From NCBI RefSeq assembly GCF_900167015.1, contig NZ_FUXX01000003.1:1-64000 (forward strand): a stretch of DNA of 64,000 nt, read 5' to 3'. Positions 1-64,000 of the stretch are shown one piece after another (positions within the stretch are counted from its first letter, which is position 1; each line of letters opens with the position of its first letter). Under the pieces are notes generated by a model. The model ran no database searches. It saw only the letters and a list, made by a program, of their open reading frames with translations, and was not told the origin of the DNA. The position numbers were made by a program, and so were the translations under genes. The stretch comes from Succinivibrio dextrinosolvens DSM 3072. GTDB lineage: Bacteria > Pseudomonadota > Gammaproteobacteria > Enterobacterales > Succinivibrionaceae.

Positions 1-52
1 AACCCTCGACGGTTTTCAAGACCGTTGCATTCAACCGCTCTGCCATCCATCC
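1..52 (-). tRNA. serT: tRNA-Ser (anticodon UGA), 3' part cut off by window edge
   Basis: Read on the minus strand, the sequence opens with the 7-nt acceptor arm GGATGGA, followed by TG, a serine-type D arm (GCAGAGCGGTTGAATG) and an anticodon stem-loop with loop CTTGAAA. The anticodon TGA is complementary to positions 16-18. The variable arm, T arm and 3' acceptor strand lie outside the window. Serine identity rests on the anticodon and the typical D-arm sequence. It lies about 180 bp downstream of pgsA on the same strand. Confidence 0.9.
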
Positions 53-232
53 GTTGAAAACGGAATGCATTATAAGGAGTTTTTTTGAAAAAATAAAGCC
101 TTTTTTTATTAAATTTTTATTATTTTTTCGTAATTAACTTAGTGTTTTTTCTAAAGAAAGCCTTATAAATCGACTTTATTAAAACTTTTGTAAAATAAAA
201 ATAGAATAATCTATTAAACAAAGAAATTAATT

Positions 233-811
233 CTATTTTTCTTCTTTCATGTATACCCATCCAGCCTTCAGATAAATCATCATTGACCAGATAGTAAGAA
301 CAGTTGCAATGATAAGTGCAACCACACCGGCATAAATCATAACCTCGTTATAACGCCAGATTAATCCGGAAATAGCAATCAGCTGAATAGTAGTCTTCCA
401 CTTGCCGATCCAGCTAACAGCCACATTGGCTCTCTTGCCAAGCTCAGCCATCCACTCTCTTAGTGCAGAGACAGTAATTTCTCTTGCAATAATAATCATG
501 GCAGGGATTGTAATAAACTTACCTAAATGAGGATACAGAACATCCCTGTAAAGAGAATAATGCTCAACAATCAGAACCAGAGCTGTACACACAATGATCT
601 TGTCTGCCACAGGATCAAGGAAAGCTCCAAACTTAGTGGTAAGCTTCATTCTTCTTGCAAGGTAACCGTCAAGCAGGTCAGTCAGCGCTGCTATTACAAA
701 GACAATTGCCGCATAGAAATTCGACATATCAGAAGGCATATAAAACAGCATAATGAATACTGGAATCAGGCCTAGTCTGATCAAAGTAAGAATATTTGGA
801 ATATTAAACAT
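233..811 (-). CDS. pgsA: CDP-diacylglycerol--glycerol-3-phosphate 3-phosphatidyltransferase
   Basis: Makes phosphatidylglycerol phosphate from CDP-diacylglycerol and glycerol-3-phosphate in the inner membrane, the committed step to phosphatidylglycerol and cardiolipin. The 192-residue protein has the complete CDP-alcohol phosphatidyltransferase signature: D45, D48-G49, A52-R53, G62, D66 and D70, spaced as DxxDGxxARx8GxxxDxxxD. About five hydrophobic segments surround it (residues 5-25, 33-48, 72-82, 95-112, 158-180). The length is normal for PgsA. The ATG is preceded by AGGA six bases upstream. It follows truA by 33 bp and looks like the last protein gene of the series starting at accD. Confidence 0.95.
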   Translation of the reverse strand: MFNIPNILTLIRLGLIPVFIMLFYMPSDMSNFYAAIVFVIAALTDLLDGYLARRMKLTTKFGAFLDPVADKIIVCTALVLIVEHYSLYRDVLYPHLGKFITIPAMIIIAREITVSALREWMAELGKRANVAVSWIGKWKTTIQLIAISGLIWRYNEVMIYAGVVALIIATVLTIWSMMIYLKAGWVYMKEEK

Positions 812-844
812 AACGTGTCCTAATTTTTTTAGTATTGTAACATG

Positions 845-1630
845 CTATGGCATCCAGATTGGACCAATACATTGTCTTTTAGGTAAATTAAATTCTGCCG
901 GGTAACTTACATCCACAAGATAAAGACCATGTGGCTTAGCTGTTGGGCCTGCAAGATTTCGATCCTTGGCATCAAACATGTCTCTGAACCACTGAACTGA
1001 ATTGGTCTTATTGCCTACAGTTAAAAGAGAGCCCACAATATTTCTTACCATGTGCATCAGAAATGCATTGGCAGCAATATCAAAAACGATATACTGACCA
1101 TATCTGTATACCTTGCAGAAATGAACACAGCGGTTTGATGATCGTGACTCATCTTCGGATGCTCTGAATGAACTGAAATCATGCTCGCCAAGAATATAGT
1201 CGGCAGCTTCCTGCATCAGATCAACATCATAATCTCCCTGATATACAGAAACACCTTTATTCAGAATACCAGGTCTGTAAAGAGTATTCTGAATGATATA
1301 TCTGTAACGTCTTGCTCTGGCAGAAAAACGGGCATGAAAAGAATCATCCACGTGTTTAGCCCAGGTTACAGCAATATCATTTGGAAGATTATTGTTAGTA
1401 CCCATAATCCAGCCTCTGTCAGGTCTCTCCTTTGTCACATCAAAATGAACAACCTGACCTGTGGCGTTTACACCGGCATCGGTTCTGCCAGCACACTGAA
1501 GCTGTATCTCCTCATCGGCAATAATAGAAAGAGCTCTTTCCAACTCGCCCTGTACTGTCTTTAAAGTACTCTGGCGTTGAAATCCAGCGTAATTACTTCC
1601 CTCGTATTCAATACCTAAGGCAATGCGCAC
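845..1630 (-). CDS. truA: tRNA pseudouridine(38-40) synthase
   Basis: Converts uridines 38-40 in the anticodon stem-loop of many tRNAs to pseudouridine. The catalytic aspartate is D51 in the motif [18 protein letters not shown] (residues 47-64), as in TruA. The 261-residue length is normal. The start codon is GTG; a strong AAGGAG five bases before it decides the start. Only 14 bp separate it from the GtrA-like gene. In E. coli truA lies just upstream of accD; here it is downstream in the same transcription direction, so the neighbourhood is conserved but rearranged. Confidence 0.95.
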
Positions 1631-1644
1631 AAAAACTCCTTGAA

Positions 1645-2016
1645 TCAGCCTTTGAAAATCTTAAACTTAGCAACAAAATAAGTAATAGCAGTTACAGCAA
1701 CCATTGCAGTAATCAGAGCTGGTAAACCTCTTATATTGCAGAGTACCAGTCCCCATACAATGATATTACGGATTACAAGAGTTGAAACTGCCAGAATGAA
1801 AAAAGATACAGCACTGCCGTCTTTTTTGAAAGTAAAATTCTTATGACCAAAATAAGAAACCCAGAATGCAGTTATAAAAGCAACACTTGTAATAATATTC
1901 TCATGTAATGATGTTGCAAAAACCAGAGCAGTAGTAACAGCAAGATCTACCAGAGTTGCAGCTCCACCAACTATAACAAACCTTACAAGCTCGTAAAAAC
2001 TTTTCTTAGAATCCAT
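1645..2016 (-). CDS. GtrA-like membrane protein (polyprenyl-linked sugar flippase)
   Basis: A four-helix integral membrane protein of 123 residues matching the GtrA family, proposed to flip undecaprenyl-phosphate-linked sugar across the inner membrane. Visible marks are the N-terminal [19 protein letters not shown] segment, a central [13 protein letters not shown] stretch and a basic C-terminus. An upstream in-frame TTG at 2070 would add 18 residues without hydrophobic character, so I chose ATG 2016, after which the protein starts like other family members. It follows the GT2 enzyme, the classic GtrB-GtrA pairing in O-antigen glucosylation and lipid-sugar modification. The actual sugar and acceptor are unknown. 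Confidence 0.8.
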
Positions 2017-2142
2017 ATTCTCTACAAACAAAATCCACTTATGAAAGTGGAACAGAGCGCAAAAGCGCAAAAGTTAATTCTACTTAAATACATAAGGTCA
2101 GTATCCGCTCTATTAACAGACACTGACCATGCTGAGACTATA

Positions 2143-3195
2143 TTAGGCTTTAACTTCTTCTTTAGAAGTAAGCTTTTTTACACTGTTCTCATTTGAGTTG
2201 TAGGCAATACCAACCTCGGTAGATGAGATTCCCTGAGGAATCTTCTTTGCAAGAGGACCAGTAATTGACTGAGCAACATACACAGGTCTCCCTTTAACTT
2301 CCTGAGATAATCTGCCCACATATTCACCAAGAATACCGATTGATATCAGCTGAACTGCACCTAAAAACAGGATCACACAGATCAAGGTTGTATAACCGGC
2401 GGTTGGGTTACCGAAAATCATGGTCTTAAAAATATTCCAGGTCATGTAGATCAGAGACAGAAGTCCAATAAAGCCACCAATATATGACCATACCTTTAAA
2501 GGCAGTGATGAGAAGGCAAAAATACCGTCCAATGCAAAGTTCCAGAGCTTCCAGTAATTCCACTTGGTCTCACCTGCAACTCTTTCTGGTCTTGTATAGC
2601 CAACCCCCTTTGAGCTGAAGCCTGGCCATGCATAAAGAGCCTTCATGAAACGATTACGTTCCTTCAAAGTCTTCAGAATATCAATAATCTTTCTATCAAT
2701 CAGTCTGAAATCACCAACATTTGAAGGGATCTTGACCTTTCCTGACATCTTGTTGAATACATAATAGAAGCCCTCTGATGATACACGCTTAGTGTTGGTA
2801 TCACTTGAACGGTCCTCTCTTACACCGTATACAGTATCGATTCCCTCGTCACGCCAGATTCTGATGAATTCCAGAACCAGCTCAGGAGGATCCTGCAGAT
2901 CAACATCAATAGGAACAATTGCATCTGACTGAACAAGATCAAGGGCAGCAGACATAGCTGCTTCCTTACCGAAATTTCTTGATAGTCTGATTAAGCTGAT
3001 CTTCTTGTCATTTTTCTGAAGTTTTTCAATAAGTTCTACAGTATTATCTGATGAGCCGTCATCAATAAATACAATTTCAATATGCTCAATCTCTGCAGCT
3101 AACTTTTCATTAACTGTTTTAACAAAAGTTTCAACTGTTTCATGTTCGTTATAAACAGGAACAATCAAAGCAACCTTATAATCAGGATTTCTCAT
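2143..3195 (-). CDS. GT2 glycosyltransferase, GtrB/ArnC/DPM1-like, with C-terminal membrane helices
   Basis: Probably transfers a sugar from a nucleotide donor to undecaprenyl phosphate on the cytoplasmic face. Of the 350 residues, about 1-230 form a GT-A domain with the DDG motif (FIDDGSSDN) and a DxD-like VDLQDPPEL metal site. Two membrane helices follow (about 232-256 and 266-292), then a family-typical SQEVKGRPVY segment. The last 35 residues are a polar tail of unknown role. The next gene encodes a GtrA flippase, which supports a lipid-linked sugar pathway. AAGG precedes the ATG. The exact donor (glucose, mannose or other) cannot be read from the sequence. Confidence 0.88.
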   Translation of the reverse strand: MRNPDYKVALIVPVYNEHETVETFVKTVNEKLAAEIEHIEIVFIDDGSSDNTVELIEKLQKNDKKISLIRLSRNFGKEAAMSAALDLVQSDAIVPIDVDLQDPPELVLEFIRIWRDEGIDTVYGVREDRSSDTNTKRVSSEGFYYVFNKMSGKVKIPSNVGDFRLIDRKIIDILKTLKERNRFMKALYAWPGFSSKGVGYTRPERVAGETKWNYWKLWNFALDGIFAFSSLPLKVWSYIGGFIGLLSLIYMTWNIFKTMIFGNPTAGYTTLICVILFLGAVQLISIGILGEYVGRLSQEVKGRPVYVAQSITGPLAKKIPQGISSTEVGIAYNSNENSVKKLTSKEEVKA

Positions 3196-3207
3196 AAAAA
3201 ACCTTCT

Positions 3208-3873
3208 TTAATCAGTTAAAAACTCATGTCTTGATGATGGGTTGGTCTTGAAAAGACCACCTAAGGCTGTTGTTGTGGTCTCAGAAGTCTGATCCTTAAC
3301 CCCTCTGGATTTTACACAGTAATGTGTAGCAGTGATGGTTACAGCAACATTTTTAGTATCCAGTAGAGTCTGTAGAGCTACTTTTATCTGCTGTGTAAGT
3401 CTTTCCTGCACCTGAGGTCTGTGACCAAAAAACTGAACTATACGGTTAACCTTGGATAAACCAATAATTTTATCCGATGGCATATAGGCCACTTTAGCCA
3501 CACCATCCATAACAACAAAATGATGTTCGCAGGTTGATGTAACGGTAATATTGCATACCTTTACCATTTCATCAAAATGCATCTTGTTTTCAAATACACT
3601 AACTTTTGGAAAATTTCTGTAATCAAGTCCTGAAAAGACTTCATCTACAAACATTCTTGCAACACGGGATGGAGTTTCTGAAAGAGAGTCATCTGACAGA
3701 TCAAGACCTAAGGTAGTCATAATGGATGACATATGAGAACGGATGATATCCTTCTTCTCTTCAGATGTCAGTCCGTTATCCACCCAAGGAGATTCCAGTC
3801 CGTGCCTTATTAAGGCATCTCTTACTAATATTGCTTCAGGAGACAGTTCTGAATTATTTGTCTGAGTAGTCAT
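3208..3873 (-). CDS. folE: GTP cyclohydrolase I
   Basis: Turns GTP into 7,8-dihydroneopterin triphosphate, the first step of tetrahydrofolate (and queuosine) synthesis. The 221-residue protein carries the zinc ligands C115, H118 (STCEHHF) and C186 (HYCVKSRGV), and the active-site [10 protein letters not shown] segment (151-160). Length and N-terminal helix resemble the E. coli enzyme. The start codon lies inside the 3' end of the NIF3-family gene (20 bp overlap), so the two are translationally linked. Two other folate genes are in the window: folC in this cluster and folP at 35.6 kb. Confidence 0.95.
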
Positions 3874-4645
3874 AGATACTTACTTCGTTTTCGACATTAA
3901 AATGCAGATGAATATGTTCAATATCAAACCTGCGGGCAATATGATCGCCTAAAAGTTTGATGCCGCCCTGTTCTGAGGCGTCATGTCCTAAAACAAAAAC
4001 AGGAGTACCTGTTTCCTTGGACATATGATAGGTCTGCTCATTCACATCACCTGTAATCAAAGCCTGAAAGCCAGGAACATAATTTGAGTCAATCAGGAAC
4101 GAGCCTGAACCTGAACATACGGTTACATCTGAGATAAGAGTATCTCTATCGCAGTGACCTAAGACCGAAACTGAAGTCTGAAGAGAATCTGCAAGTAAAG
4201 ATGCTATTTCACTTATTGATTGTTTCTTTGAAAAAGAGCCCTTCATGGCAATTGAAGATGGGTCGCCAGGGCTTACATAATCAATATTCTTTAAATCCAG
4301 AAGATGGCACAGATAGCTGTTGTTACCAACTTCCATGTTGGCATCAAGAGGAAGGTGATATGCCAGAAGATTGATATTTGACTCCAGAATTGCGGAATAT
4401 CTTTCCTTTAAGGTTCCGCAGATAGGAGACATCTGCCCCTTCCAGAGAAGACCATGATGAACCAGAAGTGTATCTGCACCTTCTTCAATTGCTGCATCAA
4501 TTGCCTCAAGAGAAGCTGTAACCGCGGTTGCGATTTTAGTGCAGTTCTTAAAACCTTCGATCTGCAGTCCGTTCAGTGAAGCATCATGAAATGCTCCAAC
4601 ATCAAGATAAGATGAAAGGTAGGCTGTTAGTTCATCAATCTGCAT
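3854..4645 (-). CDS. ybgI: NIF3/YbgI (DUF34) family dinuclear metal protein
   Basis: A 263-residue member of the NIF3/DUF34 family, often annotated as GTP cyclohydrolase 1 type 2, although the in vivo role is debated. Metal ligands are visible: H63 and H64 (VHHGLLW), D101 ([12 protein letters not shown]) and the C-terminal pair H221 and E225 (GHDASEQGG), so the dinuclear site is complete. It overlaps folE by 20 bp. AAGGTG lies just before the ATG. The overlap with a true GTP cyclohydrolase is a context clue that the family acts near folate or GTP-derived metabolism, but this is inference. Confidence 0.85.
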
Positions 4646-4666
4646 TTGGTCACCTTCTGTAATGAC

Positions 4667-4685
4667 TACGATTTAGTATCGTAGG
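4667..4685. repeat. Small inverted repeat between dedD and ybgI
   Basis: CTACGAT, a 5-nt spacer TTAGT, and ATCGTAG form a perfect 7-bp inverted repeat in the 53-bp gap. There is no T-run on either side, so it is not an obvious terminator. It may be an RNA hairpin separating expression of two genes in one transcript. Confidence 0.35.
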
Positions 4686-4698
4686 ATTTCAAGCCGTT

Positions 4699-5499
4699 TT
4701 ATAAAGTCTGAACCATACATTTAATCTTGGTCTTTGCCTGAACTCTCTGACAGATACCCTGTACTGAAGCTCTATTCTTTGAGGTTCCGGCGTAAACCTT
4801 AATTAAAGGCTTTCCATTGATATTAACATTCTGAGTAACAGGAGAAAAACCAGCACTCTTTAACTGAGAGATAACCTGCTGAGCGCCAGCCTTCTTAGAG
4901 AACACTCCAACCTGAGCAGCATAGTTTCCAGAAGCTAAAGCATTTGCTTCTGCCTTTGGAGCTGCAGTCGTCTGAGTATTTGCCTTTGGAGCGGCAGCAG
5001 CTGCTGAGTGGCTTGATTTTAAGGTTTCACTCTTTACAGTCTGATTAGAAACACTTGGAAGAGTGGCACTCTGAGATGAATTGGTTGGAGTTGCAACCTC
5101 AAGCTCAGATGATGCAAACATGTTGTCATCTGGAATTTCTGCAACATCAACAGTATTAGAACTTGCTGTATCAGACTGCTTTGTCTTTAAGGCATCAAAA
5201 GGAGAATCTGCCTTTGGCTGAACCTGAGTCTTGGAAACAGAATCATCAATAGGCTCAAGCAGATCAGAATAGTCATGCTCACCTGCAGATACCAGCTGAC
5301 CGTTATTGTCAGTTACAGCGCCTTCAGGTGTGATTGCAATTGCATCTGTATTCTTCTTTGCAACAACATCATCCTTCATCAGGAATGGCATAAAAATCAG
5401 AATAACTGATAATAAAACCAGAAAGCCCACAATTCTGTTTCTCAGGCTTTTAGAAATAGTCTTTCCTTCTTTTTTAGTTGTTTCGTTATTCTCAGTCAT
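4699..5499 (-). CDS. dedD: SPOR-domain cell division protein, DedD-like
   Basis: An inner-membrane bitopic protein of 266 residues. It has a short cytoplasmic N-terminus (1-22), one transmembrane helix (about 23-41), a long low-complexity Ser/Thr/Ala/Gln linker, and a C-terminal SPOR domain (about 190-266) that in this family binds denuded septal peptidoglycan. Gene order accD-folC-dedD equals that of E. coli, which supports DedD over other SPOR proteins. It starts one base after the folC stop, so translation is probably coupled. The linker is longer than in E. coli DedD, and the cvpA-purF pair that follows in E. coli is missing here. Confidence 0.85.
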   Translation of the reverse strand: MTENNETTKKEGKTISKSLRNRIVGFLVLLSVILIFMPFLMKDDVVAKKNTDAIAITPEGAVTDNNGQLVSAGEHDYSDLLEPIDDSVSKTQVQPKADSPFDALKTKQSDTASSNTVDVAEIPDDNMFASSELEVATPTNSSQSATLPSVSNQTVKSETLKSSHSAAAAAPKANTQTTAAPKAEANALASGNYAAQVGVFSKKAGAQQVISQLKSAGFSPVTQNVNINGKPLIKVYAGTSKNRASVQGICQRVQAKTKIKCMVQTL

Positions 5500-5500
5500 A

Positions 5501-6811
5501 TTAGTTCCCGATATTTGTTGTCTTTAAAGCCTTAACAGCTTCGGTTACAGTAACAAATGAGCCGATTACATAAATTTCATCATTGATTTCTGCATCAGCC
5601 AAACAGTCATTCAAAGACTCTTCAACTGTTGAATATGATTTTACCAAATCTTTATCAACACCATCTGCAATTAGAGCATTATACAGTCTTTGGGCTTTTT
5701 CTCCTCGCTCTGTAGGCAGAGAAGATACATAAAAATTATCAAAGGAGTCTTTAAGGATCTTTAGAACTGATTCTATATCCTTATCCTTTAGCATACCAAT
5801 AACAGCACGTCTTTTAGCTAACTTGGTCTTTTTATTAAGAACATCTCTTAAATGCTCTGCTGCAGGAGGATTATGTGCAACATCCAGATAAATCGAAGGA
5901 CTGTGATGCACACACTGCATACGACCAGGCAGTGACACCTCTGTTATGGCTTTAACTATAGCACTACCTGAGATTTTATACCCTTTTTCCAAAAGCAGAT
6001 GAATAACTTTCAGAGCAACAGGAGCACAAATCTCTGGAATTCGTGGCTTAGGATATTCAAATGAAGTAACAATCGAACTTCCCTTCTGCACATATCTGAA
6101 TTTTGTATCAAATACACCGCTAAAATCAACACCTTCAACATGTAGAGAGGCATTGCGTTCCTTGCAGATCTGAGAAATTCTATATAAAGGTTCTGGCTTC
6201 ATCCTGCCAACAACCACAACAGAATTATCTTTGATGATACCGGCCTTTTCCTCAGCAATCTTCTCAAGAGTATCTCCAAGGATATGAGTATGATCAAGAC
6301 CAATTGAGGTAATCACACTTATGTCGGAATCAAGAGCATTAACAGCATCAAGTCGGCCGCCAAGACCTATTTCCATAACAGCAACTTTAACCTTGGCTCT
6401 GTCAAAACATACAAAGCCGGCTAATGTTGTGAACTCAAAATAGGTTAACGGAACATCCTTAGAATTGTCATATACCAGAGAAAAAGCTTCACATAAAAGT
6501 TCATCACTGACAGGAGTCCCGTCAATCATAATTCGTTCATTGAACTTTAGTAAGTGAGGAGAGGTATACAGGCCGGTAGAAATACCGCTGAAAGAAAGTG
6601 CAGAAGAAACAAGAGCAGCAGTTGAGCCCTTACCGTTTGTTCCTGCGATTTCGATTTTTAATGCTTGTTTAAGAGAATCTAAAGAAAGTCTGGAAATAAC
6701 TTTCTGAACACGAGAAAGGCCCAGCTCCATCTTAGTTGGATTTAGGCCTTCTATATAATCAAGCCAGGCATCAAGAGAGCCAGGCTTATCACTATTATTT
6801 TTATTAGTCAT
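5501..6811 (-). CDS. folC: Dihydrofolate synthase / folylpolyglutamate synthase
   Basis: Adds glutamate to dihydropteroate and then extends polyglutamate tails on folates, using ATP. The 436-residue protein has the Mur-ligase-type P-loop AGTNGKGST (56-64), the GGRLDAVNALDSD segment with magnesium ligands, and the DVAHNPPAA motif in the C-terminal domain. Length is normal. It follows accD by 42 bp (with a small hairpin between) and precedes dedD by 1 bp. Confidence 0.95.
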   Translation of the reverse strand: MTNKNNSDKPGSLDAWLDYIEGLNPTKMELGLSRVQKVISRLSLDSLKQALKIEIAGTNGKGSTAALVSSALSFSGISTGLYTSPHLLKFNERIMIDGTPVSDELLCEAFSLVYDNSKDVPLTYFEFTTLAGFVCFDRAKVKVAVMEIGLGGRLDAVNALDSDISVITSIGLDHTHILGDTLEKIAEEKAGIIKDNSVVVVGRMKPEPLYRISQICKERNASLHVEGVDFSGVFDTKFRYVQKGSSIVTSFEYPKPRIPEICAPVALKVIHLLLEKGYKISGSAIVKAITEVSLPGRMQCVHHSPSIYLDVAHNPPAAEHLRDVLNKKTKLAKRRAVIGMLKDKDIESVLKILKDSFDNFYVSSLPTERGEKAQRLYNALIADGVDKDLVKSYSTVEESLNDCLADAEINDEIYVIGSFVTVTEAVKALKTTNIGN

Positions 6812-6825
6812 CCTATATCAACAAA

Positions 6826-6847
6826 ATTCTCTGCCTAAGCAGAGAAT
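6826..6847 (-). terminator. Hairpin between accD and folC (attenuator-like)
   Basis: ATTCTCTGC / GCAGAGAAT forms a perfect 9-bp stem with a 4-nt loop, seven bases after the accD stop. On the minus strand the hairpin is followed by TTTTG, a short U-tract. It may terminate part of the transcripts and so reduce folC-dedD expression relative to accD. Confidence 0.5.
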
Positions 6848-6853
6848 AATGTC

Positions 6854-7825
6854 CTAAATCTTAACATCTGAAGATTCAACTACCTGAGCGTCAACAGAAT
6901 TCTGGGTCTTCTGAGCTTTCTTACGGTGTTTAGCTGCAGTCTTTACCTCAATCAGAGGAGTGTCTGGATTCTGAGAACCTAAAAGAAGTGCAACAAGATC
7001 TGCGACCTCATCTCTCATGCGAGCTCTGGTTACGATCATATCGATAGCACCCTTTTCAACCAGGAACTCAGCTCTCTGGAAGCCCTCTGGAAGTTTCTCT
7101 CTAACAGTCTGCTCAATAACACGAGGACCAGCGAAACCAATCAGAGCATTTGGCTCTGCGATATTAACATCACCAAGCATTGCAAGTGAAGCACTAACAC
7201 CACCCATGGTTGGGTCGGTCAGAACACTGATAAATGGAAGATGAGCCTTTGATAGCTTAGCAAGAGCAGCAGAGGTCTTAGCCATCTGCATAAGTGAGAA
7301 TAATGACTCCTGCATACGTGCACCACCTGAGGTTGCAAAGCAGATTAAAGCACGGTGGGTACGTAGACATTCCTCAACAGCGGCACAGAATCTTGCACCA
7401 ACAACTGAGCCCATGGAACCAGCCATGAAATCAAACTCAAAAGCACAGGCAACAACAGGAAGGCCTTTTAGAGAACCTTTGATTACAACAATAGCATCCT
7501 TTTCGCCAGACTTTTTCTGAGCTGCGGTGAATCTATCCTTGTACTTCTTAAGATCCTTGAATTTTAGAATATCCTTTGGCTCTAAATCCTCAGCAAGCTC
7601 CTCTCTGCCATCCTTATCCAGGAATGAATCAAGACGAACTCTTGCCTTGATGTGCATATGATGACCGCACTTAGGGCAGACATTTAGATTTCTTTCTAAC
7701 TCTGCTCTATATAAAACCTGATCACAAGCTGAACATTTTGTCCAAACACCTTCAGGGATCTCGTGTTTGGTTCCACCAATAATTGATGGTGTTGCTTTGT
7801 GTAAAAGATTCTCAAGCCAACTCAT
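6854..7825 (-). CDS. accD: Acetyl-CoA carboxylase carboxyltransferase subunit beta
   Basis: The beta half of the carboxyltransferase that makes malonyl-CoA for fatty acid synthesis; works with AccA. The N-terminal zinc ribbon is complete (C31, C34, C50, C53), followed by the crotonase-fold carboxyltransferase domain with [12 protein letters not shown] and the [21 protein letters not shown] region. The 323-residue protein has a Lys/Gln/Ser-rich tail. AAGGT precedes the ATG. The gene heads the minus-strand series that runs to the tRNA; the promoter must lie in the 455-bp gap upstream. Confidence 0.96.
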
Positions 7826-8280
7826 ATTAACTGTACCTTAATAAATAAAATTTAAAAAAACTTCTCCACAAAATTCCCGATAAAAAGAATTCCGTGAAAG
7901 TTTATTTATGAAATCCTTTAAATCTGCGATCCCATCAACAAATGTGTTACATAAAACCGCAAACAGCAGTCAAAACAATCGACGTATCTGACCTGTTACA
8001 ATAATCAGTAAATTCAAGAACAGGACAAATTATACTACTCTTTACTGTATTGATTTTTAAGTGTTGTGTATTTTAACAAAAAAAATCAATAAAAAACATG
8101 TGCCGAAAAAATATGATGCTGTTCGTATTTTGAATCAACCACTTCATCTTCCTCAAAAAATACAGGCACAGGGATTATGCTTTTTTGTAGACAATGTCTC
8201 AAACAGCACAATCCACGCTCAAGCTTATATATGCCGCAACCTATAATAACCATGTATGTTAGGCATTTAGGATACATGTA
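7826..8280. promoter_or_regulatory. 455-bp divergent intergenic region (accD / antiporter)
   Basis: No convincing gene is visible; short reading frames here lack a ribosome site and any family resemblance. It must hold the promoters of accD (leftward) and the antiporter gene (rightward). One inverted repeat stands out: ATTGATTTTT at 8049-8058 and AAAAATCAAT at 8081-8090, with a 22-bp spacer. That could be an operator or a weak terminator-like structure. AGGA at about 8269 serves the antiporter start. Confidence 0.5.
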
Positions 8281-9537
8281 ATGACTGATTTTCTTCCTCT
8301 TATAATTACCCTGCTGTTTTTGGTTATAGTATTTAACTTCATTAACAGAAAATTCTTTCATTTTTCCTATGAAATAGCTCTAATGCTTTTTGCAACAGTA
8401 TTAGGAACCGTCTTTATCGGACTGAGCAACTTTTTTCTGGATACCTCTATAGGTAAAGTTCTGGATAAATTACAGCCAATCAACATAGAATCATTCCTGA
8501 TGGACGGAGCTCTGTGCTTTATGCTTTTTGCAGGAGCCTGTCATCTGAAAATATCAGACTTTTTAAAACAGGCCAGATCAGTCGGCATATATTCATTTCT
8601 GGCAACATTTCTCGGTGCTGTAATCTACGGTCTGATTTTCTACGCCTTTGTCCGAGTCTTTTCAATCGGTATGTCCTTTGCCGAATGTCTGATGCTAGGA
8701 AGTATCATCTCACCAACCGATCCTATTGCAGCAACAAGTATTCTTAACAAATTCGGTCTGCCACAGAAAACCGGTTTTTTAATCGAGGCAGAATCTCTTC
8801 TTAATGACGGTGTAGGTGTTGCGGTATTTGTCTGCTTCTCTGGTCTTGTAATTGCCAATGCAACTCCTGACAGCACAGTCTTTTCAGTGCTTATTCACCA
8901 GCTGGCAGGAGCCATGGTCATAGGTGCCCTTGTAAGCTTTGTCTGCTTTAATCTTCTAAGCAAGGAAGATGATTTCAAACAGAGAATATATATAAGTCTT
9001 CTCTGTGTTTCACTCTCATACATACTCTGTCAGTACTTTAACTGTTCAGGAGCTATTGCCTGTGTTGTCTGCGGAATCATGTTCTCCAGCTGGAGAGAAA
9101 AACAGACTGAGGATGTTCAGGCATCATTTGGCAATTTTGATGTCTGCTGGGAGGCCATTGATCATTTTCTAAATTCAGTACTCTATGTCATCATGGGCCT
9201 ATCTGTACTTCTCATCATGAACATGAATGCCGTGCTGGTAATCTGTCTTGCAACTATCTTCAGTAATCTTATTGGCAGAGGAGCAAGCGTCTATTTCTGC
9301 ACCTTCTTTATAAAGGAAATACCAGACAACTTCTCAAGAAACGGATTTACTACACTTATGACCTGGGGTGGACTCAGAGGAGGACTGTGCATTGCTCTTG
9401 CTATGAGTACACAGAATATGGTCAGCGAAGAGCATTTCCAGTACATAATGGGAGCAACCTATGCAATAGTGTTCTTCACCACTGTTATACAGGGACTGAC
9501 TCTGAAAAAAGTATACGGATTTATAAGAAAGGATTAG
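8281..9537 (+). CDS. CPA1-family Na+(K+)/H+ antiporter
   Basis: An inner-membrane cation/proton antiporter of 418 residues with about 12 hydrophobic helices. The CPA1 hallmark is clear: SPTDPIAATSILNKFGLP, then EAESLLNDGVGVAVFV, holding the ion-binding Asp pair region. A C-terminal TWGGLRGGLCIALA helix is also typical of NhaP/NHE proteins. It likely exports sodium for pH and salt homeostasis. It lacks the long cytoplasmic C-terminal domain of some CPA1 members. It stands alone, with a hairpin after the stop. NhaP1 or NhaP2 subtype cannot be decided. Confidence 0.9.
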   Translation: MTDFLPLIITLLFLVIVFNFINRKFFHFSYEIALMLFATVLGTVFIGLSNFFLDTSIGKVLDKLQPINIESFLMDGALCFMLFAGACHLKISDFLKQARSVGIYSFLATFLGAVIYGLIFYAFVRVFSIGMSFAECLMLGSIISPTDPIAATSILNKFGLPQKTGFLIEAESLLNDGVGVAVFVCFSGLVIANATPDSTVFSVLIHQLAGAMVIGALVSFVCFNLLSKEDDFKQRIYISLLCVSLSYILCQYFNCSGAIACVVCGIMFSSWREKQTEDVQASFGNFDVCWEAIDHFLNSVLYVIMGLSVLLIMNMNAVLVICLATIFSNLIGRGASVYFCTFFIKEIPDNFSRNGFTTLMTWGGLRGGLCIALAMSTQNMVSEEHFQYIMGATYAIVFFTTVIQGLTLKKVYGFIRKD

Positions 9538-9544
9538 CAAAGAT

Positions 9545-9571
9545 GCAGTTACAGCTTTTTACTGTAACTGC
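9545..9571. terminator. Hairpin between convergent genes
   Basis: GCAGTTACAG, loop CTTTTTA, CTGTAACTGC: a perfect 10-bp stem directly after the antiporter stop and before the end of the convergent outer-membrane gene. There is no good T-run right after it on the plus strand, so terminator strength is uncertain. The position suits a two-way terminator. Confidence 0.55.
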
Positions 9572-9593
9572 GTAATAAAAAAATAATCAGACT

Positions 9594-10397
9594 TTAGAAT
9601 GATAGAGAACCGTTAACAAAGAAGTTGGTTTCGTTTTCAAACTTCATCTTGCCAACATAGGTTCTGTTCTCATAGAACTTAATCTGTCTGTCGATATTGT
9701 AGCCAACACCAGCCTTGATTGATAACTGGCTGATTGGGGTAATCAGAGCATACAGATTAGCCTCATATCCCTTCTCAAAAGCGTAGGTTCTTGAGTTATC
9801 AAGATAGTAATGGCCGCCACGGATAGCACCGGCATCAGCGCCTACAGCAAATACCTCGGTAAATCTGTAGTTAACCATGGTTCTTGGATATGCAATTGAT
9901 GCTGATAAGCCCATATCTGATGGTTCTCTGTACTTAAGACCGATAATACCAAATCCGAAATTGTTAGCCTTGTTGAAAGAAACACCAGCACCAGCAATCA
10001 TTGACCAGTCGTTTTCAAAATCATAGGTTAATGCTGCAGTTGGAACCAGATCATAGCTCTTTGAAACCTTGATTTCATCTTCAAAACCAAATGACAGGTA
10101 GGTACCTACGGCATAACCTAGGTTACCAACAAGCTGGTCTGCATAGTTAACAGAACCATAGATCAGGTTAAGATCATCAAAACCTTCTTTTCTGTCGAAG
10201 TCATATGAGGTTCTCTTGTAACCAAAGCCGAAATGTTCATTCTTGGCATCAAAACCGTAAACAGAATATGAAGCCTTGTTTGAAGAGCCTTTTACATCAG
10301 CCTTAGATGAGAAATAGCCGTATGGAGTAATCTGCCATGCAGCAGATGCATTTAAGGAAAGAGCAACACCTAAAAATAGGAGAGATAATTTTTTCAT
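9594..10397 (-). CDS. Outer-membrane beta-barrel protein, unknown family
   Basis: The 267-residue product has a Sec signal peptide (residues 1-19, with ASA before the mature AWQITPYGYF). The rest alternates aromatic and hydrophobic with polar residues, as in beta strands, and ends in Phe (VNGSLSF), the usual signal for the BAM machinery. About 10-12 strands can be imagined. I do not recognise a named family; it could be a small porin, an adhesin-like OMP or a lipid channel. The upstream region holds a nested inverted repeat that covers the ribosome site, see the separate entry. It is transcribed alone. Confidence 0.7.
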   Translation of the reverse strand: MKKLSLLFLGVALSLNASAAWQITPYGYFSSKADVKGSSNKASYSVYGFDAKNEHFGFGYKRTSYDFDRKEGFDDLNLIYGSVNYADQLVGNLGYAVGTYLSFGFEDEIKVSKSYDLVPTAALTYDFENDWSMIAGAGVSFNKANNFGFGIIGLKYREPSDMGLSASIAYPRTMVNYRFTEVFAVGADAGAIRGGHYYLDNSRTYAFEKGYEANLYALITPISQLSIKAGVGYNIDRQIKFYENRTYVGKMKFENETNFFVNGSLSF

Positions 10398-10402
10398 AAT
10401 AC

Positions 10403-10482
10403 TAGGACCTTAATAAACAAGAAAATTTTTCCCTATTATATGAGCAAAGATCACAATTTCAATAGGAAAAAACAAGGTCCTA
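10403..10482 (-). promoter_or_regulatory. Nested inverted repeat upstream of the OMP gene, with CRP-like site in the loop
   Basis: Outer arms TAGGACCTT (10403-10411) and AAGGTCCTA (10474-10482) are perfectly complementary. Inside them, TTTTTCCCTATT and AATAGGAAAAA are also nearly complementary. On the minus-strand RNA the 3' outer arm holds the AAGG that would serve as ribosome site for the OMP gene, so folding could hide it. The loop contains, on the minus strand, TGTGATCTTTGCTCA, close to a CRP half-site pattern. Whether it acts as RNA leader or as DNA operator depends on the unknown transcription start. Confidence 0.5.
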
Positions 10483-10498
10483 TATTAGAGCAGGATAC

Positions 10499-10678
10499 TT
10501 AGGATAGGTGCAGATGCTTTACTCTCTGAGACTCCTCTGCTCTTTTACCGTCATTGAATCGGTCCAGAGTACCGACAAGATAACCTGTTACTCGTCTTAT
10601 TCTCTGGAAAGGAACTCCTGTACCGACACATCCTGAGTGATCTGGTCTTAAACGACTTATGTTCATCTGATTTCTCAT
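10499..10678 (-). CDS. Small NrdD C-terminal-tail-like protein (59 aa)
   Basis: A 59-codon gene in the gap upstream of the OMP gene. AAGGTG lies five bases before the ATG. The product contains GVPFQRIRRVTGYLVGTLD followed by RFNDGKRAEESQRVKH, which resembles the conserved C-terminal tail of anaerobic ribonucleotide reductase and the short stand-alone proteins annotated after it. Only one Cys (C17) is present, so a zinc ribbon or a glycyl-radical site cannot be formed within this peptide. It may be a regulatory or accessory peptide. Recognition is from memory of the motif RVTGYL..RFN.GK.AE..RVKH and not from a search. Confidence 0.65.
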   Translation of the reverse strand: MRNQMNISRLRPDHSGCVGTGVPFQRIRRVTGYLVGTLDRFNDGKRAEESQRVKHLHLS

Positions 10679-10771
10679 AAAGACACCTTATTAATATAGA
10701 GATAAAGTTCACAACATTTTGGAAATAACCTATCTATATATTAATTAAAAGAAAAACAGTTTTCAATTATT

Positions 10772-10790
10772 AGTAATAATTATTATTATC
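10772..10790. promoter_or_regulatory. Candidate Fur box
   Basis: The 19-mer AGTAATAATTATTATTATC, read on the minus strand, matches the classic GATAATGATAATCATTATC consensus at about 15 of 19 positions. It lies in the divergent promoter region between the NrdD-like small gene and the retropepsin operon. The region is very AT-rich, so a chance match is possible. Confidence 0.35.
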
Positions 10791-10977
10791 ATTTACAGCT
10801 AATCGAGATCTAAGTCAACAAAATTACAATGAGAATCCCAAACAATCAAACAAGCAAAAAAATAGAAAAAATCAACTAAATTATTTTAAATAATTTTGGC
10901 CAATGCTTAATCGCCATCTGTGATTTGTGCTATATTTCACGGTTGGAAATTTCCACATAATAGTATGGACAATAAAA

Positions 10978-12075
10978 ATGCGTCTTAATGCAAAATTACT
11001 AGCCACTGCCGTTTTTTTTGTTTGCCAGTCTGCTTTGGCAACATCTTCAGATGAAGATTTAAATGATAAATTCACCAAACTTAATGGAACCATTGACAGC
11101 ATCAATGGGGAGTTAAATTCTCAGAGAGCTACTTTAAGCGGACTCAAATCTGAAATTGAGAATGCTAATTTAAAGCTGCACAGACAGGTTTTAGAAGAAC
11201 TAAAATCAGTACAGAGACAGAATCAGTATGTATACGATGCTATTCTTGCAGAACGCGAAAGCCTTGGAGGAAAGATGATTAAACCTCTGCGCAACTATAA
11301 TCTGCAGACTCCTGACGGAAAGATGATTTTAGGTCAGAAAGAATATGTTTATGTAAAGGAAGCAAACGCAACCATCGATGCCCGTATCGATACCGGTGCA
11401 TCCCAGTCTTCCATCAGCGCCTCAGATGTTGTTGAATTTGAACGAAACGGAAAGAAGTGGCTTCGTTTTAATATTGTTCACAATGACCGTACTATCAATG
11501 TTGAAGCACCATATGTAAAACAGACCAGATTAAGACAGTCTTCAATTGACGGTTACAGCTACCGTTCAGTTGTTAAACTGAATATCAAAATCGGCGACTA
11601 TTCAACCGAAGCTGAGTTCAACCTGATTGACAGAACTCAGATGCAGTTTGCCCTGCTGATCGGCAGAAACCTTCTGACAGACATTGCTGTAGTTGATGTA
11701 TCAAGAAACAATGTTCAGAAACGTGCAGACAAGGATGGACTGCTGATTATCTCTATTGATGATTACGTAGATAACAAAAAGAAAGGTATCGATGTAAATC
11801 AGAAATATGACGAGATGCAGAAAGAAAATGCAGGCGGTCAGATTGCTACCCTGTCAGCAGACAAGGCACAGAGTCTTGGAACCAATCCTGATAAGGCTTT
11901 ACCATCTGTCAGAGATAAGATTGAAACAGAAAATGGAAGCAAGCCTACCATTAAGAAAGATCCTGTAAAGAAGACTAATGACGAAAAGAAAAAAGATGAG
12001 AAGAAAAAAGAACTGACTGAGAAAGAAAAGGCAGCTTTAGAGCTATCTAAGAATTCTAAAAAGAGTCGTTCATAA
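10978..12075 (+). CDS. Secreted retropepsin-like (RimB/'ATP-dependent zinc protease') domain protein
   Basis: A 365-residue periplasmic protein. The signal peptide is residues 1-21 (SALA, then TSSDED); I chose the ATG at 10978 because the upstream in-frame start would bury it. Residues about 25-95 look like a coiled coil. A retropepsin-like domain of the Pfam Zn_protease/RimB type spans about 105-250, with the catalytic motif DTGAS (D138) and a later ALLIGRNLL strand. A charged Lys/Glu-rich tail closes it (about 310-365). In the cytoplasmic relative RimB the domain trims poly-glutamate from ribosomal protein S6. Here it is exported and encoded with an ATP-grasp ligase and a transglutaminase-like membrane protein. 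Confidence 0.85.
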   Translation: MRLNAKLLATAVFFVCQSALATSSDEDLNDKFTKLNGTIDSINGELNSQRATLSGLKSEIENANLKLHRQVLEELKSVQRQNQYVYDAILAERESLGGKMIKPLRNYNLQTPDGKMILGQKEYVYVKEANATIDARIDTGASQSSISASDVVEFERNGKKWLRFNIVHNDRTINVEAPYVKQTRLRQSSIDGYSYRSVVKLNIKIGDYSTEAEFNLIDRTQMQFALLIGRNLLTDIAVVDVSRNNVQKRADKDGLLIISIDDYVDNKKKGIDVNQKYDEMQKENAGGQIATLSADKAQSLGTNPDKALPSVRDKIETENGSKPTIKKDPVKKTNDEKKKDEKKKELTEKEKAALELSKNSKKSRS

Positions 12076-12099
12076 TATACTGATTATCAAGGATAAAAA

Positions 12100-13776
12100 A
12101 TGGTTTCCCGCGGAATATTTTATTTTGTTACAGCAATTCTTTTTCTTGCAGGTATTTTGCTGATTGCCTATCAGAGAATCACCTTCAATGTTCCATTCGT
12201 TCCTAATCTGGCCAGAGAAATCTGGACTGTAGAGGCTAAGGTTGAATTTGAGCCAAACATTGGCGAGGCCAGTGAGGTTAAGCTTTCACTGCCAGCAGTT
12301 CAGCCAGGATTCACACAGCTACAGCAGAACACCGCTTCTCTTGGTTACGGTGTTAACTATGTAAAAAAAGACGGAACCACCTTTGTAGAATGGACCAAGA
12401 GAAATCCTCAGGGATTACAGATCCTTTACTATACAGCTGATATTCTTGTTGATGAGAAATCACAGGAAAGCTCAATGATTGTTCCAGCTTTAATTGAGAA
12501 CGTTGAATCTGAACCATATGCAACAGCAATGAGAGAGATTGCCTCAACCGCAAGTTCAAGAAGTTCAAATCCATACTCATTTGCAAATCAGATTATTCAC
12601 GAGCTTTCACTTGATAATGAAATCACTTCTCTGCTTTTATCAAAATACTCAAAGCCTGAGCTTCTGGTTCACATTCTGAATCTAGGTCATGTTCACGCAA
12701 GAACCGTGGGTGTGCTTGATCTTAAAGATGGAAGAAGAAATCAGAGACTACACAATTATGTAGCAGTTTTTGACAAGACAGAATACAAGATTTTTGATCC
12801 AAATAACGGTCACAGCGGTCTGAAGAAAAACCAGATTATCTGGACAGATAACGGTACTTCTCTTCTTGATGTTGCAGGCGGTAAGCATGCATCTGTAAGC
12901 TTCACAACTATCAGCAACTCTGTAAGTGCTATTGAAGCAGGTAACAGAAAGGCAAATATCGATATGGTTGCAGGTGAAGAGCTGATTCCATTCTCTCTTC
13001 AGGCACTTCCTGTTGAAGAGCAGTCTCTGTTCAAGACTCTGCTACTGCTTCCTATCGGTGTGGTTATCGTTGTATTCCTTCGTGTTATCGTTGGTATCAA
13101 GACCTCTGGTACCTTCATGCCTGTTCTGATTGCAATGTCATTCCTTCAGACTTCATTATGGATTGGTCTGATTGGCTTCGTATCAATTGTAGGCGTAGGT
13201 CTGATTGTGCGCTCCTGGCTGTCGCATCTTAATCTGCTGCTTGTAGCCAGAATTTCGGCTGTTATTATCACAGTTATTGCGCTGATTGGATTTATATCAT
13301 TCTTTACCTACAAGATCGGTCTTACCGAGGGTGTTAAGATTACATTCTTCCCTATGATTATTCTGTCATGGACAATTGAGAGAATGAGTATTCTGTGGGA
13401 AGAGGAAGGCTATAAGGAAGTTATCAAGCAGGGTGGCGGCTCACTGTTTGTTGCAGTATGTGCATACCTGACAATGAGCAGCTTCTTCATCCAGCACCTA
13501 AGCTTCAACTTCTTAGGTCTGCAGCTGATTCTTCTGGCTTTAGTTCTTATTATGGGTAACTATACCGGCTTCAGACTGTCTGAAATGAAGAGATTCAAGC
13601 CTCTTGCTGTACAGATCAAGAACTATAGAAACGGTGATGAGACCGAGCTTGAGGCTGTAAGATTAAAAGAAGAATTAAAAGAGATTAAGGCTGATCCTCA
13701 TAACACCTACAGAACCTGGAAGAAACAGGCTCAGCACATGGTTGAAGAGGAAGAAACAAAGAAGGATCATGAATAA
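12100..13776 (+). CDS. Inactive-transglutaminase / 7TM fusion membrane protein
   Basis: A 558-residue inner-membrane protein of the UUP1-type family (Pfam 7TM_transglut with an N-terminal transglutaminase-like part). One signal-anchor helix (about 5-25) precedes a periplasmic region. Within it, about 150-290 resembles a transglutaminase fold, here without an evident Cys-His-Asp triad. At least six, probably seven, helices follow between about 305 and 500, then a charged cytoplasmic tail. AAGGA precedes the ATG, and the stop overlaps the next gene's ATG (TAATG). The conserved trio with retropepsin and ATP-grasp suggests a transenvelope peptide or glutamate modification pathway, unproven here. 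Confidence 0.85.
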   Translation: MVSRGIFYFVTAILFLAGILLIAYQRITFNVPFVPNLAREIWTVEAKVEFEPNIGEASEVKLSLPAVQPGFTQLQQNTASLGYGVNYVKKDGTTFVEWTKRNPQGLQILYYTADILVDEKSQESSMIVPALIENVESEPYATAMREIASTASSRSSNPYSFANQIIHELSLDNEITSLLLSKYSKPELLVHILNLGHVHARTVGVLDLKDGRRNQRLHNYVAVFDKTEYKIFDPNNGHSGLKKNQIIWTDNGTSLLDVAGGKHASVSFTTISNSVSAIEAGNRKANIDMVAGEELIPFSLQALPVEEQSLFKTLLLLPIGVVIVVFLRVIVGIKTSGTFMPVLIAMSFLQTSLWIGLIGFVSIVGVGLIVRSWLSHLNLLLVARISAVIITVIALIGFISFFTYKIGLTEGVKITFFPMIILSWTIERMSILWEEEGYKEVIKQGGGSLFVAVCAYLTMSSFFIQHLSFNFLGLQLILLALVLIMGNYTGFRLSEMKRFKPLAVQIKNYRNGDETELEAVRLKEELKEIKADPHNTYRTWKKQAQHMVEEEETKKDHE

Positions 13777-14771
13777 TGGATCTTCTTAAAAAGTTAAAAG
13801 ATTTTAAAAACCGTTATGCGTCTCCATTTGAAATGAGAGACGACGGTATCATGGGAATGAACCAGCGTAATGTCAATTACATTGGCAGATACAACAAGCG
13901 TTCCCTGTTTCCTCTGGTTGATAACAAGCTTTTAACCAAAAAGATTGCACTTGAAAACCATGTAAATACACCTGTACTGATTGGTTCAGTTGAGAACCAG
14001 CATCAGGTTGAGGATATCTTCAATATTATCGGTGAGCATACAGAGTTCTGTATCAAGCCTGCTCACGGTTCAGGCGGTAAGGGAATTCTGGTTATCAAGG
14101 ACAGATCAAAGACCTCAGGAAACTTTATTAAGGCTTCAGGTCAGGAAATTCCTACTCATGAGCTGAAAAGACATATCACCAATATTCTGGCTGGTCTATT
14201 CTCATTAGGAGGAAAACAGGATATCGCCTTAATTGAGGATCTGATTCACTTTGATAATGTTTTTTCAGGCTACAGCTATGATGGTGTTCCTGATACACGT
14301 GTGATTGTGTTCCAGGGCTTCCCTATCATGAGTATGATGAGACTTTCAACTGCTGCATCAGATGGAAAGGCAAATCTGCATCAGGGTGCCGTAGGTGTTG
14401 GTATCTGTCTGAGAACAGGACGTGCAGTTCGTGCTGTACAGTTCAATGAACCGGTCTCTATTCATCCTGATACCGACAAGGATTTAAGTCAGCTTAAGGT
14501 GCCTCACTGGCATCAGGTTTTAGAGCTGGCCTCATCCTGCTATGACATGTCTGGACTTGGATATATCGGAACAGATATCGTTCTTGATAGAGACAGAGGT
14601 CCAATGCTTCTTGAGCTTAATGCCCGTCCAGGTCTTGCAATTCAGATCTGTAACAACGCTGGACTTCTGCCAAGACTGCGTCTGATAGAGGCAATTACCA
14701 AAAAACATCGACTCTCAATCAAGGAGAGAGTCGCATTCTCAATGGAACACTTTGGTGTTTTCAACGAATAA
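13776..14771 (+). CDS. ATP-grasp alpha-L-glutamate ligase-like protein (RimK-related)
   Basis: A 331-residue cytoplasmic ATP-grasp enzyme of the RimK-related family that accompanies 7TM-transglutaminase proteins. Visible features are the phosphate-binding loop KPAHGSGGKGILVIKD (around residues 98-113), and the C-terminal magnesium ligands in GTDIVLDRDRG followed by LLELNARPGLAIQ, where E and N coordinate metal. It would ligate an amino acid to a peptide or small molecule using ATP. It overlaps the upstream gene by one base and is followed by a strong terminator, so it closes the three-gene operon. The substrate is unknown. Confidence 0.9.
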   Translation: MDLLKKLKDFKNRYASPFEMRDDGIMGMNQRNVNYIGRYNKRSLFPLVDNKLLTKKIALENHVNTPVLIGSVENQHQVEDIFNIIGEHTEFCIKPAHGSGGKGILVIKDRSKTSGNFIKASGQEIPTHELKRHITNILAGLFSLGGKQDIALIEDLIHFDNVFSGYSYDGVPDTRVIVFQGFPIMSMMRLSTAASDGKANLHQGAVGVGICLRTGRAVRAVQFNEPVSIHPDTDKDLSQLKVPHWHQVLELASSCYDMSGLGYIGTDIVLDRDRGPMLLELNARPGLAIQICNNAGLLPRLRLIEAITKKHRLSIKERVAFSMEHFGVFNE

Positions 14772-14776
14772 TCCCC

Positions 14777-14815
14777 AAAACCACGGAGCAATACCGTGGT
14801 TTTCTTGATTTTTCT
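14777..14815 (+). terminator. Rho-independent terminator of the retropepsin/7TM/ATP-grasp operon
   Basis: AAAACCACGG, loop AGCAATA, CCGTGGTTTT: a perfect 10-bp stem six bases after the ATP-grasp stop, followed by a T-rich stretch. Confidence 0.85.
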
Positions 14816-14894
14816 CTAAGAATCAAAAAATTATTGATTTTCTTTAATCTGCGTTTCATTTTTGTTACAGGTAAGTTTGGTATACTACAGTCAT

Positions 14895-15725
14895 ATGAAA
14901 ATAGTGTCTTTATTACTTATACCGTTAGCATTATCCTGCTGGGAAGTTGCAGACGCATCAGAGATAAGCGTATGCAATCTTTCCTACAGACCTAAAACAA
15001 ATGAAACCGCATTTGCTGCGGTAGGCTCATCTCTGAAAATTGCTGATGAAACCTGCACCAATCATTACCTGATAATTCCATTTGATACAGTATCAAACGC
15101 AATTACCATCCCTCAGGGAGAATACAGAGCACTTCAGCTCGATGAGGAAGAGGTTCTATTTTCAACTGACAACGGAGCTGGTCAGAAAGTTAAAAGCTGC
15201 CCTGTCTGTGATCCGATTGATTATCTTGTCATAAGAAAAAAGACACCAAAGACACTGTGCGTAAAGTCGGCTCTGAAGGTAAATTCATGTGCAGTCGATG
15301 ATGCCATAAGCTATGTTGTAACCAAGAAAAGCCATACAACTGAAGGGCTGTGTGCCCCATCGCTGGTTTACTTCGGACGCGACGGTAATACATTAAAGTT
15401 TGCTGTAAATGACTGCACCTCAATTTCAAAACCAACTTTAAGCTACGATCTGAGCCTTGGAGATGAAATCAGATTTTTAGATGAGCAGATTAAAATCATC
15501 AAGGCAGACAACAAGGGTATCTTCTACTCAAGAATGGAGCCTCCAGTACTAAAGGTAAATGATTTACTGACAAAAGAACAGCTTGAACAGGAACTTAGTC
15601 AGAAACAGAATAACAAAACAGCCTCCACTGATGATAAAATAGTTCCTACACAAAATGAAACCGGAGCTCCTCAGAATGAGGATGAACCCCCACAAAGCTC
15701 CGAGTTACAGAATACCGTTCAGTAA
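14895..15725 (+). CDS. Secreted/periplasmic hypothetical protein, Cys-containing
   Basis: A 276-residue protein that I do not recognise. It has a signal peptide (about 1-21, MKIVSLLLIPLALSC then ADASE); I chose ATG 14895 because the alternative upstream start is TTG and would place 11 residues before it. The mature part has eight or nine cysteines, among them CPVCDP and several pairs around Leu-Cys-Val, suggesting disulfides. Two stretches (PIDYLVIRKKTPKTLCV and AISYVVTKKSHTTEGLC) look like an internal repeat. The last 50 residues are Gln/Asn/Pro-rich and probably disordered. It lies 34 bp before yciB and may share its transcript. Confidence 0.65.
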   Translation: MKIVSLLLIPLALSCWEVADASEISVCNLSYRPKTNETAFAAVGSSLKIADETCTNHYLIIPFDTVSNAITIPQGEYRALQLDEEEVLFSTDNGAGQKVKSCPVCDPIDYLVIRKKTPKTLCVKSALKVNSCAVDDAISYVVTKKSHTTEGLCAPSLVYFGRDGNTLKFAVNDCTSISKPTLSYDLSLGDEIRFLDEQIKIIKADNKGIFYSRMEPPVLKVNDLLTKEQLEQELSQKQNNKTASTDDKIVPTQNETGAPQNEDEPPQSSELQNTVQ

Positions 15726-15758
15726 GAAACGGAAATCACAACATAAATTGGGAATAAC

Positions 15759-16340
15759 ATGTTAAAAGTATTACAGTTTCTACCTGTCATTTTATGGTTT
15801 ATAACCTACAAAATGACATCTAATCTGATTTTATCTACAGCTGTAATTGTTGTAGCCTGCGTTATTGCGACAGCAGTTGAATATGCAATGACCAAACAGC
15901 TTTCAAGAATGCAGATTTTTTTAGTTGCAGCTGTTCTGCTGTTCGGTCTGCCAACAGTTCTCTTGAATGATCCATCAATTATCAAGTGGAAGGTTACAGT
16001 AGTGAACTTTCTGTTCGCCGCTACTATTTTTGTGTTCCAGTTTATCCTGAAGAAAAATCCATTTGCCTTCCTGTTTGAGAAGGAGCTGCCACTGCCACAG
16101 GAAGCCTATAACACACTAAGTGTATGGTGGATGGTTTTCTTTGTAGCAGCAGGTCTTTTAAATATCGTTATCGCATTCTATCTACCTGCACTTATCGGTG
16201 TAACCGAGGTAGAGGCAGAAGAAATTTGGGTTGATTACAAAACCTTCGGTAACGCAATTTTAAATGGTATTTTTGCGTTAATCTGCGGTTTTGTGCTGTT
16301 AAAAAAATACCCAGACATAATTAAAAACATTGAAAAATAG
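15759..16340 (+). CDS. yciB: Inner membrane-spanning protein YciB (septation protein A family)
   Basis: A 193-residue integral membrane protein with five helices. Matching stretches to YciB/IspA-type proteins include the N-terminal LQFLPVILWFITYK, the central IIKWKVTVVNFLFAATIFVFQ and the later AWWMVFF-like helix with WVDYKTFGNAILN. The family interacts with the elongation and division machinery and affects envelope integrity. An insertion of about ten acidic residues (GVTEVEAEE) precedes WVDYKTFG, longer than in E. coli. It sits 18 bp before galU. Confidence 0.85.
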   Translation: MLKVLQFLPVILWFITYKMTSNLILSTAVIVVACVIATAVEYAMTKQLSRMQIFLVAAVLLFGLPTVLLNDPSIIKWKVTVVNFLFAATIFVFQFILKKNPFAFLFEKELPLPQEAYNTLSVWWMVFFVAAGLLNIVIAFYLPALIGVTEVEAEEIWVDYKTFGNAILNGIFALICGFVLLKKYPDIIKNIEK

Positions 16341-16358
16341 AATATTTGGAGTATAAAA

Positions 16359-17267
16359 ATGCCAGATCAGAATTACGGAAACATTAAATATGCTGTTATC
16401 CCTGTCGCAGGACTGGGTACCCGTTTATTACCTGCAACCAAGGCCATTCCAAAGGAGATGATTCCTCTGGTTGACAAGCCTCTTATTCAGTATGTTGTAA
16501 ACGAGGCAATTGAGGCAAACATTAAAAACATCGTTCTGGTAACTCATGCTTCAAAGAATGCCATTGAAAACCATTTCGATACCTCTTTCGAGTTGGAAGC
16601 AACATTGGAAAAGCGTGTTAAAAGACAGCTTTTAGCAGAGATTCAGAACATTATTCCAAATGATGTTTCAATTCTGAATGTACGTCAGGGTGAATCAAAG
16701 GGCTTGGCTCACGCAATCTCATGTGCCTTCCCTATCGTAGGAAAGAATCCTTTTGCAGTTATTCTTCCAGATGTAATCATTGATGACATGGCATCTGATC
16801 TTAAGAAAGACAACCTGTCTGCCATGGTTAGAAAATTTGAATCAACCGGTGCACCTCAGATTATGGTTGAGAAGGTTCCTCACGAGAGTGTTTCAAGCTA
16901 CGGTATTGTAAACATTGAGGGCAAGGTATTAAAGCCAGGTGAATCCTGCAAGATCAAGGATATGGTTGAAAAACCAAAGCTTGAAGAGGCTCCTTCTGAT
17001 CTAGCTGTTGTAGGTCGTTATGTACTGCCAGCAGAAATCTGGTCACTGTTCAAGAAGACACCTATTGGTGCAGGTGGAGAGTTCCAGCTGACAGATACCA
17101 TCGAAATTCTGATGCAGATGATGGATATCGAGGCTTATAATATCGTCGGTAAATCACATGACTGCGGTAATAAGCTGGGTTATGTTGAAACCTTTATTGA
17201 ATATGCTATGAGAAATCCTGATTTAGCACCTTCATTAAAGGATTTTGTAAAAAAACTGCTTAAATAA
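16359..17267 (+). CDS. galU: UTP--glucose-1-phosphate uridylyltransferase
   Basis: Makes UDP-glucose for LPS, capsule, trehalose and glucan synthesis. The 302-residue protein has the nucleotide-binding signature [18 protein letters not shown] near its N-terminus, the uridine-contact stretch [11 protein letters not shown], the catalytic [10 protein letters not shown] motif, and the [21 protein letters not shown] region. Length is normal for GalU. It is followed by a strong terminator. Together with the GT2/GtrA genes at the left it may supply sugar for envelope decoration. Confidence 0.96.
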
Positions 17268-17284
17268 AACAGTATTTATTGTAG

Positions 17285-17318
17285 AAAGCAGCTAACTAAA
17301 CAAATTAGCTGCTTTTTT
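17285..17318 (+). terminator. Rho-independent terminator after galU
   Basis: AAAGCAGCTAA and TTAGCTGCTTT form an 11-bp stem with a 9-nt loop, ending in a six-T run, 17 bp after the galU stop. Confidence 0.9.
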
Positions 17319-17409
17319 CATTTAAAATCACCTAAACTTTCAGTAAAAGTCAGGTAACGCACAGACTAAGGATTATTCACAATTTTTTTGTTTGAAATCG
17401 AGTTTGACT

Positions 17410-17667
17410 ATGAACAGTAAACACAATCATTATGCAAAGAAATTTGTTCAGATGGATAAGGAAGCACTATATACGCTGATCCTTTCTCTGGTGATATTCG
17501 TATTTTTCTGGGGAGCTATTTTTTTACTGCAGAACTGTCAGGCAACACTATGGCAGATGCCTTTATGGTTTGTAATCTCCTGCATCGGGGGCTACCTGCT
17601 TTCTGTTGTAGGAGTAGCTGTACTGATTAAATACTTTATGAAAGACTTTGATTTGGAAGATAAATAA
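17410..17667 (+). CDS. yhdT: YhdT-family membrane protein (DUF997)
   Basis: An 85-residue protein with two hydrophobic helices (about 20-42 and 52-76), the second after a GGYLLSVVG stretch. It ends directly before panF with no gap, which is the conserved yhdT-panF arrangement of gammaproteobacteria. Function is not known; it may assist the symporter. I chose ATG 17410 over a TTG six codons earlier. The ribosome site is weak. Confidence 0.8.
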   Translation: MNSKHNHYAKKFVQMDKEALYTLILSLVIFVFFWGAIFLLQNCQATLWQMPLWFVISCIGGYLLSVVGVAVLIKYFMKDFDLEDK

Positions 17668-19152
17668 ATGACACTAGTTCCAGTTCTCGTTTTTCTAGCT
17701 CTGATGATTATGATTGGCGTCTACGCCAAAAAAGATCTGAATAAGGCTGAAAATTTCAAAAAAGAGTATTTTGTTGCCAACCGTTCACTAGGCGGTATTG
17801 TTCTGGCAATGACACTGGTTGCAACCTATGGTTCTGTAAGCTCTTTCATCTCTGGTCCTGGTGTTGCCTGGAATCTTGGTTTTGGCTGGGTTGTATTTGC
17901 AGCACCTCAGATTATTACAGGCTTTCTGCTTTTAGGTCTGATTGGAAAAAGACTTGCATGCATCGGCAGAAAGATTGAAGCATACACTATTATTGATGTG
18001 ATTCACTACCGTTATGCAAACAAATCATTAACACTGCTCCTGTCCATCGTATTACTGATTTTCTTCACTGCCATGGTTGTAGGACAGTTTATCGGCGGTG
18101 CCCAGATTTTCACAGCTATTACAGGTCTTGATTATAAGCTGGGTCTTCTGATCTTTGCCTCAGTAACCGTAATCTACACCTCATCCGGATTCAAGGCTGT
18201 TGTTCTTACGGATACACTGTGTGCATTCCTGATGATAACCGGTATGATTACTCTTGGATATGTAATCATCAAGGATGGCGGCGGACTTGCCAACATCATG
18301 GAGGTTATAAGAAATACCAACGTCGGCGAAGATGGGATCTCAGCAAATCTTAAGGTTACAGCTAACGGAGCTCTTCCATATTCACTGCTGTTCTCCGCAT
18401 GGCTTTTGGTTGGATTCTACACAGTTGCCCTGCCTCAGTCAGCTGTAAGAGCCTTATCCTATAAAACTACCGGTGATCTGCACATGGCAATGTTTGTTGC
18501 AACAGTTGTCTGCGGTGCACTTATGATCGGTATGACCTTGTTAGGAGTACTGTCACGAGGTGTTATTCAGCAGCTGCCTGAAAATGGTACTGATGCGGTT
18601 ATTCCTGTTCTGATAGCTACTCATATGCATCCGATTCTGGCTGGAATAACCATTATCGGACCGCTAGCTGCAACCATGAGTACAGTAAGCTCACTTCTGA
18701 TTTCAGCATCATCAGCAGTAGTTTCTGACATCTACTCTCAGCTTAATGATAAAAAAGAGGACAAGAAGGATAAAATTAGTGCAAACAATAAGTTTGTGAC
18801 AATTTTTATTACTTCATTCATCGGTTTTATTGCTATCCTATTAGCAATGTATCCACAGGATATTGTAGTGTGGGTTAACCTGTTTGCCTTCGGCGGACTT
18901 GAATCTGCATTCCTCTGGCCTCTGGTTCTTGGACTATTCTGGAAGAAAATGAATGCCGGCGGAGCTCTGCTTGGAATCATATTCGGTCTGGGAATTTATA
19001 CAATGTGTATGGCAACCGGCTTTAAATTCATGTCATTCCATAATATTGTAATTGGAACAGCCTGCGGACTTGTATTCAGTATTATTGGAAGCTATATCTT
19101 CCCTGATACCGCAAAAGAAAGATTAAAAGTATTCTTCCCACACAAGATTTAA
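17668..19152 (+). CDS. panF: Sodium/pantothenate symporter
   Basis: A sodium-coupled importer of pantothenate (vitamin B5, the CoA precursor) of the sodium:solute symporter family. The 494-residue protein has about 13 helices and PanF-like features: the N-terminal YFVANRSLGGIVLAMTLVATYGS stretch with ATYGSVSSFISGPG, and the family signature region around GLIGKRLACIGRKIEAYTIID. The upstream yhdT neighbour supports the pantothenate assignment over other SSS transporters. Length agrees with E. coli PanF (483). Confidence 0.93.
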   Translation: MTLVPVLVFLALMIMIGVYAKKDLNKAENFKKEYFVANRSLGGIVLAMTLVATYGSVSSFISGPGVAWNLGFGWVVFAAPQIITGFLLLGLIGKRLACIGRKIEAYTIIDVIHYRYANKSLTLLLSIVLLIFFTAMVVGQFIGGAQIFTAITGLDYKLGLLIFASVTVIYTSSGFKAVVLTDTLCAFLMITGMITLGYVIIKDGGGLANIMEVIRNTNVGEDGISANLKVTANGALPYSLLFSAWLLVGFYTVALPQSAVRALSYKTTGDLHMAMFVATVVCGALMIGMTLLGVLSRGVIQQLPENGTDAVIPVLIATHMHPILAGITIIGPLAATMSTVSSLLISASSAVVSDIYSQLNDKKEDKKDKISANNKFVTIFITSFIGFIAILLAMYPQDIVVWVNLFAFGGLESAFLWPLVLGLFWKKMNAGGALLGIIFGLGIYTMCMATGFKFMSFHNIVIGTACGLVFSIIGSYIFPDTAKERLKVFFPHKI

Positions 19153-19176
19153 AATAATAATAAATTAGGATAAAAC

Positions 19177-20409
19177 ATGAACTGGAAAGTTGTATTAGCT
19201 CTGATGGTAACTTTTGCTTTAATGATGAGCTCAAGTTATACCATGCTGATACCGTTTCTTCCTCTGTATATGCAGAATGAGCTTAATGCCACCAGCGATG
19301 AAATCGCCATGTGGTCTGGCTTTACCTTCTCCATTACGTTTGCCGTAAGTGCGTTCATGTCTCCAATCTGGGGAAAGCTGTCTGATAAGATGGGCAAAAA
19401 ACCTATGATTATCAGATCAAGTATTCTTTTATCCATTACCTATTTTCTCGGCGGTATCGTTACCAATCCATTTGAACTGTTTTTAGTAAGAGCCTTTCAG
19501 GGTATTGCAGCAGGATTATGGCCGGCATGTCTTGTAATGATCTCTGCCTACACTCCAAAGAATAAGCTTGGTTTAAGCATGGGTCTTATGCAGAGTGCAA
19601 ACATCTGCGGCGGTATTTTAGGACCTCTGTTCGGAGGAATTCTTGCCACTTCCTTTGGCATGAGAAATTCCTTTTTTATCGGTTCAACTGCCCTCTTAGC
19701 CATATGCCTTCTAAGTATCTTTATTCTAAAAGAGCCACCTGCAGACAAAGAGATTAAGAAAACCGACAGAAAGACAGTTTCAGCCATGGACTGTCTAAAG
19801 AACATCAACATCATCATTCTGCTTTTATGTGTCTGTCTTACTAATTTTGCCATTATGGAGATTCAGCCAATCATGGCTCTGTACGTACAGAGTATGGCAG
19901 AAAATGCAGAAAACGCAGTCCTGCTATCAGGTCTGATCCTCTCATCTGGAGGTCTGGCTGGTGCAATAGCATCTCCATTCTGGGGAAAAACCGGACAGAA
20001 AAAAGGCTTTGCAAAAACCATAACAGTTGCCTTTCTTTTCGCAGGTTTCATGCTGACTATGCAGGGTATACCCGATAATCTTATTATCTTCGGTGCAATT
20101 CAGTTTATCTGTGGTCTTGGCTTCTCAGGTATATTCCCATCAGCAAACTCAATATTAGTACTGATTACCCCAGCCTCATCAAGAGGTATCGGCTTTGGTC
20201 TTATGGCATCTGCTCAGATGCTGGGAGGCGCTTTAGGCCCAATTATAGGCAGTATTATCGTAACTTTAACCTCATACAGCTATGTCTATGTATTTTCAGG
20301 AATTCTTATGCTGTGCATGGGATTATATATACTGTTTTTTGCTCCTGAATCCTTCAAAAAGGCAGCCAATCAGGTCAAGGTTACTGATATTACGGCAAAA
20401 CAGGATTAG
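19177..20409 (+). CDS. MFS efflux transporter, MdtG/multidrug-like (first of two)
   Basis: A 410-residue 12-helix major facilitator of the DHA1 drug:proton antiporter type. It shows the motif A-like WGKLSDKMGKKP (between helices 2 and 3) and a motif C-like helix with GGILGPLFGG. The C-half repeats motif A as WGKTGQKKGFAKT. Its substrate is unknown. TAGGA precedes the ATG. The next gene, 11 bp downstream, encodes a close paralogue, so the pair arose by tandem duplication. Confidence 0.88.
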   Translation: MNWKVVLALMVTFALMMSSSYTMLIPFLPLYMQNELNATSDEIAMWSGFTFSITFAVSAFMSPIWGKLSDKMGKKPMIIRSSILLSITYFLGGIVTNPFELFLVRAFQGIAAGLWPACLVMISAYTPKNKLGLSMGLMQSANICGGILGPLFGGILATSFGMRNSFFIGSTALLAICLLSIFILKEPPADKEIKKTDRKTVSAMDCLKNINIIILLLCVCLTNFAIMEIQPIMALYVQSMAENAENAVLLSGLILSSGGLAGAIASPFWGKTGQKKGFAKTITVAFLFAGFMLTMQGIPDNLIIFGAIQFICGLGFSGIFPSANSILVLITPASSRGIGFGLMASAQMLGGALGPIIGSIIVTLTSYSYVYVFSGILMLCMGLYILFFAPESFKKAANQVKVTDITAKQD

Positions 20410-20420
20410 GGCTTATAACC

Positions 20421-21620
20421 ATGCAAAGTTCAGTTTTTACCTTAATTCTGCTTTATCTGAATGTATTTATAATAAGCAGCTCAAATACCTTTGTTCTGCC
20501 ATTTCTACCTGTATATCTCAAGCAGGATTTAAACTGTGTAAGCTCTGATCTGGCTTTATATACTACTCTGTGCTATTCAGTAACCTTTGTGGTCAATATC
20601 TTTATTTCTCCTGTCTGGGGACATTTTGCTGATAAATTCGGAAAGAAAAAGATGCTGATTAGAGTATCATTCATTCTTTTTCTATCCTACCTGTGCGCAT
20701 ATCTTGCAACCACACCTCTAATGCTGTGTCTTGCTCGAGCCGTGCAGGGCTTTGCCTGTGGTATGATGCCCGCAATTATGGCTTTTACAAGCTCTTTAAC
20801 CTCAGATCATAAAAAGACACAGATAAGAATCGGCTATGTACAGAGTATCAATCTTTTAGGAACCATTATTGGTCCAGCCTTTGGCGGTATCATGGCTGAA
20901 TTTATGGGTGTAAGAGACAGCTATCTGTGCATTTTTATACTGGTGGCTTTGATCTGTGTCATCAATATAGTGTTATTAAGTGAGCCTCCAAAGCATATTC
21001 AGCATAGTGAGGACAGTGAGATTATTCCAATCTTTGGCATATTAAAGGATCCGATTATAGTTTCACTATGCAGCTGTATTGTGATCAATTCAGCGGTAAT
21101 CATGATGGTTGTTCCTATTCTTGCAGATTATGTAGAAAGTATGACCACCTTTGAAGAACCGCTGGCTCTATCAGGCTTAATCTTCTCTCTAAGCGGAATA
21201 GCCGGAGTTCTGGCATCTCCTTTATGGTCAAAGTTTGGCTCTGAGAAAGGATTTTTAAAGGTCCTGATGTTAAGCTCTCTGGGAGCTTCCATCGCCTATC
21301 TGCTTCAGTATCACATGAGCAGCATTCTGATGTTCAGTATGATGCAGTTTGTTTTCGGTTTATGTATCTGTGCCACCATTCCGGCAGCAAATTCCATTAC
21401 TGCAAAACACATCAGTCACACTAGTCAGACCAAGGCATTCTCTGTTCTATACAGTGCATCTCAATGTGGAAACATCCTAGGTCCTGTTATCAGTACAGCT
21501 GTTGTGACGATATTTGGACCAAGGCAGGTTTTCGGGCTTGCCTCTGCACTATTATTTATCATTTTTTCTTATTTATTTATGGTTTATCACATTAGAAAAA
21601 ATGATAAAAAATCTTCTTGA
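20421..21620 (+). CDS. MFS efflux transporter, paralogue of the preceding gene
   Basis: A 399-residue 12-helix DHA1-type transporter. It shares with its neighbour the start (SSNTFVLPFLPVYL versus SSYTMLIPFLPLYM), motif A (WGHFADKFGKKKM) and motif C (GTIIGPAFGG). Yet much of the loop sequence has diverged, so it is not a recent copy. The two may form a heteromeric or redundant efflux system. Co-transcribed with the first copy. Confidence 0.86.
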   Translation: MQSSVFTLILLYLNVFIISSSNTFVLPFLPVYLKQDLNCVSSDLALYTTLCYSVTFVVNIFISPVWGHFADKFGKKKMLIRVSFILFLSYLCAYLATTPLMLCLARAVQGFACGMMPAIMAFTSSLTSDHKKTQIRIGYVQSINLLGTIIGPAFGGIMAEFMGVRDSYLCIFILVALICVINIVLLSEPPKHIQHSEDSEIIPIFGILKDPIIVSLCSCIVINSAVIMMVVPILADYVESMTTFEEPLALSGLIFSLSGIAGVLASPLWSKFGSEKGFLKVLMLSSLGASIAYLLQYHMSSILMFSMMQFVFGLCICATIPAANSITAKHISHTSQTKAFSVLYSASQCGNILGPVISTAVVTIFGPRQVFGLASALLFIIFSYLFMVYHIRKNDKKSS

Positions 21621-21624
21621 TTTT

Positions 21625-21649
21625 CTTAATAGAAATTACTACTATTAAG
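21625..21649. repeat. Inverted repeat after the MFS pair
   Basis: CTTAATAG, 9-nt spacer, CTATTAAG immediately after the second MFS stop. There is no T-run, so it is either a weak terminator or part of the upstream control region of perR. Confidence 0.4.
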
Positions 21650-21775
21650 ATAGTCTCAATAATAAACATATTGTATATAAACAAATTTTTGCATTAAAAA
21701 GAACAGTTATGTTTATTATTTTTAACAATACCAACTTAACAAAATTACGTTTATTTACTTTATTAACAAAAATAT

Positions 21776-21796
21776 GTCTTTATACTAAGTAAAGAC
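21776..21796. promoter_or_regulatory. Interrupted palindrome at the perR promoter, candidate operator
   Basis: GTCTTTA, spacer TACTAAG, TAAAGAC is a perfect 7-7-7 inverted repeat. A TATACT at 21781-21786, a possible -10 box, lies within it, and the site is 36 bp before the perR start. A repressor bound here would block transcription, so self-regulation by PerR is plausible. It does not closely resemble the Bacillus Per box. Confidence 0.5.
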
Positions 21797-21832
21797 AAAA
21801 GATGAAAATAATACAGATAGGATTCACCATTT

Positions 21833-22228
21833 ATGCTACAGCGAAGAAACAGTAAACAGCGTAACGTGATAAGAGAATATCTTTGCGGACGAATTGATCA
21901 TCCTACCGCAGAAAAGCTATATAACGAAATTAAAGAAGAATATCCAAAGATGTCTTTGGGTACAGTTTACCGTAATCTGATGTTCTTAAACGAGATCGGA
22001 GAAATCCAGGCGATTGAAGTTGGAGACGGAATCACACACTTTGATCCAAATCCTCAACCTCATGCACATTTCTACTGTAAAAAGTGTAAACAGGTTAGCG
22101 ATATTTTCATTGAAGACTACAATAAAGTTATGTCTATATTTGCAAATCAGACAAATAACGAAATAGAAAAGTGCAATGTCTTTTTAGAAGGCGTATGCGA
22201 ACTTTGCAAAAATAAGACTGACGCATAA
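21833..22228 (+). CDS. perR: PerR-type peroxide-sensing repressor (Fur family)
   Basis: A 131-residue Fur-family regulator. Counted residue by residue, its metal ligands H23, D71, H77, H79 and D90 and zinc cysteines C82, C85, C122 and C125 fall at the same spacings as B. subtilis PerR (H37, D85, H91, H93, D104; C96, C99, C136, C139), a constant offset of 14. The Asp at position 90 is the PerR-type residue, where Fur has Glu. The winged helix is in the N-terminal half (HPTAEKLYNEIKEEYP, SLGTVYRNL). In the family, metal-catalysed oxidation of the His ligands by peroxide releases DNA. The next gene is rubrerythrin, a typical PerR target. Confidence 0.88.
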   Translation: MLQRRNSKQRNVIREYLCGRIDHPTAEKLYNEIKEEYPKMSLGTVYRNLMFLNEIGEIQAIEVGDGITHFDPNPQPHAHFYCKKCKQVSDIFIEDYNKVMSIFANQTNNEIEKCNVFLEGVCELCKNKTDA

Positions 22229-22238
22229 GAATTCAGCT

Positions 22239-22269
22239 CTGTATTTATAGAAACGGAGTGTAAATACAG
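22239..22269 (+). terminator. Hairpin between perR and rubrerythrin
   Basis: CTGTATTTA and TAAATACAG form a perfect 9-bp stem with a 13-nt loop, 11 bp after the perR stop. No T-run follows, so it may be a partial terminator, an RNA processing site or an operator for the rubrerythrin promoter. Confidence 0.4.
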
Positions 22270-22328
22270 ATATATAAATAACTCCACACACATGCTTAAC
22301 TTATTCATTTTCGACTAAGGAGAATACT

Positions 22329-22982
22329 ATGTCATTTGTTTGCACAAAATGCGGCTATGTACACGATGGTCCAGAGGCTCCAGAAGAGTGCCCAATCTGC
22401 CACGCTAAAAATGTTTTTGTAGAGCAGAAGGATAACACTAAAAAAGGCAATAAATACGCTGGAACAAAGACAGAAAAGAACCTTCAGGATGCTTTTGCAG
22501 GTGAATCACAGGCTCGCAACAAGTATACCTATTTTGCATCTGTTGCCAAGAAGGCAGGATACGAGCAGATTGCAGAGTTATTCCTAAAGACTGCTGACAA
22601 CGAGAAAGAACACGCTAAGATGTGGTTCAAAGAGTTAGGCGGTATCGGTTCAACCGAGGAAAACCTGCTTGCAGCTGCAGAAGGTGAAAACTACGAGTGG
22701 ACCGATATGTACGATCAGATGGCAAAGGATGCAGAGTCAGAAGGCTTCCCTGAGCTTGCTGCAAAATTCCGCGGTGTTGCTGCAATTGAAAAGCGTCACG
22801 AGGAAAGATACCGCAAGCTTTTACAGAACGTAAAGGCAAAAGAAGTATTCGAGAAATCAGGTGTTACTGTATGGGAATGCCGTAACTGCGGTCATATTGT
22901 GGTTGGCACCAAGGCTCCAGAGCTATGCCCTGTATGTAATCATCCACAGAGCTACTTTGAAGTTCACACAGATAATTTCTAG
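22329..22982 (+). CDS. rbr: Rubrerythrin with rubredoxin-like domains at both ends
   Basis: A cytoplasmic diiron peroxidase that removes hydrogen peroxide in anaerobes. The 217-residue protein has an N-terminal rubredoxin-like FeCys4 site (C5, C8, C21, C24), a central ferritin-like four-helix domain with the carboxylate ligands in [22 protein letters not shown] and EKRHEERY, and a C-terminal rubredoxin-like site (C185, C188, C201, C204). Classical rubrerythrin has only the C-terminal one. 'Reverse' rubrerythrin has only the N-terminal one, so this is a double form. It follows perR by 100 bp and is probably PerR-controlled. AAGGAG precedes the start. Confidence 0.93.
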
Positions 22983-23006
22983 TTTCAAAATTTAAGCACT
23001 AATAAA

Positions 23007-23038
23007 AAGGGAGCCTCAGGGCTCCCTTCTTCGTTTTC
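23007..23038. terminator. Bidirectional terminator between rubrerythrin and uraA
   Basis: AAGGGAGCC, loop TCAG, GGCTCCCTT is a 9-bp GC-rich stem followed by CTTCGTTTT on the plus strand. On the minus strand it is followed by TTTTTATT, so it can end both convergent genes. Confidence 0.9.
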
Positions 23039-23049
23039 TGAATTCAATC

Positions 23050-24249
23050 CTAGTTTCTGCCTCTTGGCAGCACAAGATTCAGAACTACGGCAACAATTGA
23101 TGATAAACCGATTCCGGTGAACATAAATGAACCGTAACCTAAAGCTGCGCCACCGATACCCATGGTTAAGGTAACACTGACAATAATAAGATTACGAGTC
23201 TTGTTCATATCAACACTCTTCTGAACCATGCTCTGAATACCAACAGATGCGATGCTTCCGAACAGAAGCAGCATGATTCCGCCTAAAACTGCAGGTGGGA
23301 TACTCTGCAGCACAGCTGAGAGCTTGCCGAATACTGAGAATACCAGAGCGGTAACAGCTGCAATACGGATAACCTGAGGATGACTTACTCTTGTAATCTG
23401 AATTGCACCGGTAACCTCTGAGTAGGTGGTAACTGGAGGGCCGCCTAAGAATGAAGCAACCAGACAGGCAAGACCGTCACCGAACATGGTACGGTGCAGA
23501 CCTGGATCAGCAATAAAATCCTTTTTAGCCACAGCACTGATTACATATACGTCACCGATATGCTCGATAACAGGAGCGATAGCTACAGGAATCATAAAGA
23601 CAAATGGTTCCCAGGCAAACTCAGGCAGATGGAAATTAGAGATACTGCCAGGAAGCGCAAACCAAGGAGCCTCTTTTACAGCAGTAAAATCAACAACTCC
23701 CATATAGACAGCACATGCATAGCCAACAATGATTCCGCAGATTACAGGGAATAACTGAAGCATACCGCGGCAGTAGGTTAAAACCACGATTGCAGTGGCA
23801 AGTGAAATAATTGCCAGAGTCCAGTTGGTCTTAGCCATATCCACACCGGCACCACTTAGGGATAAACCAATAAGGATAATGATAGGGCCAATTACAACAG
23901 GAGGGAAAATACGGGTCAGAACACGTTTACCCTGCCACTTGATTAAAAATGAAATGCCAAAGTAAACACAGGCTACAGCTGATATACCGGCAATAGTTCC
24001 TGGCATGCCCCACTCCTTTGTGGCAGCAATGATAGGAGCAATAAATGCAAAACTAGAGCCCAAAAAAATAGGTACTTTACCACCAGTCACCAAGTGAAAG
24101 AGTAAAGTACCTATTCCAGCTGTAAACAGCGCCGTTGCGGGATCAAGTCCAACGAGAAGTGGGACTAATACTGTCGAGCCAAAAGCAACAAACAGAAATT
24201 GAATTCCAATCACTGTTTTTTTGGCCGCAGAGAGTTGTATCTCATCCAT
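23050..24249 (-). CDS. uraA: Uracil/xanthine permease of the NCS2 family
   Basis: An inner-membrane proton-coupled uracil importer. The 399-residue protein has the NCS2 14-helix pattern. The QFLFVAFGSTVLVPLLVGLDPATALFTAGIGTL start and the FLGSSFAFIAPI segment are UraA-like. The conserved EHIGDVYVIS (substrate-binding Glu) and GLACLVASFLGGPPVTTYSEVTGAI follow. The length is a little below E. coli UraA (429). A single-gene unit. No upp or pyr gene is in the window. Confidence 0.9.
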   Translation of the reverse strand: MDEIQLSAAKKTVIGIQFLFVAFGSTVLVPLLVGLDPATALFTAGIGTLLFHLVTGGKVPIFLGSSFAFIAPIIAATKEWGMPGTIAGISAVACVYFGISFLIKWQGKRVLTRIFPPVVIGPIIILIGLSLSGAGVDMAKTNWTLAIISLATAIVVLTYCRGMLQLFPVICGIIVGYACAVYMGVVDFTAVKEAPWFALPGSISNFHLPEFAWEPFVFMIPVAIAPVIEHIGDVYVISAVAKKDFIADPGLHRTMFGDGLACLVASFLGGPPVTTYSEVTGAIQITRVSHPQVIRIAAVTALVFSVFGKLSAVLQSIPPAVLGGIMLLLFGSIASVGIQSMVQKSVDMNKTRNLIIVSVTLTMGIGGAALGYGSFMFTGIGLSSIVAVVLNLVLPRGRN

Positions 24250-24370
24250 AATTTGAGTCGTCTCTGTTAGTTAAGTGAAAAAAATTTTTGCATATTATGT
24301 CAGAAATCACATTAGTTTTGAAGAATAATTTTCGTTTTATGACAGCACAGACTTTACACGATTCTCAAGA

Positions 24371-26431
24371 ATGTATATAAGCACACATTTAGACATAAAA
24401 AAGTGTAAAATAAGTGCGTCAAAAATTACTCAAGAAAAGATAAATAACATACTGATTATCATGCACATTATCAATAAACTAAAACTCAACTGCAGTATTC
24501 TTCCAATTCTGGTATTCATCGCAATTTCCATTGTTATCTTTACACTGTTCAGAGCAGGACTTGTAATCTGGAAATTCTCAGACTGCCAGGATTCTTTAGG
24601 TCACATCTTTTTTTATGGATTAAGATATGACATCTCCATAAACTGCTCAATGTTCGCACCTATTTTTCTAATAAGTCTTCTGTGCGCTTTTGCAGGTAAA
24701 ACCCCAAGGGCAATAGTCGTACTTCAGAAATATTACCTGCCTGTAGTTGTTTCCATACAGCTGTTTGTTGAGCTGACCACTATCCCATTTATTCTTGAAT
24801 ACGGTGTAAGACCTAACAGACTGTATATTGAATATCTGATTTATCCAAAAGAAGTTATGAGCATGCTTTTAAACGGACATATTGTTGAGTCCATAGTATG
24901 CGTACTTCTTACAGCAGTAGGATTCTATTTCCTCTTTAAGCTTTCATCAAAGCTGCATGAGGGGTATACAAATGTATCCCGAAAACTTAATGCACTAATC
25001 TTTTTAGTTACAATGATTCTGGTACCTTTAGGATTAAGAGGTACTCTGACTCATAAGCCATTAAATCCATCAAATGCAAGCTTCAGCAATACACCTTTAG
25101 TTAATACTATTCCTCCAAATTCAAGCTTTACAGCATTCTATGCCATCAGACATATGAATATTGATGAAGTTAACCGTTCCCAGATCTATTCATTTGATAC
25201 TGTAGAGAATGTACTGAATAACCTTAAGTACCTCTCAACAAGAGAGCTTCCTGAAGTCACTGATGATAAATGCCCTATCAATCAGGTAATTACCCCTACC
25301 TACAGACAGGATAAGAAAAGAAATGTTGTAATCATTCTTGAGGAAAGTCTGGGTGCCAGATATGTAGAATCACTGGGAGGCGAGCCGGTTTCACCAAACC
25401 TTGAAAAGCTCAAGGAAGAAGGCTGGTGGTTTGAGAGAATGTACGCAACCGGACACAGATCAGTAAGAGGTATTGAGGCTGTTACCGCAAGCTTTCCATC
25501 AGGACCACTTGCAAGTCAGGTTAAGCTTGATCACCCTAACGGACTTACAACCATTGCCAATGTTTACGCAAAGCTTGGATACTCAACTTCATTCATCTAC
25601 GGTGGAGAGAGTCATTTTGACGGCATGAGAACCTATTTCTTCAACAATGGTGTTCAGGAAATCATTGAGCAGAAGGATTATGATAATCCACAATATGTTG
25701 CCTCATGGGGTGTTTCAGATGAGGATCTGTTCAAAAAGGCAAACGAGTTCTTTGTTAACAAGTCAAAGAATGATGAGCCATTCTGCTCTCTTGTTTTCAC
25801 AAGTTCCTTCCACGATCCTTTTGATATTCCTGAGGGTAAGGTTAAACTGCCTGAGTCTGTAAAAACTGATGATCCAAAGAGACTTTCCGCTGCCATGTAT
25901 GCAGACTATGCCTTAGGTAAATTCTTTGAGACGGCTAAAAAAGAGGATTACTACAAGGATACTGTATTTATCGTGATTGCAGATCATGACTCACGAGTCA
26001 GAGGAACAGATACCTTCCCGTTTACAAACTTCTCTATTCCAGCTCTCATCATCAGTCCTGATGTAAAACCAGTCAAGGATAAGAGGGTTGTAAGTCAGAT
26101 TGATATCTTCCCAACCCTGCTGTCATTAACCGGAGTTTCAGGAGAGTTTCCAATCGTAGGTCAGGATCTTACAAAGGATGAAATCACTCAGAGAGCTATT
26201 ATCGCCTATAACGAGATTTTCGGATACTACAACGGTAAAACACTTACTCTTTTAGAGCCTTCAAGACTTCGAGAATATCCTGTTCTCGAGCTGAATGCCC
26301 TGGGAGCACCTGTTAAGCGAGAAGGAAATGACTACAGTAAGGAGATAAGTTACCTCAATACAGCCATAACAATCTTTGAGAAGGATTACGGAAGCATTAA
26401 GTGCGTAAAGCATCTCGAGCAGAATAAGTAA
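24371..26431 (+). CDS. LtaS/OpgB-like membrane sulfatase-fold phosphoglycerol (or phosphoethanolamine) transferase
   Basis: A 686-residue inner-membrane protein: five predicted helices (about 35-235), then a large periplasmic alkaline-phosphatase-fold domain (about 315-610). The metal-binding start NVVIILEESLGARYVESLGG and the late ADHDSRVRG are typical. The nucleophile loop reads ATGHRSVRGIEA, with Ser at a position where several relatives seem to have Thr. ATG 24461, giving 656 residues, is an alternative start because the first 30 residues are hydrophilic. In Gram-negatives such enzymes modify osmoregulated glucans or lipids with phosphoglycerol. A terminator follows; it stands alone. Confidence 0.8.
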   Translation: MYISTHLDIKKCKISASKITQEKINNILIIMHIINKLKLNCSILPILVFIAISIVIFTLFRAGLVIWKFSDCQDSLGHIFFYGLRYDISINCSMFAPIFLISLLCAFAGKTPRAIVVLQKYYLPVVVSIQLFVELTTIPFILEYGVRPNRLYIEYLIYPKEVMSMLLNGHIVESIVCVLLTAVGFYFLFKLSSKLHEGYTNVSRKLNALIFLVTMILVPLGLRGTLTHKPLNPSNASFSNTPLVNTIPPNSSFTAFYAIRHMNIDEVNRSQIYSFDTVENVLNNLKYLSTRELPEVTDDKCPINQVITPTYRQDKKRNVVIILEESLGARYVESLGGEPVSPNLEKLKEEGWWFERMYATGHRSVRGIEAVTASFPSGPLASQVKLDHPNGLTTIANVYAKLGYSTSFIYGGESHFDGMRTYFFNNGVQEIIEQKDYDNPQYVASWGVSDEDLFKKANEFFVNKSKNDEPFCSLVFTSSFHDPFDIPEGKVKLPESVKTDDPKRLSAAMYADYALGKFFETAKKEDYYKDTVFIVIADHDSRVRGTDTFPFTNFSIPALIISPDVKPVKDKRVVSQIDIFPTLLSLTGVSGEFPIVGQDLTKDEITQRAIIAYNEIFGYYNGKTLTLLEPSRLREYPVLELNALGAPVKREGNDYSKEISYLNTAITIFEKDYGSIKCVKHLEQNK

Positions 26432-26439
26432 CACAAATC

Positions 26440-26463
26440 AGGGAGCCCAAAGCTCCCTTTTTT
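26440..26463 (+). terminator. Terminator after the LtaS-like gene
   Basis: AGGGAGC, loop CCAAA, GCTCCCT followed by TTTTTT; stem of 7 bp, 9 bp after the stop codon. Confidence 0.9.
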
Positions 26464-26520
26464 ATGTATTCTGTCGTAGTACTGACTAAAGATAAGACTT
26501 AAGAAAAACAGACAGGATCA

Positions 26521-26546
26521 AAAAAGGACTCCGAAGAGTCCCTTTT
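26521..26546 (-). terminator. Terminator of the adk/secreted-protein unit with UUCG loop
   Basis: On the minus strand GGACTC, loop TTCG, GAGTCC is followed by six T. The UUCG tetraloop makes a very stable hairpin. It ends the transcript carrying the secreted hypothetical gene. Confidence 0.9.
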
Positions 26547-26562
26547 GAACATAAAGAAATAA

Positions 26563-27126
26563 TTAAGACTGAGAATCAAGGAATTTGATAAACTCTTCTA
26601 AAGAAGCCTCGGTATCAGCATTTCTGCCTGAAATAACAAGCATAGCCAAAGCACCTGGCTCACCATAGATAATAGTTTCCAGATTCTCTTCAGAGCATTC
26701 AAAACTCCAGGCACCTTCTATAAGATTAGAATGTACTGGCAACGCACAGTTCATCTGTAAAGCGGCAACTCTTGCATAAGCCTCAGCAGTTGAATCAACA
26801 CCGCGAGTCTTCTCCAGATTGGTTACACTTATGGCAAGTTTTGAATCTGAGCTCAGGTAACTTAAAGAGTTATCTACGCTTGGATTTGGCTTTACAGTCC
26901 AGCCGAAAGGACAAGGATAAACGTTCTCTGCCTCACCTGCAGCTACATGATAAGTATTAGAGAACTGATCCTTACCTGACTGATTCTTTACCACCTTGTA
27001 GGTAGTAACATTCTCAACAGTGCGAGATGTAACAGTATCGTTGATTTCGGTAGCCGCGTTTGCCATCATGAATGGAACAAGACAGCAGCCTGCGATGATA
27101 CTTTTTGTTAAAATGCTCTTTGTCAT
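26563..27126 (-). CDS. Secreted hypothetical protein
   Basis: A 187-residue protein that I do not recognise. A signal peptide is clear (about 1-25, ending MANA before ATEIND). The mature part has three cysteines after the signal (about C78, C129 and C147) and mixed alpha/beta character, likely a compact periplasmic domain. It begins five bases after the adk stop on the same strand, so it is probably co-transcribed. The link to adenylate kinase is likely positional and not functional. Confidence 0.65.
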   Translation of the reverse strand: MTKSILTKSIIAGCCLVPFMMANAATEINDTVTSRTVENVTTYKVVKNQSGKDQFSNTYHVAAGEAENVYPCPFGWTVKPNPSVDNSLSYLSSDSKLAISVTNLEKTRGVDSTAEAYARVAALQMNCALPVHSNLIEGAWSFECSEENLETIIYGEPGALAMLVISGRNADTEASLEEFIKFLDSQS

Positions 27127-27131
27127 AAATC

Positions 27132-27785
<654 letters not shown>

Positions 27786-27856
27786 TTAATCCTCAATAAA
27801 AAATAAAAAGTGTTTTCAATTATAGCATGTATGCACTGTAATCATTACAGCACACA

Positions 27857-27884
27857 CAAAAAAGCTCCGACCAGCGGAGCTTTT
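27857..27884 (-). terminator. Terminator of htpG
   Basis: Minus strand AAAAGCTCCG, loop CTGGT, CGGAGCTTTTTT: stem of 9-10 bp with six T, ten bases after the htpG stop. It separates htpG from adk. Confidence 0.9.
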
Positions 27885-27893
27885 GCACTTAAA

Positions 27894-29795
27894 TTAACCT
27901 AACAGTAAGGCGTTCATTGATTTTACGAAGGTGCTTGGATCTTTTAACGCACCCTGATCAGCCAGCAGAGCCTGCTCGAAAATCAGATCAGCCCACTGGT
28001 TGAAACGGTTCTCTTCCATCTCGGCATAAGCCTTCTGAACCAGCTTGTGCTCAGGATTTAACTCAAGAGTGTACTTCTCATCAGGTAGAGTCTGACCGCT
28101 TGCCTCTAAAAGACGACGCATCTGCATGGTCATCATTCTGTTGGTATCAGAGATTACACATGATGGAGAGTCAATCAGACGGGTTGAAACAACAACATCC
28201 TTAACCTTATCACCTAAAGCTTTCTTGAAACGCTCAATCAGATCCTTGTTCTCGGTTGCAGCAGTCTCCTGCTTCTTCTTATCTTCCTCATCTGCAAGAT
28301 TGCCAAGCTTCAGATCCTGAGAATTTGCACTTACGAACTCTTTACCGTTGAACTCACTGATGTTGCCCATCAGCCACTCATCAACACGCTCCCACATCAG
28401 AAGAACTTCAATACCCTTGGTCTTCAGCTGCTCTAAGTATGGTGAATTCTTAGCAGCCTCATAGCTCTCGGCAGTGATGTAGTAAATCTTGTCCTGACCT
28501 TCCTTCATACGTGAGATGTAGTCTTCGAAGCTTACATTGGTCTCAGCGCTGTCATTGTTGGTTGAAGCGAAGCGTAACAGTTTCAGGATTGCATCCTTGT
28601 TGTCATAATCCTCAACTGGACCTTCCTTTAAAACGTTACCAAACTGCTTGTAGAACTCGGTGTACTTAGCTGAATCCTTTGACAGTTTCTCAAGCATGCC
28701 AAGAACACGCTTGGTTAGTGCCTTCTTTAGCTTGCGGGTTACAGCAGTTTCCTGCAGAAGCTCACGTGAAACATTCAGTGGAAGAGCATTGGTATCTACA
28801 AGGCCCTTAACAAAACGCAGGTAGTTTGGAAGGAATGCCTCAGCCTTATCCATGATGAATACACGCTGAACATACAGCTTCAGACCATGCTCGTTCTGAC
28901 GGTTGTACAGATCCCATGGAGCCATCTTAGGAACATACAGTAAAGATGTATACTCAAGATCACCTTCAACCTTGTTGTGTGCCCAGGTTAGAGGATCCTG
29001 ATAGTCATGGCTTAGGTGCTTATAGAACTCGGTGTACTCCTCATCCTTAACATCCTTTGGAGTACGGGTCCATAATGCCTGAGCATTGTTGATCTGAGTG
29101 TACTCAAACTTCTTCTCAGGCTCTTTCTTATCTTCGCCTTCCTTAGGCTGCTCATATTTCTCCTCATATAACTCTACAGGAGTAGAAATATGATCTGAAT
29201 ACTTGGTGATGCACTCACGCAGCTTCCAGGTATCAGTGAATTCTGTCTCATCATCCTTTAGAGAAAGGATAATCTGGGTTCCGCGGAATGGAACCTTGAT
29301 GTTCTCTGAAGTGAAGGTACCGTTACCCTCTGACTCCCACTTAACACCCTCATCCTCTGAAGCGTTAACTGAACGGGTAATTACGGTTACTTTCTTGGCA
29401 ACAATAAATGAAGAATAGAAACCAACACCGAACTGACCGATTAACTGAGAATCTCTCTTTGCATCACCGGTTAGATTCTTCATGAAAGCTTCAGTACCTG
29501 ACTCGGCAATAGTACCTAGGTGGCTGTTTGCCTCATCTAAGGTCATACCGATACCATTATCGGTAATGGTCAGGGTCTTTGCATCCTTATCAGGACGGAT
29601 CTGAATCTTGAAGTTTGGATCATCCTTGATTAAATCCTGATTGGTTAAAGACATGAAGTGAAGTTTATCAATCGCATCAGATGCGTTTGAAATTAACTCA
29701 CGAAGAAATACTTCCTTGTTTGAATATAGTGAATTTGCAAGTAGATCTAGTAGTTTGGTTACTTGTGTTTGAAAGCCATGAACAGTAGCTGTCAT
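27894..29795 (-). CDS. htpG: HSP90-family molecular chaperone
   Basis: An ATP-dependent chaperone dimer of the cytosol. The 633-residue protein has the GHKL ATPase domain (motifs EVFLRELISNASDAIDKL, TDNGIGMT and GQFGVGFYS), the middle domain, and the C-terminal dimerisation region ending MNALLLG. A charged linker EEKYEQPKEGEDKKEPEKK (about 215-235) joins the first two. Length is close to E. coli HtpG (624). A consensus sigma32 promoter lies upstream, see the separate entry, so it is heat inducible. Confidence 0.97.
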   Translation of the reverse strand: MTATVHGFQTQVTKLLDLLANSLYSNKEVFLRELISNASDAIDKLHFMSLTNQDLIKDDPNFKIQIRPDKDAKTLTITDNGIGMTLDEANSHLGTIAESGTEAFMKNLTGDAKRDSQLIGQFGVGFYSSFIVAKKVTVITRSVNASEDEGVKWESEGNGTFTSENIKVPFRGTQIILSLKDDETEFTDTWKLRECITKYSDHISTPVELYEEKYEQPKEGEDKKEPEKKFEYTQINNAQALWTRTPKDVKDEEYTEFYKHLSHDYQDPLTWAHNKVEGDLEYTSLLYVPKMAPWDLYNRQNEHGLKLYVQRVFIMDKAEAFLPNYLRFVKGLVDTNALPLNVSRELLQETAVTRKLKKALTKRVLGMLEKLSKDSAKYTEFYKQFGNVLKEGPVEDYDNKDAILKLLRFASTNNDSAETNVSFEDYISRMKEGQDKIYYITAESYEAAKNSPYLEQLKTKGIEVLLMWERVDEWLMGNISEFNGKEFVSANSQDLKLGNLADEEDKKKQETAATENKDLIERFKKALGDKVKDVVVSTRLIDSPSCVISDTNRMMTMQMRRLLEASGQTLPDEKYTLELNPEHKLVQKAYAEMEENRFNQWADLIFEQALLADQGALKDPSTFVKSMNALLLG

Positions 29796-29851
29796 TTTTT
29801 AAAAACTCTCCATTTGTTTAAAAGTGTATTAACACTGTCGTCTAGAAATAC

Positions 29852-29879
29852 AAATGGGGATGATTTTTATTATTTCAAG
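29852..29879 (-). promoter_or_regulatory. Sigma32 (heat-shock) promoter of htpG
   Basis: On the minus strand CTTGAAA (29879-29873) and CCCCATTT (29859-29852) are separated by 13 bp, a full match to the sigma32 -35 and -10 consensus with optimal spacing. It lies in the 92-bp gap between recR and htpG, about 55 bp before the ATG. Confidence 0.9.
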
Positions 29880-29887
29880 AAATTTTT

Positions 29888-30493
29888 TTAAATTTTTCTG
29901 CGGAAATTAAAAGACAGAGCCAGAGTATTACCGTCAACAGAGGCAAGCTCTCCTCCAACAGGAACACCGGTGGCAATCTTTGAGACGCTGATATTAAGCT
30001 TTTTGGCAATCGCTGCAATATAGGATGCTGTAACCTCGCCTTCGGCTGTCTGACCTAATGCCAGAATAACCTCAGTGATATTCTCTTCCTTAAGTCTTTT
30101 AGTCAGAACATCAAAGCCCAGCTCTTCAGGTCCGATTCCGTCGATTGGACTTAGGTGTCCGTGAAGAACAAAGTAACTGCCGCTGTAGGAGGAAGAAGAT
30201 TCAATCGCCATTACATCTGATGGTGATTCAACAATACAGATACTTCCTGAATTACGACGCTTTGAGGATGAACACAGCTCGCATTCCTGATCTTTCTCAT
30301 CAGTATAGTTTCTGCAGCGTGGACATATAGAAATGTTATTTAATCCCTGCTCTATCACTTTGGCCATGGCAAGACCTTCACTGCGTTTTCTGTCTAAAAG
30401 ATAGTACGCAATACGGGTAGCACTTACAGGGCCTATTCCAGGCATAACCTGCAGAGCTTCAACCATTGAATCGAGCAGAGAACTTGAGGACAT
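29888..30493 (-). CDS. recR: Recombination mediator protein RecR
   Basis: Works with RecO and RecF to load RecA at gaps. The 201-residue protein has an N-terminal helix-hairpin-helix (MPGIGPVSATRIAYYLL), a four-cysteine zinc finger (CPRC and CELC, about 57-75) and a Toprim domain (CIVESPSDVMAIESS onward). It starts one base after the ybaB stop, so the pair is translationally coupled, as in E. coli. Confidence 0.96.
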   Translation of the reverse strand: MSSSSLLDSMVEALQVMPGIGPVSATRIAYYLLDRKRSEGLAMAKVIEQGLNNISICPRCRNYTDEKDQECELCSSSKRRNSGSICIVESPSDVMAIESSSSYSGSYFVLHGHLSPIDGIGPEELGFDVLTKRLKEENITEVILALGQTAEGEVTASYIAAIAKKLNISVSKIATGVPVGGELASVDGNTLALSFNFRRKI

Positions 30494-30494
30494 A

Positions 30495-30815
30495 TTAGAA
30501 AGGAAGCTTCATGCCTGGAGGTAACTGCATACCGCCGGTAACTGCTGATAACTTCTCTTTTGACTGCTCTTCAATACGACGGTGAGCATCATTGTATGCA
30601 GCTGCAAGTAAATCCTCACAGATTTCCTTGTCATCACCGAAAATAGAATCATCAATCTCAACACGACGAACTTCGTGGTTACCGGTGATGGTGATCTTAA
30701 CCATACCAGCACCTGACTCGCCGGTTACTTCCATTCTTGCAATCTCATCCTGTGCCTTCTGAAGACGCTCCTGCATCAGCTGAGCCTGCTTCATCATATT
30801 GCCCATGTTAAACAT
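30495..30815 (-). CDS. ybaB: YbaB/EbfC nucleoid-associated protein
   Basis: A 106-residue DNA-binding protein of the YbaB/EbfC family. It starts [25 protein letters not shown] (long N-terminal helix) and has the conserved [20 protein letters not shown] core. In most gammaproteobacteria the upstream gene is dnaX; here it is an N6-methyltransferase gene 78 bp away on the same strand. Confidence 0.94.
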
Positions 30816-30892
30816 TGTGTATTCTCCGTTAAAAAAAACTCAGAAAATTTTAATTGAAAGTGAAAGGATTTGCAATTTGAACAAATAAATAA

Positions 30893-32842
30893 TTAAGCTG
30901 ATATCAACTTTAAGGCACGCTTGCCAAGTCCATAGATTTCAGCAATTTTTCTGTCGATCTGATGCCTGATTTTCTCGGCCTCAGCACCGGAGGCTTCCTT
31001 CAGATCATTAACCATGAATTCAATCTGCAGCTGATCATCGGCAGAGGCAATTGGAATTGGCACTTCCTCTAAAAGAGAACGCAGAATCTTGATGGTGTGG
31101 AATTTTCTCTCAAAGTAAAAACGTACCGCACTGGAATTTAGAACAGCACACAGATAAACAGGTGAAAGATTATCAAAACGCGGAATCAGAAAATTACAGC
31201 TGTTTAATGTCAGTCTGCCTTTTTTATCAAGAGCTACAATCGGATACTTTGCAATAAAGCGGTAAACAATTTTTACAGGAGAGCGATAGTACTCAATAGG
31301 AGCAATCTGCTGGAACTTACTCTCCTTAAGATTAACAAAACTCTTAGGGGCTCCAATCTTGAAAGGCTCAATATCCACACCTCTTAAAACAGGTTCATCA
31401 CCAGAGAGAGGCTCACTGTGAACCATTCCGCTGTTTGAACCGGTCACAATACCAAGTGCAAACTGAGCATGACCGCGAAGCTTTACGCAGTGTTCAAAAT
31501 CATCCATCTTGGATAGAACCTTAGCTTCCTGATCGGTGATTCTGAAATTGAAATCAAGAGAGGATCTCTCACGTCTTACAATGTAGGTTGACTCATTGGT
31601 ATTAACAATAACCTCTCCGACTGCACCTGAGTATGAGGTTTTTTCTAAGGTCAGAACCACACTCTGACACTGTACCGCATGGAAAACCTCATCAAGATAT
31701 CTCACAGACTTTACACGCGCATGCATAGAAATGAAGGTTCTGATTAAATCATGAGATGCAACATTCAGGATTGCCTCTGGCAGAACAAACTGCACAATAC
31801 CGCCTTCATCCAGAAGATTTAGGGATCTCTCAACGAATAAGTCTGCAAAGTAAGGTCTGTTCTTTTTAGCCTCTTCTAAAGTTTTTGCGTAGCGTTTGAT
31901 TGCTGCAGGATCATCACAGCTTCCAAAAGGAGGATTGCCCACAATCACATCTGCCTTAGGCAGATTCTTAGAGATAAGAGTGTCTGCCTTTAAAAGATGA
32001 GTGCAGAGAAATTCCTCTGTCAAATCATCCTCTGCCAGCGCAAAATTGATTCTTGCAAGTGATACCGATAAGGAATCAAGATCACAGCCGTACAGATCAT
32101 TTACATCAGCACCTCTTTTCAGAAGTCTTAAAAGGAAGTTGCCAGAGCCGCAGCATGGATCTAAAAACACACGGCCTGATCTGATGGAGATGGTCTCTAA
32201 AGCTGTATCAGTCAGCTCCTGTGGAGTATAGTATCTTCCCTCCTGACGACGGGATGAAAGCTCCATTAAAGAAAGATATATAAGACCTAGGGTATCCTCA
32301 TAAGGAACATAGTGAAGTTCAAACTCAGGAAGATTTCTGCAGGATTTTAAAAGTGAATTCTTTGGAGTCTTGTCAATAAGCTCTAAAAGCAGCCATTCAT
32401 ATCTGCCGATATCCAGTCTTCCCTCAAGATATGCCTTGAAAAAATGGGAACTGACATAGGTATCAAGCTTTTTGGCCTCAACTAAAAGCTGCAGAAAGGA
32501 TTCACACAGAAGAGCTCTGATATAGGTTAGAGTGCTTGAAAAATCCTCAACCAGAATGGACAGAGCTATATGATTGGGTGAATTCTTTGAAATGTAGTTT
32601 ATATACAGTTCCTGAGCTCTGACTGACTGTCTGGAATTAGCAGCAGCACGTCTTCTCTTAAGAGAGTTTCTGCTGCTGATGATGGAGTCAATCTGAGTTT
32701 TTGAAAACTTAAGAGAACCGTCGGCAGAATCATCCTTTATCTTTCCGGTTTTAAGCCAGTTCTTGATTGTAGACAAGGAAACATCCAGCAGATCACAAGT
32801 CTGACCTAATGAAAGAAAATCTGTCTTATGCTGTTCTGCCAT
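30893..32842 (-). CDS. HTH-fused N6-adenine DNA methyltransferase
   Basis: A 649-residue protein that begins with a MerR/excisionase-like helix-turn-helix (about 10-55: LSLGQTCDLLDVSLSTIKNWL) followed by a basic patch KRRRAAANSRQ. The methyltransferase core has motif I FLDPCCGSGNFL (227-238) and the catalytic NPPF (303-306). A TaqI-like C-terminal target-recognition region follows (about 440-640). It resembles type II or IIG-like gamma N6-adenine enzymes but shows no nuclease domain. No restriction partner is adjacent, so it is a solitary methylase, possibly regulatory. An insertion between dnaX and ybaB is suggested by its position. Confidence 0.8.
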   Translation of the reverse strand: MAEQHKTDFLSLGQTCDLLDVSLSTIKNWLKTGKIKDDSADGSLKFSKTQIDSIISSRNSLKRRRAAANSRQSVRAQELYINYISKNSPNHIALSILVEDFSSTLTYIRALLCESFLQLLVEAKKLDTYVSSHFFKAYLEGRLDIGRYEWLLLELIDKTPKNSLLKSCRNLPEFELHYVPYEDTLGLIYLSLMELSSRRQEGRYYTPQELTDTALETISIRSGRVFLDPCCGSGNFLLRLLKRGADVNDLYGCDLDSLSVSLARINFALAEDDLTEEFLCTHLLKADTLISKNLPKADVIVGNPPFGSCDDPAAIKRYAKTLEEAKKNRPYFADLFVERSLNLLDEGGIVQFVLPEAILNVASHDLIRTFISMHARVKSVRYLDEVFHAVQCQSVVLTLEKTSYSGAVGEVIVNTNESTYIVRRERSSLDFNFRITDQEAKVLSKMDDFEHCVKLRGHAQFALGIVTGSNSGMVHSEPLSGDEPVLRGVDIEPFKIGAPKSFVNLKESKFQQIAPIEYYRSPVKIVYRFIAKYPIVALDKKGRLTLNSCNFLIPRFDNLSPVYLCAVLNSSAVRFYFERKFHTIKILRSLLEEVPIPIASADDQLQIEFMVNDLKEASGAEAEKIRHQIDRKIAEIYGLGKRALKLISA

Positions 32843-32964
32843 ATATAAACCGTATTCTGAAATCTGTTTTCTGAAATAATAGCATGTTTATAAAAAAATA
32901 ATAATAAAAAACTTTCAGTTAAATAATTTGTTTTTTAATTTCAGAATATTAAGTAATTTTTAAC

Positions 32965-32998
32965 GACATTAATATTTTTATTACAGACGATTAATGTC
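32965..32998. repeat. Inverted repeat between the methylase start and the ATPase end
   Basis: GACATTAAT (32965-32973) and ATTAATGTC (32990-32998) form a perfect 9-bp inverted repeat with a 16-bp spacer, 12 bp after the ATPase stop on the minus strand. On that strand it is not followed by a T-run. It could be a terminator-like hairpin or a methylase operator. Confidence 0.4.
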
Positions 32999-33010
32999 TT
33001 TATTAGCTTA

Positions 33011-34303
33011 TTACTTCAGAATTCTTTCGTCTAACAGAAACTGCTCAATTCCAACATATAGTATGCCGTGATCGTCATACCATGGTTTCATATAGTCTTT
33101 GACCACAACAATTTTTGAAAACGAGTCAGGAATTCTTGTTAATGATGCGATTTCCTGCTCTTTTTTCTGAGGATCAGAAATACTTAGTGCGGACTGAATA
33201 TAGTATCTGGAGTTACCTCTGTTAACAACAAAATCTACTTCCAGTTGTTTACGAATTTTTTTTCCAGAATCATCTATCGTATTATATTCAACAACACCAA
33301 CATCAACATCAAGACCTCTTCTGATCAGATCAATGTATAGAATGTTCTCCATCAGGTGTGTTTCTTCAAGTTGTCTGAAACCAAGTCTGGCATTACGTAA
33401 TCCGGTATCTAAAAAATAGTATTTAACAGGACTTCCTATATATTTTTTTCCTTTAACATCGTAACGTTTGGCCTTCCTTATCAGGAAAGAATCTTCAAAA
33501 TAGCCAAGATATTTATCTATTGTGTCAGATGTTACCTTTATATTTCTCTCGCTCTTAAAGGTGTTAGAAAGTCTGGTTGGATTTGTTAATGCGCCAATTC
33601 CTGATGCCAGAACATCGAGTAGAATGTCCAAAATTTCCGTATTGCCCTTAATATTATGACGTTCAAGAATGTCTTTAATATAAGTTCGAGAAAACAACTC
33701 TCTTAAATAAAGGCTTTTTTCTTCATGAGATTCTTTTGTTGAGAGAAAAGGCATTCCTCCATATGTATAGTATTCCTGCCATGCAGATCTTTTATCTTCA
33801 GACTCAATATAGAATTCCGCATAAGAAAGTGGATAAACTCTTATTTCATCACCTCTGTCACGAAATTGTGTGAGGATATCTGAGGAAAGCATTTTCGAGT
33901 TACTGCCAGTTATGTAAATATCAGTATTACTCAGCTTCATTAGACCAAGGATAACATCTACAAATGTTATCTTTTCATTTGAATCTTCTACATAAGGATT
34001 CTTTACCTGCGCAACAAACTGGATTTCATCAATAAAGATGTAGTATTTTTTTGAACTGTCTGTCATTCGATCACGAAAGTACTTGTCAAGTTCAAATGGA
34101 TTTCTGTATCTGACGTTTTCAAATACATCTAAAGATAAAGTTAATATTTGTTCCTGATTTATTCCTTTCTCTAAAAGGTAATTTCTGTATAGATTAAACA
34201 GCAGTACAGATTTTCCAGAGCGTCTAAGACCTGTAATAATCTTGATCCTACCATTATCTTTTTTTGAAATAAGTTGTTCTAAATACTGTTGTCTTGGATA
34301 CAT
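33011..34303 (-). CDS. AAA_14/DUF4143 ATPase (first of two)
   Basis: A 430-residue P-loop ATPase. Walker A is GLRRSGKS (25-32), Walker B is YIFIDEIQF (D92, E93), and a sensor-like ITGSNSKML follows. The C-terminal DUF4143 region holds an EVDFVVN motif and then YYIQSAL, where other members have an EVK-like nuclease signature; here Lys is replaced, so nuclease activity is doubtful. The family is common, often multicopy, and has no agreed function. Directly upstream lies an array of seven 74-bp palindromic repeats. The paralogue at 36838 has the same layout with Walker motifs at identical positions. Confidence 0.85.
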   Translation of the reverse strand: MYPRQQYLEQLISKKDNGRIKIITGLRRSGKSVLLFNLYRNYLLEKGINQEQILTLSLDVFENVRYRNPFELDKYFRDRMTDSSKKYYIFIDEIQFVAQVKNPYVEDSNEKITFVDVILGLMKLSNTDIYITGSNSKMLSSDILTQFRDRGDEIRVYPLSYAEFYIESEDKRSAWQEYYTYGGMPFLSTKESHEEKSLYLRELFSRTYIKDILERHNIKGNTEILDILLDVLASGIGALTNPTRLSNTFKSERNIKVTSDTIDKYLGYFEDSFLIRKAKRYDVKGKKYIGSPVKYYFLDTGLRNARLGFRQLEETHLMENILYIDLIRRGLDVDVGVVEYNTIDDSGKKIRKQLEVDFVVNRGNSRYYIQSALSISDPQKKEQEIASLTRIPDSFSKIVVVKDYMKPWYDDHGILYVGIEQFLLDERILK

Positions 34304-34350
34304 ATCAATTACCTTTACTAATCCCCTAATTGTGTTGAATAAGGATTATT

Positions 34351-34820
34351 TGCGGATAACCGCATTTTTATCTTCTATATATAAAAGTATAGCAAAACAT
34401 TTTTAAATGTATAAGATTAATTTGCGGATACCCGCATTTTTACCTTATATCATTACATAGATAAAATAGTTTCATTATACATATACAAGATTAATTTGCG
34501 GATATCCGCACTTTTACCTTATATCATTACATGGATGAAATAGTTTCATTATACATATACAAGATTAATTTGCGGATATCCGCACTTTTACCTTATATCA
34601 TTACATAGATGAAGACATTTCATTATACTTATACAAGATTAATTTGCGGATATCCGCACTTTTACCTTATATCATTACATAGATGAAGACATTTTATTAT
34701 ACTTATACAAGATTAATTTGCGGATATCCGCACTTTTACCTTATATCATTACATAGATGAAGACGTTTCATTATACTTGTACAAGTATTAATTTGCGGAT
34801 AACCGCATTTTTGTCTTATA
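34351..34820. repeat. Array of seven ~74-bp tandem repeats with palindrome TGCGGATATCCGCA
   Basis: The 14-bp palindrome starts at 34351, 34423, 34497, 34571, 34645, 34719 and 34794, spacing 72, 74, 74, 74, 74 and 75 bp. The four inner copies are perfect; copies 1 and 7 have TGCGGATAACCGCA and copy 2 has TGCGGATACCCGCA. The 60 bp between palindromes are also repeated with a few changes, including a second small inverted repeat ATGAAATAGTTTCAT in copy 3. 74 bp is seven helical turns. The array fills the space between the ATPase start and the DnaT-like gene. It has no variable spacers, so it is not a CRISPR. Confidence 0.95.
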
Positions 34821-34845
34821 CCATTCCAAAAAGAAAATAATCTTT

Positions 34846-34885
34846 AAAGACTTAACTATTTCAATTACAAGTTATTAATGTCTTT
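34846..34885 (+). terminator. Possible hairpin plus T-run between the array and the DnaT-like gene
   Basis: AAAGACTTAA (34846-34855) and TTAATGTCTTT (34875-34885) can pair with one bulge and run into a seven-T stretch. It would end transcription coming from the array on the plus strand. The long loop (about 19 nt) makes it weak. Confidence 0.35.
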
Positions 34886-34958
34886 TTTTGAAGCAACCTA
34901 ACTCAAAGAAGTAAAAAAACAATCCAATGTTGTTAAAATAACAGCAAAGGAAAAATCC

Positions 34959-35615
34959 ATGAACGCTACAGAGTTAAACTACCTAAAATCACCTAGACTG
35001 AGTCATATAGCAAAGTCTCTTTATGCCTTTTATCTAAGGGACCTTGCAACACAGGATCAGTGCATTATCGACCTTACAGCCGTTGCCAACTATCTGTATT
35101 CACAGAGTCAGTACTTTCCTACTGTTCCAAACTATCAGATAGCATCAATGTGCCTTGATGAGCTTGAGAATGCAGGTCTAATCAGAAAGCTTAGTGACTC
35201 TGAAAGCTGGCAGGGATGTGTTTTTGAACTTCCTCTTTATGTAAAGATGGAGACAGAAGTCCCTAAGGCACCATTTGCAATGACCACAAAATGGGAACCA
35301 GGTCCAGCCTTCCACAAAATTGCCATTCTCTGCGGTCTTGAAGATTCAAGCTATACACTCACCGATCTGAACGGATTCAGACATTACTGGTGCAGCAAGA
35401 ACGAAAGCAGAAACCAGGTTGGCTGGGAGAGAGCCTTTGCACAGAGACTATTAAAGGCAAGACAGCAGAGGGTTGAAGTAAAGTTCAATACAGAAACTCA
35501 TAATGCCCTTGAGACACCGGCTCAGCAGATGAAACCACAGCAGCCAAGTTCAGAGGAATTAGAAAGACTTCAAAAACAGTCTATGGAAGATTTCCAGAAT
35601 CTATTCGGCAAATAA
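34959..35615 (+). CDS. DnaT-like primosomal domain protein
   Basis: A 218-residue protein. The first 95 residues look like a winged-helix domain (SLYAFYLRDLATQDQ, AVANYLYSQ, ASMCLDELENAGLIRK). Residues about 105-170 (KWEPGPAFHKIAILCGLEDSSYTLTDLNGFRHYW, then VGWERAFAQRLLKARQQR) resemble the ssDNA- and DnaB-binding domain of primosomal protein DnaT. The Gln/Glu-rich tail is low complexity. It may act in replication restart. AAGGA precedes the ATG. The gene lies 22 bp before folP, probably in one transcript. Assignment is by pattern, so moderate. Confidence 0.65.
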   Translation: MNATELNYLKSPRLSHIAKSLYAFYLRDLATQDQCIIDLTAVANYLYSQSQYFPTVPNYQIASMCLDELENAGLIRKLSDSESWQGCVFELPLYVKMETEVPKAPFAMTTKWEPGPAFHKIAILCGLEDSSYTLTDLNGFRHYWCSKNESRNQVGWERAFAQRLLKARQQRVEVKFNTETHNALETPAQQMKPQQPSSEELERLQKQSMEDFQNLFGK

Positions 35616-35637
35616 CAAAACCAACTAAGGATTAAGA

Positions 35638-36471
35638 ATGCAAATCACATGTAAATCAAAAGTACTTGATTTATCTACCCCACAGATCATGGGAATTCTA
35701 AATGTAACTCCAGATTCATTCTCTGACGGCGGACTATGGAACAGTGCCGATAAAGCCCTGGGCCACGCTGTAACCATGTTAAATGAAGGTGCAAGTATCA
35801 TTGATATCGGAGGAGAATCAACTCGTCCTGGAGCTCCAACCGTAAGTGAAGATGAGGAGCTTTCAAGAGTTATTCCTGCAGTTGAAAGAATTGCTAAAGA
35901 AACAGATGCGATTATTTCAGTTGATACCTCTTCACCAGTAGTGATGAGAGAAGCCTGTAAGGCAGGTGCTCATATCTGGAATGATATCAGAGCTCTAAGC
36001 CGTGAAAATGCTGTAGAGACAGCAAAGGAGCTGGATATTCCTGTAATCTTAATGCATATGCAGGGTACACCTCAGGATATGCAGAATGATCCTAACTACA
36101 ACAATGTTGTTGAGCAGGTAAAAAAATTCCTTTTAGATAAGGCTGAGTTCGCTGTTGCTCATGGAATTGACAGAAGCAAGATCATCTTTGATCTTGGATT
36201 TGGCTTTGGTAAAACAGCTGAGCACAATTTCACCCTTCTAAATCATATGCAGGACTTTGTAAATCTGGGCTACCCAGTACTTTCCGCACTATCAAGGAAA
36301 ACCATGATCGGAAGTGCATGCGGTATTAAAGAGCCAGCTCAGAGAGTAATCGGCTCAGTTGCAGGAGCACTCTTAAGTGTTGAAAGAGGTGCTGCTATTG
36401 TCAGAGTTCATGATGTAAAAGAGACAAAGCAGGCTCTTGATGTCTATATGGCAATGAAGGCTACCGCTTAA
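35638..36471 (+). CDS. folP: Dihydropteroate synthase
   Basis: Joins p-aminobenzoate to hydroxymethyl-dihydropterin pyrophosphate, the sulfonamide target step in folate synthesis. The 277-residue TIM-barrel protein shows NVTPDSFSDGG (22-32), GGESTRPGA, the VDTSSP and NDIRAL strands, and the C-terminal VRVHDV motif (SALSRKTMIG between). The partner glmM, often downstream in gammaproteobacteria, is absent. Confidence 0.95.
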   Translation: MQITCKSKVLDLSTPQIMGILNVTPDSFSDGGLWNSADKALGHAVTMLNEGASIIDIGGESTRPGAPTVSEDEELSRVIPAVERIAKETDAIISVDTSSPVVMREACKAGAHIWNDIRALSRENAVETAKELDIPVILMHMQGTPQDMQNDPNYNNVVEQVKKFLLDKAEFAVAHGIDRSKIIFDLGFGFGKTAEHNFTLLNHMQDFVNLGYPVLSALSRKTMIGSACGIKEPAQRVIGSVAGALLSVERGAAIVRVHDVKETKQALDVYMAMKATA

Positions 36472-36523
36472 ATTCTTATCATCAAAAACAGTGAAGCGCT
36501 CTTAACGCACTCACGAATAATCG

Positions 36524-36555
36524 GGGACTTTTGATACTCTGAAAACAAAAGTCCC
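36524..36555 (+). terminator. Hairpin after folP
   Basis: GGGACTTTTG (36524-36533) and CAAAAGTCCC (36546-36555): a perfect 10-bp stem with a 12-nt loop, about 50 bp after the folP stop. No T-run follows; it may end the folP transcript or be a relic element. Confidence 0.5.
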
Positions 36556-36606
36556 ATAGTCTTTAGTGATACCCCCTTATCTCTATTTCTCCAACTAGTC
36601 ATAATC

Positions 36607-36827
36607 AGGTCTTAAAAAATGTGGTATTCAGTCAAAATCAGGTCTTAAAAAATGTAGCATTCACTCAAAATTAGGTCTTAAAAAATGTGGTATTCACTCA
36701 AATTTATGTCTTAAAAAATGTAGTATTCAGTCAAATTTAGGTCTTAAAAAATGTAGTATTCAGTCAAATTTAGGTCTTAAAAAATGTAGTATACTATTAA
36801 GAGAGGTCATAAAATAAAGTTTCTGAG
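36607..36827 (+). repeat. Array of six 33-bp direct repeats, plus a degenerate seventh
   Basis: Copies start at 36607, 36640, 36673, 36706, 36739 and 36772, exactly 33 bp apart. The shared core is AGGTCTTAAAAAATGT followed by GGTATTCAGTCAAAAT-type sequence with few changes (ATGTCTT in copy 4). A seventh, decayed copy starts at 36804 (AGGTCATAAAATAAAG). Each unit holds a six-A tract, so A-tracts recur every 33 bp (about 3.1 helical turns) and may bend the DNA. The last full copy carries TATACT and ends about 34 bp before the ATPase ATG. No spacers, no inverted symmetry. Confidence 0.95.
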
Positions 36828-36837
36828 GTACATGTAA

Positions 36838-38127
36838 ATGCAACGATTTGCAATGGAAAAACTTGTTGAGTGGAAATATAAAAAAAATAGAAAACCTCTT
36901 GTCATAATGGGGGCTCGTCAGGTGGGAAAAACCTGGCTTATGAGGGAATTTGGCAAGAATTATTACAATAAAGTTGCATATATTTCTTTTTATAATAACG
37001 TTCGAATGAAACAAGTATTTGAGCAAGACTACGATATTAAAAGAATCATTTCTGCCATTAATATTGAAGTAGGATTTACTGTTTCCGCAGATGATACCCT
37101 TATTATTTTTGATGAGATCCAAAATGCCCCAAAAGCATTTGAATCATTAAAGTATTTTAATGAAGATGCACCTGAATATCATATCATCGTCGCTGGATCG
37201 CTACTTGGTGTAGCTTTACATGAAGGCATCTCTTATCCTGTTGGAAAAGTTTCAACTCTAAATCTCTATCCTCTTAATTTTAGAGAGTTTTTGTATGCAG
37301 TCGGCGAAACTGAATTGGCAGATGCTCTTAAATCAAAAGATTACGGATTAATAGATTCTTTTTCAGATAAATATATATACCACCTAAAGAACTATATGTA
37401 TGTTGGAGGAATGCCAGAGGCAGTTAAGTCTTTTCTAAATAATAGTGATTACTATGCTGCTAGAGAAGTTCAGAAAGAAATTGTTCTTCAATATAAAGGA
37501 GATTTTGGAAAGCATATTTCTGCGGGTGAATTACCTCGAATTAATATGGTGTGGGACTCTATTCCCATGCAACTGGCAAAAGAAAACAAAAAATTTTTCT
37601 TTGGACAGATAAAAAAAGGAGCACGCAGCTCTGATTTTGAAAAGGCGATACAGTGGCTGACAGATAGTGGTCTAGTTTATCGTGTTCATAAAGTAAATGC
37701 TCCACACATTCCGCTTTCAGCTTACAAAGAACTATCTTTTTTTAAACTGTTTTTTTTAGATATAGGTTTATTAGGTGCAATGAGTGAGCTTGATTTGCAT
37801 GCTATTATTGAAGGAAATAGTTTATTTATTGAATTTAAAGGAGCTTTTACGGAACAGTATGTTCTTCAGCAGATTATAAGTGATACAGAATATACTCCTT
37901 ATTTCTATGGAACAGAATCTGCAACCTTTGAACAGGATTTTCTCATTCAAAAAGGTATGAATGCAGTGCCTATTGAAGTGAAAGCAGAAACTAATACCAG
38001 ATCTCAAAGTCTTAAAGCATTCTTTGATAAATATCATCCAGAGTTGTCTATCAGATTATCTCTTTTGAAATATAAAGAACAGGAATGGATGGTTAATATT
38101 CCTCTTTATGCTGTATGTAATATTTAA
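36838..38127 (+). CDS. AAA_14/DUF4143 ATPase (second of two)
   Basis: A 429-residue P-loop ATPase with Walker A GARQVGKT (25-32), Walker B LIIFDEIQN (D92, E93), and the VAGSLLGVAL sensor region. The C-terminal DUF4143 part ends with QDFLIQKG and PIEVKAE, a PD-(D/E)xK-like arrangement that seems intact here, unlike the first paralogue. A 33-bp repeat array precedes it. GAGG lies nine bases before the ATG. It is not in an operon. Function unknown; candidate roles are DNA-associated ATPase or defence protein, both inference. Confidence 0.85.
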   Translation: MQRFAMEKLVEWKYKKNRKPLVIMGARQVGKTWLMREFGKNYYNKVAYISFYNNVRMKQVFEQDYDIKRIISAINIEVGFTVSADDTLIIFDEIQNAPKAFESLKYFNEDAPEYHIIVAGSLLGVALHEGISYPVGKVSTLNLYPLNFREFLYAVGETELADALKSKDYGLIDSFSDKYIYHLKNYMYVGGMPEAVKSFLNNSDYYAAREVQKEIVLQYKGDFGKHISAGELPRINMVWDSIPMQLAKENKKFFFGQIKKGARSSDFEKAIQWLTDSGLVYRVHKVNAPHIPLSAYKELSFFKLFFLDIGLLGAMSELDLHAIIEGNSLFIEFKGAFTEQYVLQQIISDTEYTPYFYGTESATFEQDFLIQKGMNAVPIEVKAETNTRSQSLKAFFDKYHPELSIRLSLLKYKEQEWMVNIPLYAVCNI

Positions 38128-38377
38128 TTAACTTCAACTTTTAAAAGTTCCGCTTGTATCTGTTATTGTTGAAAAGACCTTCTTTTGATTATTATGAAAT
38201 TTTTACTATTCCTATTTCAAAAGAAGCTCTACTGCTATTGTCAGCTTTCCATATAAGGAATATCATCTTATTAAAAGCTATTAACAGGCTTCGTATACAG
38301 TGAATAATACTAAATCTGATGAATATTCGCCTAATTAAAAACGAATTAAATGAAAAAGTAAAACAGAAGGAGTTTGC

Positions 38378-39175
38378 ATGAATCAGTACAAAACTGTTTT
38401 TGTTACCGGCGCTTCTGCCGGATTTGGAGCAGCAATCGCAAAACTTTTGGCCCAGAACGGTTATAAGGTAATAGCCGGAGCCAGACGCAGAAGCAAATTA
38501 GAAGAGTTAACCGCCTCAAATTCCAATATCTATCCGATTGAACTGGATGTTACTGATGAGAAATCAGTATCTACTCTCCTAAATGACCTGCCTGATGATC
38601 TTAAGAATATCGATGTTCTTATCAACAATGCAGGTTTAGCTTTAGGAACAGATCCTGCCTACAACTGTAAACTTAACGAATGGAAAACCATGGTTGATAC
38701 CAACATCAACGGTATACTGAATATGACCAATGCCATTCTTCCATCAATGGTTAAAAGAAACCATGGTTATATCATTAACCTAGGCTCAACTGCTGGATGC
38801 TGGCCATATCGTGGCGGTAATGTCTATGGCGCAACAAAGGCCTTCGTAGAACAGTTCACCAGAAACCTACGTACAGATCTCAGCGGTACAGCTGTTAAAG
38901 CAACTGTAATAAAACCAGGTCTTTGCGGTAATACAGAGTTTTCAAATGTTAGATTCCATGGTGATGATAAAAAAGCTGCAGCAGTATATCAGGATACAGT
39001 TTCAATCAGTCCTGAGGATATTGCAAATACTGTCCTTTGGCTTTTAAGTACCCCTCCTCACATGAATGTTAACGATATGGAGATAATGCCTGTCTGTCAG
39101 ACCTACGGTGGATTAAGTGTAGTCAGAAATCTTGATCTGAATCAAAAAAAATTAGAGACAAACAGCATGCTGTGA
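38378..39175 (+). CDS. ydfG: Short-chain dehydrogenase, YdfG-like (3-hydroxy acid dehydrogenase)
   Basis: A 265-residue NADP-dependent SDR. The cofactor loop is TGASAGFG (10-17), followed by GARR (NADP preference) and NNAG. The catalytic residues are S137, Y150 and K154 (YGATK). The stretch KPGLCGNTEFSNVRFHGDDKKA resembles E. coli YdfG, which acts on L-allo-threonine, serine and malonic semialdehyde. AAGGAG precedes the ATG. The stop codon lies inside a 10-bp hairpin. Confidence 0.85.
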   Translation: MNQYKTVFVTGASAGFGAAIAKLLAQNGYKVIAGARRRSKLEELTASNSNIYPIELDVTDEKSVSTLLNDLPDDLKNIDVLINNAGLALGTDPAYNCKLNEWKTMVDTNINGILNMTNAILPSMVKRNHGYIINLGSTAGCWPYRGGNVYGATKAFVEQFTRNLRTDLSGTAVKATVIKPGLCGNTEFSNVRFHGDDKKAAAVYQDTVSISPEDIANTVLWLLSTPPHMNVNDMEIMPVCQTYGGLSVVRNLDLNQKKLETNSML

Positions 39176-39193
39176 GTGCAATGCTCACAGCAT
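39167..39193 (+). terminator. Hairpin overlapping the SDR stop codon
   Basis: ATGCTGTGAG, 7-nt loop, CTCACAGCAT: perfect 10-bp stem that contains the TGA stop. No T-run follows; it may protect the 3' end of the mRNA. Confidence 0.5.
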
Positions 39194-39456
39194 ATTAACT
39201 ATCAGATTTTTAAGAATAACCTTTCATATCCATTTTTTAGATTCTAAATTAAAAATCCTATTTTTAAGCAAAACTATTTAATAAATAAGAAGAAAAATCA
39301 AATCCACCAAAAGGTAATATCTTGCACAATAAAACTACATCAATGCACTATAAGTGACTCTTTATCTTTCTTTTAAAATTCACAAAGCTGATAAGAATAT
39401 AATCCACGTATACCTTATTTTACGTAGTTTATGTGTATCATTTTAGGGAGATAATC

Positions 39457-39726
39457 ATGACAGTTCTAGAGAACGATATTGCTATCTACAGTAGAAAAGA
39501 GATTGAACGTTTATCTGCAAATGCCAATGATCTGCTAAAAACACCACTGGCACAGCTTGTAGAGATTTGCAAAAAAGCTGAAAACCAGACCTTGAATATC
39601 GCCTTAAAGACACTTAATTTCATGGCTTCACAGGAAGAAAAACAGCGTATTGAAATCATTCAGAATCAGATTGCTGAAAATGAAAAAGCATCTGGCGTAA
39701 TGGCATCTAAATACAACCGCTGGTAA
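39457..39726 (+). CDS. Small helical hypothetical protein
   Basis: An 89-residue, probably all-helical cytoplasmic protein: MTVLENDIAIYSRKEIERLS, then PLAQLVEICKKAENQTLNIALKTLNFMASQEE and a short Trp-ended tail (KYNRW). I do not recognise the family. The start is decided by AGGGAG six bases before ATG 39457. The gene lies alone and is followed by a strong terminator, which supports real expression. Confidence 0.7.
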   Translation: MTVLENDIAIYSRKEIERLSANANDLLKTPLAQLVEICKKAENQTLNIALKTLNFMASQEEKQRIEIIQNQIAENEKASGVMASKYNRW

Positions 39727-39758
39727 TAGTTAATCGAATTATTGTTTGAGCATGGAAA

Positions 39759-39790
39759 AGGCCCTGATCGATGTATCAGGGCTTTTTTTT
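39759..39790 (+). terminator. Strong terminator after the small helical gene
   Basis: GCCCTGAT, loop CGATGT, ATCAGGGC followed by eight T; also flanked by a matching A-run, so it can act in both directions. Confidence 0.93.
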
Positions 39791-39929
39791 CTCGCTATTT
39801 CTCTGATTTTATTTAAATTTTCCTCAAATATATTGCAATACAAACAATAGGCAGCCATATAATATTAGGAAAAACTGCTAGCTTAAAACGAAAGTCTTTA
39901 TGATTAAAGCAAAACAAATGAGGCATATT

Positions 39930-40198
39930 ATGAGTACTTTCATTGAATCAGATGGCATTACCGCTTTTCACCCAGGCTACTATCTAAAAGAAATGCTTGA
40001 GGAAAGAGGATTATCAGAAAAGAGTATGCCTTAAGATTAGGAACAACTCCACAGAAAATGAATTTGCTTCTACAGGGAGAAGACAACGTAACATTAGAAA
40101 CAGCAGAGAAAATAGCAAAACTTTCAGGCGGAACCGAAGAGTACTGGCTTAGCCTTCAGAAGGCTTATGACGAAAAGAAAGCTTTACTCAAAATTTAA
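39930..40198 (+). pseudogene. Frameshifted HigA-like antitoxin (XRE family)
   Basis: The first frame reads MSTFIESDGITAFHPGYYLK and on to LSEKSMP before a TAA at 40032. Shifting at the A-run near 40018 gives EYALRLGTTPQKMNLLLQG, then the HTH remainder and EEYWLSLQKAYDEKK, ending at TAA 40196. Together they form a normal HigA/VapI-type antitoxin of about 90 residues. One A missing from an A-run explains the break. No higB toxin gene is next to it. It could be a real relic, a phase-variable tract or a sequencing error. Confidence 0.8.
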
Positions 40199-40199
40199 C

Positions 40200-40221
40200 T
40201 CACCGGCGGGATTACCGGTGA
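40200..40221. terminator. Hairpin after the antitoxin relic
   Basis: TCACCGG, loop CGGGATTA, CCGGTGA; a 7-bp GC-rich stem directly after the antitoxin stop and 45 bp before the end of convergent recD. No T-run. Confidence 0.5.
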
Positions 40222-40265
40222 ATAGAACAAGAAATCGAAGCTATAAAAGCTTATAATTCAGACAG

Positions 40266-42347
40266 TTATAGTCTATCACTCAATCCACTCTCACGAGTAA
40301 CTCTTCTCTTGCAGGAATCAAGAAAAACCTGTCTGTCAGAATAAATACACACATGTTTTTTAGCACGGGTAATGCCGGTATAAACAAGCTCTTTGGTCAT
40401 TACCGGATTTAAATCAGTCGAAAGGATCATACAGACTTTGTCATACTCGCTTCCCTGAGACTTATGAATAGTCATGGCATAACCACTTTCATAATCAGTA
40501 AGAAATACAGGACTTACGTTAAAAACTGAGTTTTCATCGCCAAACCAGACCTTAAGAGGACCTGCGCTACCGTCTTTTTTCCTTTCAGCAGCTACAAAAC
40601 CAACATCACCATTTGAGATTCTCAAGGCGTAATTATTCTTTGTTACAAGAATAACCTTGCCAATAAACCATTCAGAATCAATAGAAGAAGCTTTAGCATT
40701 CAAAGTGTTAAGCTCATTTCTGGCCTTTTTTTCAATCTGCTCATTTATACTTTGAATACCATACAAACCACCTCGGTTTGAACAGAGAATTCGGTATTTA
40801 TCAAGCTCTTTAAAAATCTTCTTAGCCAGCTCTTCTGTGATACCTGTAAATCTGTCGCCTTCATAATGTGAAGCATCAAGACTTTTCCAGAATTCACCAT
40901 AATCACTCACTATAGCAGAACATAAAGACACAAGATTTGAATTATTCTCTCTCCATGATTTAGAAGACTTTATCTCTTTAAGCTCAACCTGATCTTTATA
41001 ATCCAAAAATGGCTTATTAAGTCTATCCTCGATAAGATTAGTATAGGATTCTCTGTACACTTCATTAACAGCGCCTGCAATATCACCGATTCCCTTATAG
41101 TCAGAGAAACGATAACTGAAATTGAGCTGCACTGTATTATTTGAAATATCAGTAGTTTTTAGCCTGTCTACACTGTAGCCGGTTAGAGAGGAGATGACTG
41201 ACAGCTTCTCATCATCAAATACACGGGTAGAGTCTGATAAATCAACACACAGATCGTTTAGAACAGAACCAGCCTCAACAGATGCCAGCTGATCCTTATC
41301 GCCTAGCATTATGACTTTGGTATCCTCACGGATAGCAGCACACAGTTTTGCAAAGTTGGCAGCATCAACCATTGAGACTTCATCCACAATCAGAATATCG
41401 CAGTCAATCTTGTTGTCTGCATTACGAATCTTGTGAGCCTTATGAGGTATTGAGCCTAAAAGCTTATCCACGGTTACAGCAGTTTTACAGATTCTGTTTT
41501 TGATATCCTCTCGTTCATTTTCATCAGCAAACACCTTCGGAAAACTATATGCGACGGAGCCAATCTTAGGTGAAGGTTCATTATTCGAAAACTGTTTTTT
41601 AATTGACTCTGTCATGCGGCCTGCAGCCTTGCCTGTTGGCGCACACAAAAGAATATTGTTCTTTGATGGATTTAGCTTCTGTAAAAGCAGCAACAGCTTA
41701 GCTACGGTTGTAGTTTTACCTGTTCCAGGACCACCGGTGATAATACAGAAATGTGAAACAGCAGCCATGGCAGCAGCAATCTTCTGCATATCAAATTCCT
41801 GATTCCTGCTTTTATCATCATCCGCTCTTTCAAAAAGCACATCTAAAAGAGACTTGATTGAATTTATATCATCTTCACCAAGTTTCTGTTCAGAGCAATC
41901 TCCTGAGGCTTTTTTTATGAAATCAGCAATCTGTTTTTCGTAACAAAGATTACGACGAATATAAAGTCTGTCTAAATCAAGAATCAGTGGTTTATTGGAT
42001 GATTCATCAGATCCAATAAGATCAAAGCAGTCATCAAAAGATAATTCAATATCCGTTTTACTTATAAGAGGAGAAAATGGCTCTGTATCATAATAGCCAT
42101 CCTCTGAAAGCGTCCGATGCTGATTAAATAAATCCTCATAGAATCTGTTTATACTTTCAGCTTCAGCCCTAATACAGGTATCGCCAGCATTCTGCTTATA
42201 AAAGAGTTCAGATAGCATCAGCTCAAGAGCAAAAGGTAAATTCTTTCCATGCATAACCGACAGAGTTTTTATTACAGCATCTAAAAGAGGATTTCTAAGC
42301 TCTGAATACACTTCCAATACATCAGATAATTTTTCATATTTACTCAT
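40266..42347 (-). CDS. recD: RecBCD subunit RecD (5'-3' helicase)
   Basis: The fast 5'-3' motor of exonuclease V. The 693-residue protein has Walker A GGPGTGKT (205-212), Walker B DILIVDEVSMVD, the LGDKDQLASVEAG motif III, and the C-terminal UvrD-like AMTIHKSQGSEYDKV (motif V). It is larger than E. coli RecD (608); part of the excess is an acidic N-terminal region. It lies 23 bp after recB and closes the recC-recB-recD series. Confidence 0.93.
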   Translation of the reverse strand: MSKYEKLSDVLEVYSELRNPLLDAVIKTLSVMHGKNLPFALELMLSELFYKQNAGDTCIRAEAESINRFYEDLFNQHRTLSEDGYYDTEPFSPLISKTDIELSFDDCFDLIGSDESSNKPLILDLDRLYIRRNLCYEKQIADFIKKASGDCSEQKLGEDDINSIKSLLDVLFERADDDKSRNQEFDMQKIAAAMAAVSHFCIITGGPGTGKTTTVAKLLLLLQKLNPSKNNILLCAPTGKAAGRMTESIKKQFSNNEPSPKIGSVAYSFPKVFADENEREDIKNRICKTAVTVDKLLGSIPHKAHKIRNADNKIDCDILIVDEVSMVDAANFAKLCAAIREDTKVIMLGDKDQLASVEAGSVLNDLCVDLSDSTRVFDDEKLSVISSLTGYSVDRLKTTDISNNTVQLNFSYRFSDYKGIGDIAGAVNEVYRESYTNLIEDRLNKPFLDYKDQVELKEIKSSKSWRENNSNLVSLCSAIVSDYGEFWKSLDASHYEGDRFTGITEELAKKIFKELDKYRILCSNRGGLYGIQSINEQIEKKARNELNTLNAKASSIDSEWFIGKVILVTKNNYALRISNGDVGFVAAERKKDGSAGPLKVWFGDENSVFNVSPVFLTDYESGYAMTIHKSQGSEYDKVCMILSTDLNPVMTKELVYTGITRAKKHVCIYSDRQVFLDSCKRRVTRESGLSDRL

Positions 42348-42370
42348 TTTTATCTCACTTTTGCTGTCTG

Positions 42371-45300
42371 TTATTCACTGAAGATACGACTTAGCTTTTC
42401 TATAAGCTCATACTTTGGTCTGGTATATACAATTGAGTTTGAGCTGCCCCTCTGCATACCTCTAAGATAAAGGTAGATAATGCCGCCAAAGTGTCTGTCA
42501 TAGTCATAATTCTCTATTCTGTTCTGAAGGAAACGATGCATTGCAAGAGAATAAAACAGGTACTGAACATCATAGCAGTGCTCAAGCATATTCAGAGAAA
42601 CCGACTTTTCATCGTAATCCTCATAGGAGATTCCCATAAAGTTACTCTTATAATCGATAATGTAGAACTTGGAATCAGCCCCATCTCCTACTTTGATGGC
42701 AAGGTCTATAAAGCCTTTAACAAAGCCTGAAAGCTCACTTTGTGCAAGAGAAAAGTTTATGTTATCAAGAGATATGCCTTTTTCTCTGGCAAATGCCTCT
42801 GCATTCTCTTTTCTCAGCTCTTCGAGTTTATCAGATGAGAATCTATCAGACGGAAACAGGAATCCAAGCTCACTTAGCCAGTCGCCTTTCTTAAGATCAC
42901 AAAGTCTTACTGTCTTTGAATCCGCACAAGGCATTTGGGCCCCCACAATATCAGCGAGCCAGCCGTTTAACGCCTTATGTTTCTGCTCTAAAAGCTCATC
43001 TTTATCAGGGCTCATATGATTTATATACCAGCGCTTTAAAATGCCGGCCTCATTTGTATGAGAAGCCCTTTCTACAGCAGATGAGATGACAGACTCTTCA
43101 GTACAGTTAGAAAAATCACAATACTCCATAATGCTGTGCAGATAGGTACCTGCTATGGCATTTCTTGGGAAGTTAAAGCGGGTAAAGCAATCCTTTGGAA
43201 TTACAAGTTCATCGTTTTTATGAACTACGCCGCCATCCTCGCTTCTGGCAACGATTCCACTGTAGGATGAGATTCTGTAATCCTGACGAATTCCCTTAAA
43301 GGACTCTGAAAACTCCGATGGACCGGATATCCTGGATTTATGAATAGAATCCTTTAGAACAGGATCTGACTTTAAAACCTCAGCATAAAAGTCTTCATCA
43401 ACAAGCTTGAATGGACTGCCTTTCAAACAGGAACTATCAATATCTGGTGTCTTTTCATCTGAGGATAATGCTTCACCTTTAATAACAAGCTCTGCCATTG
43501 AGTATGCACTTGCTGAAGAATTATCAGGATCGATAAACTCACTGACAAGAGCATTAGGATTATCCATATTCCACTGAGGAATGTAGATAAAGTTAGCAGC
43601 ACAGGCACGGGTTAGAGCAACATATAAAAGACGGGCATCCTCCTGCAGATCACTTAGTGCCTTCTGCTCTAAGGTGGACTTTAAGCCTTGAATGTCAAAA
43701 TAGAGCTTTCCTTTAGCATCATCATAATAGTACGGTTCTACTTTATTTATCGCCCTCATATCACTCCACAAATAAGGCATAAATACTAAAGGAAACTCCA
43801 GACCTTTAGACTTGAATATTGTATAAATTGCAACCTGAGAGGCTTCTGATTCAAGACGCTTTTTAAACATATCTGCATCTGTATTCAGTGAAGTATTTGT
43901 TCTTAACTCAAAATACCAGCGTTTCTGTGCCTGAATGCCCTGTTCATGAGCTCTTGCAGACTGTAAAAGTTCAGCTAAATGCCACAGATTAGTAACCATG
44001 CGTTCACCACCTGTGAACCTCAGATTATCCTTAAGACACTGATGTCTTTCATCTGACGCCCATTTTGAGAAAGCTGGAAAGAAACCATTTTTCTCCCAGA
44101 TTAGACGACATTCTTTTAGGAGTGAAACCTCAAGCTCAATAGCATCACCTAAAGCTTCAAGATTCTCATTCTCTGATGCAGAACATAACTGACTTAAAAG
44201 AAGAGTTTTTACCTTGCCTCGATTTGCGTAATCATCCATGGCATCAATCAGGTAAAGAAGAAGCTCGTATTCAGCAAATGAATTATCTGAGCTTGACTCA
44301 TCAAAAACCCTAGACTTATCGGAGTAATAAACGGAAGAAATATTCAGCTCTTTTAGGGCTGACTGCAGAAGCTTAGCTTCTTCTCCCATACTTACAAGAA
44401 TAGCAATATCTGAAGGCTTAACAGCACGTGAGACAATCTTATCCCCACTTACACTGTCTAATACTCCATGAGAAAGACAGTGCTGAACCGCACGGGCAAG
44501 CTTTTTGGAAATAAACTCTCTTGAATTAGTCTTGCCAACCGATTTAGAGCCAGGGAAAGCATTCATAATCTCAGCTTCTGAGAGAAACTCTACATAATTA
44601 CTTGCTGCAGAAAAATTATCGACAGGACTTTCGACATTACAGAATCTGAAGCTGCACTTACCAGAATTTCCAAGAGACTTTACTTTTGCCTTTACTTCAG
44701 AAAATTCAATATTGTCTTTTGAGTTCTTATCAAAGAAGAAAGGCTCCTCTCTTAATGAGAAAACATTATTCACACCTTCAACAATCTGTTCCTGTGAACG
44801 GAAATTGGTAGAAAGAGTATATATAGAATCACTTCCATACAGACTTTCAATCAGAGCGCGGGCTTTAAGGTAGGAGTGAATATCTGCCCTTCTGAAACCA
44901 TAGATTGACTGTTTAGGATCACCGATCAGATAACAGCAGGCTCCTGTTTTTTTTGCAGACTTATTTAAATAAAGCTTTGAGAAGATTGAAAACTGTACCG
45001 GATCGGTATCCTGAAACTCATCAATCATAGCCACGGGATAAGCTGCTCGAATAAGTCCTGGCAGAATATCCTTTGAGCCTTCCTTGTAATTTAAGACATA
45101 ATCAAGTCGTCTTATGATGCCATCAAGGCCGATTAAATGATCTCGCTCTAAAATCTCATCGAGCTTCTGCTCAACCATAATCGCAATATCAAAGAGGATC
45201 TCATCCTTAAAAGAAATAACCTTGTTATGAAGAGCTGATAGCTGCATAAAGAGCTCTTCGATCTCAATTATCTTTTCAGGATATTTAAAAATATCATACA

Positions 45301-46387
45301 TTGAACGTGTTATCTTATATATGGAGGTAAAACCTTTCTCAATAACAAAATTTCCTCTTATAAAGGTAAGTCTGCGTTCCATATCATCATGAGTATTACA
45401 GATGTCTCTTAAGAGCATATAAGCTGAAAGTGAATTTTTCGTAAATTTTGGAGTAACGCCTCTAGTTTTAGTAAACAGTTCTCCAGGCTGATTATCATCT
45501 GTAATAACTTTCCCTTTATATTCATCAAATATTGACCTGCATCTGTCAGCTAAGAGTGAAAACTCATCAAGATAACTGTCTATGAATTCAATTACCTTAG
45601 ATAAGGTTTTTCTTATATCAGAACTGGCTTTAACCTTATTATTTAACAGGTTATAACCGAAAAAGCCCTCTTTGCTGTCAGTATTTCTGACTCTACCAAG
45701 TTTGTCCTGATACTTTTTTAGGGTATCAAAAAGCTCTTTATCTGAATCTACGGATAGAATCGCTGCAAGCTTTTCTGAGTTTGAATCTCCCTTATAGAAA
45801 AGCTCACGCCATACCGTATTTCTTGCCTCTTCAGTCTGATCAGAGATATCCTGACACAGCTCAACATCAAAAGGCTCCCCTGCCTCAAAGGTATAGACCT
45901 TGTGAAGAGCACTGGTACAGAATGAGTGAATAGTACAGATTGGAGCATCATCAATGGAACGCTCAGCATTTAAAAGAAGCAAGGCACAGGTTCTGGCTTC
46001 AGCCTCTCGAATATCAATCATTTCATGAATCAGAGCTTTTAGCTGATCTTCAATTTCAAGGGTATCAAGAATCTCCATTCCCTTTTTGGCAACCTTTTCA
46101 AAGGCGATCCTGGCGGCAACAATCTTTTCACGGATTCTCGCTCTAAGATCAGAGGTTGCAGCATTGGTGAAGGTTACAACCAGAATATTCTTAAGCTCAA
46201 GAGGACCTGAGTGATAGCCGTAATCTTCTTTAACTTCAGCTCCTTTTTCATCAGAGCCTTTTGAACCTAGAAGCAGACGCAGTACAAGATAGGTTATGGT
46301 GTAGGTCTTACCGGTGCCGGCACTTGCCTCAATCAGAGAGGAATGTCCAAGATTAAAGGTTCCGATTTTTAATTCATTGTTATTCAT
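42371..46387 (-). CDS. recB: RecBCD subunit RecB (helicase/nuclease)
   Basis: The 3'-5' helicase and nuclease subunit. Numbered from ATG 46387, chosen because GGTGGAG lies six bases before it, the 1338-residue protein has Walker A ASAGTGKT (21-28), the VAMIDEFQDTDPVQ Walker B box and RSQEQIVEGVN. Motif VI-like ARLLYVALTRA follows, and then the nuclease motif YIIDYKSN near the C-terminus. It is longer than E. coli RecB (1180). Its 3' neighbour is recD (23 bp) and its 5' neighbour recC (20 bp). The ptrA gene found between recC and recB in E. coli is absent. Confidence 0.95.
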   Translation of the reverse strand: MNNNELKIGTFNLGHSSLIEASAGTGKTYTITYLVLRLLLGSKGSDEKGAEVKEDYGYHSGPLELKNILVVTFTNAATSDLRARIREKIVAARIAFEKVAKKGMEILDTLEIEDQLKALIHEMIDIREAEARTCALLLLNAERSIDDAPICTIHSFCTSALHKVYTFEAGEPFDVELCQDISDQTEEARNTVWRELFYKGDSNSEKLAAILSVDSDKELFDTLKKYQDKLGRVRNTDSKEGFFGYNLLNNKVKASSDIRKTLSKVIEFIDSYLDEFSLLADRCRSIFDEYKGKVITDDNQPGELFTKTRGVTPKFTKNSLSAYMLLRDICNTHDDMERRLTFIRGNFVIEKGFTSIYKITRSMYDIFKYPEKIIEIEELFMQLSALHNKVISFKDEILFDIAIMVEQKLDEILERDHLIGLDGIIRRLDYVLNYKEGSKDILPGLIRAAYPVAMIDEFQDTDPVQFSIFSKLYLNKSAKKTGACCYLIGDPKQSIYGFRRADIHSYLKARALIESLYGSDSIYTLSTNFRSQEQIVEGVNNVFSLREEPFFFDKNSKDNIEFSEVKAKVKSLGNSGKCSFRFCNVESPVDNFSAASNYVEFLSEAEIMNAFPGSKSVGKTNSREFISKKLARAVQHCLSHGVLDSVSGDKIVSRAVKPSDIAILVSMGEEAKLLQSALKELNISSVYYSDKSRVFDESSSDNSFAEYELLLYLIDAMDDYANRGKVKTLLLSQLCSASENENLEALGDAIELEVSLLKECRLIWEKNGFFPAFSKWASDERHQCLKDNLRFTGGERMVTNLWHLAELLQSARAHEQGIQAQKRWYFELRTNTSLNTDADMFKKRLESEASQVAIYTIFKSKGLEFPLVFMPYLWSDMRAINKVEPYYYDDAKGKLYFDIQGLKSTLEQKALSDLQEDARLLYVALTRACAANFIYIPQWNMDNPNALVSEFIDPDNSSASAYSMAELVIKGEALSSDEKTPDIDSSCLKGSPFKLVDEDFYAEVLKSDPVLKDSIHKSRISGPSEFSESFKGIRQDYRISSYSGIVARSEDGGVVHKNDELVIPKDCFTRFNFPRNAIAGTYLHSIMEYCDFSNCTEESVISSAVERASHTNEAGILKRWYINHMSPDKDELLEQKHKALNGWLADIVGAQMPCADSKTVRLCDLKKGDWLSELGFLFPSDRFSSDKLEELRKENAEAFAREKGISLDNINFSLAQSELSGFVKGFIDLAIKVGDGADSKFYIIDYKSNFMGISYEDYDEKSVSLNMLEHCYDVQYLFYSLAMHRFLQNRIENYDYDRHFGGIIYLYLRGMQRGSSNSIVYTRPKYELIEKLSRIFSE

Positions 46388-46407
46388 TTTTATCTCCACC
46401 ATTAACC

Positions 46408-49400
46408 TTATTTAGCTGTATCTCTTTTATTTGTTTTCTTATCTGAGGATTTATCTTCTCTATCAGAACAGGATCTCAGAATGTCATAAAGCTCTATTGG
46501 TCCATTAACAGAAGCAATCGCATCCTCGGAACGGCCAAGATATATAAAATTCTTAAGAATATCTGAGAGAAGCTCAAAATCCCCAAATAAGTATTTTGCT
46601 TCAGGTGTGTATTTAAAGAATTTGTCCTGAGATTTATGATCTCCCACAACAGTCAGCATATCCGAAGTAACAGGAAGAGGTCTTAGCATAGCAATCAGCA
46701 CAATCGCGAGAAGATTTTTGAAGACGCTGTCGATAAAATCATTATCACCTAAAAGCTTCACGTCGTAGTTTACGATTTTGCCTTCCTTACTGATGATACT
46801 TACAAGGGAAGGAAGAGATGCATAGTGAAGGGCAAATGACTTTAAAACTGCCTCAATAACACGTTTTGATCCAATATTATCTTTAGAATAATAATCAATC
46901 AGAATATTAGGGAATGAAACTGTTCCAGAAAACTCTACTGTGAATTTTCTGTTCATAAAGGAAGGCTCATTTAATACCTCTGAAAACTCAGAGAGAGACA
47001 CCTCAAAGGTTCTCTGATACTTATGCTCGCTTATATTTCTCTGACCTAAGGAATTATCTAATGCAGCTGAAAGTCCTTTATGCTGAGCCATAAGTCCTAT
47101 CTTAATGCCATCAGATAAAACTCCATAAGGAAGTCTTCCCTTCTCAGACTGTGTTTCAAGATATTTCTCTGCAGAATCAAAAGAGAATCCATCTAGTTCC
47201 TGTAGAAGATTATTCCTTTGAAAATCCCCCATAGAAAAATTCTCATCGTCAGAGAGCTCAGAAGAATCAGTAGCAGGAAGTCTTACCTCAAGATTACTCT
47301 TTAAGAATGATTCGCAAGGCTTTACGAACCACTTTTTCAATGCACATATATCAAGGGTAAGCTTATCCTCAATTGAAACACCAAAGTAATCTACCCCCCT
47401 GTTTCCGAGGTATTCTCGTGTTTTAACCGCATTCAAATCTGAATCATAGAATTCAGGAACATAGCTGTGAGAGTCAAAGGAAGGAATATGCCTGATTACA
47501 AGATCACTGCCCAACTCATCGGTATAGTTATCAGGATTAAATGAGGTTAAGGTCTCCTGTCTTATCAGTCTGCTCTTTAGTGCCTCTGTAATCTCCTTTT
47601 CAACCTTTTCCTCGCTCCTATCCTCGTCCAGACTGTCACCAACACCTTTTACAGTGAAAACGTCACAGATATAGTCAAAAAGATCCTCAAGTACAGTTGA
47701 ACGATTTCTCTCCTTGTTATCAATAGGACTTTTACCTATGTAGGAGATATAGAGAGATTCTCTTGCAGATAAAATCGCCTCCATAAAACAGTAGCGATCA
47801 TCAATGCTTCGAGAACGGTCACCTCGTCTGAATAGACCTTTAACACCAACAAGATTAAAAGCAGGGATCTTATCCTGTCTTGGGAAACTGATATCATCCA
47901 TTCCAAGGATAAAGATATGCTTAAACGGAATGGCTCGCATTGGGATCATGGAGCAGAAAATAACCTTACTGCCCTTGAAGGTGTTGGCCTCATTTGACTT
48001 TGAAAGCTTATCCTTAAGCATGCTTCTGAAAACAGGAAGAGCTATCTTAAGGTCTTTTGCTTCATGATCATCACTCTGATTATCCAGTCTTAATCTTTCA
48101 ACAACATCACTTACATCGTCACAGAGTCTCTTGATTTCACTGCATTCTCTATAGGTATCAGACTCAAGAGCCAGAGGATCGTCTCCGTCATAGAAGAAAC
48201 GCTCAAAGATTTCAGTCTCAAGAGTCTCACTCCACTCTTTAAGATTTCTGCTTATCTCCCCATTTCCTTTTACAGATGGGTCTCGCTCCTCAGGCAGAAT
48301 AAACTCATCTCTCAGGTGCTTGATATTCTCAATAAACTTAAAGAATCTGCCTAAAACCTGAGCGTCAAAGCCTTCAATTTCTGTATAGACAGGCAAGTCC
48401 TCATCAGTATCTCCAAGAAGATAGCCCTGAACCATGCGGAATAAGCCCTGTTCAAAGGTCCATGGCAAGGACGATACCCCTGAATCCTTAAGAGAATCCT
48501 CGGCATCAAGTCCCCAGTGAATATTGGCCTCCTGACACCACATGTTGATGGATTCAACGTCATCAGCAGTGAAGCTGTATCGTGCTGCAATGGATGGAAC
48601 AGTTAAAAGGTCGATGATAAGACTTAAGGTGATTCTTTTAACACCGATATCCAGAAGCTTTAAAACAGCATCCGCAATCTGACTGCTGTCACGTGAGCTT
48701 CTGTCTGATAAGGCATAAGGGATGTAGTTTTTATCTGAAGGATCAACACTTCCGAAAACAGCTTCAATATATGGAGCGTATTTTTCAATCTTAGGCATCA
48801 TCACAAGACAGTCACGAGGCTTTAGTGCAGGCTGCCCATCCTCGCCGATACTCTCTTTAAATCTGGCTAGAATAGCATCACGTAAAACCTCAACTTCTCG
48901 CTGCTCCGTATAGCAGGAGTGAATTTCAAAGGAATGATCATCAGGAGAGATTACAATACGCTCTGATGGCTGCTCAAGATTCAGCATCTGTGACTGAATA
49001 CGGTGAAGCAGGCTGTCACCACCAGCTGCTATCGGATCGATAAACAGATTGTCAAAATTAGGCTCCATTGGCTCAGAGGCATTATCATAAAGTCTCTTTA
49101 TTTCCTGATTGAATGGAACGCTGTTATAGGCATTACGCAGAAGCTCATTGGTCTTGATATAGAGTCTGTCCTCGCCTGGATTGGAATCGAGCATTAAGGA
49201 AAGATTATCCTTACCCTGCTTGCCTAAAGCTAAAAGCAGAGAGTTTCCTTCTACGAGCTCTCCCTGTTCATCATAGCTATCCTCAGTGGTTGAAAGCTCC
49301 TTGCCCTGATACACGGCGTCAGCTTCTTTAAGACTCATACCGGTAAAATCTTCAAGTTTGGAATCAGGCTTCATTGCCCCAGATACATCTCTGGCTTTCA

Positions 49401-50358
49401 GCTTCTGCTTTAATGCATTTAATGAATCTTTAAAACTTCTGAAAAGCTGGTTCCACTGACTGTCAATATCGCCCCAGTATTCACGGCATGGATTTAAAAG
49501 CATCACATTGACATCTACATGCTTGGCAAGAGCGCGCAGAAAACGTATTACCTGAGGCTGAAGAGACGACACTCCAAATAAAAATACTCTCTGAGGAAGA
49601 TTTGCCTCCAAAGCAGCTTCATCATCCATGGAGTTCAGCTTTGCACACAGCTCTTCAATAACCATTGATCTGTCATATCTTGAATGGTCATCTACCTTTG
49701 AATTTAAGGTAAGACGGTTAAAAAGCATAATCCAGAGAACTGGCTGCCAGGTATTGTCACTTAAAACATTTGCCAGAAGATTATCTTTTTTGGTTTTGTT
49801 GGCTGATGAACCTTTTGGATGAGTTACCGCCTTCTGCCACTCCTCTATCAGAAGTTTCTGATCACCCTTATACTGAGCTATGGCATCCCACATTAAAATC
49901 CAGTCATTTCGGTACATAAGGTACTGGTCAAAGGTATCAGCAATAGCAACACAGAGCTCATAAGTTCTGGTACCGTCGGTATCATCTTCAATGTAATTTC
50001 TGACTAACGACAGGGCCTCTACTGAATCGGCACAGTGCTCCTCATGAAGCATCTGATACAACGTCCAGATAATATAATCATGATCAAAATAATGGACATC
50101 ACCAAGATTCGGGGTAATCTTTTTGTAGATGTTCCAGATAAAAGTCCAGAGCTGATCAAAGCTGACGTTGGAACATATACCGTTCTGTCTGGCGATAAAC
50201 TGCTGCAGATAGGATTTCATTCCAGTATTCATCACAATCACATGCTCTTTGGCAAACGGATCCTTGAGTGGGATCTTCATCTGCTCGGTACACATGTATC
50301 CGAGAGCTTCAATGTAGTTTGAGTTTTTTACAGTGAATGAATGTGAGTAAACAGACAT
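46408..50358 (-). CDS. recC: RecBCD subunit RecC (Chi recognition)
   Basis: Non-catalytic scaffold that splits the duplex and reads Chi in E. coli. The 1316-residue protein starts with YSHSFTVKNSNYIEALGYM, and has the RecC-like FDQLWTFIWNIYKKITP, PQRVFLFGVSSLQPQVIRFLRAL and FKHIFILGMDDISFPRQ segments of a degenerate helicase fold. It is nearly 200 residues longer than E. coli RecC (1122). It heads the recC-recB-recD operon. The actual Chi sequence of this organism cannot be deduced. Confidence 0.92.
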   Translation of the reverse strand: MSVYSHSFTVKNSNYIEALGYMCTEQMKIPLKDPFAKEHVIVMNTGMKSYLQQFIARQNGICSNVSFDQLWTFIWNIYKKITPNLGDVHYFDHDYIIWTLYQMLHEEHCADSVEALSLVRNYIEDDTDGTRTYELCVAIADTFDQYLMYRNDWILMWDAIAQYKGDQKLLIEEWQKAVTHPKGSSANKTKKDNLLANVLSDNTWQPVLWIMLFNRLTLNSKVDDHSRYDRSMVIEELCAKLNSMDDEAALEANLPQRVFLFGVSSLQPQVIRFLRALAKHVDVNVMLLNPCREYWGDIDSQWNQLFRSFKDSLNALKQKLKARDVSGAMKPDSKLEDFTGMSLKEADAVYQGKELSTTEDSYDEQGELVEGNSLLLALGKQGKDNLSLMLDSNPGEDRLYIKTNELLRNAYNSVPFNQEIKRLYDNASEPMEPNFDNLFIDPIAAGGDSLLHRIQSQMLNLEQPSERIVISPDDHSFEIHSCYTEQREVEVLRDAILARFKESIGEDGQPALKPRDCLVMMPKIEKYAPYIEAVFGSVDPSDKNYIPYALSDRSSRDSSQIADAVLKLLDIGVKRITLSLIIDLLTVPSIAARYSFTADDVESINMWCQEANIHWGLDAEDSLKDSGVSSLPWTFEQGLFRMVQGYLLGDTDEDLPVYTEIEGFDAQVLGRFFKFIENIKHLRDEFILPEERDPSVKGNGEISRNLKEWSETLETEIFERFFYDGDDPLALESDTYRECSEIKRLCDDVSDVVERLRLDNQSDDHEAKDLKIALPVFRSMLKDKLSKSNEANTFKGSKVIFCSMIPMRAIPFKHIFILGMDDISFPRQDKIPAFNLVGVKGLFRRGDRSRSIDDRYCFMEAILSARESLYISYIGKSPIDNKERNRSTVLEDLFDYICDVFTVKGVGDSLDEDRSEEKVEKEITEALKSRLIRQETLTSFNPDNYTDELGSDLVIRHIPSFDSHSYVPEFYDSDLNAVKTREYLGNRGVDYFGVSIEDKLTLDICALKKWFVKPCESFLKSNLEVRLPATDSSELSDDENFSMGDFQRNNLLQELDGFSFDSAEKYLETQSEKGRLPYGVLSDGIKIGLMAQHKGLSAALDNSLGQRNISEHKYQRTFEVSLSEFSEVLNEPSFMNRKFTVEFSGTVSFPNILIDYYSKDNIGSKRVIEAVLKSFALHYASLPSLVSIISKEGKIVNYDVKLLGDNDFIDSVFKNLLAIVLIAMLRPLPVTSDMLTVVGDHKSQDKFFKYTPEAKYLFGDFELLSDILKNFIYLGRSEDAIASVNGPIELYDILRSCSDREDKSSDKKTNKRDTAK

Positions 50359-50392
50359 GGAATAAATTCCTTATTATTTGTTTTGGATTTAT

Positions 50393-50418
50393 CTGGTTGT
50401 TAAAAAGAAAACAACCAG
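50393..50418. repeat. Inverted repeat upstream of recC
   Basis: CTGGTTGTT (50393-50401) and AACAACCAG (50410-50418) with an 8-nt spacer, 35 bp before recC. It lies in the leader or promoter region; operator or hairpin role is unknown. The rest of the gap up to 50699 is AT-rich and shows no gene. Confidence 0.4.
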
Positions 50419-50699
50419 CGAATACTTTAATTATAACAATTAAAAACAATATGATAAGGTGAGTTTTGGCTCAATACTGAATACTATTTGTTAATTAGTA
50501 TATAAATCCCATATGCTAGGTTTACAAAAAAAATATTATTACCTACTGTCTTGAAATTGATCATAATTTATAAGCAATCTAATGGTCATCTGACACATAA
50601 TTTAAGAGTGCTTATTGACCAGAAAGAAGAAATAACGGATAAAAGTTGTACAATTCACATTGTTCATTAGCATTTAGAATTCTCTAACGATGATAACGA

Positions 50700-50951
50700 T
50701 TAGACCGTCCAAAATATGCTACAGGAGATTAGTTTGAAGCTGCTCTTATCAGATCTAGAGTTTCAGAATGAATAGCAGTTGCTAAAGCCAGAGGAACATA
50801 TAAATCAGGAAGGCCTGTTGTTACGACAGATGAGAAAAAGATAATCTGTCATGATAAATACGATGCAGGTGTACCTATGACTAGGATTGCAAAAGATCTT
50901 GGAGTATCCAGAATGACAGTCTATAGAAAATTAAAAAGAGCAAAAGGCTAG
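50700..50951 (+). pseudogene. Serine-recombinase (resolvase/invertase) 3' remnant with two stop codons
   Basis: In one frame the region reads LDRPKYATGD, stop (TAG 50730), FEAALIRSRVSE, stop (TGA 50769), IAVAKARGTYKSGRPVV and a C-terminal HTH (MTRIAKDLGVSRMTVYRKLK), ending at TAG 50949. This is the end of the catalytic domain and the DNA-binding domain of a Tn3-type resolvase/invertase. The N-terminal catalytic Ser part is missing. It lies 90 bp before hsdM, at the border of the defence island, and is probably a scar of the mobile element that brought it. Confidence 0.85.
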
Positions 50952-51041
50952 TAAAAAACTTTTCATAGGAATTCTCTTTGAATTTATTGAAAAATTATAT
51001 TTAAGATTAAAACCATACATATTATGTTAGGAGCGCTATTT

Positions 51042-52643
51042 ATGGCAATTGACACAAAAAAAGAACAAGAAAGAGAAGAGCTTCATCGTGCTATATGGGC
51101 AATTGCAGATGAGCTTAGAGGCGCTGTAGATGGATGGGATTTCAAAAATTATGTGCTTGGAACAATGTTTTATCGATATATCTCCGAGAATTTAACGTCA
51201 TATATAAATCGAGGAGAACATGAAGCAGGAAACAAAGATTTTGACTATACAAGAATCTCTGACGATGAAGCCGAATCAGCTAGAAGAGGTCTTGTTGAAG
51301 AAAAAGGATATTTCATTTTGCCAAGTGAGTTATTCTGCAATGTTAGATCAAATGCAAATAAAGGTGATGACTGGAAAGATAAAGAAGGAAACGTCATTTA
51401 TTTGAACGAAAAACTTAAAACAGTTTTTTTTAATATACAAGATTCTGCAAAGGGTTATCTTTCTGAAAAAAGTTTCTCTGGTCTGTTTGACGATTTTGAT
51501 GTAAATAGCAATAAATTAGGAAGTACTGTTATTAAAAGAAATGAAAGACTCCTAAAACTACTGAACGGAATTGCATCCATGAATTTAGGAGATGTAAGGT
51601 CCCATGAAATTGACGCTTTTGGTGATGCTTACGAATATCTAATGACAATGTATGCTTCAAATGCAGGTAAATCTGGAGGAGAGTTCTATACTCCAGCTGA
51701 TGTTTCAGTTTTACTTACTAAACTTGGAACAGTTGGAAAAACAAAAATCAATAAAGTATATGACCCGGCCTGTGGTTCTGGCTCTTTGTTGTTAAAGGTC
51801 GAAAAGATTCTAGGTAAGAGTGCTGTACAAAGTGGATTTTTTGGACAGGAAATTAATATAACTACATACAATCTATGCCGAATCAATATGTTCTTACATG
51901 ATATAGGTTTTGATAAATTTGACATTGCATGTGAAGATACTTTAACTAATCCTCAACATTGGGATGATGAGCCGTTCGAATTGATTGTTTCCAATCCTCC
52001 ATACTCTATCAAATGGGCTGGTGATAGTAATCCTCTTTTAATTAATGACCCTCGTTACTCTCCGGCGGGAGTTCTTGCTCCAAAAGGGAAAGCTGACCTT
52101 GCTTTTATTATGCATTCTCTCTCATGGTTAGCGACGAATGGTACTGCTGCTATTGTTTGCTTCCCTGGAGTAATGTACAGAGGCGGAGCTGAACAGAAAA
52201 TCAGAAAATATCTTGTAGATAATAATTTTATTGATTGCATAATCCAGCTACCAGACAACTTATTCTTTGGTACTACTATTGCTACTTGCATTATGGTAAT
52301 GAAAAAAGGGAAAAAAGATAATAAGTTGTTATTTATTGATGCTTCCAAACAATGTGTAAAAATAACTAACAATAATAAATTACTTCCAGAGCATATTGAA
52401 AGAATTGTTAGCATTTTTACGAATAGAGAAACAATTAACAATATCTCAAAATTAGTCGACTACGAAGAAGTTAAAAACCAGAAATATAACCTTTCTGTAA
52501 ATACTTATGTCGAGCCGGAAGATACTAGAGAACAGATAGATATTTTTAAATTAAACGAAGAAATTGAAAAGATTGTTAACCATGAGCAGGAACTACGCAC
52601 TGAAATTTCAAAAATAATAAAAGAAGTAGCTGGAGAAAGATAA
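51042..52643 (+). CDS. hsdM: Type I restriction-modification methyltransferase subunit
   Basis: The N6-adenine methylating subunit. The 533-residue protein (start chosen at ATG 51042, since TAGGAG precedes it) has the helical HsdM N-terminal domain (EELHRAIWAIADELRGAVDGWDF), motif I DPACGSG (241-247) and catalytic NPPY (317-320). A C-terminal coil contacts HsdS. The stop overlaps the hsdS start. It belongs to the family of larger 'EcoKI/EcoAI-like' systems; subtype was not determined. Confidence 0.94.
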   Translation: MAIDTKKEQEREELHRAIWAIADELRGAVDGWDFKNYVLGTMFYRYISENLTSYINRGEHEAGNKDFDYTRISDDEAESARRGLVEEKGYFILPSELFCNVRSNANKGDDWKDKEGNVIYLNEKLKTVFFNIQDSAKGYLSEKSFSGLFDDFDVNSNKLGSTVIKRNERLLKLLNGIASMNLGDVRSHEIDAFGDAYEYLMTMYASNAGKSGGEFYTPADVSVLLTKLGTVGKTKINKVYDPACGSGSLLLKVEKILGKSAVQSGFFGQEINITTYNLCRINMFLHDIGFDKFDIACEDTLTNPQHWDDEPFELIVSNPPYSIKWAGDSNPLLINDPRYSPAGVLAPKGKADLAFIMHSLSWLATNGTAAIVCFPGVMYRGGAEQKIRKYLVDNNFIDCIIQLPDNLFFGTTIATCIMVMKKGKKDNKLLFIDASKQCVKITNNNKLLPEHIERIVSIFTNRETINNISKLVDYEEVKNQKYNLSVNTYVEPEDTREQIDIFKLNEEIEKIVNHEQELRTEISKIIKEVAGER

Positions 52644-53905
52644 TGATGAAAAACAGTAAGGTTCCTTTAGCAAAAGATTCTTCAAAAAAATTGATTCAAT
52701 TAAAAAAGATTAAAGAAATATGTGAAATAGTAACAGATTATACAGCTGCAGGATCTTTTGCTGATATCGCTAAAAATGTCAAATATATAAGTGACGAAAC
52801 AAAAGGTTTTGCTCAGCTTATTAGAACAACCGACATAAAAAACAACTTTTCAAAAAGTAATAAGTTTATATATGTTGATAAACATGCGTATGACTATTTA
52901 TGGCGAGTAAACTTAAATAAAGAAGGATTAATTCTTCCAAATGTAGGTAATTGTGGTGAAATCTACTATGTTTCTCCTGGAATTTTTCCTTCCAAATACA
53001 ATGTACTCGGTCCAAATTCTATATTCGTACGAAGTGAAACTGTAGACAATCGCTTTCTATTCCATTTATTTCAAACTAACAAGTTTCAAAAGCAGTTATC
53101 AAAAATAACAACTAAAACTGGTCACTCAAAGTTTAATAAAACAAATTTTAAAGAATTAGTTATTCCCCTCCCTTGTATAGATGTTCAACATGAACTAGTT
53201 GGGAAACTAGATAAATTTGAGAAAATTACAAAAGATCTTATAAGTGAGCTTACAGAAGAACTTAACGCCAGACGAAAACAATATTTATACTATTTGAATC
53301 GATATTTTGATGAACAAACAGATAATTTAGTTAAGTTAGACGATATAGGAAATTTAAAGAGAGGCAAAAGATTTGTTCATGCGGATGCTGTTGAATGTGG
53401 TGTTCCTTGCATCCACTATGGAGAGCTTTACACTTACTATGGAATCCATGCAAAAGCAGTAAAGTCTCACATTCGAGAAGATTTAAGAAATAATATGAGA
53501 TATGCGCATAAGGGGGATGTCATTATTGTTGGTGCTGGAGAGAACAACCAAGATATTGGCGTTGGCGTATCCTGGGAGGGAAATGAAGATGTTGCTGTCC
53601 ATGATGCATGTTATACACTTACTCATAACCAAAATTCGAGATATATATCGTATTATCTCAGAACTCATATGTATCATGAACAAATCAAAAGGTATATTTC
53701 CAGTGGAAAGATATGTTCAATATCAGCTGAAGGTATAGGAAAATCACTAATACCCATTCCATCATTAAAAAAACAAGATGAAATTGTTTCTGTTCTAGAT
53801 AAATTAGAAGTTCTTTCAAAGAGCCTACTTGAAAGAATTTCTGAAGAAATCAATGCAAGAAGAATGCAATTTGAATATTACAGGAACAGGGTTCTCGACT
53901 TCTAA
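52643..53905 (+). CDS. hsdS: Type I restriction-modification specificity subunit
   Basis: Recognises the two half-sites of the target. The 420-residue protein has two target-recognition domains (about 10-165 and 215-370), each followed by a near-repeat helix: ELTEELNARRKQYLYYLN and RISEEINARRMQFEYYRN. This two-fold internal repeat is the hallmark of HsdS. It overlaps hsdM by 1 bp (TAATG). Both TRDs look complete, so an active system is expected. The recognition sequence cannot be predicted from here. Confidence 0.93.
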   Translation: MMKNSKVPLAKDSSKKLIQLKKIKEICEIVTDYTAAGSFADIAKNVKYISDETKGFAQLIRTTDIKNNFSKSNKFIYVDKHAYDYLWRVNLNKEGLILPNVGNCGEIYYVSPGIFPSKYNVLGPNSIFVRSETVDNRFLFHLFQTNKFQKQLSKITTKTGHSKFNKTNFKELVIPLPCIDVQHELVGKLDKFEKITKDLISELTEELNARRKQYLYYLNRYFDEQTDNLVKLDDIGNLKRGKRFVHADAVECGVPCIHYGELYTYYGIHAKAVKSHIREDLRNNMRYAHKGDVIIVGAGENNQDIGVGVSWEGNEDVAVHDACYTLTHNQNSRYISYYLRTHMYHEQIKRYISSGKICSISAEGIGKSLIPIPSLKKQDEIVSVLDKLEVLSKSLLERISEEINARRMQFEYYRNRVLDF

Positions 53906-53930
53906 ATGAATGAGAATATTGAGGAAAGGT

Positions 53931-56900
53931 ATGACATATTTCAACGTGGTTGCAGAAACAAATAAAAACACAGTAATAACTGAATTTAAACCTGAAAAAA
54001 AAAGATCAGAATCGTTTGAGTCAGAGTCTAAATTAGAATCTGAGTTCATAAGGCTTCTATGTGAGCAAGGATATACATATCTTTCAATTCATGAGGAAAA
54101 AGATTTAATAAAGAATCTAAGAGAGCAACTAGAATCACTTAATAAATGTAAATTTACAGATTCAGAATGGGAGCATTTCTTTATAACATCAATTGCCAAT
54201 CAAAATGAAGAAATAAAAGAAAAATCTCGTAAAATCCAAGATGACTATATTCAATTACTAACTAGAGAAGACTCAACAACCAAAAATATAATTCTTATTG
54301 ACAAGAAAAATATCCACAATAACAGATTACAGGTTATCAACCAATATACTGTAGGAAAAGAAGACGGCGCGTCACAAGATAATAGATATGATGTGACAAT
54401 ATTGGTAAATGGTTTGCCTTTAGTTCACGTTGAACTGAAAAGAAGAGGGGTTGCCATCCGAGAAGCATTCAACCAAATAGAGCGTTATCAAAGAGACTCT
54501 TTTTGGGCTTCATCAGGTCTATATGAATATGTACAATTATTCATAATCTCTAATGGAACTCATACCAAGTATTACTCAAATAGCACACGAATTAATGCAA
54601 TTCAAGAACATAAATCCAATTCTCAAAAAACGCTTAAGAAAAAGACAAGCAATAGCTTTGAATTTACATCATTTTGGGCTGATGCAAATAATCGAATAAT
54701 TCCAGATCTAGTGGATTTTGCAAAAACATTCTTCGCTAAACATACCCTATTAAATATTCTAACAAGGTATTGCATCTTTACCTCAGAAGATATGTTAATG
54801 GTAATGCGTCCTTATCAGATCACGGCAACAGAACGAATCCTAAATAGAATAGAAATTGCCCATAATTATAAAAAATTTGGAGATATTGCAGGTGGCGGTT
54901 ATATTTGGCACACAACCGGTTCTGGAAAAACCTTAACTTCTTTTAAAACAGCAAGATTAGCTTCTCAGCTTTCTTTTATCGATAAAGTCCTTTTTGTCGT
55001 GGATAGAAAAGATCTTGATTACCAAACGATGAAGGAATATGACAAATTCGAGAAAGGGGCTGCCAATAGCAATACGTCAACAAGGATCTTAGAAAAGCAA
55101 CTGGACACAGATACCACTCCGGGAAATTATAAGGATGATTCTGATGTTAAAATTATTATTACAACAATACAAAAATTATCTAATTTTATAAAAAAATATA
55201 AAGATCATCCTATCTATAACAAGCAAATTGTCATTATCTTTGATGAATGCCATCGCAGTCAATTTGGCGATATGCATCAGGCAATAAAAAATCATTTCAA
55301 TCAATATTACATTTTCGGATTTACAGGAACACCTATTTTTGCTCAAAATGCAAGTGTCAGAATTGATAGTAAGAACATAAAGTCAAATGAAAATGCACAT
55401 AAGTTCTTTACCACAGAACAAACCTTTGGCGATCAACTTCACACATACACAATAGTTGATGCGATCAATGATAAGAACGTTCTTCCTTTTAGGGTTGATT
55501 ACATAAAAACAATGGATGTCGATCCTGATATAGAAGATGAAAAAGTTGCCGACATTGACAGAAAGAAAGCATTTGAGTCCCCTCAAAGAATCTCTTTGAT
55601 AACAAATTATATTTTGGATCACTTTGACCAGAAAACTTATCGAGGAGATAAAACGTACTCTTTTAATGTCCTAAAAAATATCAAAGAAGTTGCTTCATCC
55701 AAAAGGAACACAATTGAAGAAATAAAAGAAAAACAGCGTATAAGTGGTTTTAACTCTATTTTCGCTGTTTCTTCTGTTCCAATGGCAAAACTTTATTACG
55801 AAGAATTTAAGAAAGTTATAAAGAATAATCCTGCAAAGTCTTTAAAGGTTGCTCTTATTTACAGTTATGCAGCAAATGAGAGTGAGGACGAAATAGAAGG
55901 AATCCTAGGAGAAGAAGATTCTGCAGATACTTCCAATCTAGATAAATCATCAAGAGATTTTCTTGAATCAGCAATTCAAGACTATAACGAGATGTTTAAA
56001 ACTAACTACGATACATCTTCAGATAAGTTCGAAAATTATTATAAAGATGTTTCTCTTCGCATGAAAAACAAAGAGTTAGACCTTCTGATCGTTGTTAATA
56101 TGTTTTTAACAGGATTTGATGCAACAACACTCAATACTCTCTGGGTAGATAAAAACCTTAAATTACATGGTCTAATTCAGGCCTTTAGTCGAACCAACCG
56201 CATTTTAAACAGCGTAAAGACTTTTGGAAATATTGTGTGTTTCAGGAACCTACAAAAAAGGGTTGATGATGCCATTTCGTTGTTTGGAGATAAAAATGCA
56301 GGTGGCATTATTCTTATGCGCAGTTTTAATGATTACTATTATGGATATACAAATGATGACGGGAAAAAGGTTACTGGTTATACAGAGCTCATAAATAACC
56401 TAACAACGAAGTTTCCTCTGTCAGAGCCAAGGATTGTCGGAGAAATGAATCAAAAGGATTTTATCGTTCTTTTTGGAGCAATCCTGAGAATGCGTAATTT
56501 ATTAGCCTCTTTTGATGACTTTAAAGATAAAGGACTAATCTCTGAAATAGATCTTCAAGATTATCTTGGAAGATATCAGGACCTTCGTGACGAATGGAAA
56601 AATCGAACAGATAAAGCCAATATTGAAGACAATATTGTTTTTGAAATAGAGCTTATAAAACAAATTGAAATTAACATTGATTACATTCTAATGTTGGTAA
56701 AAAAATATCATGACGAACACTGTGAAAATAAAGAGATTCTTGTTTCAATACAGAAAGCCGTTGATTCGAGTCCGGAACTTCGAAGCAAAAAAGAGCTTAT
56801 TGAAGCTTTCATTAACAGTGTTAATGAAGTTGATGATGTCATGACAGAATGGAATGATTATGTCAAAAAACAAAGAGAAGACGATCTATTAAAACTTATA

Positions 56901-57119
56901 GAAGAAGAAAGGTTAAAGCCACAGGAAACTCGTAATTTCATTGAACTCTCATTTAGAGAGGGAGAAGTTAAAACGATTGGAACAGATATTGAAATGATAA
57001 TGCCTCCGATAAGTCGTTTTGGCAAAGAAAATAGAGAAGAAAAGAAGAAAAATATTATAGAAAAAATAAAAATATTCTTTGAAAAATATATGGGTATTGG
57101 CTCGAAATTTGAGAGTTAA
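53931..57119 (+). CDS. hsdR: Type I restriction endonuclease subunit
   Basis: The ATP-dependent translocase and nuclease subunit. Start taken as ATG 53931 (after GAGG), giving 1062 residues. The nuclease site D154, E168, K170 (RYDVTIL, HVELKRRG) precedes the SF2 helicase core: Walker A TGSGKT, DECHRS box and FGFTGTP. A C-terminal helical HsdM-contact region (about 860-1040) follows. All catalytic residues that I can see are intact. It lies 25 bp after hsdS. Confidence 0.94.
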   Translation: MTYFNVVAETNKNTVITEFKPEKKRSESFESESKLESEFIRLLCEQGYTYLSIHEEKDLIKNLREQLESLNKCKFTDSEWEHFFITSIANQNEEIKEKSRKIQDDYIQLLTREDSTTKNIILIDKKNIHNNRLQVINQYTVGKEDGASQDNRYDVTILVNGLPLVHVELKRRGVAIREAFNQIERYQRDSFWASSGLYEYVQLFIISNGTHTKYYSNSTRINAIQEHKSNSQKTLKKKTSNSFEFTSFWADANNRIIPDLVDFAKTFFAKHTLLNILTRYCIFTSEDMLMVMRPYQITATERILNRIEIAHNYKKFGDIAGGGYIWHTTGSGKTLTSFKTARLASQLSFIDKVLFVVDRKDLDYQTMKEYDKFEKGAANSNTSTRILEKQLDTDTTPGNYKDDSDVKIIITTIQKLSNFIKKYKDHPIYNKQIVIIFDECHRSQFGDMHQAIKNHFNQYYIFGFTGTPIFAQNASVRIDSKNIKSNENAHKFFTTEQTFGDQLHTYTIVDAINDKNVLPFRVDYIKTMDVDPDIEDEKVADIDRKKAFESPQRISLITNYILDHFDQKTYRGDKTYSFNVLKNIKEVASSKRNTIEEIKEKQRISGFNSIFAVSSVPMAKLYYEEFKKVIKNNPAKSLKVALIYSYAANESEDEIEGILGEEDSADTSNLDKSSRDFLESAIQDYNEMFKTNYDTSSDKFENYYKDVSLRMKNKELDLLIVVNMFLTGFDATTLNTLWVDKNLKLHGLIQAFSRTNRILNSVKTFGNIVCFRNLQKRVDDAISLFGDKNAGGIILMRSFNDYYYGYTNDDGKKVTGYTELINNLTTKFPLSEPRIVGEMNQKDFIVLFGAILRMRNLLASFDDFKDKGLISEIDLQDYLGRYQDLRDEWKNRTDKANIEDNIVFEIELIKQIEINIDYILMLVKKYHDEHCENKEILVSIQKAVDSSPELRSKKELIEAFINSVNEVDDVMTEWNDYVKKQREDDLLKLIEEERLKPQETRNFIELSFREGEVKTIGTDIEMIMPPISRFGKENREEKKKNIIEKIKIFFEKYMGIGSKFES

Positions 57120-57187
57120 TTACATCTGTTACAATGGATTATTTCCCTGATATATTTTTACAATCGACATCTTTAAACAGGATATAT

Positions 57188-58723
57188 ATGCCAGAACAGA
57201 CAAAAGAAGTAATAAACGAAGAAAAAACAAAAGTAAAAACAAATAACAAAGGTATGCTTGACTATACACAAGAAACCAAAAAACAAGCGGACTTTAATGA
57301 CCGCATACAAAATCAAAATAAAAAGAACTATCCTTATGCTCTATTCTCTTCAATATATCCCAAAAACATATTATTAATAGGAAACGGTTTTGATTTGGAG
57401 GCCGGCCTTAAATCAAGTTTTAGAGATTTCATCCTTTACATTATTTATGGTTGCGTTTTTTATCAATATGAGAATTTGATAGAGAACTTCAATAAGGGAA
57501 TCTTCAGAGAATATATCTCCTCTGAAAACAATGTAATTGAATATGCTCTTAAGAAACAGTATCAATCAAATCATACCATTTGGAAATTATGTCATAAGTT
57601 TGCAAGCTCACATTTAGGAGAGGTCTTGCTTAAAAAGGGAATCATTCCACGTTTGTATGATTACATAATAGACAGCAAAATTATAATCTCAATTCCTGTG
57701 AAAATTCCTAATTTACGTCCACAAGAACCAGATCCCAAAAAGTTTGCATACGGACTTTCTCCAAATCAACCTTCAATTACATCATACCAATTATTTAATT
57801 GCTTGCAAAAGGAAGTCACTAATAAGGGAATAGAAACCTTTGATTTCTTACTGAAACATGAAGTTGAAAGAAATAAAACTAACATTGCTCTTTGGTTAGA
57901 TGTTGAAAATGTTATTGAAATGTTGGTGCTAAAACAAGATTCGTTATTAAATAAATACGATTATAGTAAAAAAGATTTAGAGAAGACTCCTACAGAATAT
58001 TACTTGAAAGATTTGGATTTGTTTGAAAATCTTTTATCAGAGTATTTGAAAAAAGAAGAAAGAAATACGACAAAGTCTTCAAAAAGTTTTTTCCATGATA
58101 TAACAAAAGATTATTCTGATTCTTTGTATAAGCGATCTCATCAAAGAATAAGCCAAGTAACAATCGAGCAGGCAGATTGCATAATAAACTATAACTACAC
58201 AAACACAGCAGAGAATCTCTTTAAGAAACTTAGAAAAAAACTGGATAAAACTAACAATCATGCTAGCTTTATAAGGCACATAAATGGAGCTATTGATATA
58301 CAAGATGCTATAAAAGTTAAAGAAATTGATAATAACATTGTTGTAGGTTATTCAAATCATAAGAACATTGAGGTTCCAAGAGATTTATTCACTTTTGAAA
58401 AAAAGGCTAGACGCGTTATCAAAAATACAGATTACGTAAATATAAATAACGTTATAGATAACAAGGAATTTGATCTTGTAATTATGGGGCATTCATGCGG
58501 AGTTGCAGATAGCGATATATTGGCAAAACTTCTATCAAGCTCATATTTAAGATCTGCAGTTGTACTGTGCTATTCTGTTGATGATATGACTTCAATTTAT
58601 GACAATATAAAGAGTATGCTTGAACCGGAAATATTTGATGAACTAATGGATCATTCTGATTTTCGAAAAAATTTATATTTTTCTGTAAGAGCCCCTAATA
58701 GAAAAGAAAATACAAATTATTGA
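57188..58723 (+). CDS. AbiH-family abortive-infection protein
   Basis: A 511-residue protein with the AbiH signature NILLIGNGFDLEAGLKSSFRDF (residues about 61-82) near the N-terminus and, in the C-terminal third, IMGHSCGVADSDIL, a variant of the family GHSLGxxD motif. Lactococcal AbiH blocks phage growth by an unknown mechanism. AGGA lies before ATG 57188. It follows hsdR by 68 bp on the same strand and so is probably co-expressed or placed in the same cassette. Base use is AT-rich like hsdRMS. Confidence 0.85.
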   Translation: MPEQTKEVINEEKTKVKTNNKGMLDYTQETKKQADFNDRIQNQNKKNYPYALFSSIYPKNILLIGNGFDLEAGLKSSFRDFILYIIYGCVFYQYENLIENFNKGIFREYISSENNVIEYALKKQYQSNHTIWKLCHKFASSHLGEVLLKKGIIPRLYDYIIDSKIIISIPVKIPNLRPQEPDPKKFAYGLSPNQPSITSYQLFNCLQKEVTNKGIETFDFLLKHEVERNKTNIALWLDVENVIEMLVLKQDSLLNKYDYSKKDLEKTPTEYYLKDLDLFENLLSEYLKKEERNTTKSSKSFFHDITKDYSDSLYKRSHQRISQVTIEQADCIINYNYTNTAENLFKKLRKKLDKTNNHASFIRHINGAIDIQDAIKVKEIDNNIVVGYSNHKNIEVPRDLFTFEKKARRVIKNTDYVNINNVIDNKEFDLVIMGHSCGVADSDILAKLLSSSYLRSAVVLCYSVDDMTSIYDNIKSMLEPEIFDELMDHSDFRKNLYFSVRAPNRKENTNY

Positions 58724-59144
58724 CCTTCTGCCATATATTGTCGATTTAATGGAATACAAGCAACTCTTTGCAAAATTCAAAAAAAGCAGAGTCTTTAAAT
58801 GATTATCTAGCCATTTTTATTGATTGGAACTGCTGAAATTCCTAGTTAAATGGTCAGATCGTTTCAGCTCAAAAAATATCTTTTCCCTAATAAAATTTTG
58901 TCCAAAAGATGATTCTCGGTTATTCGGTAGAATCTGAAAAGCGTAGCACTTGCCAGAAAATAAAGAAGGGGCTTTTCCCTATGACATTGCCTTATCAGTC
59001 AAATATAAAGACCTTATAGGCGGACTTAAAATTACCTTCGCCCATAATAAAGAAGAGCGGTATGAGTTGTATGGAGCAGTTTTGGTGGCATCAATTAATT
59101 CTGTTTACTCTAAGTTTACTTATACCACACACATATTTCCCAAA
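58724..59144. other. 421-bp gap between AbiH and mcrC, possible decayed sequence
   Basis: No supported gene. A 75-codon frame with a TTG start at 58950 (LSVKYKDLIGGLKITFAHNKEERYELYG) and some upstream stretches read like broken coding sequence, but I cannot assign a family. It runs into the 3' end of mcrC. Perhaps remnants of an older gene between the two defence units. Confidence 0.4.
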
Positions 59145-60515
59145 TCAATTGTAATTATCTCGCATTATTTCTTTTAATAATTCGTTATCTTCAATAAAAT
59201 CTTTTTTTATTACTTTTATTTTTTCTTTATATATTGATGAACTTAAGTCAAAGAACTTTATTCTAATTATAAAATTATCATTAGATTCAAAATAAAGGTC
59301 TTTTAAATCATTCGAAATGTTTGTAGTTGGATATATTAACCACACTTCTCTAACGTTATATTTTTTTCCATATGCATACATCTGATACATATCGGCTTGA
59401 GAAAGGCCATAATTATTTCTCACGTCAGAGCTAACTGTTTTCCACTTTGTATCCATGACAAGAATTGGTAAATTATTGCTTCTTTTCTTAATTACAATAT
59501 CTGGTTTTAACTTGAATATTGGTCTGGGAATATCAAATAATGAAATAGCAGTGTCCTGAGCTACAAGCTTAATGTCATCATAATAATTTTCAAATTCTTT
59601 TTTCAGAATGCGGGTAACGTATCCTTCAAAAATTTTATTCATTTCAAATAGAAGAGCTGTCGCAGAATTACCACCTGTAAATGAGGTAAAACCTTTATTT
59701 TGTAAAAAAATTTTAGACCATTCGATTATTGAATTGTATTCCGGATAATTTCTGTCGTTGGAAGAGCAGTGATTAAAATCTTTATCAAGGTTATGGGACT
59801 CATCTATATTCTCAAAATAAACAAGTTGTCTAATTATTTCCTGAAGATTTGAACTGCTTCTGGATATAGACTTTAGTCTTAAAAGTGTCGATTTAATCAA
59901 GCGATTTTCTGCACAATTTACACTGAACTCATCATAAGCAAGATAAAACTTTTCCTTGTGTGTAAGGTTCGTCTTTAGATGTTCAGACACCAGTAAACGA
60001 CCTCTAAAGAACTTTAGATTATCTTCCTCTGTTATGTATCCTGACTTTAATCCTTGTTTAGTGAGAAAACTCAACCTGTTAAGATACATACTTATAAATA
60101 TCTCAAAGATATTCATTTTTCTTACATTTAAAGATGCTTGCTTATAAAATCTGTTGTTAAAACCACGCAGAGTTTGCAGCATAGCAACAAGGATTCTTCT
60201 TGTTTTACAGTAATCACCATTATTCGAAAGATCTATTTTTGGCAAAATTTCAATCTGAATTCCACTCTTAAGAGAAATAACGCCAACATATCCCTTGACA
60301 GTTATTACATTACCAATGTTTAGCCTTCGTTCTATTTTTAGAAATAAATCAGGAGAAACAAATTCACAAGAAGAATTATATTCATTGATAAAACTGACGA
60401 GTTCGTTAAAAACGGGCTCATCAATTTTTTTTAGTCGTGAATCGCAAGAATCTATATTTTCATTACAGTGAATAATATCGAATTCACTCACTGTTATATT
60501 ATTAGCTGTTTTCAT
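59145..60515 (-). CDS. mcrC: McrC-like nuclease subunit of a modified-DNA restriction system
   Basis: The endonuclease partner of McrB. The 456-residue protein has the McrC N-terminal beta region (VKGYVGVISLKSGIQIEILPK) and the C-terminal PD-(D/E)xK site: D339 (KLKPDIVIK), D355 and K357 (VMDTKWK). McrBC cuts methylated DNA in many bacteria. It overlaps mcrB by 14 bp, so it is translated with it. The catalytic residues look intact. Confidence 0.9.
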   Translation of the reverse strand: MKTANNITVSEFDIIHCNENIDSCDSRLKKIDEPVFNELVSFINEYNSSCEFVSPDLFLKIERRLNIGNVITVKGYVGVISLKSGIQIEILPKIDLSNNGDYCKTRRILVAMLQTLRGFNNRFYKQASLNVRKMNIFEIFISMYLNRLSFLTKQGLKSGYITEEDNLKFFRGRLLVSEHLKTNLTHKEKFYLAYDEFSVNCAENRLIKSTLLRLKSISRSSSNLQEIIRQLVYFENIDESHNLDKDFNHCSSNDRNYPEYNSIIEWSKIFLQNKGFTSFTGGNSATALLFEMNKIFEGYVTRILKKEFENYYDDIKLVAQDTAISLFDIPRPIFKLKPDIVIKKRSNNLPILVMDTKWKTVSSDVRNNYGLSQADMYQMYAYGKKYNVREVWLIYPTTNISNDLKDLYFESNDNFIIRIKFFDLSSSIYKEKIKVIKKDFIEDNELLKEIMRDNYN

Positions 60516-62685
60516 GATTCAATGAGATGTCATTGTTTAGAAAATCATATATTTCTATATAGCTTTCTATTTTATTAAAGGCTTCATTGTTGACAGAGTA
60601 TCTATTTAGATTTAAATCAAAATCGTTTATTTCCTTTGTTCTAAAAAGCTTTGATTTTGCGTCAAAAGATTCTGACCGTATAAATTGATATTCTTCCTTT
60701 TTTCCATCATCCCCTAAAATCAATCTAATATTCTCATAATTATCATAGAAGTACTCTTGTAATAGAGGAATAATTTTTTGCTTGAAGATATTGGTTAGTA
60801 ACTCTATGGATGGATTATCTATTAGTTGCATAAAGAAGGCATGTCCGAGTTTATGCTCTCTATCATATAAAAATTCTATTCTCCTATTCATCGCATTAAG
60901 CATTTCAACAAGATTTAATTTGCGTCCATCTATTGTTACAGTTGTTAAAAGCTCTGCATTCGGAGACATTTCGATAAAATTAAATCTTCTGCGTAATGCT
61001 GTATCCATAAAAGCAATCGATCGGTCTGCTGTATTCATGGTTCCAATAATGTAAACGTTATCAGGAACAGAAAAAGGTAATTTTGAGTAAGGAAGAATAA
61101 CCTCGCATTTCTCCTTTGCTCCATCTCTTTTAGAGTCCTCAATCAAAGTTATAAGCTCACCAAAAATCTTTGAGATGTTTCCTCTATTAATTTCATCAAT
61201 AATCATTATAAAAGGTTGCTTTTTCTTATTTTCTTTGCTTGTTTCGTATGGAATAAGCCCTTTTTTTATCATATAGTTTAGGATTGCTTTACGATAATTA
61301 TCATGTCCTCCACTAGGTATACCTGGCAGCCCTTTATATATGTTATACATCTGAGATTTAGAGAAGAATTTAGATTGACCTTGGATCCATTTTTCATTCT
61401 CATATTTTCTTGATGTTAAACCGTTTTCAAAGACATTTAGTTCTATTTTAAATTTTTTATTGTTATCTGACAGTAATGGAATCTCAATAAACTTTTTTTC
61501 TTGCAATTCGTTTAGAAGGTTATTCCATTCTTTCTCAAAGCCATGTGAATCATCTATATTTCCAGTAGCTCTTTCACAAAGTGCTTTAAAAATTCCAGGT
61601 TCAACATCATAAATTACAGATTTAATTTCATTACCATCTTGTTCATGTTGTTCTATATCTGGTTTTATTCCTTCAATAAAATCCTCATAGCTGTATGACT
61701 GATGAAATGTTGTAAATGCAATACGACCTTTATTTATATAGTCATAATAAATATCTCTACAAATTTTATAGTTTATCTTTATTTCTTCTTTCCATTCTTC
61801 AAGTGTCTTGTCTGGCAGCAAAATTGATAATGCATAAGCCATAGTATTAAAAGTTTTACCTGTTCCAGGTGGTCCATAAAGGATGATATTACGAGAAGTA
61901 ATAATTGACTTATCATCAATATGTTGCTCAGAACCATTCTTTGTTGTTCCAATTTTGTTTTCATAAGAATAATATTCACAAAAAAAATAAGGAATCATAT
62001 TTCTTAATAAAAAATCGAATTTTAGTTTTAATTTTTCGCTTACCTCCTCTGTATATCTATTTGAAAATTCAAGATTATTGGTCTTATTTAAACTTAGCAA
62101 ATCCATTGAAAGTTTTAGATCTTTAGTAAAAGCTTTATCAATTTCTTTTAATAGAGTTGAAGATAGTAAATACCAGTCATTTATTTCGCCATCATAGCCT
62201 AACAAGTTAAGGAATCTATTCATAGGGCGAATGTAAGAGCTAGAAACAGCTGTTGGATAATCTAAGGAACAGCATGCAACAAAACGTCTATTGATTTGTA
62301 TTGCTTCACCAATATCATTTTCAGAATATATTTTTTTTGTATTTTTATTAAAAGAGACTACATCCTCAGGATTACTAGAGCCATTTTTTATAATCGACAG
62401 AAAACATTTTTGAAGAAATTCGTTATTATCAAATATATCTTTTATCTTTTGTCTGCTTGTATGCATTCCACTTAATGCAGGACCAACACCTGCGAGTCCA
62501 TTATTCTTACTTATATATATATCAAAAATCTTGTCTAAATATTCTGAGTTAATTTCATTATTATTATTTAAATAAATTCTTATTTTTTTTATTTCATTTA
62601 TTATTTCTTTATAGTCGTCATACCATTCCTTGTTTGGTTCAGAAAAGTATTCTTTATAAAACTCAACAATAGAAAATTTACTCAT
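60502..62685 (-). CDS. mcrB: McrB-like AAA+ GTPase of a modified-DNA restriction system
   Basis: The translocating motor of McrBC. A 727-residue protein: N-terminal about 1-255 without clear similarity, presumably the modified-DNA sensor. The AAA core has Walker A GPPGTGKT (271-278), Walker B IIDEINRGNISKIFGE and the GTMNTADRSIAFMDTALRRRF motif (McrB arginine finger region). The N-terminal domain differs from that of E. coli McrB, so the modification seen may be different. Confidence 0.9.
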   Translation of the reverse strand: MSKFSIVEFYKEYFSEPNKEWYDDYKEIINEIKKIRIYLNNNNEINSEYLDKIFDIYISKNNGLAGVGPALSGMHTSRQKIKDIFDNNEFLQKCFLSIIKNGSSNPEDVVSFNKNTKKIYSENDIGEAIQINRRFVACCSLDYPTAVSSSYIRPMNRFLNLLGYDGEINDWYLLSSTLLKEIDKAFTKDLKLSMDLLSLNKTNNLEFSNRYTEEVSEKLKLKFDFLLRNMIPYFFCEYYSYENKIGTTKNGSEQHIDDKSIITSRNIILYGPPGTGKTFNTMAYALSILLPDKTLEEWKEEIKINYKICRDIYYDYINKGRIAFTTFHQSYSYEDFIEGIKPDIEQHEQDGNEIKSVIYDVEPGIFKALCERATGNIDDSHGFEKEWNNLLNELQEKKFIEIPLLSDNNKKFKIELNVFENGLTSRKYENEKWIQGQSKFFSKSQMYNIYKGLPGIPSGGHDNYRKAILNYMIKKGLIPYETSKENKKKQPFIMIIDEINRGNISKIFGELITLIEDSKRDGAKEKCEVILPYSKLPFSVPDNVYIIGTMNTADRSIAFMDTALRRRFNFIEMSPNAELLTTVTIDGRKLNLVEMLNAMNRRIEFLYDREHKLGHAFFMQLIDNPSIELLTNIFKQKIIPLLQEYFYDNYENIRLILGDDGKKEEYQFIRSESFDAKSKLFRTKEINDFDLNLNRYSVNNEAFNKIESYIEIYDFLNNDISLNHENS

Positions 62686-63066
62686 ACGTTCCCCATTTCA
62701 TAAATACTGCAGTAGATTAATTGCATATTTATTATAAGTTTAGTAAAAAATGAGGCTGTTATCTTGTTCTGATGAGATTTGTGTCATACATAAAAACAAA
62801 ACTGTTTTATTTGAACGCAAATAACAACCAATATATGAAAGATTTTCCTTCCCCCTCCCATAAAAATGCCCCTAATCTATAAAAAGAATCTTTATTTATA
62901 TCATGATTTTTTAATGTTTCTGCAAACAGTAGCTGACTGCCCTTCATAGCTATCGAAAAAATAATTTGGCCATCACTGCAATGTCACATCCCAAAAAGGA
63001 ATTTCTGCTTCTCTAGATTATACTTTTTATATGTATTCCTACTTGGAAGCTTCTGCAGAGGTTGTA
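62686..63066. promoter_or_regulatory. 381-bp divergent gap (mcrB / KAP NTPase)
   Basis: AT-rich with no gene that I can support. It must hold the mcrB promoter (leftward) and that of the KAP gene (rightward), for which TATACT at about 63026 could be the -10 box. CAGAGG precedes the KAP ATG at 63067. Confidence 0.4.
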
Positions 63067-64000
63067 ATGTCAGAAATAAAAAAAATAGGATTAACAGATT
63101 CACCTGCGACTCAAGATTCTTTCGGAATCGAAAGCTATATTAGGGTTAAGTGACTTTATACTTCAATGTGATCCCCCTATGACAATATCTATACAGGGAG
63201 CATGGGGAAGTGGAAAAACCAGTATCATGAACATGGTGCAGAACAGAATTAACGATAAAGTTATTCCTGTATTCTTCAATACCTGGCAGTTTTCACAGCT
63301 TGATTTAGGTAACAACCTTCCTATTTCCATGCTAAAGGTCTTTTTGAACAAAATATCCAATGGAAAAATAGATGCTCTATCCCAAAAATTACTAAAATTA
63401 GGAAAGAAAGGAATCAAGATTCTTCTAAATGCCGCTACAAGAAGTATTTCAGGAGGATTATTGGAAGGTCCATTTGATAAAGATCACCCTCAAGAATATG
63501 TTGACTTTACAGAAGCTCTAGAAGATCTTCACTCTTCTCTACAATTTGCAGCTGAGGAATGCTGCAATAATGCAGGAAAAGATCGTATCGTTGTTTTTAT
63601 AGATGATCTAGACCGTCTTGTGCCAAGTAAAGCAATGGAATTACTGGAAGTTCTGAAGCTATTCTTTGACTGTACACATTGTGTCTTCGTTTTTACTATT
63701 GATTATGATGTGGTTATAAGAGGTGCTGCAGAAAAATATGGATTTAATTTAAATGACCACAGTTCTCACGGACAGAAAGAAGCAGAAAAAGGAAGAGCAT
63801 TCTTCGATAAGATAATTCAGGTTCCATTTAAAGTCCCAGTAGTTGAATATGACATTAAGTCATACTTGGTAGAAGTCCTTCAAAAAATCGACATAAATCC
63901 AAACAATGAAGATATGCCGAAATACCAAAAACTATGTGCTTTATCTTTAGGAACAAATCCTAGAGGTTTAAAATGACTGTTAAATGCATTTTTACTTCTT
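63067..64000 (+). pseudogene. KAP-family P-loop NTPase, broken by frameshift and nonsense codon, runs off the window
   Basis: The start at 63067 gives MSEIKKIGLTDSPATQDSFGIESYIR, then a stop (63151) after a frameshift. The next frame continues without a gap as LSDFILQCDPPMTISIQGAWGSGKTS (Walker A). Later follow VVFIDDLDRLVP (Walker B) and LLEVLKLFFD. At 63974 TGA replaces a codon within NPRGLK-LLNAFLLL, after which the frame stays open to the window end. KAP NTPases are membrane-linked, often in defence islands. Either this copy is dead, or two sequencing errors exist. The catalytic motifs are intact. Confidence 0.85.

Follow-up and report, generated by a model that had tools for sequence, protein, structure and literature searches.

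We analysed a window of 64,000 nucleotides of Succinivibrio dextrinosolvens DSM 3072 (NCBI RefSeq assembly GCF_900167015.1, contig NZ_FUXX01000003.1, positions 1 to 64,000 of the forward strand), which holds two ATPase genes that match AAA_14 and DUF4143 above the curated cut-offs and are each preceded by an array of repeated DNA sites. In front of the first gene (ATPase A), array A has seven copies of a 14-bp dyad, TGCGGnnnnCCGCA, spaced 72–75 bp apart. In front of the second gene (ATPase B), array B has six 33-bp direct units, GTCTTAAAAAATGT. TRF reports the two arrays at 34413–34839 (74 bp, score 638) and 36597–36792 (33 bp, 5.9 copies, score 308), and rows outside these two arrays score 64 or less. 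The preliminary description had placed the arrays about 48 bp and 34 bp from the start codons; we found that the nearest dyad of array A lies 47 bp from the start codon at 34303, and TRF puts the end of array B 45 bp from the ATG at 36838. The observation of two unrelated arrays, one at each ATPase gene, is confirmed, and it is more than chance.

Table 1. Features of the two ATPase loci in the window.
Position	Strand	Feature
32990..34873		1,884-bp insertion holding only ATPase A and array A; empty site in three relatives
32990..33001		Left copy of 12-bp direct repeat ATTAATGTCTTT at the insertion edge
33011..34303	-	ATPase A (type A): AAA_14 + DUF4143, PADLOC PDC-S01; predicted winged helix about 222-297 (our reading of the model); PD-(D/E)XK-like C-terminal domain without the usual ExK lysine (YIQSAL)
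34351..34807		Array A: seven 14-bp dyads, starts 34351, 34423, 34497, 34571, 34645, 34719, 34794
34386..34413	-	Promoter-like TATACA-16-TATACT with TG (consensus match only), between the two dyads nearest the gene (34351-34364 and 34423-34436)
34874..34885		Right copy of 12-bp direct repeat ATTAATGTCTTT
36597..36792	+	Array B: six 33-bp direct units with core GTCTTAAAAAATGTAG, starts 36609, 36642, 36675, 36708, 36741, 36774
36790..36795	+	TATACT, -10-like, directly after the core of the last unit
36838..38127	+	ATPase B (type B): predicted AAA+ 1-190, winged helix 231-306, PD-(D/E)XK-type 307-429 (domain limits are our reading of the model), with E339, E365, D367, E380, K382 invariant or nearly so; PADLOC PDC-S01

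Both proteins match models of the PADLOC phage-defence candidate PDC-S01 over nearly their full length (E 5e-104 and 4e-179; PDLC04787 over residues 1–426 of 430 and PDLC04786 over residues 1–428 of 429); anti-phage activity was not assayed. The structural model (pLDDT 92.4) has an AAA+ core followed by a winged helix and matches STAND structures: the best PDB matches are the archaeal Walker ATPases 2qen (Z 16.7, 264 residues, rmsd 4.2) and 2fna (Z 15.9), followed by CED-4/NLR/Apaf-like proteins (CED-4 at Z about 13–14), and a maltose-system complex, 8bob, appears in a second list, although a shared fold shows no function. These lists brought up no nuclease-domain match, but the C-terminal domain was not folded or searched alone, and a sequence search for relatives of solved structure found none at E 0.01. 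Type B keeps E365, D367, E380 and K382, whereas type A has ExD then YIQ and no lysine at that place, so the residues alone do not settle whether the family as represented here carries a PD-(D/E)XK catalytic site. A search of 32800–38400 against Rfam returned only one match, which was below threshold.

To determine how widely such arrays occur, we examined the DNA upstream of other DUF4143 ATPase genes. In the host genome, 7 of 9 such genes have strong upstream arrays, each with a different unit, and the other two show mainly inverted repeats. The preliminary description had proposed that these ATPases recognise or are controlled by DNA repeats, and had named in advance a repeat frequency no higher than at random genes as the result that would count against this idea. 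The comparison came out the other way: of 230 family members with readable upstream DNA, 96 have a strong direct repeat, as compared to 25 of 648 control genes. We left out genes with under 90, 100 or 120 bp of upstream intergenic DNA (depending on the analysis), proteins under 150 to 350 aa (likewise; the clade-by-clade count kept 288 of 340 hits), duplicates by C-terminal sequence, and control genes sharing an intergenic region with an ATPase (37 in the first two sets and 8 viral in the offset analysis); loci L355–L380 are not among the 230, and the survey did not extend to all PDC-S01 hits, archaea included. Of 11 control rows with ATPase-like periods that we looked at, three (loci L068, L141 and L242) really lie upstream of an ATPase, and the control rates are therefore upper bounds.

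The repeats have sharply defined spacing. A 14-mer match at an offset of exactly 33 bp is present in 60 of 152 ATPase upstreams as compared to 5 of 513 controls from the same loci, at 32 bp in 21 as compared to 4, and at 66 bp in 34 as compared to 2, while at offsets 10–63 other than 23, 32, 33 and 46 the ATPase count is 0–3. Type B units share a core, AAAARTGT(A/G), which is paired 32–33 bp apart in several phyla. When we searched for site pairs with a model of the site, we found pairs at offset 33 in 41 and at offset 32 in 17 of 110 type B upstreams, with 0–1 at the other offsets from 24 to 45. Among 513 controls there were 0 on the gene strand and 1 on the other strand; 5 of the 110 type B upstreams have the pair on the other strand. 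In held-out sets the site pair was present in 10 of 33 relatives, 2 of 16 viral genes and 2 of 7 family-searched clade-0 genes.

The period follows the protein clade. Periods of about 33 bp (71 genes), 23 bp (12 genes), 40 bp (5 genes) and 73–76 bp (4 genes) require 4 changes on the tree for 92 genes, while 200 shuffles gave a mean of 20.2 and a minimum of 17. The sequence of the unit also covaries with protein identity (Mantel r 0.324, p<=0.0005, 55 genes). The partial signal lies in residues 190–230 (p 0.008) and the winged helix (p 0.032), with none in the AAA and nuclease domains as wholes. However, mapping of recognition residues is suggestive only: S265 and S264, at the start of the presumed recognition helix, rank second and sixth, but the best single covarying column, Q390, and the second-best 20-residue window, 371–390, lie in the nuclease domain. 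The arrays are not a property of all DUF4143 genes. Several clades have no strong direct array (0 of 9, 0 of 3 and 0 of 4 in clades 6, 7 and 12), clade 14, which holds two of the host's loci (L007 and L009), has 0 of 5, and strong direct repeats are present in only 51 of 86 clade-0 genes and in 20 of 75 genes of the set found mainly by the family profile. In genome G007, 0 of 14 genes had a TRF array.

Next, we asked how closely each array is tied to its own gene. All matches to the two window units in the host genome with at most 1 mismatch (6 and 7) lie in their own arrays; this was tested for these two units. At 2 mismatches the units also hit three other places each, and at 3 mismatches the B unit is not above its reversed control (52 vs 119). 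Of the 96 genes with strong arrays, 92 have at least two copies upstream, 2 have any copy within 400 bp downstream and 5 have a copy elsewhere in the fetched locus. The insertion that carries ATPase A and array A holds no other ORF of 60 aa or more. An 81%-identical ATPase sits elsewhere in genome G014 with the same dyad type, at a site that is empty in the host genome.

To identify where the arrays lie in relation to promoters, we looked for promoter-like sequences. The last type B core is within 62 bp of the called start in 40 of 54 genes. A –10-like hexamer follows 16 of 39 last sites as compared to 20 of 104 non-last sites, and a Bacteroidota –7-like sequence follows 4 of 39 as compared to 2 of 104, a modest excess. 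In type A relatives, dyad pairs spaced 73–82 bp apart lie around a promoter-like stretch; of 15 loci read by eye, L368 and L370 show no clear pair and L377 and L380 show a single dyad. A generic dyad test by clade gave nothing clear for clade 9 (median z 0.19) and a stricter dyad scan found few, so the type A dyad claim rests on repeated pairs and on sequences read by eye. A two-hexamer promoter scan of the window gave no more matches than shuffled sequence (9 vs a mean of 8.7). The position of the sites fits an operator, but the promoters are predictions, and these data do not decide whether the sites overlap or bracket the gene's own promoter.

Taken together, these data suggest that each ATPase of the array-bearing clades recognises the repeats in front of its own gene through its winged helix and regulates its own promoter, most likely as a repressor; we put the probability of this reading at about 0.72. 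In this view, type B proteins bind head-to-tail sites one every 32–33 bp, and the window's type A binds dyads that bracket the promoter 73–82 bp apart, a layout suited to occlusion or a small DNA loop. The sequences themselves establish the arrays, their enrichment, the clade-fixed period, the covariation of unit and protein, the private units of the two window genes, the joint gain of ATPase A and its array, and a position close to the predicted promoter. In contrast, we infer that the bound protein is the ATPase itself, that the winged helix does the binding, that the effect is repression, and that the nucleotide-switch state, as in STAND proteins, sets binding and so links expression to whatever triggers the ATPase; neither binding nor expression was measured. 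With these limits, the interpretation in the preliminary description is supported, including its expectation that unit sequence would track the ATPase, although it needs narrowing from DUF4143 genes in general to particular clades.

It is possible, but unlikely, that the arrays are operators of another, host-encoded regulator that silences accessory genes and that the ATPase does not bind them. The repeats lie at predicted promoters, and two control genes with MarR-like proteins (our reading of the sequence) carry dyads 33 bp apart in the same genus. However, the nine paralogues of one genome carry different designs (judged by eye), the two window units are private to their genes, the period follows the ATPase tree, the units covary with the ATPase across phyla, and the insertion carries no other gene. 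About equally unlikely, the repeats could be ends or target sites of a mobile element that moves the gene. The clean insertion with 12-bp flanking direct repeats is consistent with this, the site of locus L049 is filled in G014, empty in genome G000 and a remnant in genome G004, L049 and the near-identical viral contigs L361–L363 have a dyad just after the stop codon, and L364 has one 127 bp on. In contrast, only 2 of the 96 genes with strong arrays have a downstream copy (L361–L364 were fetched later and are not in that count), the direct repeats at the edges of the window's insertion are not the dyads, a promoter-like stretch lies between the dyads, and there is no transposase ORF in the insertion.

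A role as iteron-like replication or partition sites for an initiator-like AAA+ protein is very unlikely. The fold matches Cdc6/ORC as well as STAND proteins, and direct repeats beside the gene resemble iterons. However, there are many copies per genome (9 in the host, with different units, and 15 DUF4143 matches in the single 3.47-Mb contig of G014), the arrays are promoter-proximal and as short as two units, and the window genes are not on an autonomously replicating element but in a 115-kb contig beside folP and a methylase gene, with empty sites in relatives. Chance or low-complexity repeats are ruled out, because although the upstream DNA is AT-rich and TRF reports some weak repeats at controls, the sharp 32–33 bp peak is nearly absent in the 513 controls, any repeated 7-mer at 32–34 bp occurs in 63 of 379 controls with GC under 42% as compared to 91 of 152 ATPases, and the period is fixed by clade.

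Among known systems, the closest match is PDC-S01 itself, and in the text on it that we examined no DNA repeat, operator or regulation is described. Literature searches on these families (AAA_14, DUF4143, COG1373, PF13635/PF13173), PDC-S01, guilt-by-embedding, 33-bp direct repeats, STAND and winged-helix proteins and autorepression listed no title, among open-licence papers, that reports these repeats. In defence systems with autoregulated or dedicated repressors (BrxR/CapW, CapR, RptR, C proteins and antitoxins), expression of defence genes is controlled by a cognate DNA-binding protein at the system's own promoter (PMC12255303). There the regulator is a separate protein, while here the effector ATPase and presumed regulator are one polypeptide and the sites form arrays of clade-specific period. 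STAND ATPases that act in transcription (MalT, AfsR) and NLR-like switches share the predicted fold, but those are activators or immune scaffolds and we know of none that is preceded by a self-carried 33-bp array. Archaeal Orc1/Cdc6 genes lie beside their origin repeats and likewise pair an AAA+ protein with a winged helix with a repeat cluster; here there are several paralogues per genome with sites at the predicted promoter, and origin activity was not examined.

A more speculative and improbable possibility is that the array is more than an operator and is the off-switch of a STAND nuclease. Several ATPase molecules would be held together, inactive, on their private array, and destruction or loss of that DNA (host-DNA degradation by a phage, or displacement of the carrying element) or a nucleotide-switch trigger would release and activate them. 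Type A keeps arrays although its nuclease domain lacks the usual catalytic lysine, which argues against this idea. If it were true, the repeat array would be a DNA sensor of infection or of loss of the gene itself.

PDC-S01 is reported as one of the most common defence candidates in prokaryotes, yet its mechanism is unknown. The finding that whole clades carry an apparently protein-specific DNA ligand next to the gene gives many members a ready-made candidate binding site, suggests the winged helix as a sequence reader, suggests how a genome with several paralogues (nine here, with different units) could avoid cross-talk, and offers a sequence signature for annotating family members. If the ATPase switch state controls binding, promoter activity becomes a simple readout of what triggers the system.

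To identify repeat arrays in the window, we ran TRF on its whole length and found two strong arrays and nothing else comparable. Array A holds seven 14-bp dyads 72-75 bp apart and array B holds six 33-bp direct units, and each lies upstream of a gene whose product is AAA_14 + DUF4143 and matches the PADLOC candidate PDC-S01 (ATPase A and ATPase B, respectively). The observation in the preliminary description therefore holds, including its statement that the two designs are unrelated. An N6 DNA methylase gene with a TaqI_C specificity domain and an N-terminal HTH_17 lies directly beside the ATPase A insertion.

Locations of the arrays, ATPase genes and associated features; L numbers are the loci of our collection, and all other positions are in the window
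Feature	Location	Strand
N6 DNA methylase	30893-32842	
Insertion holding ATPase A and array A	32990-34873	
ATPase A	33011-34303	minus
Array A	34351-34807	
Promoter-like TATACA-16-TATACT	34413-34386	minus
Array B	36597-36792	
ATPase B	36838-38127	plus
MarR-looking genes with dyads	L020:2727-3152; L048:19004-19435	
Type A ATPases with a dyad after the stop codon	L049:8934-10416; L361-L364	
66-bp tandem repeat, Prevotella sp. P5-108	L140:1-275	
Circular record, Prevotella nigrescens DSM 13386	L262 (NZ_CP133466.1, 2,630 bp)	
Same ATPase in another strain	L263:2964-7301	
Glaesserella parasuis plasmid; B. cellulosilyticus plasmid	L264:4001-9281; L265	
Remnant of a type A cassette in G004	L355:1307-1460	

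In the host genome, upstream repeats are close to the rule. There are nine DUF4143 genes, and when we read their upstream DNA directly, each had its own repeat design and by eye no two of the nine looked alike. With a TRF score of 60 or more as the cut-off, 7 of 9 have an array; the other two (L007 and L009) show mainly inverted repeats (inverted z 4.0 and 3.3). In contrast, in G007, a 3.3-Mb genome of the same genus with 43 DUF4143 matches, 0 of 14 genes tested had a TRF array, although one of its loci, L052, shows a 74-bp pair.

To determine how widespread the arrays are, we collected DUF4143 ATPases by family search in relatives, by protein alignment in named genomes (80 loci) and viral contigs (34 loci), and by family search in 8 genomes chosen because they hold a type B relative, in the phyla of Lachnoanaerobaculum (61 genomes) and of Bacteroides muris (41), and in the window's own phylum (150), and we added 8 plasmid loci; control genes came from the same loci. 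At an offset of exactly 33 bp, a 14-mer match (at most 2 mismatches) occurs in 60 of 152 ATPase upstreams and 5 of 513 controls, at 32 bp in 21 as compared to 4, and at 66 bp in 34 as compared to 2, while at other offsets from 10 to 63 (23 and 46 apart) it occurs in 0 to 3 of 152. By TRF score of 60 or more, arrays are found in 24 of 66 genes in relatives (controls, 3 of 194), 17 of 65 in named genomes (14 of 254) and 6 of 21 in viral contigs (0 of 65). In the enlarged set, 96 of 230 ATPase genes with at least 90 bp upstream have a strong direct repeat, as compared to 25 of 648 controls (Fisher p 1e-40, which ignores relatedness); in the part found mostly by the family profile (L232-L354, with the 8 plasmid loci), the count is 20 of 75. 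A repeat frequency equal to that of random genes had been named in advance as an outcome that would overturn the proposed link between these ATPases and DNA repeats, and we found the opposite; the interpretation in the preliminary description, that the ATPases recognise or are controlled by such repeats, is thus supported. Some non-ATPase genes also have repeats: two genes that look MarR-like by our reading are preceded by two TTAGTTAGATATCTAACTA-like dyads 33 bp apart (L020 and L048), and in Prevotella sp. P5-108 a 66-bp tandem repeat (TTGTCGCAAATCAAGGGCAAC...) lies before a small gene about 6.6 kb from the nearest ATPase (L140).

We next asked whether the repeat period belongs to the protein clade. 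On a FastTree of 288 ATPases, the large type B clade uses 32-33 or 64-66 bp (51 of 86), the clade of locus L002 uses 23 bp (7 of 8), clade 11 uses 23 or 46 bp (4 of 5), the clade of loci L005 and L008 uses 39-40 bp (5 of 15), and the window's type A clade uses 73-76 bp (4 of 7). In contrast, clades 6, 7 and 12 have none (of 9, 3 and 4) and clade 1 has two of 15 at other periods. Among the 92 genes with one of these periods, the label changes 4 times on the tree, whereas 200 shuffles give a mean of 20.2 and a minimum of 17; four of the 96 genes have other periods.

A weight matrix of type B units shows a rather variable, C/G-containing half and a strongly conserved core AAAARTGT(A/G). Pairs of sites 32-34 bp apart occur in 52 of 110 type B upstreams (5 of 110 on the other strand) and in 0 of 513 controls on the gene strand (1 of 513 on the other). 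When we trained a matrix only on the named-genome loci, we found pairs in 10 of 33 relatives, 2 of 16 viral, 2 of 7 family-searched genes and 0 of 513 controls; pairs in all 110 fall at 33 (41) and 32 (17) and at 0-1 elsewhere from 24 to 45. The same layout is seen in named records, for instance plasmids of Glaesserella parasuis (L264), where the type B ATPase with its array lies directly before type III restriction-modification genes, and of Bacteroides cellulosilyticus (L265), where it lies near HipA toxin genes. The variable half of the unit covaries with protein identity (Mantel r 0.324, 55 genes, p at most 0.0005); partial correlations are positive for residues 190-230 and for the winged helix, and zero for the AAA and nuclease domains as wholes, though one nuclease stretch (371-390) and its column Q390 rank high, so this is modest evidence. 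The last type B core lies within 62 bp of the called start in 40 of 54 genes.

In 15 type A loci read by eye, the usual layout is dyad, promoter-like stretch, dyad, with a spacing of 73-82 bp: L361/L363 (78), L364 (82), L049 (73), Prevotella nigrescens L262 (76), L369 (74) and L379 (76), and weaker pairs in L375, L378 (74), L267 (76) and L376 (78). L377 and L380 show one dyad, and L368 and L370 show no clear pair. In L049 and L361-L364 there is a dyad also after the stop codon, and in L049 the outer dyads are identical over 27 bp. One of the two Prevotella dyads, TGCGTTTTTACGCA, keeps the TGCG...CGCA frame of the window's TGCGGnnnnCCGCA at 47% protein identity. In the window, the promoter-like stretch lies between the two dyads nearest the gene, so array A looks like a tandem amplification of an operator-promoter unit; whether the repeated sites overlap the genes' own promoters was left undecided by our data. 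The L262 circle holds only the type A ATPase and a TaqI-like specificity fragment, and the same ATPase (WP_004367879.1) lies in another strain (L263) between two Eco57I methylase genes beside an Mpi-type invertase, so the circle may be an excision product of a shuffling R-M locus.

Gene and array travel together. We compared the locus with the relatives' genomes G004, G010 and G014, where the order methylase, DnaT-like gene, folP is kept (folP is broken by stops in G010) without ATPase A, ATPase B or arrays between them. The flanks of ATPase A plus array, when joined, align across the junction to these empty sites; the insertion is 1,884 bp with ATTAATGTCTTT at both edges. An 81%-identical ATPase with the same type of dyad sits at another place in G014; that place is empty in the host genome and holds a remnant in G004 (L355), with one dyad followed by the last codons of the ATPase. 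ATPase B, array B and an SDR gene are also absent from the three relatives; however, those edges are not clean. In the host genome, all matches with at most one mismatch to the B unit (6) and the A dyad (7) lie in their own arrays. Over the 96 genes with strong arrays, 92 have two or more unit copies upstream, 2 have any within 400 bp downstream and 5 have any elsewhere in the fetched locus.

The type B model (pLDDT 92.4) has an AAA+ core, a winged helix at 231-306 and a PD-(D/E)XK-type domain with E365, D367, E380 and K382 invariant or nearly so in 100 sequences; the domain limits are our reading of the model. Structural comparison with VIA-align puts archaeal Walker ATPases first (2qen Z 16.7, 264 residues, rmsd 4.2), then CED-4 and NLR proteins (Z about 13-14) and Cdc6/ORC (about 11). 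The type A model is weaker (pLDDT 76.5, 5 sequences) but shows a similar winged-helix region, and its C-terminal motif is ExDF...YIQ without the lysine.

PDC-S01 has been called the fourth most common defence across all prokaryotes, with validation of most PDCs pending (PMC12988326), and the most frequent individual locus in a rumen set (PMC13356809). Our literature searches, which covered open-licence PMC papers only, found no report of these arrays. Autoregulation as such is already known; an effector ATPase with self-carried arrays of clade-fixed geometry is, to our knowledge, new.

Taken together, these data suggest that the ATPase itself is the reader of its array, which best explains private units, clade-fixed spacing, covariation and a cargo of one gene. 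Those four features were observed in the sequences, whereas recognition by the ATPase and its effect on expression are inferred, as neither binding nor transcription was measured. We consider self-recognition very likely, and we put about 0.72 on self-recognition with autoregulation, mainly repression; sites on, around or just after the predicted promoter at varying distance suit repression better than activation. The finding that type A keeps its array with a nuclease domain that lacks the usual lysine suggests that the array serves DNA binding and expression rather than nuclease activity as such.
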